From Isoetes taiwanensis (Eukaryota > Streptophyta > Lycopodiopsida > Isoetales > Isoetaceae): DNA of 64,000 bases. Position numbers and translations under genes: made by a program. The stretch is taken from assembly GCA_021234155.1 (NCBI GenBank), contig JAJEKV010000047.1:6041071-6105070 (forward strand). Reading direction: 5' to 3'. How positions within the stretch are numbered: the stretch's first letter is position 1; each line of letters opens with the position of its first letter. Shown here piece after piece: positions 1 to 64,000 of this stretch. The notes beneath the pieces are model-generated. The model ran no database searches. It worked only from the letters and a program-made list of their open reading frames with translations, and was not told the DNA's origin.

Positions 1-2380
1 CTACATCTCCAAAGGTCTTGGTGCATTAACTAGGTACATTGTATAAAAACTTCAGAACTTTTTCCAACACAAGAAAGCTTTGCATTTTCTTGGAATGCGC
101 AATGGCTTCATTATAGATGCATTGCTCCAATAAATAAGGTGGTTGAATCAAGAGATTGACATACTGATTAGCAGATAACCTCGTTACATAATGCTAATTT
201 ACATGCTCCTTCTTTGGATCATTTAGGCTCAAGAATTTTGAATCAACCTCGTTACATAATGCTAATTTACATGCCCTTTCTTTGGATCATTTAGGCTCAA
301 GAATTTTGAATCAACTTCATCTCACAAAAAAAACTGCTATGCAAATTGCCATTCAGCTAGTAATCACTATAATTCAGTACTCTGATTAACTAAAACTAAC
401 CTGAAGAACATTTGGTAGGTTCAATCTTTGAGCTAATTGCGTTGCAATGGTTGACTTTCCAACACATGCAGTACCACAAACCAATATAATAAGTGGAATC
501 CTTTGATGATGGAACCTGACAAGATGCCAATGTGAGTATTATGGGCGCTCACCATAGACAGCATCCGAACGTTTAACATTTTAGCCACATGCTTGAATTG
601 GTTGACTAAGCAAAAGTTGTACAAGACACCTTCAATACCATGCTTTTGAAAGAAACCAGTGCAATTGACGATTTTCAGATCTATTATATAGAAGAGGATG
701 AGAATTTACTACTAATTCAAGAAAAAACAATAGCTAACAGACAAAATTCCAGCAGTAAATGCCCAATGCAGCAAGCAGGACAGTAGTGATCCTTAGGGAT
801 AATGCAAGAAAAAAGGCAATAAAGAAAACAAGTTAAGGCATTTTACATTCTAGGAAATTTCTTTAAACAAGGCAGACTTTTCCTTACATTATAAAAGTTT
901 CATTTTTGCATTCTAATGGTAAAAATATTACCGGGTAATCATTTTATAGCGACTTATATATTCTTCTCCATAACCACGTCGCTCCATTAACTAAAAAATC
1001 CACAGCACTTTGCGTTGGTATTAAATAGCAAAACGCATGCAACCGAAGAGGGCAAAGCTTAGGGGATCCAAATTTGGAAAATGTAAATTGAATACCCTAC
1101 CATAAAAATACCATAAACGTCGATCTTGTTATCCTGGTTTTGAAATATCAATTGTGGCTTCACAAATCATGGCTTGGAAATAGTTTTGCTTCCAGGAACT
1201 GCAATCTACTTTTGAAAAACCTACTTTTGTCTGCAGATCAAATGGCCTAACATCTTGTATCTATATTTCATGATGAGCCCATGACAGACTACACCAATTC
1301 TCAAATGAAGCTAATCTGTCAGGTGCAATTCTTGAAATGGAAAAATCTAAAGCTAATTATTGTTAAACAGGAGAATGACGTTTGGAGAAAAGCCTATTCT
1401 TAATATTGGCAAAAACTTGGCATCTCACAATGTGTTCCTCTGAAGACAATGCATGTGGTGACCAGTAAAACTTACTTTTTAAAGGTGGAAAATGCATATT
1501 ACCTTAAAGAGGTTTGCTTCTAGATCTGATTGTGATCTGCAAAATCAATCTTTTTAGATGCCATAAGCTACTATAAGCTACTATTGTGATGTAAGAATCA
1601 TACACATCCAGAAGACTATTGTCCACAAGCAGCTTCTTTAATTCAAGTGAGATCTTGATCGCCACATGATTTGGTATCTGAAAACGTTTTGAGTAACAAA
1701 CGATGCAATTAATTTCATAACATGATATATGCATATTCTGAAAAAATGTAATAGCACGAAATGCAGCTGATTACCTTAGTCACAGTGAGCATACGACTTA
1801 GAAGAAATCTAGAGAGTACGTAGTAATGATCAGAGTTCTCCCCCAGCCATACCCGAACCTGTACAAATAAATTGACAATGAACATTTAAAATGCCAGTCA
1901 TGCATGTTCCATGTAATGACAACAGTGCTGTAATCTTCTTAATAGATACCCATAGCCATAGCCAGGCAGGAAGCAAGTATCACATGATTAGACAGAATAA
2001 ATAATGTGCATGTTACGCAAGATAACAAAATCAAAGTAGCAGATAGCAATCAAACGAGCACAGAAGCAATACAAAGCAACATGGGGCAGCTCAAAGGTCC
2101 GGTGCAACTTATTGCACTATAGATAATGAAATGAATTAAAAACAATGAATGAAAAATACTACCCTGCATTACCATAATTCAAACTCTCCCTACCTTCCCA
2201 AAATCATAGAAATTAAAAGTCTGCATGGTACTTGCAGAGATAAAATGGACTTGTTGTAATACAAACTTTTCCTACCTTAACAAAATCATATTTGGAAGAA
2301 GTATGGCGAGGACGGCGAGGGAGGGTTGAAGATGTCTGATCCGATCCTTGAGGGTCGCCCATTGACGAAATGGACAGCAT
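1..2380 (-). CDS. LPA1: LPA1-like P-loop kinase (2-phosphoglycerate kinase-related), 5' part, spliced
   Basis: I assembled six exons on the minus strand: 2276-2380, 1775-1858, 1604-1677, 1503-1536, 932-990 and 401-515. All have GT/AG borders and the phases join exactly. The start ATG at 2380 follows an in-frame stop; a second in-frame ATG lies at 2362. The product begins MLSISSMGDPQG, then reads through SSKYDFVKVRVWLG, IPNHVAIK and LMERRGYGEEY. It then has the Walker A loop GTACVGKST, followed by LAQRLNLPNVLQ. This order is that of the plant LPA1 (low phytic acid 1) family, P-loop proteins related to archaeal 2-phosphoglycerate kinase and linked to inositol phosphate/phytate metabolism (family knowledge). 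The remaining exons lie beyond position 1; I see none in 1-400. Introns are 66 to about 510 nt. Every visible exon is open, so the gene looks functional. Confidence 0.9.
179..314. repeat. Two-copy tandem repeat, 68-bp unit, in an LPA1-like intron
   Basis: The segment beginning CCTCGTTACATAATGC at 179 is repeated at 247 with only a couple of differences. It lies 3' of the last visible LPA1-like exon, so presumably in an intron. Confidence 0.85.
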
Positions 2381-2399
2381 CCTTCATGCACGAAGCTAC

Positions 2400-4060
2400 T
2401 TTAAAAACAAGGAATTGAGATTTTAGGCCCCTTACATACCATTGGTTACATTATCTTAAATTTAAGAATTTAAACCCTCAACAATTATACTAAGTTAATG
2501 CTAATATAATAGATGTTGCACACCTCATTTTAACCTAACGTAATATTTAAAGTATGCATTCACACATGAGCAGTTAAGTTTTAGTTAAATTAACATTTAA
2601 TATAACAGAATTTATTAACAATCCCGCACACAAAGCTGTTAAGGTATTTCAGAAATAGGAATTATGCCACCAGACTACTCCTCCATTACTACTCTCTGCC
2701 TCCGCACCCATTCTTAAATGCTATCCTCCAAATAAAGCGCTTCCAAATACTTCCAAATAGATCTTAACCATGAAAAATTTAAGCAGATCTTTCAGTTCTA
2801 AAAATTAGAAATAAATGAAGAGAATATGTATCATATGAAAATCTTTTGTGCTGCTAGTTTCCCATTGAAAATCCTTTCCCAAAGCTAAGATTCTGAACAA
2901 TCTAACTTATCAGATCTCGTCTACATTTTTCAGATTTGCTAACTTATCAGAATTGCTAACTTATCATACTAGGATATAATCTGCAGTAATCAATAAATTC
3001 TTGCTCATAATGCACTAATATTTTCTTGCTAGTCAACGACATTGTACTGATAATGCACTGACATTGCCCTGTCAAGCAATCCTAAATTGACAAAAAAAAC
3101 TAGAAGAATTACTAAGATAAACAAGCTGAAATTTAATTTTGCTACCTTCTCCAAAAATTACAATTCACCTTCGCTGCTGCAATTCACCTTCGGCACTCAC
3201 GGACAGCTACCTCATACCTATTAAAAACAACATCAAGGATGTGATTTAGGCATAGTTACCAAATACGACACGGCATGCCAAAAAAAAAAAACAAATATGG
3301 AATACAAAATACGGATACGAAAAATACGGCAAAATACTCAAAACGAACAGAAGTGTGCTTCTAAGAATGAACAACATATTTTGTACGTGAGATTCCAAAT
3401 ATATTATAGATTAGGCTTTAAAACATACAGTAATGTTCAAATAAAACACAAGTTTAAGTTATATGAAAATATCATAGAACATAGTTTATAGAACACTTGT
3501 CGTCATGACAAGAGTACCTAAGATACAATGAGCATAGCATTCCCAAATCCGTATTTTAATTATACAAATGCTTTCTAGTATGTTCAGTGCCGCAGAGCAG
3601 AACCCTTTCTAAATAAAATCAGAAGCGTTTCAAAAAAAACCTCAGAAACTATCATCCTTCCAACATTTAGCAGCTCATGAAGTATTATGACCACAAATGT
3701 GTTCAATCTAAAAAAGAAAGGAACATTCTTAAAGAAAAAGAAAGCCTCAGCCCAAAAGGTCCAATGGAGGCAGACATGACTTTATCTTCACAGTTAAGGA
3801 GGACCAGAGTAAATAAATAATGTGAAGAAAGATCTACAATAGAAATAAAGTGCCATGATCCAAGGGAATAATAGTTTCCAAAAGAAAAATTGCTGTGTGA
3901 CACAAACACATAAGCAGTCATTTCAAAGGTTAATATTCAAGTAGCTATCTCTTCGTCAGTTGAAATATTTAGACAAACATTCAAATACGGCCTTCTCTTT
4001 GTGGGAGAGCTCAGGGTTTAGCATGTATTTAAGTTGATTTTGAGTTTGGAAAGCCATTGG
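2400..4060. other. AT-rich intergenic/promoter side of the LPA1-like gene
   Basis: This lies upstream of the LPA1-like start. Short ORFs are present (for example 3297-3491 + and 3703-3921 -) but have no recognisable motif and the composition of random AT-rich DNA. I see no gene. Confidence 0.5.
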
Positions 4061-4067
4061 GATGCAG

Positions 4068-4574
4068 CTATGGAATGGACGATTGGCAAGAGCTATATTT
4101 GAACTGATTATACAAGAAGTCTTTAATACCGCGATAATTTAGGTAGAAAAAAACAGAGGTCAAAAGCTCACCTTCAAGATGATTGAAAGATACATTCAAA
4201 TAATTTGCAAAAAGACCAGATGGCAGACGACCCGTGAGCTGGTGGATGATACATTGAATCCACTGGAATTCCTCCCTAACTGCCATGGAATATTGACATA
4301 TAACTGCTTGTTGTTCACTAGAAAAAAAGTGCTCCACATTTAAATCAGAGGGAATAGATCCACTGAGTAAGTTATGATCCAGCTTACGTAGTTGGAGTTG
4401 CATGAAAATAGAGGGTATTTTTTTGTGGAAGCTATTGCTACTCAAGTCAAGAGACGTTAAACTAGGTATTGCTGTGTGCAATGCTATCTGATAGCTTTTC
4501 TTCAAAATTGAGTTCCTTAAAACTGTTGCAGGATAGGGGAAGCTGCATAATGATCTATGTATATACAGATCCAA
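4068..4574 (-). pseudogene. Leucine-rich-repeat fragment (receptor-like kinase ectodomain relic)
   Basis: The 168-residue reading frame contains LRR signatures: IPSLTSLDLSSNSFHKKIP (consensus LxxLxLxxNxFxxxIP), then LRKLDHNLLSGSIPSDL, and later LNVSFNHLEGEL. These match the plant extracellular LRR type found in receptor-like kinases and receptor-like proteins. Repeat spacing is irregular and the frame has non-LRR stretches between units. No signal peptide, transmembrane segment or kinase domain follows. It is best read as a decayed fragment of an LRR-RLK/RLP gene, though a short isolated exon cannot be excluded. Confidence 0.5.
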
Positions 4575-4719
4575 AATGCATTTTGAACTTCGTAGAGCTC
4601 CAAATGAGGTGTCTAGAAATCTAAAAAGTAGTCAAAATGAATGCACCAACAGATGCAACTAAAATGCAATAACTTGTAATGTCTATCTGCTGAGCATTGT
4701 GTGTTTGTAGATTGAAGAC

Positions 4720-5109
4720 ATGGCTGGAAACGAGGAGGATCAGGAGGTCTTGGATGCTAGTATAGAGAGCAAACAAGAGGATTCCTCAGAAAATCATAAA
4801 GATGATCATGCAGCTAACAGATGGGAAAAACCACTAGGAGCATTTGGATTTATCTCGAGGTTTGCTGCTGGGCTACTACGATTCAAAAACCCTGTAGGTG
4901 GAGTAAGTGAAGAAATCATATTGCAGAGGATATGGCAGATCAAGAATCGATGGATGCAGTGCAGAAATGTAGGAAGGATGCAGGAAGGATTTTACACTCA
5001 AATTTTGGCATCTTCCTACAAAGGTGGATACAAGACTCAAATATACTCCAAGACTGTAAATACCCAGAAGAGATACAGCATTGGACGTAAAAAAAAAGAA
5101 AGCATATGA
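4720..5109 (+). CDS. Unidentified acidic N-terminal exon (hypothetical)
   Basis: The ATG at 4720 lies just after a plausible acceptor (tttgtag). It opens an acidic, polar start (MAGNEEDQEVLDASIE...) followed by WEKPLGAFGFISRFAAGLLRF. A GT donor candidate (cctgtag|gtggagtaag, about 4897) suggests the true exon ends there and that the rest of the frame, which becomes basic and low complexity, is intronic. I do not recognise the protein. It could be the first exon of a gene whose other exons I cannot find, or a captured fragment. Confidence 0.3.
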   Translation: MAGNEEDQEVLDASIESKQEDSSENHKDDHAANRWEKPLGAFGFISRFAAGLLRFKNPVGGVSEEIILQRIWQIKNRWMQCRNVGRMQEGFYTQILASSYKGGYKTQIYSKTVNTQKRYSIGRKKKESI

Positions 5110-7175
5110 GGCATTTTTCATAAGCAAGTTGCAAAACATGCCTGTGTTGTAGTCTGACTTTGTACCAGAAACTCTATCAACACCAAATTTCACGATCTAC
5201 ATCATCTTCTACAGAACAAAGCTCTGAAAAAATGACAGCAGTATATTAGCTCTCAAAAAATGCATTTACAAACAACATATTAACAGAAAATAACTTTCAT
5301 ATCATCTAGAATGAGCATATCATCAGAAAACAACATATTAACGTTATTAGAAATATGAGAATGAATATGAAATATTGTTTGAGTTAATTAAAAGAGCATA
5401 TTAGAAATATGAGAATGATTGAAATATCAGAAATATGCTCTGAAAGAAGCAACAAAGATACATAGAACAAAGATTACAGAGAAAAAAAATTCTAAACACT
5501 TGCTCAAAGTGAATGCAAAGAAACCAAAAAAAAATGCAAGACCATGAACCTGCAACCTGCGACCTGCGACGTGCAAGCTGGCTGATATGCTTGCACGTAC
5601 CAGTCTGCTGCGTTTTTTAAATCAATGCTCTTGCGCTTTCAGGGAGTATACGGAATCGAATGTACGTACATAGGTTTTTCAAGAATCTATTAAGATTCTC
5701 CAGGATACTACGAGTATTCCTTAAGATAATACAAAGATTCATTCCAAAGCACACCGAATGTGAATGATATACCTCCTTGAGATTCTCTAGGATTATCTTC
5801 ATATTATGAAAGAGTGTGTCAAGTCGTTCCTACATAACACACTCTTAAATTCTATATTCCCCTTAGATTCCCCTAGATCCTCTAGGGTTTCATTTAGATT
5901 CCTAATTGAATGAGCTCACTTTTAATGTACTTGATTTAGGTTTGAACTAGAGATGGTCAACTATGTGGGCTAAAGTGATAATGCCATCTAGCTCTTGAAT
6001 CAATAGGAGAAAGCTTTTTGCAAGCTCTTGAAGTGACAATGCCTTATAGTTATTCTCGTTCGTCTCGTTTTGCATTGGTGTACTTTGATGGATTGTGCAA
6101 AGTTTAGATTCCCCATATCCCTTTTTCATTAGGAATAGAATAGAATATGATTCTCCCCTTTTTCATTAGGGGAGAATGCCTTCCAATATGCCAAACTATA
6201 AACTATAATCCAAGATTTTCCGCACAATATCCAGGCCTTTGCTCACAATTACAAATTTTGGAAAGTGCCTAATGTGTTGATAGAGCCTGCATTATCTAGA
6301 TGTATTGGACGTAAACAGACTCTTGATGTCGGGTTGTTTTAGAATAGCAGATTCTTGCATATTATTACTAGGGGTTTGAATTCCACAATAGAGGCAACCT
6401 GTTTGATTACAACATCATATCGTTACTAGACAGGGATTCTAGCATTCTTAAATGTGAAGAACTCGAATTTGGCTATATTAGTCAACTGCAAATTATTTGC
6501 TTCATTGGTTTCTGTTGTCCCTTCTAGGTGCCTGCAAACAGATGCAGAAGCTTAATGTGTTGGCTCCAAGGCTTCTGATTTGTCATAAAAAAAGATGATC
6601 CAAACAATCAGCATATTCAAAGAGCTCGAAAAACGGGACAACGTGGTGCTCAGAAGATGGTTCACTCCCATCTTGCAGATGTGAAAATCTGGTTATATAA
6701 TTTTGACTTCTCTGATTCTCGGCAAAACTACATGGAAAAACAATGTCAAAATGCAACATTCGAAATGCATAAATGCCATGGTAGCTTTCTTCTAGATTTT
6801 CAGGCACACCCTAAATGGCTTATCATTATGTAACTCATGATAATTGTTTTTGGTTTTTGGACGCTAATGTTAGCAATCTAAAATTGTTAAGATAACTTCA
6901 GGAGTCCATAAACATTTCTAAACGCACAGTATTGCATGAACTCAGAAACTCTAAAAATCATTGGCATTGCTTTGGTAAAGTCTTATCGTCTTATCTAATT
7001 ATTAACCAGTAATTCATCGTTTTATCTGATTAGTGAAAAAAATGAAAGTTAATGGCAAATACCTGATTACAATACAAAAAATTGTTATTGCAAGAGGTCA
7101 TGTATATAGCCGAGCTTTTAGCAGGAACCCGCAAAGACGACATTTATGACTCGTATTTGGGAAAGATTTTCCTTA
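5110..7175. other. Intergenic, no gene seen; short (GAATA)n relic
   Basis: AT-rich DNA without supported ORFs. Positions 5690-5900 contain many loose copies of an AGATTC(T/C) motif. At 6131-6150 there is a GAATAGAATAGAATATGATT block that also occurs at the minus-strand LINE end near 32.46 kb, so it may be a bare LINE tail relic. Confidence 0.4.
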
Positions 7176-7179
7176 GCTG

Positions 7180-7450
7180 AGATCGAATTCCAGCTGATTC
7201 ATTCCTATTCACTCCTCTGGTTAAGGGGTGTCATAGAAAGGACAGGTTCGGAATCCAATCAATTCCTTTCTCAAATCTGGCTGCAGCTGCACGAGCTTTT
7301 CCTGCATGCCATAAATGACCTACAAAGAAAAAGAACCCTAGAATAAAATGGGAGGTAGCTAACCAAACATAGTTCACTGCATCAATCTTAGTAGCTACTC
7401 CACCTACGGAATTCAACCTAAAGGGGCATGATTCATGTATTCCCTTGAAC
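7180..7450 (-). pseudogene. psbC: Nuclear plastid DNA (NUPT): 3' end of psbC (CP43)
   Basis: Read on the minus strand this gives [45 protein letters not shown] and [16 protein letters not shown]. In a shifted frame it continues as [11 protein letters not shown]. That is the C-terminus of the photosystem II chlorophyll-binding protein CP43, normally chloroplast-encoded. Frameshifts occur near 7420 (between APLG and LNSVGG) and near 7260 (after GID), several residues differ, and a short run after NYV is missing. No other plastid gene is adjacent. This is a small, old nuclear insertion of plastid DNA, not a working gene. Confidence 0.9.
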
Positions 7451-7453
7451 GTC

Positions 7454-7565
7454 ATTCATGCCAAGGTTGTATGTCTTTTTCCAACTTATTTAAATCTAAA
7501 ACATTATATGTCATTCGTGCCAAGGTTGTATGTCTTTTCAACTTATTTAAATCCAAAAGATTATA
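7454..7565. repeat. Two-copy tandem repeat, about 56-bp unit
   Basis: The segment TCATTCATGCCAAGGTTGTA...TTATATG is followed directly by a second copy (TCATTCGTGCCAAGG...) with a few changes. It abuts the NUPT boundary. Confidence 0.8.
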
Positions 7566-8095
7566 TACTCTTGTCATGCTTAAGTGTTGAATATCAATGA
7601 TCAGTTGGAGGCATGTTAAGAAAATTGACAATATTTATTGGGGCTCAAACATGCTTATGCATTTAGGGGGTCAGTACATTTCAAGTGAAATTCTAGATCA
7701 AGTGGAATTGTAGATCAAGTTCCCTTAAGATTCCTCGACGTTCATCTAGATTTCTCCAGTCAAGTGGTAGTTTGTGATCAAGATTTTGTATGAAAATTTT
7801 ACCAGAAAAAAAGATGGTTGATCTCTTACAACGTGTCATTTCCTCGGTGTAAAAGACAACCAGTGTTAGAGAGGCCATGAACAAGGGTCCTAATTCATAT
7901 GCAGTTTTTGGTATGCATGTGATCCTCCAGATCTTCTTTCATCTGCTTATGTCTAATGGTCTTGTCATCCCCACAAATGCATCTCTTATCATGTTTTAAC
8001 CTACAATGTTTGTCAAAAATACTTTGGAATTCAATGAGACATAAGGTTCATATTATTACATTTGCCAAGGTGCTCTTTGTCTAAGGTGCCCACTT

Positions 8096-9088
8096 GTTTC
8101 GGGCTTTGGTAGAGCCTGTTTTACTGTATGGCTCTGAAGTATGGGGGCCTGCCATTAGTGCTAGTGCTTAGGAGAGCTTGGAGCGGGTGCAAAAGTCCTT
8201 TCTCACTTACAGCCTCGGAGTTAAAACAACGGTGCCCTATGCTATTCTTTTACAAGAGACAGGTTTTTGGCCTCTTCAACATTCTGCCATGAAGCGCCAT
8301 CTCCACTATATCTGCAAGGTGCACCACATGGATGATGTTAGGTATCCTGTTCTTGCACTTGCCATGGCTGAATCTCCTCAGCGTTTGAAACGATGTTGGA
8401 AAGAGCATTGCACTACATGGTTTGCCCGTTGGGCTGTGCAACCAGAGCACTGCCTGATGCTTGCCAGTTCTGATCCCGAGCTTTTGCAACAATATCTCAA
8501 TGGTCGTTTTTCTCAAAAGATATGGGACGCAGTTACTTTGGCCCAAGTGAAAACTGGTCATTATCATGCACACATAAATCCCACCTTGGCACCAGGGCCC
8601 CAAGCTTATTTGCTTGCTTCATTGTCCAGGAACAAGCTTGTAGCTATTGCATCAATTCGCACGGGGTCCCACAGGTTACGGATTGAGACAGGTAGATGGG
8701 AGCGGCCGCAATTGCCGCGAGAAGCGAGACTATGTGCCTGTTGCCAGTTACAGGTTATTGAAGATGAAAGCCATACTCTTCTGAGTTGCCCTGCTTTTGA
8801 GATAGTCCGGAATCATTTTTTGACCTTAGCATTCCATTCCACGCTTCCACAACTTCTCAGAGCACCATCTGTGCATGACTTGGCATTATACATACTTGAG
8901 GTTCTAGATAAACGTCAGCAATTACTGAGCCCTCAGTAGTCATTCCTCATTACTGCAAAGGTTTTTCCCTTGAAAACCTTTCGGGCAGGGGTTTTTTAAT
9001 CCTAGTAGTAATGATTGTACTAGCCCATTGTATGGGTCCCATGACCTATTGGTCTCCGTGGACGTTAAAAATCTATTCTATTCTAATA
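8096..9088 (+). mobile_element. LINE 3' fragment: RT C-terminal region, zinc-knuckle tail, (ATTCT)n 3' end
   Basis: In one frame the DNA reads ALVEPVLLYGSEVWGPAIS, a TAG stop at 8169, then a 253-residue open stretch to 8939 (ESLERVQKSFLTYSLGVK...). It ends with a Cys/His cluster: CACCQLQVIEDESHTLLSC. 'Y(G)SE(V)WGP...LExVQxxF' followed by a CxxC...H...C tail is typical of the C-terminal part of LINE ORF2 proteins. The 3' UTR (8940-9070) ends in TCTATTCTATTCTAAT rather than poly(A). The copy is 5'-truncated. A closely similar, shorter copy is at 30,874-31,388. Confidence 0.8.
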
Positions 9089-9849
9089 ATTTTAAAAACT
9101 TATAGGGGAAATCTTGGTGCTTCTCCCTTTATATTTTCAACCCCCTCTTTGGGACGTAAGGGGGTGGTTGGCTTTCTTAACAGTTGGCAACTACTATCAT
9201 ACAACATTGCAAAAGCAGGCACTATACCATTACACACGTAGAGGATCTGGATTGTCAAAATACTTCTTGACTTAAAAAAAAAATACTTCTTGACTTAAAG
9301 TCGTATGATAATCATTGTCAAAATGCTTCTTATTTAAAGTCAAATGATTATCACAGGTAGTTATCCAAAGAACAACATTTTGATAGTTTTCCTTTATACT
9401 TTTATATCTTTAACCCTCTTAGGGGGATGTTTTTTTTAACCTTAGCATATACGATCATTTCCAACATTGTAAACAGGAGACTTGCACATTTGGGTGGTTG
9501 TCTGTGTCATATACTATATCATTACACACATAAAAGATCTGCATTGCTAAAATGCTTCTTAATTTAAAGCATATCCATGAAATAGCAATACACGATGACT
9601 AGAGAGTTAGATTATTGTTTTGTTTCCTAAGTTAATGATTAGACACAAAGACAAAATCGTTTCAATTATCTATCTCATCCCATCTCTCTCTTATCTATCA
9701 GTTGCACCCATGATTAACCTATGTTTATGTCTAGTGATCAAGATACCCACACCAAGCTGGCATTTTAACATTGCCAAAGATTCAAGATCTCCACAAGGAA
9801 TCATTTGAATGGATTTTACATAAGAAATAAGCATAGCTAATATGTTAGT
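9089..9849. other. Intergenic, no gene seen
   Basis: AT-rich DNA with short local duplications, such as the ATACTTCTTGACTTAAA motif repeated around 9261-9300 and loosely again near 9330 and 9550. No supported ORF. Confidence 0.4.
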
Positions 9850-10085
9850 TTATGGCAGCGCAACAAAACCCAGTGCCCACGGCATGTGACTATCTTGAAT
9901 TCGCCCATTGTCAGCCATTTTGGTGTTAGGATAGCATGGGCCTTCATCATATTCTGCACGTGTTACATGCAAGTTGAGACACAGACTCTTCAAATAGTTG
10001 TGTGCTTCCTCAAGGTCCCTGTTCTCCATACCACAACTCTAACATCATCATCTCATTGAAAGCATATACTTGCTACAATTCCAAA
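9850..10085 (-). pseudogene. Exon-like segment of unknown gene, copy 1 of a dispersed pair
   Basis: The minus strand has a 59-codon ORF (10029 to 9850) starting MENRDLEEAHNYLKSLCLNL and ending WALGFVALP. The first part (9972-10085) recurs at 23,328-23,440, where it reads MESRGFEEAHDYLKSLHLNF before diverging. The differences leave a similar peptide, hinting at a coding origin, but I cannot name the family. It may be an exon shuffled or duplicated with flanking intron, or simply part of a dispersed repeat. Confidence 0.35.
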
Positions 10086-10345
10086 GGTTGAAAATTGCAA
10101 TCCATATTTGCAAATGCCATAGAGTAATTAACAATTTGAAAAACAATTTACACAAACAATTTGAAAAACAATTTACACAAGAAGTGACATGGTGATTGAC
10201 CAGCATCTGCTAACTCTGATAGGTCTAAATTGCCTAACCTAGATGCCACTTCAACATTGGAAACATCTTTATTTGTTATAATGACTATCTAACAGCAACG
10301 AACAGATCTAATAATAACGGTTAAACCTTTGCCCCATTAGAAAAC

Positions 10346-10360
10346 GACCACACATATCTA
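10346..10360. repeat. Target-site duplication, left copy (15 bp)
   Basis: GACCACACATATCTA, repeated exactly at 22790-22804 directly after a poly(A) run. It brackets the retrocopy that contains the LTR element. Confidence 0.8.
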
Positions 10361-10690
10361 AACAAAGGGCATTTCACCTTGGTTCCGGTTGGCTCCTATG
10401 GTCGATATGGGAGCGTCGCAGACACCACATCTTTCAGGGCATTTATTCATCTGCACACGGTGCTATTACGGTGGCTTATAAAAAGATATTGACAGCCTAT
10501 GAGTGTTCCTCCCTTGAATCAGAACTGTTGGAACGCATCTGGATTTAGTATCTTCGAATTGATTCTTATTGTTAGTCCCCTATTCTGGAGTAAGTACATT
10601 GTGCGCCAGGCTCGTGCTCCTGTGGCATCTTTTTGTGCTTACACAGTTAGATGAGACATGCAAATTTTGTACTTTTTCTCTGAGTAATAA

Positions 10691-12357
10691 TGTGACGTTC
10701 CAGCACAGTATACGGTCCCAAGACGTATACTGTACTGCCTCGTCACGCGTACACGCCACCCCGACTGACGTGTACGCCGACGTGTAGCCAAGTGGGTAGC
10801 CCCTAGGGGGCAACTTGCTAAGAATGTGCATTAGTATTAATGTGCACATTTTCCAATGTACACATTAATGTGGGCACACATTTCCATGTGGCCACTTGAT
10901 GCCAAGTGGGCCATACCCAAGTGTGCAATTAATGTGCACATTTTCCAATGTACACATTAATTGGGTGCACACATTTCCATGTGGGCACATTTGGCCACCT
11001 AGCCATTAAAGGCAAGTGGGCCCATTCCCAATTATCCCACATGCCAAAAGGGGATAATTGGAAACCCTAGTCACCCCCTTGTCTATTTAAGTAGGAGAAC
11101 CCTAACTTGCCCATTTTCGTTTCTAGGGTTTTAGAGCTCTGTTTTGGCTGCCTCAAGAGCCAAAACCGCCTCCCAGACTCTGTCTGAGAGAACTGCATCA
11201 TTAGTTTCCCTTGATTCGAGCATTTCAGCAGGATGGTCGAGTTCAGGGCAGGAGAAGCAAGCCAAGGATTAGGTATTTAGTCAATTTAATAGCTTAAACC
11301 ATCTTCTAGTCATTGAATCAGTAGGTTTAGCCTATTAAATTGCCCATAGCAGCCCTCCAGATCTCTAGATAGCAGACTCTAACTAAAGAACCTAACTCTA
11401 TGATATAGATTAGATCTTGTTCTTTAGTTCTTCTGTGATGTATATGGATGATGTATCTCTATGAACTCCTTGTATTGGGAAGGGGGGTAGAGACCTAAAG
11501 CTTTGTAGTGATGCTCCTAGAGTAGCCTCTTTAGCACACTGTAGATTCGGCCTGTGCACAAGAGCCACACCGGGATGTGGGTGAAGGGGCCAGACTGGCT
11601 GAGAAGGAGGTTCATGTCCTGACTCTTGAACGATCCCTCTGGTGTGTAAAGCCTACCGGGGATCATTGTGACTAGGTCCAATGGCTTGCCACTGCGTGTG
11701 GGCAAGGCATGGGCTCGACACCCGCGGAAGTGGTGTTCACTTTCCGCTGGGTTCAACGAATACGGGCAAAGGCCCTCTAGTCACCTTGAGTCAAGATGTA
11801 GATCTCTCGAGGGAGTGATCCCTACCGCCCCATCGAATCGGGAGGATGAGCCCGTGAGTAGCCCTTTGGCTATGCATCCCGGCGGGCTACGGTCGGTCCC
11901 CGACACTTTTCGCACCACTCGCAAAGTGTGCAATGGGAGGGGCGGATGGAGTGGACAACCCTAAGCCATGTTCATATGCCAGCCAAATCCATTGCCATGA
12001 ATTCATGCCCGCAATGAACTCGAGACCCAAGCCGTCGGGTCATCCCTTTGAGTCTGAGCCTTGGGTAGGATTCCCTATGTGATGTGCTGATCTTTGTCTA
12101 TGCAGATATGTGGAGGACCATCCTTCGTGATGGTCATATGATGTTGATGTATGTGCTACTGACATGTATGTTTACGCTTCCGCAGCTAGGTAGGCCCTGA
12201 GGGAGACGGGGTGCAATGACCCTTCCACTCTTCCCACTGGAACCCGTCACGGTTGCAGTGTCATGTGGAGGGCCCTGTATTAGCATAGAGCTGGTATGGG
12301 GGATGAACTCCTGTTTGTATACGGTGAGTGCACCGTATATGAGTAGGGGACGTCACA
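10691..12357 (+). repeat. 5' LTR
   Basis: 1,667 bp. It contains two loose copies of a roughly 105-bp unit (AATGTGCACATTTTCCAATG..., about 10840-11010), and telo-box-like AAACCCTAG (11062) and AACCCTAAC. A TATA-like TATTTAA lies at 11084-11090 with transcribed-looking sequence after it. A hairpin ATACGGTG/CACCGTAT sits at 12319-12338 near the 3' end. Its first 80 bases differ greatly from the right LTR although the rest is highly similar. Confidence 0.92.
11084..11090 (+). promoter_or_regulatory. Putative LTR core promoter (TATTTAA)
   Basis: TATTTAA inside TGTCTATTTAAGTAGGAG. It is present in both LTRs at equivalent positions and preceded by a telo-box-like AAACCCTAG, a motif common in plant promoters. 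Confidence 0.5.
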
Positions 12358-12358
12358 G

Positions 12359-12370
12359 TGGTATCAGAGC
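12359..12370 (+). other. Primer-binding site complementary to initiator tRNA-Met
   Basis: TGGTATCAGAGC one base after the LTR. This is the canonical plant iMet PBS used by many Copia and Ty3 elements. Confidence 0.92.
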
Positions 12371-12404
12371 AATGTTCTTGGAGACCAAGAGCAAAGCAAT
12401 GACC

Positions 12405-12520
12405 ATGCTCCCAGTAGTACTAACTTAATAGGATCCTCAAACCTCGAGAAATGGGAAATTTTAGTGCTCCCAGTAGTACTAACTTAATAGGATCCTCAAA
12501 CCTCGAGAAATGAGAAATTG
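12405..12520. repeat. Tandem duplication in the leader, about 58-bp unit
   Basis: TGCTCCCAGTAGTACTAACT...CTCGAGAAATG occurs twice in succession just after the PBS. Confidence 0.8.
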
Positions 12521-12630
12521 TTTCTCATTTTTGTAGTATATGCTAAGCTAGTAACAGTTAAAGTGAATTAGTAATAGTTAAAGTGAATTAGTAACAGTTA
12601 AAGTGAAAAATTAGTGAGCTAAATAGGATG

Positions 12631-12697
12631 GTCTCACACGTCGCGCCAGGACCGATTTTGAACATCTCAAAACTCGTCTGGGCGCAACGTGTGAGAC
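12631..12697. repeat. Nested-palindrome hairpin, copy 1
   Basis: Outer arms GTCTCACACGTCGCGCC (12631-12647) and its near-complement at 12681-12697 (16/17). The inner arms around 12654-12675 are imperfect (GATTTTGA...TCTCAAAACTC). Same design as the copies at 13651 and 13863. Confidence 0.85.
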
Positions 12698-12828
12698 ATT
12701 GATCTGAAAACAGTTTAAAAAGTCAAAAAATTTTAGAAAAGTAACTTGGTAATTCGAATTTCAGCCTAGGAATTAGCTAGATTAGCTTTCCAATCTATTT
12801 AAACCTCATCTTAAAAGAATTCCCACAG

Positions 12829-12900
12829 TAGCGGGAATTGAACCTCCCACCCATAGGGTTGAACCCCCCCAAACCCCCCCGTGCCAACCACTGAGAGCGG
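12829..12900 (-). mobile_element. tRNA-derived SINE-like head (copy 1)
   Basis: Read on the minus strand, GCTCTCAGTGGTTGGCAC (A-box-like, 12881-12898) is followed about 40 nt later by GGTTCAATTCC (B-box, 12833-12843). These are the two internal RNA polymerase III promoter boxes of a tRNA. The sequence between is G-rich and does not fold as a tRNA, which suits a SINE head. The second copy comes from the tandem duplication. Confidence 0.5.
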
Positions 12901-13059
12901 GCGCAACGTGCGAGACATTGATCTGAAAACAGTTTAAAAAGTCAAAAAAATTTAGAAAAATTTAGAAAAGTAACTTGGTAATTCGAATTTCAGCCTAGGA
13001 ATTAGCTAGATTAGCTTTCCAATCTATTTAAACCTCATCTTAAAAGAATTCCCACAGTA

Positions 13060-13130
13060 GCGGGAATTGAACCTCCCACCCATAGGGTTGAACCCCCCCA
13101 AACCCCCCCGTGCCAACCACTGAGAGCGGG
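13060..13130 (-). mobile_element. tRNA-derived SINE-like head (copy 2, duplicated)
   Basis: Essentially the same A-box/B-box arrangement as the first copy, carried along by the duplication. Confidence 0.5.
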
Positions 13131-13650
13131 CATCGTTTGTGTTTGAATTATAATTCTTACTTAGAATTAAGCTTTAATAATGTTAGATAATATTAATTGC
13201 CAAGCCTACCCTTAAGCTAGATAGAGACAGCATCTCGATAGACACCAAGACTCCGATCGACATGACGCGCACCAAACAGACCGCTCGACTCCCTCGACAA
13301 GGCAAAACAGCCAGAGGCCAAGGAGGCTGAAGGAAACAAGAAGAGGAGAGAGCAGAACGAGAGCGGGAGGCCAGGGGTCAAGAAGCAGCAGAGCAGAAGC
13401 TGGTCCAACATTTTGAAGACTCAACAGCCCGCACAGTACACACCAAGGGAGTAACTCTAATGAAGAAAGATATGCACTTAGCCAATCATACAAAGGAGAA
13501 CCTTATTAATTTCGTAAATGATAAAATTTGTTTAATACAACGTGTTTTAGAGTAAATTATAACTGTATAAAGTTACTTAATTAAGTTAAGTTATAGAATT
13601 CTAGCTTTTGTTTTAGTCAAATTGGAGCTTTTGAGCAAAATTGAGATGAT

Positions 13651-13716
13651 GTCTCACACGTCGCCGCAGACAGATTTTGAGATTCTCAAAATCGGGCTGG
13701 GCGCAACGTGTGAGAC
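13651..13716. repeat. Nested-palindrome hairpin, copy 2
   Basis: Outer arms GTCTCACACGTCGC and GCGCAACGTGTGAGAC (13701-13716). The inner perfect inverted repeat at 13673-13693 has 10-nt arms GATTTTGAGA/TCTCAAAATC around a single T. Confidence 0.9.
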
Positions 13717-13862
13717 CATGCTGTGAGACCATGCCCCAAAAGTGCCCAAAACTGCTCCAAATCGATCAAATAAGGGGTCCATTCTGCCTAACTCGACGAG
13801 ATAAGTAGGATTAGATCCTTATATCACCCAAATTGGACAAGTTTAACCCATTTTGAGCCAAT

Positions 13863-13930
13863 GTCTCACACGTCGCGCCCGGGGCAGATTTTGAGATTCT
13901 CAAAATCGGGTCAAGCGCAATGTGTGAGAC
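13863..13930. repeat. Nested-palindrome hairpin, copy 3
   Basis: Outer arms GTCTCACACGTCGCGCC and GCGCAATGTGTGAGAC. The inner arms at 13887-13907 are identical to copy 2. Between the inner and outer stems the sequence differs from copy 2. Confidence 0.9.
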
Positions 13931-13939
13931 CTCCAAATT

Positions 13940-16900
13940 TTGAACCTCCATAACTTGAGCTACAGAGCTCCAAATCGCCTGAAATTTGTTGCGTTAGGAC
14001 CGTTAGACAGCCTAGAATCCATTTATGACCTCAAATTAGGATAGAAATGCCAAACCCCATCTCAAAATGACCAAAATTGTTCAAACCCTTGAATTGTTTT
14101 CCCAAACTGTGGTTTGTTGTAAATAGAAGCATACCCCATTAGTAGCTCGCAAGTATTGATCTCGGCTCGAAGCTGATGCCTTACTCCTAGGTAGAAGTGC
14201 TCAGAACACCCCTTTGTTATAGTCATCTAGACCTTAGCATAGCAACCCAAGTCCAACTGTTGGTACACCACCTCCTGCCGAGCCAAAGGCATAAACCTTG
14301 ACCTAATTCATGTCCTTCTAATAGAGTTTGACTTATATAGCCACCACATTGACACTCCCTATTGCCGGATACCTAGAAAGGAGCTAGAGCCTAGAGCTGC
14401 CCAAGTCATTCCATGTGTAGAGATTGGACCCCCAAACCAACTTTGCTAGGACCTTAGAGTATACCTCAAACACCATGAGGGCTTTGCAAAACAACCCTCA
14501 TGTCATGCCATACCACACGCCCTAATGTCCATAGACTTGTAGATTATAGATATGTCTCTAGTAATGCTTTCGAGCCATCTTGCTTGCTTATAGAGCCCGT
14601 AATATTGTAGGAGAGCCCTTCAAGTAGACTCTTAGACTCTAGGATACACGAAGTTGCTTTTTTGAAAGACGGGGCGAGCCACCACAGGGCGAGCTAAGGG
14701 CGCAACTTCTTGAAGACATCAAGGTCCCAAACGATGTACAAACAGATAAGGAGAGGAGACCGAAAAAGGCGGGACCCAAGAGAGGGAAGCATGACAAACA
14801 CCTCAACCGACAAACGAGTAGAACAGACACCACCGCCTATCATCAATCTTCATCAAATGGGAAGAATATTGGTAACCAACGGCACCAAGAATGTTCTAGA
14901 TGTCAACCTCCCGGCTACCACGTCCACGAGCTCACATCAGAAAGAGGATCTCAACGCCTTCACCAACTCGACGCACATGAGTTTCAAATGGAAGAACGCA
15001 AGACAACAAAATACAGGTACAGGAAGATGTTAGGCATCGATGCCGCGTTAGCATCACGAGCTAGGGCCAGAGGGCATAATCTTCCGTCGAGGAAAGAACT
15101 CATGGCGACACAGGAGCGTATAGAAACCGGAGGGAAGACCACCACGACCTTGCGTTCCGGCTCAAAACTCAACGCCATGCAACGTCAACAAAAGGAGCAA
15201 CCAAGCTAAGCAACAACAAAGCACCTAAGGCTTCCAGCTCCCTTGCACCAGCAGAAGAACTTTCATCGGTTCCAAAAAGTAGGAGACCATGAGGGGGAGG
15301 AGACGCATATCAGGGAAGGAACATCTCCAACTTGAAGGCCTATATCAGCACTAGGGGCAAGATCGAGGAGGAGAATATTCTTCGCCTCAAAACAGAATTC
15401 GACCCGTGAACACCTAGAAACCAAAGGAAGGACGGCTTTACTACGCCGCCCAAGGAGTGCGAGACTTCGAATGGTTAGGACCCAAAGGACCGGAGGAGAC
15501 GACCTAGCCAGCCAGGTACAAATCACGCAAAGGCGCACCGAGAAGGAGCCATGGTAGGGGCAATGGAGATGACCACACTTCCGTGCACGCGAGAGCCACC
15601 TCGAATAAAGCAAAGCCCAAGCAATGGAGTCGCACTCGAAATTCAACCCCGCGGGGAATGACAATGCCCCGCCACACCGACCACGATCTCGAGCTTCAAG
15701 ACATTCAAGAATGCCCAACTTCAACATCCGTGACCCTACTCAAGCTCGATCAATGGCACCGCAAAATCAACAATCTTGCAACGACACACCGCATGTAGGG
15801 GCGTGGCGGTTACCGCGATTCCTCGCGACGAACATACACAATAAGGAGGAGCATCTTTTCAAGGGATCACATCGACGAACACTCTTCGCAACTTGAGGTG
15901 ATCAGCTCGGATCGACATGAAGCTCAACAATAGTAGCAAAGATCTCAAGGAATCCCGAGTCAACCGTAACGAAGAAGATGCAAAGAAACCAAAGGATCAA
16001 ACGCGATCGAGGAGGGGAAACCCTAAAGGAGTATAAATAATTAGGTAGATCTTCGTAGTTGTTTTGCAAAAGTGGATGAATTAAAATCCCAATGTAAATA
16101 CATATATGTCTATTGTATATCTAGGGTGTCCACATATATAGTGGAGAAACATGAGTTTAGAGTCATGTTTTACGGATTTAGCGCTTAGATCAGGAAGCTC
16201 CTTCACTTCGACTACCAAAGAAGGAAGCAAGGAGGCACAACTATAGCCCAAGATCAAAATGGAAGAGCAACTACGAGGGAGAAACGACTAGAGGCCAAGC
16301 AAACCTTCAACTCCAAACACTTCGGGAAATGCCCTCAAGCAGAAGACTGCTCGGCCACCCAATGTTAGAATAAGAGACAACATCGGTCATGTCAAGATCA
16401 TCAGCGCTGCACCAGGACATCGTCAGGACGCAACACTACATCTTGTGATAGCAGCAACACTTGACGAACTTATGACACGAGTGGCCTCAACAATAGAAGG
16501 AGGAACGACCCGACATCAACGAGCCAACTAAGAAGGCAACATCTCGACGACCATAATTCCAACTTGTGGTAATATAGGGTGATGCGCTATGACACGTGTA
16601 TTAGATGGAGATGCACTTACGAAAGGCACCGCGACGAGGAGATATGCCTCCAACAACTAGGTGATGGCTTCGTCAGGTACTCCTACCAGTAATTAGAAGA
16701 GAAGAAGTCGATCATATCTTCGACATGTGGGACATCAAATGCCCAAGGTAGAAGCATTCGACACCTTAACGACAAGGATAGCAACTGAAGCACCTTCGGC
16801 AAAAAGAGAGTTCAAGATAATAGCCAGGCTATTCAACAACAAGAGTATATCTAAGGCAAGTACTTCTTCAACTCAAGAGTCAAGCTGCGCAGATATAAGG

Positions 16901-18200
16901 ATCCATCATCTCGACAACATAGCCAGCAGGGAGGAGAGCCATGATGCTTTACTTGCCAGAGAGGCCGACATGCATAGAGGGGCAAAGGTCAGGAACTGAA
17001 AGCTGGAGAAGTGCTAGCAACCGACTTCTTCCATGAGCTCCCTAGAGGCAACAGGAGGACCAAGACTGACGAGCACAATCAAAGCCATCGGAAGGTACCT
17101 CAAGACAAGAAGACGGCATAGCACTGCGGAACATGACAACGTCCAAGCAATGTGATCGAGGGGATCAAACAAGAAGTTTGGAAGCTCGAGGGAGAAGCAA
17201 CTAGGTGAGGCGAGCCGATGACTTGCACGCGGCCTTGCATGCAACTTGGTGAACCCAAGGATGAACGATTCAAAGAACAACCGTAGAAGAGAACAACTCC
17301 AGAGGAGTATTGCCAAAGGAATCGCGCACAGCCTCAAGAGACGCCTCCAAATAGCTTCAAGTATCATGAAGGGGAGAACAATTACTGCCCGAGAACAGGA
17401 CCAGGAAGCAGACTGAAATGTCGAAGCATCAACGACCAGCACACCTTTCGTTAGAATGTGATGCAAAGCGTGTTGTGCCAGAGTCGACAAACATCGGAGG
17501 GCCCAAGTATATAAACAAGTTACCCCGGAGTACGAGCCGACGTACAAATAGAAGGATATAGATCATGAACACCATTGCACCGGGAGGAACACCGATGACA
17601 TTGCCAAGGAGTAGGTGTGCAACTCGAAGGGAGGCACAAGGGAGACCTAATAGCTCTAGTAGTAATTGTAATTATGTAAGCTATATGTTTTGCATGTATA
17701 GTTTCCTTGTTATTTCTTCCCTCCCATAGCGTAACAGATCAAAGGAAGAGATGTCATGCAAGTTTCAGGGGTGAAGCAATCAACATCGTCAACACCCTTC
17801 GGGCAACACGATAACGACAAGAGGACTCGACGTATGAGACATCGATGGAGTCGAAGAAACAATATCGGATACAGAGTCGTCCTTTAGCTGCCAAGATAAA
17901 GAGTTCAAGATGAAAGATCTTTTTCAAGGACGCCACCTTCAGGCTTTGAAAAGCGGCATGGAAGATTTCAAGTGATCAACTACACCATCAAGCCACCAGC
18001 AATGAGAGGCTTCTAGCGAACAAAGTCAACCTCTACATCAAAGAGGATCCACCGTCAAGGAGACTGAAGTATCGAGCGACTCGGAAGAACGTTACCTTGC
18101 TCCTTCAAGCAGGCAACGAGTGGATGAGCTTCTAGCAAGCTCAAGCATCTAAGGCCATGGGGCCTAGTAGGCTAAATGTATGGATGGTAACATCCATATT
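13940..18200. other. Interior of the LTR element, no identifiable protein
   Basis: The region is purine-rich on the plus strand from about 14.7 kb (many AAG/GAA/GAC triplets), and many short ORFs are open on either strand. None shows Cys-His zinc knuckles, a DTG protease, a YxDD RT motif or an integrase HHCC. The minus-strand ORFs at 15263-15727 and 17014-17547 look like the complement of this composition. Confidence 0.6.
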
Positions 18201-20833
18201 GGGATTAGAAGGCATTTCCAAATATTCTCGTTGAAGGGATTGCCCAAGATTGGGCTAAGCTCAAGGATTGGGAAGGAAATGCATAGGAGTAACTAAAATT
18301 ATACACGATTGTTAACAGACATCCAACATATTGAAACCACTTGGTGAGATTGATCTCCTCGCTAAGAAGGAATCATTACTAGGATAATTGTTGACCATGT
18401 ATAAATCTAGTATCTCCTAAAGAATAATCCAACTGAAAGAAAAGAAGTAATCTAACAAGTCCGGCCAACTTGTTACGATGACATCAATTCGATTGGTAGG
18501 AATATTCCAAGAGTTTAAATAACTAAGAAAGGGGGAATCTCTAGAACATAAAAGAATAAAACATGTAAGGTACATCTAAAATAAGAATTATAGTAATCAA
18601 ATAGTCTTTTGAGACAAAGGAATTGTCATCATGACAAAACCTTGTGGTTTAGAATCGTTCTAACTAAGTAGGTAACCCGTAGCTATATTGAAATAAATGA
18701 TAACATAATATGTGCACCCATCTTAGGTGGTTATATATGTTAGCTAAGGCTAGTAACTTAATGCGCTAAGTAAGAAGCGTATAACCTCTTAAGGGGAGAG
18801 AATAGAAATGACGTTGTGTGCAATGTCATTGAAGGGGTGCAGGACCATTTTCCTTTCGAAGAAAGTGGGAGGGCTCAATCTTATGATTGAACGTACTTGC
18901 ACCGAATTGACCGACCCGTAGAATAGAGTTCTTTCCGGCAATGGCCGAAGCGAATAGAGCGTAAGATAGATAGATAGATAGCTCAGGAGGCCTTCAACGT
19001 GCGAGACTGACGTAGTAGCGAACTACACCAACGAAGTGGAGCAAAACTATGGGAGCAATGAACGACCAAGTCACCTCCAAACTACTCGACGCCGGCTCAA
19101 TGAGTGGATGCGTTCTAGCTTTAGGTAAGGTGTGCGCATGTATTATAAGCTGTAATGTGTCTTATTGATAAGTTAAATATATATCCTAATAACTGGATAG
19201 AAATTGTTGTACGTATATGTATCATAGGGAAATAAGTTAAATAACAACGATAATGTGAGGTAGCATGTTAATTAATCCTTCGCAAGGATGCAATTCCTTC
19301 CAAGGATAGCTATAGGTCCTTATAAATATAAATAGAAAATAGAATTCGGATATACTTAAGTGCATCTTAGGGATATACTTCCAAGGGTAATGTAGGACCC
19401 AAGGAAGAGAATAAGAAGCACATCTAATTCTTGTGTATGATAATTAAAACCCTGTCTATAATACGATAGGTCTAAATCAGGGTTATTGTTTAAATAATTG
19501 CGATCTAAAAGTCGTTAAATATTGCAAAGATTAGAGTAAATATAATGGTACTATCGGAAGTAATGTATCCGATAATATGATAATGTTAATTCATAAATAT
19601 TACCTTAGGGTAATTATGTTAATCACATGCATTAAAGGAGCCAGCAAAAATCGGCTCAGGCATGTCGATTTGTGTAGATTAATTCTATGTGTAGTTAAGA
19701 TTAATCTGCGCATGCAACCTATGCTTGGTATGGATTGCATGCGTTGTTACCGATGATGAGACCACTACGGTGATCTCTAGGGCGTGGTGTAATGTCAATG
19801 TAGGCATGACCGCGTTTCCGCTTGGACGAGTGGAAGGTAGATTAGAAAGTCTACTTCTGTCCCACGGAAGTAGACGACCTCGAGAGAAAGGAGGTCATTG
19901 AGGAATGCATTGATAGGAAAAAGCACCTCTAGCCCCATATATGCTTTGATAGGAGGAATCTGGCCTTCACGCCCCATATACGGGAAGGACCTATCCTCCA
20001 CGCTGGGCAACTAGGGTGTAGGCATGAGCGGCATATAGGCATATAGGCGCTGTCTCCACGGCCATAATGGAAGATTCACCCTCTTCCTACGCCGGGAGAT
20101 TAGCCATGCATCCATGTAGATAGGTGGGGTGGTCACCATATAACCAAAATTTTATTAATAATTAATAATAGGTAGTGTCGACCTGCAGGCCAATAGAGCG
20201 CTCCGGAGGGCAAGGAGGTCGAACTACGAAGGCTTGCAACACAAATTTTGTTATAATGTGTTGCAAGGGATGAAGAGTACCTTAGAAGTGTAAATTTTGT
20301 ATGAAATTGATAAACTTTGATAAACTTAAATGTTGTATTAAGTAAGGTTAATAATTACCTTGCGTGGATTAAGTTATGATGTGATAAGTTAATTGGATAA
20401 CGAAATAGTAATGTCTTAAACATTACCTTAGAGTAATTCTAATAATTAAGATATAGTAAGTATGTAATTATAGATATTGTAAAATTAATGCAGGATTTTA
20501 AGGTGCGAAGACCTGCAACACAAATTTTGTTGGAATGTGTTGCAAGGAATGAAGAGTACCTTAAATAATAATTGTATATGAAAGTGTTAAATTGTGATAA
20601 ACTAAATGTTGTGATAATAGAAACTAATAAGTACCTTGTTTTAGTAGAAGTTACGAATTGACAACTTATTTGATAATGTAATGGCGTAATAATGATTTAA
20701 AAATATTACCTTAAGGTAATCGTAATAAATGTGTAAGTATTATAGCAAGATATCGTATGCATCGGGTTGATTGCGGAGTTAGGAAGATTCCAAGGTGGGG
20801 AGACCCACGATCTTTGCGGACAAACATCATTTC
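18200..20833. repeat. AT-rich 3' part of the LTR element with diverged repeats, hairpins and palindromes
   Basis: Two roughly 280-bp diverged units start near 20230 and 20510. Each begins with an inverted repeat: TTGCAACACA/TGTGTTGCAA at 20234-20266, and a 9-bp version at 20514-20544. The 16-nt near-palindrome ATTACCTTAAGGTAAT (perfect at 20705-20720) recurs with one change at 20422-20437 and 19599-19614. A (TAGA)n run lies near 18965. No ORF. Confidence 0.75.
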
Positions 20834-20846
20834 AAGGTGGGGAGAA
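20834..20846 (+). other. Polypurine tract
   Basis: AAGGTGGGGAGAA directly before the right LTR. A second near-copy, AAGGTGGGGAGA, lies about 43 bp upstream (about 20791). Confidence 0.85.
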
Positions 20847-22510
20847 TGTGGCGTTCCGGACAAAATTATCACGGTCCCAAGGCGATATCTTTCTCGCCTC
20901 AAATCCAGCACACGCCACCCTCCTGGGACGTGTCTGACGTGTAGCCAAGTGGGTAGCCCCTAGGGGGCAACTTGCTAAGAATGTGCATTAGTATTAATGT
21001 GCACATTTTCCAATGTACACATTAATGTGGGCACACATTTCCATGTGGCCACTTGATGCCAAGTGGGCCATACCCAAGTGTGCAATTAATGTGCACATTT
21101 TCCAATGTACACATTAATTGGGTGCACACATTTCCATGTGGGCACATTTGGCCACCTAGCCATTAAAGGCAAGTGGGCCCATTCCCAATTATCCCACATG
21201 CCAAAGGGGATAATTGGAAACCCTAGTCACCCCTTGTCTATTTAAGTAGGAGAACCCTAACTTGCCCATTTTCGTTTCTAGGGTTTTAGAGCTCGCTTTG
21301 GCTGCCTCAAGAGCCAAAACCGCCTCCCGACTGGCCCGAGAGAATCGCATCATTAGTTTCCCTTGATTCGAGCATTTCAAAGGGGATGGTCGAGTTCGTA
21401 AGGTGAGAAGCAAGCCAAGGATTAGGTATTTAGTCAATTTAATAGCTTAAACCATCTTCTAGTCATTGAATCAAGAGGTTTAGCCTATTAAATTGCCCAT
21501 AGCAGCCCTCCGTGATCTCTAGATAGCGGACTCTAACTAAAGAACCTAACTCTATGATATAGATTAGATCTTGTTCTTTAGTTCTTCTGTGATGTATATG
21601 GATGATGTATCTCTATGAACTCCTTGTATTGGGAAGGGGGGTAGAGACCTAAAGCTTTGTAGTGATGCTCCTAGAGTAGCCTCTTTAGCACACTTTGTGG
21701 GTCGGCGCCCCTGCACAAGAGCCACACCGGATGTGGGTGAAGGGGCCGATCGGCCGAGAAGGAGGTTCATGTCCCGACTCTTGAACGATCCCTCTGGTGT
21801 GTAAAGCCTACCGGGGATCATTGTGACTAGGTCCAATGGCTTGCCACTGCGTGTGGGCAAGGCATGGGCTCGACACCCGTGAAGTGGTGTTCACTTTCCA
21901 GTGGGTTCAGTCGAATACGGGCAGTGGCCCTCTAGTCACCTTGAGTCAGCATGTAGATCTCGGAGGGAGTGATCCCTACCTGCCCCATCGAATCGGGAGG
22001 ATGAGCCCGTGGGAGTAGCCCTTTGGCTATGCATCCGCTGGGCTCTGGTCCAGTCCCGACACTTTTCGCACCACTCGCAAAGTGTGCACGGGAGGGGCGG
22101 ATGGAGTGGACAACCCTAAGCCATGTTCATATGCCGCCCAAATCCATTGCCATGAATTACATGCGCAATGAACTCGGAGACCCAAGCCGTCCGGTCATCC
22201 CTTTGAGTCCGAGCCTTGGGTAGGATTCCCTATGTGATGTCTTTGATCTTTGTCTATGCAGATATGTGGAGGACCATCCTTTGATGGTCATATGATGTTG
22301 ATGTATGTGCTACCGACATGTATGTTTACGCCCGCAGCTAGGTAGGCCCCGAGGGAGGCGGGGTGCAATGACCCTTCCACTCTTCCCACCGGAACCCGCC
22401 ACGGTTGCGGTGTCATGTGGGAGGGCCCCCAGATAGCATGGAGCTGGTATGGGGGATGAACTCCTGTTTGTATACGGTGAGTGCACCGTATATGAGTAGG
22501 GGACGTCACA
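20847..22510 (+). repeat. 3' LTR
   Basis: 1,664 bp, starts TGTGGCGTTCC and ends GGGGACGTCACA. It matches the left LTR closely after the first 80 bases. At many differing sites this copy has CG where the left copy has TG, CA or an altered run. Confidence 0.92.
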
Positions 22511-22789
22511 AATAAACTTTTTGGCCACGCCGAAAGCTCTTCGGCAGAGCTTCAAAGGAGGCTTGAAAAAAAGAAAAGGAAATTACTCCGTGACCCTTTC
22601 CATCTCCGTGCCCATTTTTGGCAGATTTTCTAATTTTCCTGGCCTTAGATTTGCAAAAGCCAAGATCTGATGGTGCAAAATAAGGCACATCAGATTTTGA
22701 TGACATGGAAATTACACGTGGATAGGCTAGAATTGCAAGAAAGGCTGTAGGCCCGGTAGGGCTGGTGTGCTAAAAAAAAAAAAAAAAGG

Positions 22790-22804
22790 GACCACACATA
22801 TCTA
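22790..22804. repeat. Target-site duplication, right copy (15 bp)
   Basis: GACCACACATATCTA after A16-GGG; matches 10346-10360 exactly. Confidence 0.8.
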
Positions 22805-24280
22805 CCTGTATTTGCAGCCATTAACTGTTTCAAAATGCATTTCTAGCATGAGCTTGATGTTCCCCTGCATCCTTACAAACTTCTCCATTCTACTAAACTA
22901 GAGCCTGACAAAAAAAATCTAACCTGCAAGGCAAAGCAGAGATTCAAAAGCAACCTTAGCATGAGACACTAATGCTGATAAGTTACTTTGCCAAAATCAT
23001 GTCCTCATACGAATGCATGAATGTCTACCAACATGCAATAGGTGGCTCCACTAAAAGCAAACAGACCTTCTCTTTGATTGACGTGTCTCCCAATGAGAGA
23101 GCACCCTATATAGAAATATAGCTACCCATCGATCCACATACCTGCATGAAGAGCAAACACTGTGATCTTAAAGAAGAACGTGCAAATGAAGTTGCAAATA
23201 AAACAAATTGACTTCTATGAAGTAAATGGAAGCAAATGAAGTTGCCATCTAGAAAAGATAATGGGGAAATTCAGAAAATGAAGGGAATAAAAGGAAATGC
23301 AAAAATTATGCAGACATCAGCTCAAAGTTGAGATGCAGACTCTTCAAATAGTCGTGTGCTTCCTCAAAGCCCCTACTCTCCATACCACAACTCTAACATC
23401 ATGATCTCATTGAAAACATATCCTTGCTAAAATATTTACACCAGTAAATAGATTTTTAGTGCAACTACGGCATTGATTGAGCATATTGCTAGCATATTAA
23501 TCAAAATAAGACACACCATAATTTCATGCAAAAAACTTACGAGCATGTTTTTCTGAGAAGTTGAAGTAGCAAACATCTGGTCATCCTAAGGATTTGGTAG
23601 TTCCAAATATGCGTAGAGCAACTTCTACTTATTCTGGAAGGTCTTTACCATCTCCTTCAGAAGCCCGAAATGTTTTAGAGCCCAAGGATGTGGTTTTAGA
23701 GCATAAAAATCAAGAACAATATGCAAAAAATCCTCTGCAAACAAAAATTAGGAACAATATGGTAAGAACCTAACAAGAAGCACCAAAATGCAGCACGAAA
23801 AAGAAGATACCTCGGAAATTTAGACATTTGTGATGCCTTGCTAGTGCAAGCTAGACAATTAAGCACGATGTTTGCAAGAACTTCTGCAGCCATGCATGGC
23901 ACTCCCAGGTGCATCCCTAGCAGTAACCTATATGTGGAACAAAATGTCATTGATCTCTTCTTAGAGAAACATTCTGTCCAAAATTTAACTATAGAGAGAA
24001 CTCAATTTCAAAATCGAAGGAAGAAGGGAAAAATCTCAGAGTTGAAAATTAACTAATTTTCCAATGGGTTTTGAAAGCTCGGGAGCTGCACCACCATATT
24101 TCCCACATTCCGTTCCATCCTGCCCAGAACATATCTTGCAGAGTCTCAGAGCTCAATTTACATAGCTCCCCTTATTTCGCCCATATGAAAATTGGCACAG
24201 AGAATTGACTGCTTGAGCATTGATCAACGTATAACCCATGAGAGTTCAACAGAGGGGTGTTTTTTGGACCATTTGCATAC
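22805..24280. other. Intergenic with exon-like relics (minus strand)
   Basis: Contains the second copy (23328-23440) of the exon-like segment at 9.97 kb. A minus-strand stretch near 23570-23710 reads FYALKPHPWALKHFGLLKEM with two later stops; I do not recognise it. Otherwise there is no supported gene. The two relics may belong to one decayed gene. Confidence 0.35.
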
Positions 24281-24406
24281 GTATACTTGGGGGTTAGGGG
24301 TGTTTTTAGGCACTAATTTGGAGCAATATCCATACACAGAGGAGTATACTTGGGGGTTAGGGGTGTTTTTAGGCACTAATTTGGAGCAATATCCATACAC
24401 AGAGGA
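24281..24406. repeat. Perfect two-copy tandem repeat, 63-bp unit
   Basis: The unit starting GTATACTTGGGGGTTAGGGG is present at 24281 and 24344. It looks recent because the copies are the same or nearly so. Confidence 0.9.
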
Positions 24407-25472
24407 GTCAAATTGCCTTTTAAAGTTGCGTACACAAGGGGGGTTTTTTGCTACCCTCCGAACGCAGATGCCATACCCTCCTTATGTATAAGTGCATCCC
24501 CCGGGAGTTAAAGGAGCCCTGGCCATTCTAGAAGCAGCGCTGTGGCCGCCATAGCCACAAAAAATGCATAGAAGAATGCTGAAAAGTTAGTATAGAACTT
24601 CTGTTTTCCTTTTTTTACCCAAAAACCCCAACCGCTGGCTAATTTGAAGGTAATATGCTATCGCCATCTCAGATCGGACATGTAGCCTTGTAAGGGCTTC
24701 CTGTACATCCAGACCCTGCAGATATCTTTACCAAGAAGAAATCAAGCACAGAGCAAGAAGGCGGCTGAAGAAGCCAGTTGAAGAAATGAAATATCTCAAT
24801 ATGTTTTTCCTCTTAAACATCTTGAAATCAAGGCTTTTTAAAAAACCTACCGTATTGTGCCACCTCATCAATGTGTTTTAATTCAAACCGGCACCTCAAA
24901 AATTGTGCCATCTCATAAGTGGCATTTAATTTTCGTATTTATTTCAATCACTTTTTAACCAACGGCTGAGATCAAGTTCTATAATCTAATGGCCTAGATT
25001 TAATTTTATTGACTTTTATATCGACGGCCAAGATTTAATCCCCAAATCCGATGGCTCGGATCTCAAGCCCCAAATAAGGGGGCTGCTTAGGGGATTGTGA
25101 CGCGGCTACATTTGAGTCGTCGATCTTCGTTTCAACGGCCAGAATCAATCTCTACATAAGAAGGGGGGTGCTTAGGTAATGACGAGGTGGCTGCAAAAGA
25201 ACCGTCGAAGGGGCGAGCCCGTTTATCTAAGGTAATGGGCTCTCAGGGGGTGCTCTCAGGGGTGTTTATCCCCTTCTTCAATAATAGGTCTCGAAGATGT
25301 TCATAATCTGACCCTTGGCCAAAACAAGCTAAAACTTGGAACAAGAAGCAGTGCAAAATTATCCTAATAATCGAGGAAGATAATCGTGATAATCGCCTTC
25401 GATATAAAAAGCACGTGGCTATCAAAGATCTTGCAAGTAACCACAGGGTAATATCTGGCATGTTAGCTGCAG
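24407..25472. other. Intergenic, repeat-derived
   Basis: Positions 24955-25150 contain several 'ACGGC(T/C)(G/A)AGAT(T/C)' motifs that recur in the repeat at 30.43-30.66 and 32.02-32.25 kb. The minus ORF 25243-25485 is unrecognised and overlaps dispersed repeat sequence. Confidence 0.4.
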
Positions 25473-25640
25473 TAAGACTGTCCATGCTTCTTATTATAAA
25501 CTTTACACATGGTACTCCAAAAACTGGTTAGTAGGTTTTACATAATATTGGTGTTGCTTCTTCCACTGGAGTGGCATGTAACATCCATGAATATTATATA
25601 TTGGCTAGGAATTATATCAAAATGCTACTTAAATTAACAA
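25473..25640. repeat. Dispersed repeat (copy of 30,693-30,865)
   Basis: AGTAAGACTGTCCATGCTTC through ATGCTACTTAAATTAA is about 95% the same as 30693-30865. After this point the two copies diverge completely. Confidence 0.85.
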
Positions 25641-25714
25641 GTGCTGCGCACGGAGGGTTGCCCTCCGTGACCCGAGAGTGAAACGGCTTAAATCACACTT
25701 CAAAGTCATGTTTT

Positions 25715-25795
25715 CGAGCATATACTGACATATACTTGGAATATGCCACAAACCCACATGGATGAAGGTTTTCCCCTTAGGAGCAACCCAAAAAA
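25715..25795. repeat. Short repeat element, diverged copy 1
   Basis: GCATATACTGACATATAC...GGTTTTCCCCTTAGGAGCAACCCAAAAAA aligns with the copies at 26.7 and 29.76 kb, but the hairpin arms have decayed. Confidence 0.6.
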
Positions 25796-26443
25796 CTGGA
25801 CTCAAACATATCAGTGGAATGCTATTTCCATGCCCAATTCATAATTCATAAGGCAAGGCATTCAAATACGCTAATAACTCACAAATTGAATATTGCAAAT
25901 AGGAAAAAGAAACACAATCCATTGGTTCCATTCAAACCTTGAACATATTGAAAGACGAGAAGCAAGAATGATGATTTCGTTGGTGTTTTAGTTTTCTTTA
26001 TCGGGGCTCAACACATGCACGCACTGTAGCCCGGTTCTCCAAGATTCAAGGAATTTGATTTTTTATTGCTATTTTTGTTTTCTAAATTTGAAATTGCCTC
26101 CAAGATTTCCAACCACCTTTATTGATTTTAGTACTAAATTGGGGGACAAAAGGGACATCGAAAATGAGACACCCTAGTGTGCAGACATTTGTTTGGTTCT
26201 AAAATTACAAGGTTGAATCCATTATTAATGTTAGACATTTTATGGTAGAGTATATCTCTCAATTTTGAATGGCGTGGAAGACGATCTTGAATATGTGGGA
26301 TTTGAACCCACATTATGCCCAAAATCCTAAGCATACCAAAGTGTAATTAAAATGGCTAAGAGATAGCCATGAAGCGACCACCATCCATGAGTATTCATGT
26401 TCAAGATCTGAGAAAACTTCCTTATACATTACAGCAATGTGAT

Positions 26444-26699
26444 CTTTGATGAGCCAACACGTTACAAGGAAGCCATGAACAGTTCCATGAAAAATGAATG
26501 GAGCAAAGGCATGCAAGAATAAGCAAAGCCATGCTAAAATATGATACATGGGACAGTGCAAGCTCTCTCCAGGCAGAAAGCTAGTACCCTGCAAGTGAGT
26601 TTGTAAAGTACAGTACAATGAAGAAGTAAAGATCGACGTGTTCAAAGCTCGACTTGTTGCCAAGGGATACTCATAAGTGCCAGGTATTGATTTCCATGA
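26444..26699 (+). pseudogene. Ty1/Copia reverse transcriptase, N-terminal fragment
   Basis: Across shifting frames the plus strand reads DEPTRYKEAMNSSMKNEWSK, then LSPGRKLVPCK, a stop, VCKVQYNEE, and VFKARLVAKGYS, a stop, VPGIDFHE. This is the start of the Copia-type RT domain (consensus P..Y.EA....W..A, LP.G.K.I.CKWV.K.K...., KARLVAKGY.Q..G.DY.E). There are at least three in-frame stops and one frameshift, and nothing of integrase or later RT motifs remains. The fragment stops where the short repeat at 26.70 kb begins. Confidence 0.8.
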
Positions 26700-26795
26700 A
26701 AACCAGCATATGCTAGGCATATGCCGGCATATACCTGGATATGCCCACATACCCACATAAACGGGGGTTTGCCCCCCTAGGGGCAACCCAAAAAT
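26700..26795. repeat. Short repeat element, copy 2, with GGTTTGCCCC hairpin
   Basis: Starts CAGCATATGCTAGGCATATG and ends in an inverted repeat (GGGTTTGCCCC / GGGGCAACCC around CCTA) followed by AAAAA. It truncates the Copia RT relic. Confidence 0.75.
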
Positions 26796-29755
26796 AAAGG
26801 TTCCACACCAGCCTATGATATTGTCCACACTATAAATTCAAAAGTTTCTAACATCATCCAAACATAAGCACTTATATTTAAGTATAGCAAGGTGATAAAC
26901 ATAATTTAGAGTTGTAATATTTTAGTGTTGCTACTAACAATGGCTCTTTGCATTAGCTTCGCATATGGGTCAAGTGATATTTGCAAGGGCATATTTGCAT
27001 CTTCACTTTCATCCTATTTTGAACAATCTGTGCGCATAAAAACATGCGATTTTCTATTACTTGTAATAATCCATAACGAAAAAAAAAAAAGAAAGCAAAA
27101 AATCACAGAGAAAGATTCAAGCAGTGCCTTGCCTTATTTAAAACAGCTGGTGTTGCCAGGTATTTGAGAGGAACATCTTGACAAACATGCAAAAGAACAT
27201 ACTGGTTAATCATCGACACACCTCTTGGCGCACCCTTTGAAACTAAAGAATTTAATTTTGAGTTGATATGGAGAAGAAAAACTAAAAGTGCCATTGAAAC
27301 AAAAGAATTTACTATTAAGTTGACACAGAGTTGACTTTAACTTTGGTGTCCAGGAGTCCAACTTGCATTCAGGACTTTAACAAAAGGACTTTAACAAAAC
27401 GTCTTGAACGATTGAAAAAGCGTGTTGTATTAAGAGCTTGAAACATGAAGTTTTTAAATGTGTAAATGTGATAGTTCCTACAGTGCCAAGGAGATGTCAA
27501 TTTTCCTACCATGGATAGTTCCTGTGGCTAGATTATTTTAAGAAAATAAAATCATTACCAAGAGGGAACTATAAAACGGGCATCTCCTATGGTTGGAAGG
27601 CATGTACAGATGAGTAACCCTTTATACCACGTTTATATGCTATAACTTGTCTCCAGCTACACAAAAATATAACATTTGAGAGAAGAACCAATGCATATAC
27701 TTCTTTGGAAAGATTATAGAGCACAAAATACTACCAGAAATTCTGCATCAGAATATTGAAATAACATAGTTCTTTAGCAGACTATGTATCTTTGCCTTCG
27801 TGTAGAAGTCAACTGAAAGATAAAAGGTTAGAAGTTTCTTGATGTTCATCTCTTCCTAACATAAGACACTTAAAAGTGTTAAATCTCTTCGTTTGCTACT
27901 ACTCCAGGGCCAATTAAAATAGGCTGCAAATGCAAAAAATGGAGTAAAAACCAAAGTTACAATGCAAATGAAAGATGACTTAAAATCCACCAAGCCGATT
28001 GAATGCGAAAACTGGTATTCTGAACTAACAAAAAATGCAGCATGTGATGATTCACCACTTCTAAAGCTTTGCAAACTTACCAACCAAGATTTTTGGATAT
28101 TCAAGCCTGACAAAGAAAATGGTCTTCAGATCTAAAGCTCATAGGATAGATAAGAAAGAATTCTGTTTACCCTAGATTTTAGCTTGCATTAAGCCAAATC
28201 AAGTCATTTCTTTCTTTCTTTCCTACAGGTTTCAAGTATTCGATAGAGAAGCAGAGTGAAGAAGGGGTCTCTTCCAATTCCTTTTTAAGGAAGTTGATGG
28301 CAAAAAAAGGTCACACAGATAGAGAATGGAAAAAGAGGAGCAAACTGGAGTTAACTTCGAAAATTCAAAGGTGTAAAATAAGATTAGGGTTTTGCGTAAA
28401 TCAAGAAAATTCGTGATGCCGCAGGTCAAAAAAAAAAAAAAAAAAAAAGGGAGTTCATGGGTCACATCAGCCAAGGAGATCAAAAATTGGCTTAAGATCT
28501 GGGGTAGACAATTCGATGCAAAAGAAACAATAGCTGGAGGACGATATTAAGTTTTAAGTAGATAATGGAGCTAAAAGATTATGAAAGAGGCAACTTCAAA
28601 TACCTCTTATCACGGCCAAGCGCAGAACTAAACGAAATCAGATTTTAAGGCGTTAAGAAACCCTTGCTTCAAGTAATCGTTAAGAAATGCAGGGTAAAAA
28701 GTGTTCTTTTAAGCCTGAGATATGAACATGAAGCATAAAAAATCAAACCTCTTTTCAAGCCGTTCAAACGTGAAGGGTAAAAAATCTGTTAAAAAAAGAG
28801 CTTGAAGCAAGGTTAAGGCAGACTAACTAACTCGCACAAGATTTCAAAGATAAGCCCGACAAAAATCGATCCAGAATTTGCAAAATCGGCCAGAGATATT
28901 TCTCGCCCTAACCGATAAACAAAGGAAAATAAAAATCGTGCTGAAAACCTCAAGATTTACCTTGTTGCTTCGTAATCCAGGCTCAAGCTCTGCCCACAAC
29001 TAAGGGTGCGGCTCCAGAAATGGTGCTTTTGCCCCCCTAAAATAATTGCTCCTTACCATGTTTGACGCCATCGAAAGAAAGCACACTCTGCATTATGAAT
29101 AGGAACCATATTAAAAAACGACATAGCATTTCTTGAATCTGTGTACCTGAGCCCTGGAAAGCAAAAGTTTTACAGGTTCTTGTTTACTCTTGCTTTATGA
29201 CGTAGAAAATCTTTTTTCTGAACTATGATCTGCAAAAACCTCTGCAGATCACATGCCATTTCTAACCAAGAACTGAAATAATACATGACTTTACCTAGAC
29301 GGTTTTTCATAGTCAAATACTCTTCAAGCCATGGCGACGCTCCCATTATCCAGAACCGAGGTTGCAGCTATGGCGCTATCTCCGACCCCCATTCCTTTGC
29401 ATGCAGACTGAATGCCTTTCTTTCCATGTCTATTTGCATGCGTTTCAACTTTGCATGTCTGTTTAATGCCTCAGTATAAAAGCATAGACCTTAGATCCCG
29501 CCTGGATTTCCAAAAGAGATAATGCTCAAGCTGCGGGCGATGGAGTTCGGCTCTTGAAAGCTAGGTAGGGGCATTTTTATGTTGATCATATCATGAGCAG
29601 GTCTCTGAAAAACTCTTTCTATTAAACAGGTAATCAGGAGGCTCCATAATCGGCTACGTTTACCAGCAGGATCGATGCGCCATAGCCACGCCTGCGAAGG
29701 AATGGGCTGGATGACCGAGCACTTACAGGCACCAGCCAGTTTTTAGCAGTCACCA
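26796..29755. other. Intergenic, no gene seen
   Basis: AT-rich DNA with homopurine runs (A18 near 28428-28448, A12 near 27080). The short ORFs (26925-27167 +, 27856-28113 -, 28232-28483 -) have no motifs and low coding character. Confidence 0.4.
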
Positions 29756-29842
29756 GTATATGCTAGGCATATGCCGGCATATACCTGGATATGCCCACAT
29801 ACCCACATAAACGAAGGTTTGCCCCCCTAGGGGCAACCCAAA
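29756..29842. repeat. Short repeat element, copy 3
   Basis: About 85 bp, nearly the same as 26703-26795, including the terminal hairpin GGTTTGCCCCCCTAGGGGC and AAAAA. It sits exactly at the left edge of the duplicated block starting 29843. Confidence 0.75.
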
Positions 29843-30680
29843 AAGTGCTATATACAAATTTCACTTTTAACATTTAGTCCAACAAGCATATGGACAAAGG
29901 CTCTCATTATTGTAAGAGGGACTTAATCTATTTTAAACAACATCCCCACATTTGTCACTTGTTTCCTTAGCTATATGTATTGTTTGGTTTTTTGGGAACC
30001 GGTTAAATATAACACTACATACAAATGCGACATTTTTTTATATGTTTCTAACTAATATGTTTTCATTTAATATATTTCCAACTTAAATGCCCAAACAAAA
30101 AGCCCAGCAACGCTAAGCACTTTTTCTAGTTCCCATAGATTCTGTAAAGTTCCAAGTTTTCAAAAAGATTCTTAGTATTCGATCAGATTAGCTCCAACTG
30201 CGATGGAACGATGTCAAAATCACTACTCATAGGAAAGCTCTCGATGGGAGGAATCCAATGATGTGGGCTCCACCTTCATCCGACCCCTCTAATGCAAGTT
30301 ACCGGCCCTTGAAGCCGATTATAAAAAAAAAAGCTTCCTAGGAAGTCCACCCATTAATGCTGGTTATCTTTTTATTAAATAAGGGTGCCACCTCACCTCT
30401 TTTAATAAAAGAAATGGCAATTTAATAAAAAAATTAATGGTCCGGATTTCTCCTCCCCCTTTTGATCCAACGGCTAAGATTGATTGCACCAAAAAGCACC
30501 TTTTAACGGACCTTCCTTTAAAAAATCAAGGTCCAAGATTTCTCACGTGCACGATCAACGGTCTAGGGATGGGGTGCATGCCCCATGCATGCCCCCCATT
30601 AAATCCAAAGGCCATTGTCGCGCCACCTCAAAAAATAGACGGGTGGGATCAATCTCTACATAACTTTCACCCCCTCATGG
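29843..30680. repeat. About 0.85-kb direct repeat, copy A
   Basis: AAGTGCTATATACAAATTTC...CTTTCACCCC recurs at 31386-32255 with about 95% identity. It contains CCCAGCAACGCT...AGCAC, which has a relative at 52.77 kb. Confidence 0.85.
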
Positions 30681-30873
30681 GTGAAAGCAGTAAGACTTTC
30701 CATGCTTCTTATTATAAACTTTACACATGGTACTCCAAAAATTGGTTAGTAGGTTTTACATAATATTGGTGTTGCTCCTTCCACTGGAGTGGCATGTAAC
30801 ATCCATGAATATTGTATATTGGCTAGGAAATATATCAAAATGCTACTTAAATTAAAAAGTGCTATATACAAAT

Positions 30874-31388
30874 TTCATTGTCCAGGAACAAGCTTGTAGC
30901 TATTGCATCAATTCGCACGGGGTCCCACAGGCTACGGATTGAGACCGGTAGATGGGAGCGGCCGCAATTGCCGCGAGAAGCGAGACTATGTGCCTGTTGC
31001 CAGTTACAGGTTATTGAAGATGAAAGCCATACTCTTCTGAGTTGCGCTGCTTTTGAGATAGTCCGGAATCATTTTGTGACCTTAGCATTCCATTCCACGC
31101 TTCCACAACTTCTCAGAGCACCATCTGTGCATGACTTGGCATTATACATATTTGAGGTTCTAGATAAACGTCTGCAATTACTGAGCCCTCAGTAGTCATT
31201 ATCTCCGCTTATCTAGTATCATCATTACTGCAAAGGTTTTATTCTATTCTATTCTATTCCTTGAAAACCTTTCGAGGCAGGGGTTTTTTAATCCTAGTAG
31301 TAATGATTGTACTAGCCCATTGTATGGGTCCCATGACCTATTGGTCTTCGTGGACGTTAAAAAAACTATTCTATTCTATTCTATTCTT
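30874..31388 (+). mobile_element. LINE 3' fragment, second copy, inserted in the direct repeat
   Basis: The coding part (30,883-31,195) encodes 'SRNKLVAIASIRTGSHRLRI...' and ends in the CACCQLQ...C cluster, nearly the same as 8627-8939. The 3' UTR is interrupted by an internal (TATTC)n expansion at 31243-31260. The element ends in CTATTCTATTCTATTCTATT. Comparison with copy A (29860-29875) gives the empty site: no target duplication and essentially no base lost. Confidence 0.85.
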
Positions 31389-32255
31389 TTAACATTTAGT
31401 CCAACAAGCATATGGACCTATTCTTATTCGTATTCTTATTCATTATTATAAGAGGGACTTAATCTATTTTAAACAACATCCCCACATTTGTCACTTGTTT
31501 CCTTAGCTATATGTATTGTTTGGTTTTTTGGGAACTGGTTAAATATAACACTACATACAAATGCTACATTTTTTCATATGTTTTCATCTGCTTATGTTTC
31601 TAACTAATATGGTTTCATTTAATATATTTCCAACTTAAATGCCCAAACAAAAAGCCCAGCAACCAACGCTAAGCACTTTTTCTAGTTCCCATAGATTCTG
31701 TAAAGTTCCAAGTTTCCAAAAAGATTCTTAGTATTCGATCAGATTAGCTCCAACTGCGACGGAACGATGTCAAAACCACTACTTATAGGAAAGCTCTCGA
31801 TGGGAGGAATCTAATGATGTGGGTTCCACCTTCATCCGACCCCTCTAATGCAAGTTACCGGCCCTTGAAGCCGATTATAAAAAAAAAACTTCCTAGGAAG
31901 TCCACCCATTAATGCTGGTGCCATCTCATTACCTTTTTATTAAATAAGGGTGCCACCTCACCTCTTTTAATAAAAGAAATGGCAATTTAATAAAAAAATT
32001 AATGGTTCGAATTTCTCCTCCCCCTCTTGATCCAACGGCTAAGATTGACTGCACCAAAAAGCACCTTTTAACAGACCTTCCTTGCACCTTCCTTTAAAAA
32101 ATCAAGGGCCAAGATTTCTCACGTGCACGATCAACGGTCTAGGGATGGGGTGTATGCCCCATGCATGCCCCCCATTAAATCAAAAGGCCATTGTCGCGCC
32201 ACCTCAAAAAATAGACGGCTGGATCAATCTCTACATAACTTTCACCCCCCATGGG
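31386..32255. repeat. About 0.85-kb direct repeat, copy B
   Basis: TTTTAACATTTAGTCCAACA... onwards matches 29869-30670. It has small insertions made of TATTC/TTATTC units. Confidence 0.85.
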
Positions 32256-32457
32256 CACATCAAATAATTGTATATATATAACAGATATAACTTTACCCAA
32301 AAAAAAAAAAAATTGTTGTCACATATGATTTCCTTATGTTAAAAATTAACAATTTCTTAAAAAATTAATGTTTGTAATGCAAATTTTTTTTTTTTTGAAG
32401 AACTGTGGCATCAATATATTAAAAGAATGGTAATGTTACAAAATTAGTGAGGAGGAA

Positions 32458-32540
32458 GAATAGAATAGAATAGAATATGATTTTATCGTCCACGGAGACC
32501 AACTGGCCTATGGGACCCAAGTACAAGGAGAACTGCCCCA
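32458..32540 (-). mobile_element. LINE 3' end only (minus strand) with (ATTCT)n tail
   Basis: The reverse complement reads GGGTCCCATAGGCCAGTTGG...CCGTGGACG, then ATATTCTATTCTATTCT. It matches the last part of the LINE 3' UTR at 9030-9085. No coding part remains. Confidence 0.75.
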
Positions 32541-32603
32541 AAGAGACAGCGATACCTCGACACTCCACAACAAACTCACAGAAAAACTGCAACTCTACTG
32601 CTG

Positions 32604-32638
32604 TACCTTTCTCGGCCTTTTGGCTAAGATCAAGTGTA
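32604..32638 (+). pseudogene. U2 snRNA 5' fragment (35 nt)
   Basis: TACCTTTCTCGGCCTTTTGG, continuing to CAAGTGTA, equals nucleotides 2-36 of the strongly conserved U2 spliceosomal RNA 5' end (stem I and the start of the branch-point region). The next bases (ATGCAAAA) depart from U2, so it is truncated and non-functional. It lies about 65 bp from a LINE 3' end in the opposite orientation. Confidence 0.85.
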
Positions 32639-32699
32639 ATGCAAAATATTAATCCCTTCCTCAGAGCACTTAAGACAATTATCCTTCCCCCTTTTTTTT

Positions 32700-34290
32700 G
32701 TCATCAATTAACCTAAAAACTTATCCGTGAATCTAGTTTTAACAAAATCCATTATGTTAGCCACTTACGTAATTGTTGGTTAACCTCTTTTTAACTCAAC
32801 TGGTTATGTTAGTCACTAACTTAACATAATGATTTTCTTGATCTATTATGTTAAATTTAATATAACGTTTAGTGTGAACTGCAAGATAATTTAATCATAA
32901 TGAGAGAAGTGTTAAAAGTTAAATTTTAACATAATATAAGGTAATGGTGCTTGTGAACCTATCCTAAATTTCTTTTCCTCACTTTGTGTGTGAGTGTTAT
33001 TATGCTTCATTTAAACAATTCTATGAGCAAACTTCACCATTACAACTTTTAGGAACACATGTCCTTTTTCGGGGTGTATTATTATGCTTCATTTAAAGAA
33101 TTCTAAGGAAATTTCACCATTACAACTTTTGAGGACACATGTCCTTTTTCAGAAAGATATACACAATTGCCTATGTTGATGATATGTGCAAGTCACCTGG
33201 GGTTCATGATGATGATGATGTGCCTCCACGTTGATCGAATGATCTTTAAGCTCTAGGCCCCTTGATGCATTGTTTTATTATGTGCTTGTGTGCATGCATC
33301 TCGTCTCTGTTCGTGATTTTGAAAATTTATAAATCATAAATTTTATAATAAAATATAAAGAATAAGAATCAATTCTTACGTTATGCCACATATGACACAC
33401 ACACACCATGCTAATATTGTTTTGTTGGGTCCTGCCCCCAACACCTTATAGTCACTACAATGCACTAATGCACGTAGAAGCAACGCCACTATTCAACCAT
33501 TTATATGGGCGACATTAGGTGTAAGATCTAAATGTCTTGTAATGTGTCATGTCAAAATTGCGTGCTTTAAAATTTTGTGACTTGGGAACCTATCTTCTAG
33601 CAGTCTTTGGGCACACTAAGGTGTAGTCTCCTTGGTGAAATTCTGAAACTTGGACACCTATCTTCCAGCAACAATTAAACAAAACCACGTGTAGGATTTG
33701 GACAGATATCTTCCATCAGCAATTGGAGGCACCAAGATGTAGCTTCCTTAGATTTAAAGACTTGGGCGATTGCTTACCATCTAGCAGCAATAAGATACAC
33801 CAAGGTTCCTTGGTTCGGTTGAGCATGTGCAATCATCCATGAAGTATCGATAGGCAAAAGTAAAAGAGTTGGATAGGCCCTATAATGGGTCACTAGACTA
33901 TGCGGCAAGTAGCTGGTTGTGCAAGGTCAGCAAGCTAGTTGTAGGCCACATTGGAGACAAGAATAGAGGAGGTGAACAAGTGTGGTGAATAAGGTAAGTT
34001 TATCGGTCTGGCCGAGGCTGATAACCAATGCGTGGCTGAGGCTGTACGCCCGAGGCCAAATATTTGCACATAAGGCCGAGGCCCGCTATCTGGCTGAGGA
34101 GGTACAACCGAGGCCACGCATTTTTGGTTATCCGCCGAAGCAAAGACCGATAACCACCTTATCGGGCTGATAACTAATTATCTCCTAGTACCGATAACTA
34201 GTTATCACTCCTAGGAGTGATAACTTAATTATCGGACTCTCCCTTTACACTAGAGAGTCATATAAGGATTGTTCCGAAAACTATTGATGA
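32700..34290. other. Intergenic; contains a tandem repeat and a palindrome
   Basis: About 78-bp units at 32995-33073 and 33076-33153 (ATTATGCTTCATTTAAA...ACACATGTCCTTTTTC) form a tandem pair. Positions 34000-34140 carry repeated GCCGAGGC motifs. No gene. Confidence 0.5.
34200..34225. repeat. 26-bp perfect palindrome
   Basis: AGTTATCACTCCT followed by its exact complement. A neighbouring 14-bp palindrome, GATAACTAGTTATC, overlaps it on the left. Confidence 0.85.
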
Positions 34291-34291
34291 T

Positions 34292-34487
34292 AGATATATA
34301 GTACTTTTTATGTTATACAATATGAACGAGTCTAGTCTAGGATGGGTCTGAGGTCCTATTTTAGGCGCCAGGTGTCCTTACAGTAAGGTAAGATAGATAG
34401 ATAGTACTTTTTACGTTATACACGATACGGACGAGTGTAGGATGAGTCCGAAGTCCCATTTTAGGCACAAGTGTCCCTACAGGGAGA
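34292..34487. repeat. Diverged two-copy tandem repeat, about 100-bp unit
   Basis: AGATATATAGTACTTTTTATG...GTGTCCTTACAG is followed by AGATAGATAGTACTTTTTACG...GTGTCCCTACAG. Confidence 0.8.
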
Positions 34488-35160
34488 CATCATAGTGTTG
34501 TCCCCAGCAAGGGGGGTAAATGAAAGGGAGACATATAGAGAGGGTTGTCCAAAGGCAGAATAAAATAGAATTTTATTTAGCCACAGATTGCGCCAGTTGA
34601 AGGGGCACATGGGCTGTTTTTAGTTTTATGCTTTGTTTCGTTTCGTGGATTGTGCTGCTACGTGCTATCGTTTTCGTTCCTCCGGCGGTCCAGCACTTCG
34701 CAGCTGTCTTTTACCCATTTCCCTCGCTCTTTGCCGGATTTATTTTGAACACATGTCTTCTTCTCCGCACTTGGGCGCCCAAGATCAACATCAAATGCCT
34801 GCTAATCCGTCTCCAAACGTCCGACATCGAGCTCTTTACACCCAGTATTCTAAGATCCCTTGAAATATTCTCGTTTCTTCTTTCACTCGTCTTTCTATCA
34901 TAAGCTTTCTGTTTCTTTCTTTTTTTTTCTCTCTTCGGCTCTTCTGAAGGATGTCTAAATATCGAATCTTCTGGTAAGAATCCTGCTGGTTTATGGATTT
35001 TCGAGTAGCTCCTTCTTGCAAATGCTCTCTTGCGGAATGTTTGCTTTATTGCTTTGTGAAGAGCTCTTTCTTACAAATGCTCTTTAAAAGTGAGATGCCC
35101 ATTCATCTTTTGAAAGATCCAGCTCATTCATGTTTGAAAGATCCGTAATAAGCTTTCTCT

Positions 35161-35166
35161 TATAAA
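35161..35166 (+). promoter_or_regulatory. Possible TATA box of the kinase gene
   Basis: TATAAA in TCTCTTATAAAGCTGG, 136 bp upstream of the ATG. An upstream start near 34.6 kb with a long leader is equally possible. Confidence 0.35.
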
Positions 35167-35301
35167 GCTGGCATGGTCATGGTGATCTTTTGAAGATCGG
35201 TAGGAAGCTTTTTATGGCCTGAAGCTGCTGGGCTTGTCATCTTTAAGTCCGTTAAAGCTTTTCTACTTCCCTGCTAGTATAGAAAGCCGTTTATGCTCTA
35301 A

Positions 35302-37659
35302 ATGGCTGCTTGTGGCTTGGGTGCCAAGCTTAGGACTCCGACATTGTCATTGCGCATTAGACAGGCCCCTTCACAATACAGCACCTTGGATTTTCTAGTT
35401 CATGCTTATAACATTGCAGGAAAGTTAAGCAGAGCAGCGAAGACCAAGCATATCAGAATCAACCTAGCCCAATGGAAGTTCTTGGACTTTCAAAAATTAG
35501 AAGGAAGCATAAAGTGGCTTCTAGATGAGGTCAAGGATCTTGATGGCTTGGAGCAGGATAGGTGCAAGCTTTTAGCTAGAGAGCTATACATGGTTATGAA
35601 GAATGCTGAGATCCTGGTACAAGATTGGTGTTCCGAGGATTGGATGCTCAAGGCCATGCTAAGGGCAGACAATGGCTTCAGCGCCATGCTGCAGTGTTAT
35701 GAACAGCACTGGTGCATTTACTTCTTGGAGGTTGTACTAGCCTCTATAAGAAATAAATGCCCCATGCAAGACATCCCATATTGGATGATAGATAGAACAG
35801 ATGACTTTTGTAAAGGTCCTTCCTTTTTAAAAGCATTAGAGCAGGATAATGAAAGGTTGTTGGAAAAGCTAAGAAAGACTAGGCATAAGCTCGTCTATAA
35901 AACGTTCTGGGTAAATGGAAAATACAGGAAGTTCAGCATTTCCAGTCATTTACTACAGAGACTTGAGGCAGAGACCTCAAAGGATGATAACCAGGTCAGA
36001 ATCTATCTTCCAAGAATGAAAGGGTGCAATTGGAATGATCTAAATGACTTACCATCAAATGTTAACACATTACTAGGGGCTGGAAGCTTTGGAGTTGTTC
36101 ACAAAGCAAGCTGGCTTGGATTAGCAGCTGCAGTGAAGGTAGTCTCAATGGAAAAAGAGACCGATTTTTGGAACGAGGCAGCTCCAATGATGAAACTTCA
36201 GCACCCGCGAATTGTGCAACTCTTCTACTGCTCTAGTGGCCAGAGAGAGTGCCATCTATGGACAGAGTTAATGGGTCAAAGCCTTGGTCAGCTGTTAAAA
36301 TACAGAAACCCTTTTGCATTCACTACATCTGTAGATATCATGCTTCAAATCGCTGAAGGGTTGGAATTTCTTCATCAACAAGGAATTGCCCACAGAGATC
36401 TGAACCTTGCTAATGTTTTGATGGTTCCTACAAAAGGCCTTGACTGGGAAGAAGGTTTTATAAGAATAAAGCTCTCAGACTATGGACTGCATAAAACAAA
36501 ACTTTGTGGATCCAGAAATGGAGCTTTGGAACATTCGAGGGTGCGTTATTGGAGAGCACCAGAAGTTTTTGGACTCCCGAAAGAAGTTAGAGATGAAAAT
36601 GCAGAAAAGTTGTTTACCCACAAGGCAGATGTTTACAGTTTTGCAATGGTCTGTTACGAGTTATTGACTGCCACAGAGCCGTTTCAAGATGTATCAGACA
36701 ATACAGAACTCTTCAGGATTATAGGAATGGAGGGCAGGAGACCAGAGCTCCCTGTTAATTGTCCTCTCTATTTAGCCACATTCATAAAGATGTGCTGGCA
36801 TCAACATCCAGACATGAGACCATCATCTTCACAAGTATGTTGTATGCTTAGGAGCTTCAAGTGTTTAGTAATGAGAAGCTCTGTCACAGAAGCATCCATA
36901 GAAGAGACTATCACAGCATCAGACATTGGCAATCTCTTCAAAAAACTGGGTTTTAAGTTTTTTATAGAAGCCCTAAAATCCTGTTCCATACCTGTGCAAA
37001 CCTTTCTGTTATGGTTAACCAGTTCAGTTAAGGAAGTTAGAAAAGAACCTGGCTTCTGTGAAGTGGCAATATTAGTAGCAGATCTCTCTGCAAATTGGGT
37101 TGGACCTAATCATGATTTTGATCATGCAGCATATTGGTACAAAGAAGCAGCAAATCAAGGAGTTGCAAGTGCACAGTGGAGGCTTGGAATGTGTTATGAG
37201 ACAGGGCTAGGGGTTCCAAAGGATGAATGTCAGGCCTTTGATCTTTATAAGTTAGCAGCAGAACAGGGCTATCCTAGTGCAGAGGTAGAACTAGGGCGCT
37301 GCTACAGCTGCGGCTACGGGGTTCAACAAAGTACACAGAATGCTTTGATCTACTGGGAAAGAGCCTCTGCTAAACAATGCAGTACAGGTGAGCCTCTACA
37401 TTGTATTGAGTTACTTATCAGGGTGCTGTTAGAAGCTCCAGATGAGAAAGATTGCAACTGGGCTTGCACCAGGTTAAAAGAATTGGTCAGCAAAGAGAGG
37501 GTTAGCAGAGAGCTTGTTGCAGGACCTGCCTTCAGAAATGTGGAGTCTTTGACTTGTGCTTTGGGAGATCCCCATTTAGATCATTTCAGACAGGATTGGA
37601 TCAAGAAAATCCTTGAGAAATTAGCCTTGGAAGATGATATTCAGCTTGCTATTCATTAA
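35302..37659 (+). CDS. TKL-type protein kinase with C-terminal Sel1 repeats (785 aa, intronless)
   Basis: The start ATG sits in a good plant context (TAAATGGCT). Residues 1-250 form a helical region with no named domain. The kinase domain spans about 255-525: glycine loop GAGSFGVV (259-266), ATP lysine K279 (AAAVKVV), a possible alpha-C glutamate E292, catalytic loop HRDLNLAN (364-371), DYG instead of DFG (393-395), and APE (419-421). All catalytic residues are present, so it should be active, probably on Ser/Thr; HRDLN rather than HRDLK is unusual. Residues about 604-690 hold two Sel1-like repeats (AAYWYKEAANQGVASAQWRLG and AFDLYKLAAEQGYPSAEVELG), which usually mediate protein contacts. Cytosolic: no signal peptide or membrane span. 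Kinase-Sel1 fusions are familiar in seed-free plants. The lack of introns, unlike the LPA1-like gene, could reflect retroposition. An AATAAA lies about 190 bp downstream. Confidence 0.92.
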   Translation: MAACGLGAKLRTPTLSLRIRQAPSQYSTLDFLVHAYNIAGKLSRAAKTKHIRINLAQWKFLDFQKLEGSIKWLLDEVKDLDGLEQDRCKLLARELYMVMKNAEILVQDWCSEDWMLKAMLRADNGFSAMLQCYEQHWCIYFLEVVLASIRNKCPMQDIPYWMIDRTDDFCKGPSFLKALEQDNERLLEKLRKTRHKLVYKTFWVNGKYRKFSISSHLLQRLEAETSKDDNQVRIYLPRMKGCNWNDLNDLPSNVNTLLGAGSFGVVHKASWLGLAAAVKVVSMEKETDFWNEAAPMMKLQHPRIVQLFYCSSGQRECHLWTELMGQSLGQLLKYRNPFAFTTSVDIMLQIAEGLEFLHQQGIAHRDLNLANVLMVPTKGLDWEEGFIRIKLSDYGLHKTKLCGSRNGALEHSRVRYWRAPEVFGLPKEVRDENAEKLFTHKADVYSFAMVCYELLTATEPFQDVSDNTELFRIIGMEGRRPELPVNCPLYLATFIKMCWHQHPDMRPSSSQVCCMLRSFKCLVMRSSVTEASIEETITASDIGNLFKKLGFKFFIEALKSCSIPVQTFLLWLTSSVKEVRKEPGFCEVAILVADLSANWVGPNHDFDHAAYWYKEAANQGVASAQWRLGMCYETGLGVPKDECQAFDLYKLAAEQGYPSAEVELGRCYSCGYGVQQSTQNALIYWERASAKQCSTGEPLHCIELLIRVLLEAPDEKDCNWACTRLKELVSKERVSRELVAGPAFRNVESLTCALGDPHLDHFRQDWIKKILEKLALEDDIQLAIH

Positions 37660-37850
37660 AGACGAAATCTCAGTTTGTAAAACTACATTTATAGTCATAA
37701 TACCAATGTCAAAAGGGTCAAAGTCTACCTTTTGTTATTTAGGCTTTTTGACTAAGAATTTTGTGCATGTTGAAATCCAATAAGGCCGTTTTCACTATTG
37801 TCGCTCTCAGCATCCCAAGTTTTTGGTATGTGTCTCAATCGGCACAATTG

Positions 37851-37856
37851 AATAAA
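37851..37856 (+). terminator. Candidate polyadenylation signal of the kinase gene
   Basis: AATAAA 192 bp after the stop codon. No alternative closer to the stop is convincing. Confidence 0.4.
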
Positions 37857-37869
37857 GATTATAGTAGCG

Positions 37870-39990
37870 AGTTGGCAGGTTGCGGCTATTTCGCAATTAA
37901 AATTTGAGTACGGGCTCCATTCTCCCCACTATTTCATTTCATTGATTGTTAGAAAAGGTTAACCACTATTGAATAGCATATACTCTTCCAAACATCACAG
38001 CCATGTGATTCTAGTTAAGTTCATTAGCCTTGGTTTTGTCATATAGGATAGCTAAAATGAATTCAAGGTCTGCTAGGATTGGCTTATTGTAGCCATCAAT
38101 GACAATTGAATCGAAATGAGCTTTAAGGTAGTCACATGGGGTAATTTTCCGGCAGCACTGGAAGGATTCGTGGCAGCTGTTGCGCCCTCCAGCAGACTTA
38201 TCCACATTTATGGCCTATCCACATCTATTTTCTCACTTCATCTATTGTCTGCTGGACGTTTCTAGGGTGTTTTGCCAGGTCGTTCAGGTTAGGGTATTTA
38301 TCTGCATACTGGGAGATGTGAGAGAGTTGAGAAGAACATTGCACAAAGGCACGGAGATTACTCTTGCACTTTTTGTTATTATCTTTATAGATTCTGTGTT
38401 GAATGCTTGCAATTGTCTTATTTTTGAGACCACAATGCACAAATATCTCTGTTGCTTTCTTTCGCAAATATCTCTTTAATAACAAGCAAAGAAAGGTATC
38501 TTGCCCTCACCCTAATGTGAATCAGATTCTTAACTGAGCCATGGCTAATTTATTTGCCCAGTCTAATGTTGTTCTTTGTAACTACTCATAGATTGTTGTT
38601 TTGTGATAATAAGATGAAGCAAAGCTCTGCTATTTATCCTAAATATGACATCTGGAATGCATGGAGCTCATAATCTTTCAAGTTCTTCTTTGCACATGGA
38701 AATGATCCTAATTTATGAAGATCCAATTTATGAAGTTCTTGCTAGTCAGGAATGCCATTTAGCCAGGAATGTAGTTATGTTAGCAAGCTTCTACACATAG
38801 GAGGAGCAACATAATAGCTCACTGGTTTCTTATGTTCGCCTTTGAACTCTATCAACAAATGGTCAATTTGTTGCTAGAAGTATTTATGGGCTCAACTCGC
38901 TAGAACATAATATATTGTTTGCTATTGAAAGAATATGTTGTTTGCCATTGAAAATATTCCCTTTTCTCCATGAGATTTGATGGATGTTTGACAAACATTA
39001 AATGCAGGCTGAACAACCAGAAATGACACATAATTCACATGATCCAGCAATGTTGAATGGGCAGTGAACGTCTATTGGGCTGGAGGAAAAAATTAAGTCA
39101 AAAGTTATGAAATGCTCCTTTCTATTGGCTCACCTGCTTCACAAATAATTTCAATTATGCCATAATTAGTTTTGGGCTGCAAAGAGGAAGGAACCTATAG
39201 CAAAGAATTGATAGCTGCTTCCAAAATGGTGGCAACTCAAGGTATAGCATTATTAAATTTTAATAATATATATACATGTTTTGCAAGAGTTATTTAAAAT
39301 ATGGAGTTCTACATTAAGAATTCATTCGCCAGCTTTTACATGTTCTGCAGGTGTATATATGTAGCACATGACGACTTCATTGGCCAATGTTTCTTCCATA
39401 TATGTAAATCATCAATCTAGCAGGTTAATAATATTTTTGTACCTGTACACGACAGAAGTGCTGGTGGAACTTGATCTTACGAGAAGCACGTTATAGTTGG
39501 AGTTATCTTACAAACTGAAGTATCTATTTGTAGTCCATATTTTATGATTTGTAATGATTCCAGCATTGTTGCTTCAATCAACTTCAGAAACTTACCAAGG
39601 AATCGTAACTGTAAGTGAGATTCGACTTGATAAATAATGCCTTTTTTATTACAAACAAGAACTTGCCAAATGGTTTTTGCCAATCATGATGTTGGTTTAG
39701 TAGAGCAAAAATGTTACCTTTCTTTTGGGTTTAAAAGTTTGTTGCATGTATATGGCAAAGTCTGCATTTGCTACTACTGCTTTTAGACCATCTGGATTGC
39801 TACGATTGCACCCATTTTTTCATCTATTTCATTCAATGGTTGAGATTGAGATAATAGTTTAAATGTTGATTCATTATTGGTAAATTTGATTCCATTTCTA
39901 TATGGTCCATAATTAGTCTATGGTCCATTATTAGTGACCCTCCACTACTTACATAAAGGAAGAGGAAATGTAGTCTTACAACATATAGTG
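37870..39990. other. Intergenic, weak kinase-like relic
   Basis: The minus-strand frame at 38011-38205 reads SIVIDGYNKPILADLEF, reminiscent of a kinase subdomain VIb-VII segment (xNIxIDxxxxPxLADFG). It is too short and altered to call. The rest is AT-rich with no supported ORF. Confidence 0.3.
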
Positions 39991-39995
39991 ATGCT

Positions 39996-40810
39996 TTTTT
40001 TTTATAATGTTTATTAACTACCATGGTTTATTCTTATCTTCTTCCTGAAAGATGGATATGCCACCTATCTCTTGGCAGATATCGTTGAACAACAGCCAGA
40101 GTTGCTATAACAGAACCATTTTTAACCATTCAACCTACAACCATTTCCATGTTAATTTCATCATTTCCTTAATTCTAATCGAAATTGCCAATTTCATTAA
40201 TCAGTAAACTTTATGGATCTTTTATTGACAGTCAGGGTTTGAAAAAACCTAATCCAGACGTGGTAAACTCCATCTGTTTGTCGATTAGGGCCGCGCTTCA
40301 CTTGCCAAGGTAATGGATTCTGCCAGTAACTTCAAAGCGGCTGATCCGGAAGGAATAGGTAGCTCTGCCTAGAATCTATATCAAGTTTCAAAGAGAATCA
40401 ATTCTATTCTGCTGATCCAGAGGAGTCTGCGAATCAAATGGTAGCTAAGGAGCTTAACTCTACTGCAGATTCTAGCACTAGATACTATTGCTCCAGAAAG
40501 TCCCAGCCAAGCTATTGTGGCTGACTGACCCAGACGAACGTGGCACGATAGCTAATCAGGTTCTTATATATAATGTGTTCTAACCATCGTTTTTGTTGTT
40601 GTGTTCTAGCTATGTTCTCCCATATTTTTGTCTTTACTGTTACATGTTTCTGAACCATAGTTATTATGCATTTCCATACTATAGTCAATAGTTATTCCCT
40701 ATTTTTGGACCAACTTTATATAGCAATGCATAAATCTGCGTATTTTGAATTTCTTGATGCAATACATCTCTCCCTTTCTTATAAATTATTGGTGGTTAAA
40801 TTGATGTTCA
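39996..40810. repeat. 0.8-kb dispersed direct repeat, copy 1, with decayed exon
   Basis: TTTTATAATGTTTATTAACTACC...TTAAATTGATGTTC matches 44445-45250 at roughly 93-95%. Inside, from ATG at 40314, a frame reads MDSASNFKAADPEGIGSS then stops; other frames give ADPEESANQMVAKELNSTAD. The equivalent part of copy 2 reads DTIALESPSQGIVADPDERG before a GT. This looks like a degraded protein-coding exon; the family is not recognised. Confidence 0.75.
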
Positions 40811-42100
40811 TTTCCTGAAGTAGTTTGCTCATGTCTTTGTTTGATTTGACCTGTTTGTAGGTTACATATAATCTTTCTGCTTGCAAGAGCTTAAAACAAC
40901 ATGCATTCATTCCAAAAGTTTTAGCCATTTCAACCAAATCTGTTGCAAATGATGTACTATGTTTCTAGTAGTGTTTTCATTTTTAAAAAATGATGTACTA
41001 TGTCTTGCAGCTAGTTTTCTTGTTCAAAGGTTTTAGTTTAAGCTCATTTTAAGTGCCAAGCTATGCTGCCGTTGTAAAGTTCTTTGACCCATGTGTAGTA
41101 TCTGATCTTGCCTAAATATCGCTTTGTTTCTTTATTTCTTTATCTAGCTTAAGTCATTTTGTTTCTCCTTAAACTTCCATCTATAATCTGAGTTTAATGT
41201 GGCTCTATTATTAACGTTCTTTATCTTGACCTTATTTGACCAAGATGATTATATCTGGCTCAATTTGTTTCTTGATCTATCTGCTAGTCATGCTTAAAAT
41301 TTTGCTTATGAACTTATATTTCCATTCCTGACAGTTAAAATTCCGTTTGTTTCTTTTCTTGTTGTATGGTGAAAGGCATTAAGCCGAATGAGTCTATAGG
41401 TTACCTGTTTGTGGCTTATGCATTTACCCTTCTTAGGCTAACTTGCATTCGGTTCCACTGCAGGTAATCAGACTCTTCCCTCCATTTGGTGTTTTGAAGT
41501 AAAAGTTTGTGCAAGATTATTGCTCAAGCATACATTCCTGTTTATGATGATATCCAAAAACTCTAATGACTTGTTTTTAACTTGTGAAAAAGAGGATTTG
41601 ACAACAATATTTATGCTGAGTTATTAGTTCATCAATTTTTCTAGGATCTTATAACTTCAAATATTTTTCGACTTTTGCTATATTCAATATGCATGTCTCT
41701 ACCAAATTTTTAGTATATGTATTCCTTGGTTATACATTCTATCTGCTGAGATCAAGATACTTATTTCTATCAAATATTTGTTATATTTTGCTTGTATCTT
41801 CAGATCTGAAATATATGACATAATGTCTTAAAATTCTGCTTGTAGTCTCTATAGGCTTACATTTCTAACTTGGAGTTCTTATATGTCATAAGATCCTATT
41901 GTCTTAAGTTTTTGCTTACATAATGTACTTAATTTAAGCTTGCAATTAATAATCTTAAAGATTCAGATCATTCTTTTTGTCTTGTTTATCCTTATCAGGG
42001 CCTAGAATTAGATGGCACCTAGGCATAGACTCAGGTCCAATCTTCTGTAATAGGAATCAAGTGTGAGTAGAAACAACAATACACCTTTACTCCTGAGAGA
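40811..42100. other. Intergenic, T-rich on the plus strand, no gene seen
   Basis: Long T-rich stretch without supported ORFs. It resembles intron sequence. Confidence 0.4.
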
Positions 42101-42411
42101 CAGCTCTTTGATCCAGAAATCGTGAAAGACAATATCTTCAACAATAGGCATAGAATCAGGTCCAATCTTCTGTAATAGGAATCAAGTGTGAGTAGAAACA
42201 ACAATACACCTTTACTCCAAATCAGGATCTCAAGTTAAACCTAGGAATAAAGTAACATTAAAAAAACCCTTTGAGCCTGTTAAGACCATAGGAAATAACA
42301 GACTTTAGACCTTATAGTTCCATTTGAAAAGATAAGGACCTTCAATTGCAATCCTAGAAATAGACAGTTGTTGAAGATATTGTCTTTCACGGTTTCTGGA
42401 TCAAAGAGCTG
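42101..42411. repeat. Inverted repeat (42-nt arms) plus internal direct repeat
   Basis: Arms at 42101-42142 (CAGCTCTTTGATCCAGAAAT...) and 42370-42411 are complementary at 41 of 42 positions. A 73-bp direct repeat (AGGCATAGA(C/A)TCAGGTCC...) occurs at about 42022 and 42148, so one copy is outside and one inside the left arm. Possibly the remains of a foldback element. Confidence 0.75.
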
Positions 42412-42454
42412 ACTCTTATACGCTACAACAAAGGCAAAAATCTCATCTTAAGGT

Positions 42455-42998
42455 TGTTGTAAGTTCCACCAGCCATGGATTTTTATGGAAAGAGTTTTTC
42501 CATGGTTGGTTGTGTATAACAACAAAACTTCTATACTATTATATCTCGAATTTCTCAAAAGCAGACATCATCAGGACGTTGTCCTTAATGTTCTAGAGCC
42601 TAGTTGCACTCAACCAACATAATGAAACAAGCATAATGAATGAGCTATGTGGCCCTCCCCTTTATCTCCAAAATAGCAGTACAATGATTTTTCACTTCTA
42701 ATAATCCCTCATGCACACGGGCCTTTTTGGGCATACAAAAGGCATCAAAGTACCACAAAGGATCCAAAACACAAAATAAGTTCGTAAAGATTTATAGGCC
42801 TTTATTGCTAATGTCCAACACGACCCCAACATGCCAAGATTCTCGCAGAACTCGCAAAGGACGTCTCTACATCCATCTTTGAGCAAATTTGCAAAAGGAA
42901 CAAAGAAACCCCTGGTACAAGGACCCCAAACTTGGCACAAAGGCTGCCATATCTTTGGCATACGAGGGCCCACTACCATGGCGCAAGGGCCCTCAACA
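42455..42998 (-). repeat. LTR with polypurine tract (3' LTR of a minus-strand element)
   Basis: On the minus strand TTTTAAGTGGGGAGA (PPT, 42999-43013) is followed at 42998 by TGTTGAGGGCC. A matching end, CTTACAACA, is at 42455, giving a 544-bp LTR bounded by TGTTG...CAACA. The interior would extend to higher coordinates (43.0-44.4 kb), but I find no pol domain and no second LTR there. The outer boundary is inferred from the inverted terminal pentamer only. Confidence 0.55.
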
Positions 42999-43013
42999 TC
43001 TCCCCACTTAAAA

Positions 43014-44440
43014 CCCAACATTCAAGACATAAGAGTTGCCCCAACAATAATGCTTGGCATGAGAGCCTCCAGCCGATTGTACAAGATACCCTTGCAAGAT
43101 CAAGAAGTCAAACAATGAGCCAATCAACATGAAAAACTAAGACAAGAATACTTCAATAACGCAAGATTACAATGCAAGGCTAAAACTGGGGGGAAGGGGG
43201 GGTGGGCATACGACTACAAAGAAAATAAAATAAAATATGGGACCATGAGCACTGTGCACAATCCAGGAAGTTGAAGATGGAAGCCAATACAACAGAGTTA
43301 CAGGGACCGGTCAGGACTCCCATGACATGCAAAGCTGTAGCAAAACATAAGCACACCAAATGCACAAAAACATGTCTATAATCCATATCCATCTTAGTTA
43401 AACCGAGAAGCTAACCAGTAAAGTGAACTAGGAATGAACAAGACCGAGCACTGCACAGCTAGTTCGGCCAGGGCAACAGATGCAAGAGATCAAAATGCAA
43501 AAATCATTTGCCCATGAAGCGACCACTACAAGGCCGATTACTAAAAGGGACTCTGTCACAATTAGTGGCAACAGGCATGCCTAGAGAAGAGAGAAAGAGA
43601 AATTCCAAGGCACAAGACCAGAAGCACCCACTAAGAATAGGAAATAAATCGAATAAGAAGAGGAAAATGAATGAAAGTACTCCAGGAAAACCCCTAAACC
43701 ACAACGTGACGAACAGTATGACAACATCCAGACTGACCAGCATAACCATTGCAAGACAGCTTCATAGAGCGTCAGACTATGGCAATGACCTAAACCACGA
43801 GCAGAGACCATGCTTAAGCCAAAACATCCACATGCCACCTAACTACAGGATATCAAGGATACAAACCAAGCAGAAAACAAGCACAGCGGCAACCAGACAC
43901 CAACATGCCAATGACGTCCTCATAAGACGAACAGCCAGAAACACTAGCTGGAGAGGCCGCCATAAGAAAGGCAAAATCTTCAAACAGCCGGCGTGCACAA
44001 GAATGAAAGCAAAACTGTAACTGTAATGCTCAAACGCACATGCTTCACAACTCAGAGCATGCGACTACAAAGGGAGGCTCAAAGACGGCTGATGAAAATG
44101 AGAGGAATGTAACAAGGCTATAAATACTCCAAGGGAAACTCTCAACTAACCTCAAAAAGCGAATTTATCTGCTAATCTCAAAACGCAGATAAATTGCACT
44201 TACTATCATGTCCTTGATCCAAATATTGGACTCTACCAGTTCTACAGATTTGATGAAGAAAGAAAGTTAAAATATGGGGTCAACATATTTATTAAGTTCG
44301 GATTATGCCTCAAACGCTAATTGATGACTCGATCCTTGGGCTGCATTTTTACATTGACGACATGAAACAGTCACTCAAAAGAATCTTGGGGCCCCTGTGA
44401 ATTCTAAGGCCCCCCGCCCCATGCTGCGGTAGGTGGCAAG
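43014..44440. other. Probable decayed interior of the minus-strand LTR element
   Basis: ORFs on both strands (43508-44020 +, 43581-43838 -) are open by composition and have no domain. A G-rich run GGGGGGAAGGGGGGGTGGG lies at 43188-43206. Confidence 0.35.
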
Positions 44441-44444
44441 GTTT

Positions 44445-45250
44445 TTTTATAATGTTTATTAACTACCATGGTTTATTCTTATCTCTTCCTGAAAGATGGA
44501 TATGCCACCTATATCTCTTGGCAGATGCCGTTGAACAACAACCAAAGTTGCTACAACAGAATCACTTTTAACTATTTAACCTACAACTATTTCCATGTTG
44601 ATTTTACTATTTCCTTATTCTAACCGAAATTGGCAATTCCATTAATCAGTAAATTGAATGGATCTTCTATTGATGGTCAGGGTTTGAAAAAACCTAATCC
44701 GGACCTGGTAAGCTCCATCTATTTGTTGATTAGAGCCGCGCTTCACTTGCCAAGGTAATGGGTTCTGTCGGTAACTTCAAAGCGACTGATCCGGAAGGAA
44801 TAGGTAGCTCTGCCTAGAATCTATATGAAGTTTCAAAGAGAATCAATTCTATTCCGCTGATCCAGAGGAGCCTGCGAATCAAATGGAAACTAAGGAGCTT
44901 AACTCTACTGCAGATCTTAGCACCAGATACTATTGCTCTAGAAAGTCCCAGCCAAGGTATTGTGGCTGACCCAGATGAACGTGGCGCGATAGCTAACCAG
45001 GTTCTTATATAAAATATGTTCTAACCATCATTTTTCTTGTTGTGTTCTAGCTATGTTCTCTTATGTTTTTGTCTTTACTATTACATGTTTTCTGAACCAT
45101 AGTTATTATGCATTTCCATACTATCGTCAATAGTTATTCCCTGTTTCTGGACCAAGTTTATACGGCAATGCATAGATTTGCATATTCTGAATTTCTTGAT
45201 GCAATACATCTCTCCCTTTCTTATAACTTATTGGTGGTTAAATTGATGTT
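44445..45250. repeat. 0.8-kb dispersed direct repeat, copy 2
   Basis: Same unit as 39996-40810. Its right end abuts the Ty3 fragment at 45253 through a stretch (TTAAATTGATGTTC) that also closes copy 1. Confidence 0.75.
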
Positions 45251-45252
45251 CT

Positions 45253-46020
45253 GTATAGACGATAAGCTTGCATGGTTTTTTGTTCATCCCACTAGGCAAG
45301 TAGTGCCTCCAAGTTTTCAATGCATGCACAATAGCTAACAATTCTTGCTCATAGGTTGCGTAATTCCTTTCAACGGGACTTAGTTTTCGACTTTCATAAG
45401 CCACAACGTGTTCTTGCTACATTAATACCGCCCCCAACGCTTGCCCACAAGCGTTAGTATAGACCTCGAATGCCTCATTCAAGTCTGGCACCTTCAACAC
45501 AGGACTGCTAACCAGCAGGTCCTTAATGCGTCGAAAAGCCTCTTGCTGCTCTCTCCCCCACACAAATCATGATCTTTTTTCAAAAGATCAGTGAGGGCAG
45601 TTACAACTTTGGAGAACTTTGGTACGAATTTGCGATAGTACGTTGCTAACCCCAGAAAACTCCGCAATTCCGAAATGTTCTCCGATGGGAGCCATTGCTG
45701 TACTACTTGTACCTTGGTGGGATCCGGCTCGTTGTTTAAAAAAGTCACAGTTGGAGATCTTTGCATAGAGTTTGCGTTCTCGCAAAATTCGAAGAACTTG
45801 TTCCAAGTGAGCGAAATGTTCTTTAATAATTTGGGAGTAGATGAGAATATCATCTAAAAATACCTCTACAAACTTGTCCAAATGCTCAGAGAATATCTGA
45901 TTCATTAATCGCATAAACATTGCGGGAGCATTTATAAGATCAAACGACATAACCAGAAACTTAGCCATTGTGGATCCCATTCATAAACTCATGGGTGACA
46001 AATCGTCTTGGACTTAGAAT
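45253..46020 (-). pseudogene. Ty3/gypsy RT-RNase H fragment (minus strand)
   Basis: From 46020 downward it reads [18 protein letters not shown] and [15 protein letters not shown] (RT catalytic LDD). Next comes [15 protein letters not shown] with [15 protein letters not shown] (RT/connection), and then RNase H: FEVYTNACGQALGAVL, YESRKLSPVERNYATYEQEL and LIVYTEHQF. At least two frameshifts (near 45770 and 45560) and one stop break it. It begins mid-RT at the junction with the plus-strand element, and ends at the 0.8-kb repeat. Its RNase H differs from that of its neighbour, so it is a separate element. Confidence 0.9.
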
Positions 46021-46026
46021 CCCCAG

Positions 46027-47883
46027 GCGGAGGCAGCATTTCAGAAGCTGAAGATTTTGCTCACTCAGGCACCGGTACTTGTTCCTCCTGAATGGGACAA
46101 GCCCTTTCATGTTCACGTTGATGTCTCGGCTTTTGCTATTGGTGTTGTTCTCTCTCAAGCATATGATAAGCACACGGATAAACCCATCCGCTATGCTAGC
46201 CGTAAACTCAATCCTGCGGAGCGCAATTATTCAGCCACGGAGCGGGAAGCACTGGGCTTTGTCTTCTGCGTCCAACGCTTCCGTCATTATTTGTTGGATA
46301 GCTTAATCAAATTCTTTGTTGACCATCAAACTCTTCTCTATCTGATCAACAAAGCCACGCCCACGGGTTGCATTACTCGCTGGGTCTTGCTTTTGCAAGA
46401 ATTTGCTCCTTTCGAAATCATTCACAAGGCCGGAAAATCTCATGTTGTACCTGACTATCTCTCACGCATCCACACGGACGATCCGCCCACGGGTGTTTCT
46501 GATGTTTTTTCCCGATGCACAACTGTTCTTGGTCACAACCACGCCACACTATGGTTTCATGACTATCAGCAGTATCTCCTCTCTGGAGCCCTTCCATCTG
46601 AGGATCCCACGCTTTCTCCTGAGAAGCTCAGGTCCCGCCGTCAACAGTTCCTCCGTGAGGTCCGTGACTATACCATGGTTGCAGGCTATCTCTACAAATG
46701 CGGCAAGGACATGGGCTTGCGTCGATGTGTTCTGCCTCACGAAGTGCCTGAGATTGTCCGTTAAGCTCATGAGGGTCTTGGTGGTGGGCATTTCAGTGGT
46801 GACACCACGTCCCGCAAAATTCTTCTTGCAGGCTACTTTTGGCCCACGCTCTTCAAAGATGCCCATGCTCAAGCACGCAACTGCGATGTCTGCCAGCGTG
46901 TGGGTTGACCCAAGGTCCGTGACGTTCTTCCTCTAACTCCAGTTGCTACCCCGCTACCCTTCAGCAAGTGGGGCATGGACTTTGTTGGGCCAATGGATCC
47001 TCCTGCGCGGCACACCCGTGCCCACTATATTTTGGTTCTTACGGATTATGCCACGAAGTGGGTGGAGGCCTGCGCACTTCCTGACAACACTGTTGCCAGT
47101 ACGGCTAAAGTTCTCTACACGCATGTTATCACGCGTTTTGATTGTATCATGGAACTGGTCAGTGATCGTGGCGTCCATTTTTTCAATCACACTATCAAGG
47201 AGTTGACGGATTATTTGCATATTCATCACCGAAAAAGCACACCTTATTATCCTTAAGGGAATGGCTTGGTTGAAAGCATCAATAAGACTCTCATTACCAT
47301 CTTGAAGAAAATTTGTGGTGCTTCTTGCACGGATTGGCAGGACAAGCTACCTACTGTTCTCTGGGCTTACAACATGAGTTTTAAAATTGCCACTGGACAC
47401 ACTCCTTTCAAGTTGGTTTATGGCCAAGAGGCTCTCATGCCTTTTGAATATGTTCTTTCAGCTCTCCGTTTTCAGTTGGCCACAGTGCATAATCCACCTA
47501 CAGCACTCCAAGAGCGCGTTTATCAACTAGAACAGTTAGATGAACTTTGCTGAGATGCCTATCTTCGTGTCCTCACTGGCCAATAATTGAGAAAATCATG
47601 GCATGACAGACATCTCAAAGCAAAGACATTCAAGGAGGGAGATTTGGTTCTACTCTATGATTCCAGATACAAAAATTTTCCGGACAAATTAAAGTTTCGA
47701 TGGCTTGGTCCTTATCAGATTCTTCAAGTGGTGCAACTAAGTGTTTTCAAACTTGTTGAATTAGATGGCACTCCATTACCTACTCTAGTTAATGGTTTTC
47801 GCCTCAAACTTTTCCACACAGAAGCAACGACAGATCATTCAGACACAACGAAAGATCATTCAAATACAGAGACAGATGAGTGA
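46027..47883 (+). pseudogene. Ty3/gypsy pol: RNase H, H2C2, integrase and GPY/F domain
   Basis: RNase H runs from EAAFQKLKILLTQAPVLVPP through HVDVSAFAIGVVLSQ and YASRKLNPAERNYSATEREA, ending PDYLSRI. After a stop at 46762 the zinc region has HEG...GGH and CDVCQ. The integrase core shows MDFVGP (D), LVSDRGVHF (D) and GLVESINKTL (E). The C-terminal part has FRWLGPYQI (GPY/F motif) and ends at 47883. Five in-frame stops occur (about 46762, 46906, 47254, 47551 and 47585). Each is TAA or TGA, at positions where CAA or CGA would suit the family, so C-to-T decay is the simplest cause. The frame is otherwise unbroken. Confidence 0.92.
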
Positions 47884-47994
47884 ATAGGAAGCTATTTTAT
47901 TATATATATCGCGCAAAACAAAATTTGGCCATCGCCCATACTTATCCGCTATGGGCTGAGCCCTATATATAAATCCTACATTAAAAAAGACTCC

Positions 47995-48225
47995 CTACTC
48001 CAGATTCGGAGCAGAGGTCACACGTAGGATGTGGTGCTCCCGGTCCCAGCGCAGGTGTATCACAACCTCTATCGGGTTGGTCAGGGGATCAGGGTGTTCA
48101 GCCATTCCAGACAGGCAGCCATCCATTGCGATGCCGCGGTTCTGTAGCTTCCAGAGGTCCAGCGCATTCATCTTCTCGGTTATCCATTCGTTGCAGTTAT
48201 GGGGCATGGTGCACTCGCTCTCCAT
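47995..48225 (-). CDS. Antisense accessory ORF, 76 aa, intact, inside the Ty3 element
   Basis: Between pol and the 3' LTR, on the opposite strand to pol, an uninterrupted 76-codon frame starts MESECTMPHNCNEWITEKMN and ends APNLE. I chose ATG 48225 because it is the first ATG about 40 bp downstream of a clear TATA box (48263-48272); an in-frame ATG at 48252 lies too close to that box. No family is recognised. The protein is acidic-to-neutral with three Cys and several Trp, and has no membrane span. Its integrity contrasts with the broken pol and long accessory ORF beside it. Antisense genes at this position are known in some Tat elements. Confidence 0.6.
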   Translation of the reverse strand: MESECTMPHNCNEWITEKMNALDLWKLQNRGIAMDGCLSGMAEHPDPLTNPIEVVIHLRWDREHHILRVTSAPNLE

Positions 48226-48262
48226 CGTCGCCAACTGGTGTTCTCCTCTCATCCACAACTCG

Positions 48263-48272
48263 CTTTATATAG
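48263..48272 (-). promoter_or_regulatory. TATA box for the antisense ORF
   Basis: CTATATAAAG on the minus strand, 38-47 bp upstream of the chosen ATG, with the spacing expected for transcription starting near 48238. Confidence 0.6.
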
Positions 48273-48733
48273 CCCTACTGCCTAAAGGATTGCCGACGTG
48301 GCCCAATCATCTTTCTGCTAATGTGTCTGCATGCAACGCACATCCTAATTCCAGATTCCACTATCCAGCCGCAAATCTAGTCATGGTACAATCTGCCACC
48401 CATTTTTATGATATTCGCCTCTCGTGTTGCCTCTCTTAATTATTCTTCCTTCATACCATGACTGTCTGCCATTATTACTTGTACCTCCTCAAGCTGTCCC
48501 ATCCCACCGTTCATCTTCGTCCATCTGCACCATCTTATCTTCCATTGCAGTTTGGGGACTCAGCCAAATTTTTGCCTCCCAACAGTCTCCTTCAGATCTG
48601 TTGCCATCTGGCACCATCAACGGCTTAGATTCCACTCCTATAATACCTTTCCTACACAGACGCCCGCCCTAAAACTTTTCGCATCTCTTCGTTCTCCGTC
48701 CTCCGCTTTCTTTCCTCTTCCTTGCTCATCGCC

Positions 48734-51700
48734 ATGGCTGCTTCTCCCAAGTTCCCTACTCTCCAGGTTACCGCCCCCAGGGATCCAACTCTTTTTGAAT
48801 CCATGGTTTTCTCCACTCCTACTCTTTGCGATCCCTTGGAAGGTGCAAGTCGAGAAGTTGTAGAACGAACAGGGTTATTTGAATTCTCCCGGCAAGAACT
48901 CCCTGCTCCAAATCCTCTTCAACTAAGGCAGTTTGTCGCTCATCTGGTCAAGACTAATGCGGGGTATCAGACAGAGATTGATCAAAATCGTATCCTCCTC
49001 ACCCCGGCTTCTCTAGCACAGGTATTTCAATCGCCTACCAGAACCCCTTCTTTAAATTGGGCTGCTTTACAGGATCAAGATGTCACAAAGTATGGGCAAA
49101 CTCCCTCGGCCACAACTCATAAGCTTACCAATATTGCCAAACCCCATGAAGGCTTTGTCAAGTTCTTGTGGCGCAAGATCTATGGGTACTCCATCAAGAA
49201 CACCCACATCAACAAACAGTTCTTTCATGCTCTCATTGTTGCCATCCACTCCCAACATCCTATCGATTGGCCGCAGATCCTGTTCCACCGTCTGCTTCAC
49301 GAAGTTCATCACATCCGTCACTCCCCAGGTTCTGGTTTGGAATCTGCCATGGGTGCCCATATGCAAGCCATCATTAACCATTGCCTCCCAGCCCCCAGTC
49401 AAGTTTCTCCCACCCATATGCCTCCAGTCATCAGCCATCCAACACCATCCCTACTGTCAAAGAGCTTCAAGAAGAAAATTCCCATCACCGTCCAGACCAA
49501 CCGTACTTCCCACCCTCGCATGCCACACCAAGAACCCATCATCAATGTTCCCTCCTCTCAGTCCACAGAGCTTGAAAATTCCCACTCCCAACAAGTATCT
49601 CAAAGCACCCCATCTCCACGACTGTCATTACAAGTCCAACCACCGCCTCCTCCGATGTGCTCTCTATCAGTATGAGCAAGTTGTCACAGAGTGTATGCTA
49701 AACTTCGAGAATATCAAAAACAATTTATGAATGGCGTCCAGCATCATATGGATTCCACAGATGCTGTTCACCGTGACCTCCAGGCTGCCACCACGCAAGT
49801 GCAATCCTTAGAAGACAGCCTCCAAAGTAAGCATGCTGCCTTGTTACAAACCCGTGAGGCTCTCCAGGCCGAACAGGAAAAGACCGCCACGCTCGCAGAT
49901 CAGCAAGCTCAGTTACAGACTACAATTCAAGAACTTCTGGCTCAACTCAAAGGACAAGATTCTTGCAGATCTCCAGACTTTGTATACAGGGTTAACTCAA
50001 GATTACACCAGTCAGCTTCACCAGGTTGCCTAACGAGATGATTGTATTTCTGTTCTCGAAGGTCAAGTATCAGCACTTCAGACACAGGTCACGCCTTTAC
50101 AAGCCCAGCTTGTAGACGCTCAGAAGCAGAAGCTCATTGATGACACCGATGCAAGTCTTCAATTACAGCTTGCTACTCAAGGACCTTCCTCTTCACAGGC
50201 CACGCACTCTCATCGAAAAATTCGTGATCAGTCCCGTCTCCTCGCTAAGAAAGATAATAAAGTCCGGGACCTCGACCACCAGTTGCAGCAGGCCATTCAA
50301 TCTGCAGAGGAAGCTCAGAGTCAATATGAGACATACCTTCAGCTCACTCTCACCATTCTACGCGATTTCTCAACTCCCTCCAGCTATCTAGACTATGTCG
50401 TCTCACGCCGTCATCTCTTCCTTCTCAAATGGTACTCAGCGAATGGCAAGATTCATGAGCCCCTCACTAGCACTGATCTTCTCACTATTTGGCCGGACCT
50501 CTCCATTGAAGATAAAGGTCTCTTCTGTGCTCTCTTGGTCTATGGCCTTCTCACCAGTGATGATCAAGAATTTTTCATCTTTTGCCTAGTTCAGCCTATG
50601 GCCTATGTCATTCATGATTTCTATCTGGCTGATACTCTGGACAAATTTGATGATGGGCCAAACTGTGCTTTCCGTGGCAATGAACTTGCTCAGTGGCTTT
50701 TGTTGCCTGAGAACAAATATTTGCAGGATCCGACACACGCCACCACCTTCAAGGAGGAATATATACCAAAACTTGCTCATCACCTTTCCCTCTGGATTGC
50801 AGAGACTTTTCAACAAGTCCGCGAGAATTTATCGGAAGATATGAGAATTCAATTTGCCCAGATTTATTTACAGCATCTTTCGTGCCTATTTGGACAGTTA
50901 GACCATCCCCACGGAATGGGTCTCTTCTCCTGTGCATGCGTTGCTCCCTTGTTCTGACTGGGAACAATGGTGTCAGACCTAATGCTGTTCAGGAATTCCG
51001 TGAGCAGGCTCAGAAACCCACGATGCTGTCTCAACCTGATACTCATCTGTATGCATCTTTGGGAGCGCCCCGCATCGTCGATATCTCACATCGGATTGGC
51101 GTCTCTTGTTTTGGACTACTGTTCTGGCTGGTCATGCTGACTGGACTCCTGTCCATATCTCTACAGACCTCCATTGAGATCCCCGTTTTGTTCGCCGCTT
51201 TGTCTGGCAAGAGGGTGATATATTGGAGCACAATCGCAATTGGATTTATATTCCCAATGAAAGAGGCTGGAAGACGCCTACTCACGTAGTCTGGGGTCTC
51301 TCCCAATTTTTGGAGCGTGCTGCTACCTCCTCGGATCCTTCTGTCCATCGACAAGCAGGTTTCTGAAGTGTCTTCTCTTGTGTTCTCTTGGACATAAGCG
51401 ACCTATTTATTATTGCAATCCTAATGCAAGTGCAAGTGCCTTTGAACTTCAGACATGTCTTCTCATGGAATGCCAATATGTACCTGCGGAAGCTCACCGT
51501 CCCTTGAAGACATAGTGTGGTCTGGTTTCCTCATTGATGCGACCCCTGCAATCGGTCTCAATACTCCCGAGGCCCTCAAGGAATGGCAAGAACTCATCAC
51601 GACGTATCACTCAAGGTCACGCCCTCATAGCCGTCAAGATGATTTTCAAGTTCCTGGTTTCCCGCCTCCTGAAACTGTTCCTGCTTATCTCTCCACCGAG

Positions 51701-51886
51701 TGTCATTTGGTGGGGGGGAGTGTTAGTCCTGTACGTCCAGGTACAGGACTATTCATGAAGACCATGGATCAGGGCAGGAATACGGCAGGACCAGGTCAAC
51801 CATCGGGTAGTAGACCCATGTCCCCGCTGAAATCCACGCAGAAGACCATGCCTGGGACTAAGAAGAGACAAAGAACGGATAAATGA
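48734..51886 (+). pseudogene. Long post-pol accessory ORF with coiled coil (about 1,000 codons, broken)
   Basis: It starts MAASPKFPTLQVTAPRDPTL (ATG 48734). The first 310 codons are open: a globular part with LWRKIYGYSIKN, then a Pro/Ser/Gln-rich linker. The frame shifts near 49640-49690 and enters a long coiled coil (VQSLEDSLQSKHAALLQTRE..., 49.7-50.35 kb) with another shift near 49955 and a stop near 50034. A second globular part follows (LDYVVSRRHLFLLKWYSANG, AFRGNELAQWLLLPENKY). Beyond 50.88 kb at least three frame changes and several stops occur. It ends with a basic tail (GTKKRQRTDK) that crosses the PPT into the LTR. The architecture resembles accessory proteins seen in some large plant Ty3 elements; function unknown. 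Confidence 0.65.
51709..51720 (+). other. Polypurine tract of the Ty3 element
   Basis: GGTGGGGGGGAG immediately before the LTR start TGTTAGTCC. Confidence 0.85.
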
Positions 51887-52300
51887 CGGCTCCCCTGGAA
51901 GTACAGTCCAGAGTCAGCGTGATTCCAGGCACATAAAGAAGGCACTGCCAGATTCCTAGAAAATCAGGCTCTAATTCAGGACTTGGTAGCGAGATCTGCC
52001 AAACACCTATTTTGGGCCCAAGGCCATTGTTCATATATGAGTAAAGATAGAACTCAGGTTTTTAGATGAGCATTAGTCCTTATCTCCTGCTTTCTTCTCG
52101 ATTTTTGAGAGCTCATGTATACTCAGTGATATCAAGAAAGCTTGATTCCTTCTCATTGTTTGATGTTGTTTCTTTTCTGTTTTCTCCTTGCTGTTCTCTT
52201 GCAAAATCCCGCGTGACACTCAACCAGGATTCTCCTGTTTGATCCAAGGGTCCTCATAGAGGGTTGTCTTGCAGGAGATCCCGAACCCAGACCCTAAACA
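51721..52300 (+). repeat. 3' LTR of the Ty3 element
   Basis: Starts TGTTAGTCCTG and ends ACCCTAAACA (580 bp). The limit is set by the PPT on the left and the TG...CA rule on the right. No second LTR is in the window to confirm it. Confidence 0.7.
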
Positions 52301-52840
52301 TTTCATTAACAGATTTTTTGCCCATCGAACCATACAATGCCATGTATCCATATAATAGTTATATTTTAATATAGCTAACTTTCATTTCTTTAACCCTAGT
52401 GCTAAATTAGTACCACTAACATCAACTTAGCAACGTTAACCACACATTAATATAAATGTTTCGCAACCATTAGTCTCGCAAGCTTTTCCTCCACACTAAT
52501 ATTGTTCGCTAATATTAGTGCCCCTAGCAACCAATTATTCGTCCTTAGCAAATCCTTTTCTCTTATTTCCGCATTCCATCACCATAGACTGATCACAACT
52601 GCCCAGCAATTGCAACTAATAGTAACCCCATGCTCATGGACGTCCGTCAAGGGTCCGATTCTGGCTATACCCTTGGGAGCACCTGTAACACAACTCAAAA
52701 TAATTCAAGAAGATAACATTTGCTCTCACGTATTCAACTTGAGGCCACTTAATACAATTCCAATATTTTTATGCCCGACGAAAAGCCCAGCAACACTGGG
52801 CACTTTTTCTAGTTCTTATATGTAACAGATTTGATCACCT
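52301..52840. other. Intergenic; relative of the 30-kb repeat
   Basis: At 52770-52820 AAAAGCCCAGCAACACTGGG...CACTTTTTCTAGTTC matches the internal part of the repeats at 30.09 and 31.65 kb. No gene. Confidence 0.5.
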
Positions 52841-53646
52841 TGAAGTTCAGTGGCAGCAAATCCAAGAGTTGTGGAATGTACGCTTGAGAATGGTTGTTGG
52901 CCCTCTAATCGGCCACAACTCGGATGGAGACTCAAGGAGAAGAACATACATGCATGTTTGAGGATTATACATCCAAGGAGGCAAAAGACTCTACATTTGA
53001 AGTACCATGGGTCGGTTGGCCACTAAGTGCCTCGAGGAATAAGGATGTTTATGGGTTGCACGACCAAGATTTTGTGCACAATGGCAAAAAGCTTGTTAAC
53101 CCCATAGATAGTACCTCTAGAAGATTGTACTTAGGGAACGAGCTAGTGACCCTAAATGACATATGCCATGTGTTTGACTTATGCCAAGGAAAGCATGGGC
53201 TGGAGGTTGGAGATGTGAAGCGCCGGGATAGGCAAAACTGGAGGGTTGCGCAATGCCTTGCCTCTAGAAGAGTTCAATAATGCTTGGACGACCTCATAAA
53301 TGGTTGTGCAGGCCCACCGATGCGAAATTTAAGGACAAAAGTTTATTTGGAAGTCGTGGCATCATATATTAGCACCTTCTTGTCACCTACTATGGACTTG
53401 AGAGCTCGGGTTAAGCCTACTGCAACAATGTCTTTCTTCTTTAGGTGAATAGCAATAATTTTTGCTACTTTCAATTTGGTTTGATCATTAAAATTTTAGG
53501 AGGTTGGTAATGACTTCAGATTCTTCGTGCATAACAGGCTTTGGAGACTATGGTTGAAGAACCAAAGCGCGCATTCGTTGTGTAAGAACTTCATTAGTCG
53601 GGAAAGCTTTATAGATGTGCAAATTGTCATGCCATTTTATTGTGCT

Positions 53647-53675
53647 GGGTGAAAGTATGCTGGTGGGTAGCAAAA
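53647..53675 (+). repeat. Left terminal inverted repeat
   Basis: Starts GGGTGAAAGTATGCTGGTGG and continues to CAAAA. It is followed by subterminal CAGCACCC repeats (53686-53708). Confidence 0.9.
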
Positions 53676-53973
53676 AAACGCGACCCCAGCACCCAGCACC
53701 AGCACCCTTCATACTATTTTTTCCACCCTTCACCAATTGAAGTGTAACCTATGCTATGCCCGTCACTTCACATAGGGCGTACCCGTTTCAATCATAACCT
53801 TCTTACCGCCCACCGTAACTAATGACTGTGACCCGAAAGGGTAGCGAACTTTGAATTTGTAATTTGCAACCGTGCTCCCCACCTTTTGCTACTCCGGCCA
53901 AATAGCCCGCGGAGAAGAAGCTCGAGAATTTCCGGATTCAGTCTAGTATTCCAAAACTCAAACGCCAAAAAAT

Positions 53974-56900
53974 ATGGTGAAGAAGGTTGTTAATCCAGCC
54001 GCTCGGCCAAGAATTCCAATGGATGCCATGCGCAGGGTAAGCAAAATGCACTGCCAATTTTGATGGCTTATGGTGCCCTGTTAATTTGTTTTTCTTCATT
54101 TCTTTCAGCCCAGAAGGAACGTGCCCCTAAGACCGGACCTGGCTGATTGCCGAACTAAGGAGGACTTCCATGCTTATGCGGGTCTATCAAACGAGGGTGT
54201 GCATCCCTCTCAATTTCGAATGGATGTGATATCTGCAGCAGAATATAACGAGGTTTGGGACACCAATGGTGTCAATCCCAACGAGACATCCATCGACAAA
54301 GTAAGGCCAGAGCATGAAGAAGCTCTAATTGAGCTGTTGAGCAAGATATACCCAGAGGGGTTGAAGAACAGAGAAGTAAGGAAGACAATTTCCTTTTTAT
54401 TTGCATTCAACAACTGCCAGAGGGCCAAGCAGGATCCAGACAATTTCAAGCTCAATTGGGCAGCAGTGGCAGCAAAAAGCAGAGCCTATTCGAGCAAGGT
54501 CAAGAGTGAACCCAAAGACCAGCGCCCCGTGGAACACAGCAGAGCCCAAAGAAATCACGTGAGACAACAACACACGAAAGCATAGCGAGAAAAGCCCGAC
54601 CTCGGCGAACCTGCCAGAAAATTAGAAGGGAGGTTGTCATTCAGAGTCTTTGCAATGTGTCCAAAGAAAGATTCTCAAAGATATGGGGAAAATATTTCCG
54701 TCCGGAAAGCATGATCCAAGATATGCAGGAAGCCCTAAAATTGCAGCAGAATGACCTAGTGTCAAAGAAGGAACATGTTGCACAATCTCAGGCAAAGGGA
54801 AGCTTCTTCTCGGCTGCAGAGGGGAAGTTGAAGACCATAAAGGATAATATTGCACGCCTTCAAGCACCGCCCGGATCCTAATGCGTGTGTCTCTGGCGAG
54901 ATTCATTCTTTGGAGAGGGAGAAAGATATGGCGTAATATATCTTTGAAGTCCCTACTTGAAATGGGAATGGGCCAATAGATCAAACCATTATGTGTAGAA
55001 AAGGTGGTGGTCGCACTAATGCCGAGATTGCCAACAACGAAGTCCCTCCTTGCAAAAGCCCAGCAAAGACTTACGAGGAATGTCACCAGTGAGGGAGATG
55101 ACCAAGAGAAATGATCAGCTGGTCAGCATCACTCCAATACCATTCCGATTGCCAATTGGGGATGAGGAGAGATGCTCCACCTGTGGTCTTGCATTCCAGG
55201 ATGATTACACCCTCAGCCTGCGGATGAAATGTGGACATCATTATCACGTTAGCTGCACCAGTTTGCTCATGGAAAAAGGATGTTTTCCGAAAGCACAGAC
55301 CATTCCCTCTGTGGTTAGTGCGAGGAAATAGGTAAGCCTAATACAAGAAAGCGAGAAGTGTTGCATCTTTGGAACAGCTTCGAAAAAACCGAGAAGAAGA
55401 TAATTGATGTTGATGAGTATGTAGCCACAACTCCTGATAGCAGCAGGAAAAGGAAATAGGTCAACAAATCAAAACGTAAAAGGACCCCAGGATCAGCCAA
55501 GCACAAGTCCACAAGGGTTCACACTCCACAGCCAAGACATGGGAAAAAAGGTACATGCCTGTTTTCAGGCTCTGATTTTGAATTGGTAGCATTAGAAGGT
55601 GTCAGAGACATTGGAAAGAAACTACCCGGATCTTGACACCGCAAAGACCTCGCAAAGATCAGTCTTTGGAGACACCAAAGCATGCTGAATCCAAGGGAGA
55701 TTCAAGTAGTACTGATGGTGCCAAAAAATTTAGTATAGTTCCAAATTCTGCAGCTGCCTCTACAAAGGCCTCCTCTAGCACTGTTGCTGCAGGGAAGGAA
55801 AACGATGGCGAAGATGTCGGCAATCGATTTAGAACGATCGTTAAGCGGTGAAACAGTTGACACGGTCAAGGGCCGGGAAGGTTGTGGAAGAAGAAAGTGA
55901 GGGTGAGTCGAGAAAATGACCTTGATGAGGGCGTCCCCATAGAAGTAGCATTTGGAAAGAAAAACATGGCTAATGTAATTTTGCCTTATGTATTTCAGGC
56001 AGGCAAACCTTGATTTTGCAAGACAACCCTAAACCATCAGCCAAAAGGTTTTGTTCAAACAATTAATATATTTGATCCTGTTTTATTCCACCTTTCCCCG
56101 TGCAAATTTTGGTTTGGATTATTCATTCAACTTAGGCTTCGTAAAAAACTTGTCTCAGAGAAAAAGAAGGCGCCAATGGTTATACTTAGTGAATCTGATG
56201 AAGAAGACAATACAGATAAAGAAGTGCCAGCACAAACTCTAACATACAAAAGGTGCCTGTTATCCTGATACATTTCAGAATGTGTATTCTCTACAAATTT
56301 CAGTTGTTAATTGGAGCTCATCCTTGCATGCAGGAGAACAAGACAGGTCGTGAATGAAGAAACCGAGGACAAAGGCAAAGCAAGGGTTACTGATAGCCGG
56401 GAAATACCCATACATTGGGGGCAGGGAGATACTAATAAGGATGTATCTGACTATGGCTATCAGCACTCTCCATCATCTGGTAGCAAAGATAAAGCAGAGT
56501 TCAGCAGGTTGAAGCAATGTCCAGCACCTCCCGATAGCACTTCCCAGCAGAGTCCAGCACACATCGCAATACAGACAAGCACGATGCAGCACACATCGAC
56601 AGTGGTTGCAAACGTCCAAGGATGGACACCCAGACGGAAGTTGATGGTGCTTGACGTAAATGGTGTCTTGCACGCACCTAAATGAGAGGGAGAATGAACG
56701 GGAAAATCTTGCCTCCACCACAAACGAAGCATGTTGTAAAAGAAACTGCAAATAAGTACCTCATTTGCAGACCAGGGTATCATGAGTTTGTGGAGTGGGC
56801 ACTGCAGAGGTTTGATATTGTGATTTGGAGTGCTTCTCTACTTCGGAATACAAGGGATATGGTGGATGCATTGTTCCCTGATTTGCAGACCAGATTCTTG

Positions 56901-57362
56901 AAGTTATATGGTCAAGAGCATTGCTATGCATGCGAGCATCCAAACAGACCAGAAAAACAAATTTTTTTCAAGGAGTTGAAGGTTGTACTTGAGGATTTTC
57001 CTCAAAATCATGGTATGATTTTCTTGGTTGATGACAGCCTACACAAAGGGTTTCTAAACCCTGCACACACAATCCTTCCCATTATGCCTTTCAAGGGGCA
57101 AGAAGAGGACAACTTTTTGCAGAAGTTTGTGTGTCCAACTTTGGAATACCTGTCTTCTCATACAGTACAGGAAACGATCTCACAGGTTGACATCACTGAT
57201 GCATGGTTGGAAGAGGAGACAGTTGCAGTGCTGGATTACTGCCTCAACAACTATCTTGTCTCGGCCTACTATATCCTCAATGCTCCATTAGAAGTACAAA
57301 GGCACCTGCTGGGCACCCTTCCTGGCGACCAGCATGACTCTGAAGACTTCGATGACTCATGA
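53974..57362 (+). pseudogene. Transposon gene A: RING-like plus FCP1/NLI-type HAD phosphatase protein, spliced and broken
   Basis: Exon 1 is 53974-54036 (MVKKVVNPAARPRIPMDAMR), exon 2 starts 54109, and later exons include 56136-56252 and 56334-57362. Order: a helical N-terminal region; a basic region; a RING-like segment near 55170-55320 (CSTC...MKCGHHYHVSC, the last Cys pair reached only after a frameshift); a long basic/acidic Ser-rich linker (ILSESDEEDNTDKE); then an FCP1-homology domain. Its motif I is LMVLDVNGVLH (56640-56673), motif II IVIWSAS, then FFKELKVV, and FLVDDSLHKGFLNPAHT. FCP1/SCP enzymes dephosphorylate proteins such as the RNA polymerase II tail. The D-V-N-G form of motif I, with Asn for the second Asp, occurs in a plant FCP1-like subgroup. 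Frameshifts lie near 54540, 55290 and 56680, with stops near 54930-54950. That all parts form one gene is inferred from aligned exon borders. Confidence 0.6.
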
Positions 57363-57665
57363 AGTAACCATTGTACACTACTTTTTTGTAATATATATGT
57401 ATAATTACTTTGTCTTATCTTGAATATTGAGTGATCTTGAGTGATGTCTCTAATCTTGAGTGTACAATTTTCTGTAATATATATCAAGCTTACTCTCCAA
57501 TACTACAAGCATTGTTTCCAATACTAAAATACTCCAATACAGCAGTCCAATACTACAAACATTGTGTCACAAGCATTGTCTCCAATACAATGATCAAAAT
57601 TTGAGACAGGTACACAAGTAACTACAGACCTGTTACAATGATAAAACAACTAGGCCAAAGCATAT

Positions 57666-60600
57666 TCAACCTTCATATGGCAGACTGTCAAGGATCATCT
57701 GGTGAGTAGCCTGTTCATAGGAAAATCTGTTGGTGCCAGGAATCTGATTCATCTCAAACTTGATAGCTGATACGTGATGACTGTACTGGAAAGTCAGGCC
57801 TTTGTCTTCAAGTAGCTCCCAACTACCATCTGGCTGGGCAGCATAGTACAAACCAGCCAACACATGTTCATCCACATTGAAGGTCTGACCCCAGCTGTCC
57901 TTGACAATTCTGTCAAGGATATGCCTCGGCTTAACAGATTTGACCACATAGAAATCTGCATTCTCCTGATTTCCCTCCTCGGCTACAACAGCAAAGTTAT
58001 CACCTTCCTCTACGTTTCCACTAAGCCATTCTCCATCACCTTCAAAAAATGCCTCATCGATTTCGTCTTCAGTACCTTCACCAGTAGACTTATCTGGCTT
58101 TAGTGTAACATATTTCCAATTCTTCAATCTGTGCTTGTTCACACAAGATGACCAGTTTCCTTTCAAACAGTTACCACAGAAACAACTTAAACCTCTATGA
58201 GCCACCCTTGTGCTTGATTTGGCCAAGTATGTCCGGATGCTGTGTATTTGCTTGGTCCCTTCCACCCTGGCACAGTCCAGCGGGTCTGTCCTATCAACAT
58301 CATCCTTTCCAATTACCCAGAAGTACCTGCAAGGAGACAACAAGTATTGCATCTCACAGACAGCATAATACAGCACTACTCATCACATTACAGCAGTTCA
58401 CAGACAGCACTTAAAGCAGATGAAAGCACTATTCAGCACATTACAGCAGTTTACAGGCAGCACTACTCAACAGAATACAGCAGATGAAAGCATAATACCT
58501 TTTGATGTCCCCGTTGTTGGTACCTTCATTCCAACGAGTTGCGAATTCACAGGCATCAGCAGCACCCCTAAATCTCACCCCATCATACTTGAGCTGCTCT
58601 CTAGTGAATGCCCCTTTAAGGACTGCCCCTTGCCCATCGTGCTCTCCCTTACCATGGGCTGTCCCAAAGAAATTCCATACTATTTCCTTCCCTAGCTCAT
58701 GGTGATATCTTGGTAGGAAATAGAATGGCCGGGCAGATTTGAATTGGCTAGAACAACCATCTGACCAAACTATATGCCTGGAGAAATCTACACCATTTGA
58801 TACAAGCCATAAATTGTGCTTTCTAAGACAGTGCTGCACAAAAAGAGTGTCATGAAGCTTGTCATCACTCAAGTAGAAATGGGTTTCCTTCAATAGCTTT
58901 CTGATCCCAGAACTGATGTCCATCCTATACGTGATGTGGACGAGAATTGTTATCTGGTCATTGTGCCAATGCTGGCTTTGAACCTCCCTTTGTATTTTTA
59001 TGCTGTAATTCTCTGCAAAATCAATTATAGAAACAATGGTGCCATGTTGGATATTGTCCAGGCAACTCCTGAATTGCATGGCCTGCCATCTAGCCCTGTA
59101 ATTGTGTGGCACGAATATCTTCAATGTGGAACACAGATATGAAATGAAATCCTTCACTGCCGTTCTCTTGTAAGACAATCTAAGGACTGGCTTTGGTCCT
59201 TTCTTTTTTTCCCCTTGCCATTTGAAGTCTCGTCTTGTGCTGCAACTTCAGACTGTGTCCCACCAGCTTCCTTGGATTTCTTACTTTTGTTTCTTTTCTT
59301 CTCAACTTGTGCTGCAGCTTCAGGCTGTGTCCCACCAGCTACCTTGGATTTCTTACTTTTGTTTCCCTTCTTGGTGGCATTGGCTCTTTTCTTTCTGCTG
59401 CCACCTGGCACCTCCTTGGAAACGCGACGCAACTCCACCGGCCTCTTACGTCTCCAGCTCCATGGAATCGTAACAAGATCTGTAGCATAAAACGTAAGAT
59501 TAAGCGCCAAGTTGAAAGCACAAAAGCAGTATTCAGCGGATGACAGCACATATCATCATGTTTCAGCATGCAATAAAGAGAGTATTACCTTTTCAAACGT
59601 CTTCCATTCAAGCAAGAACTCATGATTCTCTCTTTCTCTTAGACATATAGGAAGAGTTTTTATGCCACACCGACATGTGCATCAAGCGATCATGTTTATG
59701 CCATTCTTCACCCTCGCTCTTGTTGCAAACCCACGACCCTCGAGCTTGCTTTGGTTGAGTCGTGCGTATGTTGGCTGGCGGACACTTCTCACCAGTCCAC
59801 GGACCTGCGCAAGTGCACTTGCACTCTTCACCATGAAATCCGGTTTTTAGACCTTAATGCATTCGGGGCTACCCCGGCATACTCCAACTTCATATGGTAT
59901 ATGCAACAACAGGTTTCCCTTTCTGATACTTTCTTTACATAAATAGGCTTCAACTTCTCGAAAGCCTTTAAGCAAACAGGGTGTTCAGGATGTGCCTTTT
60001 TGTATTGTTGAAATAGTCTGCAGCTGAATGGTGGCCGTTGGTTAGAAATATTTATGCAATAATAGCAAAGAAAAAGTTTGTATGGAAACTTATACACGTG
60101 TGACCTCCATAAGGTGTAGGGGATAAGAAATTGAAGCTTGACTCTCCAACGATGTTCACAACATCTTTCTTGCAAGGAGAGACTACGCTATTTTGTTTCG
60201 AAATTCGCTATGCTTTGCTTGCAAGCAGGGGTGAGAGAATCGCACCTCAACCTCCTTTGGAAGCTAGACCACGGACCATTTCCAAGGACGGCTTCCGATT
60301 TTCTTAATCTGCGTTTGCAATTGTTGACCTCATGCAACCTATCATAAGAAATATTGCACATTAATCAATGAACATATCCCACCAAAGATCACTTTCAGCC
60401 AGATACAAGCACTTAAAAGCATGAAGAAGCACGAGGCATGAAAGCAAGAATTAGATGTACCTAACAGCCCCGCCATAGTGGAATTGCATCTCGATTTTGT
60501 GGAAGAAGCCATCACCGATTAATCGAGGTTCTCGCTCTCCAAACATCATGGTTCCTTTGCCTCTTTGTGGCTGCCATTGTCTGTTTCAAGTTGTTGAGCA

Positions 60601-61011
60601 AAACACCCCACGCCTTGCACTCCTTTGGATTTGGCAAAATTCCGGTTACGAGATTTCCATTTCGTGGTGATGAACCACCCTCTTCATCACATCGGCCTTG
60701 AGTTCGGGTGAATGCTTTTTGGTGAGCTTGTTGAAGTAATCAACTACAAGCTTGGCTATTTCTTGCCTGCGTCTCGTGCTCATAACCTCCCGTTCAACCG
60801 CTGCTTTCCTCATCTTATTCCGTAATCTGTATTCTCTCTTTCTCTCTGCATCCAATTTCTTATAAATTGCAGAGGAAACTGGATCTTCACGCGATATTTC
60901 CTGTGTTGCATTGACATCCAACAAATCTGGAACACTGTATTGGAATTCATCAGGCCAAAAGTCCAATGCTAAACGTGTGATTGCCTCCAGGCCGGTATCA
61001 GGGAGCGCCAT
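57666..61011 (-). pseudogene. Transposon gene B: putative DDE-like transposase, five exons, broken
   Basis: Exons (minus): 60461-61011, about 60100-60338, 59589-60017, 58499-59479 and 57666-58326, with GT/AG borders; about 950 codons. The start ATG 61011 gives MALPDTGLEAITRLALDFWP. Exon 3 is Cys-rich (ETCCCIYHMKLEY; in a shifted frame GEECKCTCAGPWTGEKCPP). Exon 4 has two 24-residue basic repeats (NKSKKSKVAGGTQPEAAAQV) and then the core: IVSIIDFAENYS, VWSDGCSSQFKSARPFYF, WNFFGTAHGKGEHDGQG. The Asp of IDFAENY, the Asp of WSDG and the Glu of GKGEHDG are my candidates for an RNase H-fold triad. The C-terminus has a zinc-binding-like CFCGNCLKGNWSSC. Frameshifts: near 60640, 60560, 60190, 59840 and 59200 (A-rich run). 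Similar 'SDG..SQFK...HGKG..DG.G' proteins are widespread in eukaryotes; transposase function is inferred from these motifs and the TIR context. Confidence 0.65.
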
Positions 61012-61294
61012 GAAATTCCTGAGAGAGGGAGAATAAGTGAATTGGAGGGAGAATTTTCGCGGGCCATGAGGTCGTGGTAGTTCTGGGCTCGATCCAATTT
61101 GCAACGTACTACCACTCGCGCGAAAATCCAGCCAAAATCGAACAATCATTTTCCTAACGGTTCGTTGGTGAGGTGGACGTGCGAGTACATGAAGGGCGTC
61201 AAAAATATGACGGGCAGTTACGCCCACCAGCACCCAAAGTAAGCAAAAGCAGGGGTGCTTTAAGCGGGCTAAAACCCTGCTATAAGCATGCTAC

Positions 61295-61318
61295 AAGCAT
61301 GCGTCCGGACGCATGCTT
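61295..61318. repeat. 24-bp perfect palindrome beside the right TIR
   Basis: AAGCATGCGTCC followed by its exact complement. It is preceded by further GCATG copies at about 61286 and 61298. There is no equivalent at the left end. Confidence 0.85.
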
Positions 61319-61345
61319 TTGATACCCACCAGCATACTTTCACCC
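61317..61345 (-). repeat. Right terminal inverted repeat
   Basis: Complement of the left repeat with one mismatch at base 24. It overlaps by two bases the end of a 24-bp palindrome (61295-61318). Confidence 0.9.
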
Positions 61346-61599
61346 TGCTGCTCATAAAGTATTTCAGAGATAAATTTGGGCATTTAGAGTTGCCCCTACA
61401 GTCCAGTTACGTGTGCGAGAACTTTTTTTCCAAAGTGGGTGTCATGGTGCATAAGGAACTCTGCTCGGCATTGGAACAGATTGTGTAGTGTACTTCGAAG
61501 AACCAGTGGAAGCCAAGCTTCAACAAGAAAAAAGAATAAATCCATGGCAATTCAAAAGGCTTAGTATCTTGGCAAGGTACTCAGCATGAGAAGTCTGGC

Positions 61600-61944
61600 A
61601 ATGCATGGAGAGAGAGTAGAGAGCCCGTGGGCTTAGTTAAACGCCCATCCTTTGAAGTTCAATCAAATCTTGCATATTACAGAAAATATTGTAGCAAGGA
61701 TGGCAAATCCATGTAGTTTATTTATGACTTGACCGATAATTGACTCATAGACCTTGAGTCTATCATATCCCTTGCATGTTTAAGATATAAACCTGCCAAA
61801 AACATTTACCACCTGCATGATAATAATAGAGTACAGTTGAATAAGTTTGTGCGTGAACAGAATAATGATAGGATCACCTTAATTTAGATGCCTCCAAATG
61901 ATTAAATTCTGCTACTAACTATCTCTTCTATTTTGTTATTTTGT
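61600..61944. other. Intergenic, no gene seen
   Basis: AT-rich DNA between the interrupted gene and a LINE fragment. No ORF. Confidence 0.4.
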
Positions 61945-62343
61945 AGGTAATAAGAGATCGTGGTGTCTGCTTCTGGAGGTGAAGAGCAAGCCTTTGCAGC
62001 ATCCAAAAGGAGACGGCAGGCAACATCTGTCCACTCCCTCCAGCTTCCTGATGGCTCTCTCATCTCTGATCTAGTGCAACTCAAGCAATATCTTTTTGAT
62101 CATTTCTCTTCCTTCTTTGCTCAGCACCCCATGCCATTTCAGGAGGATATGCAGACTGTTGTATTGTCTAAGGTACATCCAATTATTTCCGCTGAGAAAA
62201 GGAGATTACTTGAATCGAATATCACAAGAGAGGACTTGAAGGAGGCTGTGTTTCATTTGAAGCATGATAAGTGTCCTGGTCTTGACGGCTTCCCTATTGA
62301 GTTCTTTCAAGCTTGCTGGCCTTGGCTCAACAATGATGTATGA
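61945..62343 (+). mobile_element. L1-type LINE ORF2 fragment (endonuclease-RT linker to start of RT)
   Basis: The frame reads SLQLPDGSLISDLVQLKQYL, FDHFSSFFAQ, ITREDLKEAVFHLKHDKCPG and LDGFPIEFFQACW. This is the classic start of the plant L1-type RT domain (A...L...K(A/C)PGPDGFPxEFFxxxW). It ends abruptly with a TGA after 'NNDV' and no RT catalytic motif follows, so it is an internal scrap. It is not from the same region as the LINE tails at 8 and 31 kb. Confidence 0.85.
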
Positions 62344-62355
62344 TGTTTTTTGTGA

Positions 62356-62404
62356 CCCAAAATTCTTATAAGCTTGACCCAGTTCTTGTATTAGGAAGTT
62401 TAAA
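62356..62404. repeat. 49-bp direct repeat, copy 1
   Basis: GACCCAAAATTCTTATAAGC...GGAAGTTTA occurs here and at 62694-62742 without visible change, 338 bp apart. Confidence 0.85.
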
Positions 62405-62580
62405 TGTAGCGGCTCACGTAGCGCATATGGAAGAAGAGAACAACAAACTGACGATAGGTTACCATTTGTCTGGTAAAAAGTAGCATGATTAAGGATTCAG
62501 TTTAGAATTTAGATATTTTATATCTGAAATTGTTATATTTCCTTAAGATGATTGTTCATGCCATTAACAAAATACAAAAC

Positions 62581-62909
62581 TATGGTTGGTGCCATACTTG
62601 TAAACATAATGAATAAATTTGCAATTTTAGATTGGTATCTAAGCAAAATTGCAATCAGTAGTTGGTGCTACTGGCAGAGGTTGGTGCCTCAATGACCCAA
62701 AATTCTTATAAGCTTGACCCAGTTCTTGTATTAGGAAGTTTAATTAAACTAGAATAAACTTAGGATTTACCTTATCCAAACCTTTAGCCTCAACAAAAGT
62801 GGTCGTCATGAATAGTTAGTGCTATTTGTAAGATCATCACCTTAAACTTGAACTTAAATTATATTGAGTTGGTGCTCAATTGGATAAATTAAGTTGGTGC
62901 TTAATTTAT
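62581..62909. repeat. Cluster of six hairpins with a common TTGGTG-type loop
   Basis: Hairpins at 62581-62596 (TATGG/CCATA), 62656-62673 (CAGTAG/CTACTG), 62677-62690 (GAGG/CCTC), 62811-62826 (AATAG/CTATT), 62863-62880 (ATTGAG/CTCAAT) and 62884-62909 (ATAAATTAAG/CTTAATTTAT). All close with G-C around TTGGTG (TTAGTG once). The stems differ in sequence but always pair. Confidence 0.8.
62694..62742. repeat. 49-bp direct repeat, copy 2
   Basis: Exact partner of 62356-62404. The second copy lies among the TTGGTG hairpins. Confidence 0.85.
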
Positions 62910-63240
62910 TTATGGACACAACTGAGGTCAGTTGCCTTCAAAAAGGGAGGAATTGATATGGATATGGTAGGTCGGGGGAGTGGCCTTGAACGTTGGTCTT
63001 GGTGGACTAGCATGGGTGTCTGAGAAAGGCAAACTAATAGCATGGCAAGGCAATTAAATGGCAATTGTAATGGTCAAAAAATATCTATTAAGCCAAGCTA
63101 ATCTCCTTGATAATATCTCAGTCCAAAAATAGCAATTTCTAAAAGGCCAACTTCAAAAGATCATATCTCAGCGAATATAAGGCAGATTATTGCGATCCAG
63201 GGCTCATTGGAAAGCTCTCAGTGTCTAGTTTCCGGATTTG
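62910..63240. other. Non-coding, possible retroelement end
   Basis: An AAAAAGGGAGG polypurine run at 62940-62950 precedes AATTGATATGG. No LTR partner is visible. No gene. Confidence 0.3.
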
Positions 63241-63630
63241 GGACGCCCATTCGCTAACTCCTTGTGGATAGTGAGATATCGCCAAAAGAGTGGCCGTGGG
63301 TCAGACTGGACTGCACAGCCAAGATTGCCTTTTTGAAGAGAACCAAGCTTCTTGCCTAGAAATTGCCATTGCCTTCTGCCTTGCTGTTAATCTGCCAGTT
63401 CTCAACACCGGTTGGCCCGGTTGGGTGGAGAACTACCATCAATTATCTTGTGGTTTTGGATCTTCCTCTAGTTTTGCAGATTAACAGCAAGGCAGAAGGC
63501 AATGGCAACTTCTAGGCAAGGAGCTCTTCAAAAAGGCAATCTTGGCTGTGCAGTCTAGTCTGACCCACGGCTACTCTTTTGGCGATATCTCACGATCCAC
63601 AATGCGTTAGCGAATGGCGCCTAACTTTTC
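63241..63630. repeat. Large imperfect inverted repeat, arms about 150 bp, loop about 85 bp
   Basis: The left arm starting ACGCCCATTCGCTAACTCCT (about 63242-63395) is the near-complement of 63480-63625. Small differences include an AACCAAGCTT-type block present only on the left. The right arm is continuous with the gag-like ORF on the minus strand, so the left arm is an inverted duplicate of the same sequence. Confidence 0.85.
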
Positions 63631-64000
63631 TTCCTCCGTTGCTTCAACTCTCTTCAAAAACGACTCCCAGGTGCTCAGAAATCCGATAACCTGTGTCGGC
63701 TTAGCGGGATATCCACGGAAAGAAGGCATGTCGGACTTTTCCAACCATTTGCACTTATTCTTCTTGCCAGGAAGAATTTCTTCTTCATTGGGAGGAGTTG
63801 GATTTATAGGAGCAGGTTCAGAAGGTAGCGGAGGTACAGGGGTTCTCATATTCTGCAACAATTCCTCACTTACATAACCCAGTACAATCGCCAGATGCTC
63901 TAGCTTCCTGATAGCCTCTTCTTGAGATTCAGGCATAGAAATTCCCATCTGGTTTGCCGCTGTATAAGCTGAGGTAATTGCTTTCCAGTAAGTCTCTGCA
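63500..64000 (-). pseudogene. Ty3/gypsy gag-like N-terminal region, partial, runs off the window
   Basis: On the minus strand the frame is open from the window edge: WKAITSAYTAANQMGISMPE, a Pro-rich linker (PVPPLPSEPAPINPTPPNEE), then KKNKCKWLEKSDMPSFRGYP and VIGFLSTWESFLKRVEATEE. It continues to HSLTHCGS before a stop near 63590. 'P.F.G....V..FL..WE..F........E..K...I...L' is the pattern of the plant retrotransposon gag domain start. The downstream part is lost at the inverted repeat. It is assigned to gag by pattern only. Confidence 0.6.

Follow-up and report, generated by a model that had tools for sequence, protein, structure and literature searches.

A 7699-bp element in the Isoetes taiwanensis genome is one copy of a repeated, formerly mobile transposon that carries two linked, convergent genes between its terminal inverted repeats (TIRs). 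Gene B encodes a DDD transposase, and gene A encodes a protein that joins a RING-H2 domain to a NIF/FCP1-type HAD domain. We propose that the element is a two-gene cut-and-paste DNA transposon, most probably a member of Sola or of a closely related group, with gene B as the transposase and gene A as a constitutive accessory gene. Transposons with a conserved nontransposase gene offer a view of the ways in which mobile elements escape or exploit their hosts. Here, the pairing of a RING and a polymerase-tail-phosphatase-like domain with a DDD transposase, which apparently recurs in a diverged unit within this genome, makes it possible to test whether transposition is tied to ubiquitin and transcription, and the element likely adds to a little-studied plant superfamily.

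A repeated, formerly mobile element

The element was analyzed in a 64,000-nucleotide stretch of DNA, hereafter called the window, and has the following features.

53643-53646, no strand: left target-site duplication (TSD), TGCT
53647-53675, + strand: left TIR, GGGTGAAAGTATGCTGGTGGGTAGCAAAA, 28/29 identical to the right TIR
53974-57362, + strand: gene A, with an N-terminal domain, RING-H2, and NIF/FCP1-type HAD domain (candidate ATG 53974, stop 57360; outer borders and exon limits inferred)
55173-55300, + strand: RING domain of gene A (last CxxC lost by frameshift in the window copy, intact in copy L017)
56632-57155 (limits approximate), + strand: NIF/FCP1-type HAD domain of gene A, from a PF03031 profile match and motifs
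57666-61011, - strand: gene B, DDD transposase (MALPDTG start 61011, stop 57666)
58327-58498, - strand: GT-AG intron of gene B (splice ATCAAAAG/GTACTTC, IKRYF; homologs match both sides)
58500-59182, - strand: catalytic core of the transposase, predicted RNase H fold (D76 59020-59022, D163 58759-58761, D204 58636-58638; ORF 58441-59247)
59680-60034, - strand: cysteine-rich conserved region of gene B (FEKLKP..CCCIYH..), from tblastn with the homologs found, in two frames
61317-61345, - strand: right TIR, 28/29 identical to the left TIR
61346-61349, no strand: right TSD, TGCT

The element begins with GGG and ends with CCC, and longer inverted arms of 42 nt (86% identity) take in part of the TGCT duplication. 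No further copy of the TIR was found in the window with its first 24 nt and up to 6 substitutions. The 1.66-Gb genome contains 40 scored left ends, the window's own counted, and 25 of the 39 others were read. An exact 4-bp TSD flanks 16 of 18 two-ended copies, and three of the four bases match in the remaining two. Chance TIRs were rejected, because the repeats are 29 nt long and recur genome-wide with TSDs. Searches for relatives in viral contigs and in bacterial and archaeal genomes were fruitless, as was a search of the viral contigs for the TIR.

Sequence of both genes is present in every uninterrupted copy of at least 7.5 kb (11/11), with reading frames broken; none of the 11 copies for which ORFs were listed has both genes open. 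Gene A is thus a constitutive second gene of the family, and its one-off capture is contradicted by these full-length copies and, less firmly, by a diverged pair of genes in copy L028, described below. A preliminary description of the window had reported 29-nt TIRs, a TGCT duplication, and two convergent genes between them, and had suggested a transposon family, asking whether both genes co-occur in other full-length copies with the same ends and 4-bp duplications. Reanalysis of the window and the reading of TIR-bounded copies bore this out.

That description also held both genes to be spliced, and here it stands in part. Neither gene is open as a single frame in the window copy. Splicing is supported for the last intron of gene B, as evidenced by nine aligned copies that span it, of which eight have a AAAAGGTATTAT donor and six a CAG acceptor. 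The other proposed exon borders may be frameshifts instead. A large share of the frameshifts may in turn stem from wrong base calls at CHG sites, a systematic error being the likelier reading of the CHG pattern.

Domains and motifs of the two proteins

A search with gene B as read by eye retrieved 142 homologous proteins. Clear homologs occur in moss, a streptophyte alga, a conifer, and animals, indicating that the transposase group is widespread. D163 and D204 are conserved in all 36 aligned proteins and D76 in 35, with one gap; in a wider set of 12, the counts are 12 for D76, 12 for D163, and 11 for D204. Structure prediction assigns the core an RNase H fold. Consequently, the DDE-like character first noted for gene B is confirmed in the form of a DDD triad on a predicted transposase-type fold, a combination that led us to reject a host family, and by which gene B is judged to be a DDD transposase. 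NCBIfam gave no match to gene B, and Foldseek returned nothing at an E value of ≤0.001.

The window ORF at 56682-57362 in gene A matches the NIF profile PF03031 with an E value of 8e-18 (65 bits, versus a curated cutoff of 21.8), and the same domain in copy L024, with two pieces joined, does so with an E value of 5e-20 (72.2 bits, profile positions 1-155 of 160). The RING profile PF13639 scores below the Pfam cutoff in the window (E value of 5e-4) and likewise in L017, where the RING is complete (CSTC..CGHHYHVSC..CLEC) and all eight RING-H2 ligands are present. Between this RING and the N-terminal domain lies a stretch that, judged by eye, looks like a coiled coil; an AlphaFold model of the N-terminal part, made without an alignment, had a pLDDT of 46 and was set aside. 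The NIF score and the complete L017 ligands uphold the original RING/FCP1-like reading of gene A.

Active HAD phosphatases carry DxD in motif I. In gene A, this motif reads DVN in the window, in L024, and in the diverged gene of L028, so the DxD of a catalytically active HAD phosphatase is absent. The window has DVNGV at 56653 and LVDDS at 57027, and a stop codon cuts the DVN motif (from 56644) off from the remainder of the domain; in L024, motif I is joined to the NIF domain. AAATGG, the N and G codons, occurs in all 15 aligned copies that span motif I, and the first D codon is variable. The DVN motif may denote a weak or dead phosphatase. Gene A shares its PF03031 match and the motifs RPGYHEF, IVIWSAS, and LVDDS with the NLI/FCP1-type HAD phosphatases (FCP1, SCP, UBLCP1, and TIM50), and its sequence matches in the PDB are weak (UBLCP1, E values of 6e-4 to 7e-4; Tim50, E value of 0.02). 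Unlike these phosphatases, it has DVN for DxD, is joined to a RING, and is transposon borne.

The age of the pairing and the superfamily

Copy L028, itself flanked by an exact TSD (TCGG), is interrupted by an insert in which a diverged NIF gene (A'), one that includes a RING-like stretch, again lies convergent to a diverged gene-B transposase (B'). B' is a transposase homolog with all three D's, and the RING-like stretch of A' has an incomplete ligand set; a pairwise match between the N termini of A and A' was not significant. On the basis of this one locus, the pairing of A and B may be older than the present transposon family. Alternatively, the A'/B' unit could be host DNA or a domesticated pair rather than a sister transposon, leaving an ancient link unsupported. 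Its ORFs are long and open, the insertion point lacks element bases from about 708 to 1035, and no clear ends were found for it, the best pair matching at 10/12 nt with TCAA (two such matches, versus 0, 0, 1, 0, and 0 in five shuffles). Nevertheless, the unit sits within a TSD-flanked transposon copy and encodes an intact triad, and a NIF gene with a DVN motif seems, in our judgment and without calculation, unlikely to adjoin B' by chance in 1.66 Gb; we consider a host origin improbable. The same locus bears on whether gene A is a host gene that one ancestral element captured and that has hitchhiked since, with movement requiring gene B only. Gene capture is common in plant transposons. Moreover, a search of the protein collection with the full-length reading of gene A gave no homolog at an E value of ≤0.001, its NIF part retrieved only two distant proteins at an E value of ≤0.01 (both with an LDVN motif), and there was no signal of selection within the family, codon-position bias being absent among copies. 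A passenger is nevertheless an unlikely explanation for a gene that accompanies gene B in every uninterrupted copy of at least 7.5 kb and reappears, diverged but again convergent, in L028.

Common plant superfamilies are distinguished by TSD length, which is 8 bp in hAT, 8 to 11 bp in Mutator, 2 to 3 bp in CACTA, and 3 bp in PIF/Harbinger. Tc1/mariner TSDs are 2 bp long, according to the available text of PMC10741241. The family's 4-bp TSD rules out all five. Ginger elements, described in the same text as having 5'-TG...CA-3' ends and TIRs of 40 to 270 bp (PMC10741241), are ruled out by GGG...CCC ends and a 29-nt TIR. Sola, as far as the accessible portions of the sources describe it, is characterized by two traits, a DDD transposase and a 4-bp TSD, and has TIRs of 11 to 1124 bp and lengths mostly of 2 to 9 kb (PMC10741241); it occurs in early-diverging plants, with Sola1 reported in Physcomitrella (PMC10741241, PMC9033089). 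The Sola2 elements described in PMC3627910 differ from ours in having AT-rich TSDs and capturing Fanzor. Our element resembles Sola, so described, in its DDD transposase, 4-bp TSD, 29-nt TIRs, 7699-bp size, and early-diverging plant host. Because of the first two traits, placement in Sola, which is rare in plants, is likely, as a comparison by described traits rather than protein sequence. A RING/NIF second gene goes unmentioned in the portions of the Sola descriptions available (PMC10741241, PMC9033089).

The new superfamily suggested in the preliminary description is thus not supported, given that a 4-bp duplication and a DDD triad fit Sola by traits. Still, the element could represent an undescribed superfamily, akin to Sola-like transposases through the DDD fold only. 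The scanned gene B pieces matched no Pfam transposase family, or any other entry above a cutoff; 12 gene B relatives yielded one weak match to Transpos_assoc (E value of 0.018) and none to other transposase families; in the tree, the branch leading to the window's gene B is long (0.89); and the likeness to Sola is one of described traits. Yet the element combines precisely the two traits by which Sola is described (PMC10741241, in its available text), and the transposase group extends from moss, alga, and conifer to animals, so we find a separate superfamily doubtful and favor Sola or near kin. Among the literature matches listed, including the accessible part of PMC6890710, there was no useful report of Sola in gymnosperms or lycophytes or of RING-finger second ORFs.

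Possible functions and comparison with other two-gene transposons

From its homology and predicted fold and from the duplications, we infer that the gene B transposase would bind the 29-nt TIRs, excise the element, and insert it with a 4-bp stagger. The protein of gene A is an unusual partner that may help the element deal with its host. The preliminary description had proposed that this protein touches host transcription or protein turnover. Most likely, it would act together with the transposase, in the manner of the accessory proteins of other plant transposons with two genes. Its HAD part would read phosphorylated protein tails, for example the one on RNA polymerase II, or weakly dephosphorylate them, and its RING would recruit ubiquitin conjugation to the transposase or to host repressors. 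More speculatively, and with rather low confidence, a Sola-like clade may have long kept a host-manipulation gene across deep divergence, in which a RING E3 ligase and an RNA polymerase II-tail pseudophosphatase would bring ubiquitin conjugation to transcribed chromatin or silencing factors, thereby protecting or targeting the element. In narrow searches of open-licence papers, no FCP1-transposon link appeared among the matches listed, and the sole match for NLI interacting factor with transposase concerned, by title, plant promoters and magnetic fields.

Known two-gene plant transposons include CACTA (TnpA/TnpD), MuDR (mudrA/mudrB), and Harbinger (ORF1/transposase). To our knowledge, their accessory proteins are not RING or HAD proteins, and the Isoetes element also differs from them in transposase family, TSD length, and termini. 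Like them, however, it holds a transposase and a conserved accessory protein within one TIR-bounded element.

Element ends, copies, and past mobility

The transposon and its two convergent genes occupy the following interval:

53647-61345, 7,699 bp: element with gene A (RING-H2 and NIF/FCP1-type HAD domains) on the plus strand and gene B (transposase) on the minus strand

Both the 29-nt terminal inverted repeats and the TGCT target-site duplication of the preliminary description were seen at the ends of the window copy; the repeats are identical at 28/29 positions, and TGCT stands on either side of the element. A scan of the window found no further occurrences of the inverted repeats besides these two ends. 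Gene A comprises a RING-like ORF plus an NIF ORF, the latter scoring 65 bits with PF03031, whose cut-off is 21.8, and no piece of gene B gave a Pfam match above cut-off. Elsewhere in the window, two block sets about 10.15 kb apart (10779-12357 and 20936-22510; 92-100% identity) may be long terminal repeats or may have arisen by duplication, and an inverted repeat at 63247-63617 has 94-nt arms that are 95% complementary, with 183 nt between them.

A search of the source genome (1.66 Gb, 1110 contigs) with the first 254 bases of the element returned 40 scored matches among 585 candidates, window included, at 95-100% identity. This left end was the sole search handle, and the sample is therefore one of left-end-bearing copies. 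We read 25 of the 39 non-window matches in two sets (20 + 5). The right end lay within the fetched stretch in 16/25 copies (12/20 and 4/5), and the 4-bp duplication was exact in 11/12 and 3/4 of these, respectively. A 17th two-ended copy, L028, has its right end past the first stretch and carries an exact TCGG; the remaining eight copies show one end only in the stretch read. One of them, L022, is missing nearly all of gene A. In another stretch, L019, the left end occurs twice on one strand, at a spacing of 7.5 kb, and no right end was detected.

Other copies thus share the ends and duplications, which are exact in 16/18 two-ended copies, window included, and alike at 3/4 bases in the other two (L020, TCCT/CCCT; L030, CACT/TACT). 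Because the duplications vary between sites (AATA, TGTA, AAAC, TGAG, AAAG, GTCT, AAAA [twice], TACA, TACT, AAGT, TTTA, TAAT, ACTA, and TCGG), the insertions are independent. The family was mobile in the past.

Gene A as a constant part of the family

The uninterrupted copies of at least 7.5 kb number 11:

window, L009, L010, L013, L017, L020, L026, L029, L030, L031, L032

All 11 contain the sequence of both genes, as evidenced by protein similarity across broken frames, including L026, which has an inner inversion, and L029, which has a small deletion. The co-occurrence of genes A and B in other full-length copies, proposed as a check on the preliminary description, is therefore found throughout. 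Six two-ended deletion derivatives of 3.1-7.1 kb (L012, L021, L023, L024, L025, and L027) all retain the N-terminal and RING parts of gene A, and four retain the NIF part, which is absent from L021 and L025. None has a complete transposase core (L027, 0.77; L025, 0.15; none in the other four). Gene A is a constant part of the family.

Gene A is interrupted in the window copy. L017 has a complete RING-H2 (CSTC..CGHHYHVSC..CLEC), and in L024, RRKLMVLDVNGVLAQ runs in frame into the NIF domain, for which two pieces joined for the scan matched PF03031 with 72.2 bits (profile positions 1-155 of 160). Active HAD phosphatases have DxD in motif I. Gene A has DVN there, and so its phosphatase activity is doubtful. 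The AAT codon of the N is identical in 15/15 aligned copies spanning the motif, and the first D codon is variable in several of the same copies. Among 6367 candidates, no homologs of the whole gene A reading were found at E <= 0.001. A search with its NIF part picked up two proteins from short contigs, both with LDVN (E about 1e-8); in the PDB, UBLCP1 matched weakly (E 6e-4 to 7e-4), as did Tim50 (E 0.02). Judging from its domains, the gene A protein might help the transposase, might act as a reader or modifier of phosphorylated tails, or might bring in ubiquitin.

Differences between copies

Pairwise divergence among 18 copies is 5-20% over shared bases. In six copies, the differences are clustered (variance, 6.8 versus 0.94 expected), and across the element at 53647-61345 and copies L009-L027, they concentrate at CAG/CTG and CCG. 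Changes of G to A in CAG (12%) and C to T in CTG (13%) follow the pattern expected of deamination. Deamination does not explain the middle-base changes, A to G in 17% of CAG and T to C in 18% of CTG, which occur along with insertions and deletions. We consider systematic base-calling error at presumed methylated CHG sites the likelier main cause. If so, many frameshifts may be artifacts and the family may be young, and the missing codon-position bias is weak evidence. The assembly is not error-ridden everywhere, as indicated by an intact 785-amino-acid ORF at 35302-37656, protein-kinase-like by eye.

A diverged gene pair and placement among superfamilies

The L028 copy is broken at element base 707 and picks up again at base 1036, continuing to the right end; bases about 708-1035 are absent. 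The insert of about 16.7 kb, read in L028 1207-9500 and L034 (C919), contains diverged counterparts of both genes, A' and B':

L028 2587-3543, same strand as element: long ORF, coiled-coil-like by eye
L028, between the coiled-coil-like ORF and the NIF ORF, same strand: cysteine-rich stretch resembling the gene A RING
L028 5931-6677, same strand: NIF ORF of A', with IIDVN
Region 11403-13340, opposite strand, about 4.7 kb past the NIF ORF: B', gene-B transposase

The NIF ORF matches PF03031 (E 1e-12) and gene A (29%, E 1e-17). In a single comparison, the cysteine-rich stretch matched the gene A RING over 27 residues (E 2e-4), a score reached in 0/2000 shuffles. It falls under the cut-off for zf-RING_11 (E 0.08) and is incomplete, with S for one C and a stop preceding any last CxxC. 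No significant match emerged between A and A' in their N-terminal portions. B' has long open frames and all three catalytic D's; its core is 49% identical to the window gene B over 198 residues, and its best matches among fetched homologs reach 44-45%. A search for the A'/B' unit's own ends found none. The layout of A forward and B backward thus recurs at great divergence, at the single locus L028; the truncated RING-like stretch, the unmatched N-terminal portions, and the missing ends weigh against this reading.

Gene B, described beforehand as DDE-like, is a DDD transposase. The nearest named homologs, together with the CHG pattern among the copies, point to a plant as host. Its relatives P0112, P0114, and P0116 have an additional Ulp1/C48 peptidase domain, another ubiquitin-like pathway partner of gene-B-type transposases.

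The undescribed superfamily envisaged at the outset was not borne out. Sola is described as having a DDD transposase, 4-bp duplications, inverted repeats of 11-1124 bp, and sizes mostly of 2-9 kb, and as found in moss and uncommon in flowering plants (PMC10741241); tables in other papers list Sola1 in Physcomitrella (PMC9033089) and Sola repeats in a fern (PMC6890710). Every trait that could be compared agrees with Sola, and Ginger is ruled out by the element's ends. We therefore regard the transposon as Sola-like in its traits, with gene A as a RING/NIF partner to the transposase.
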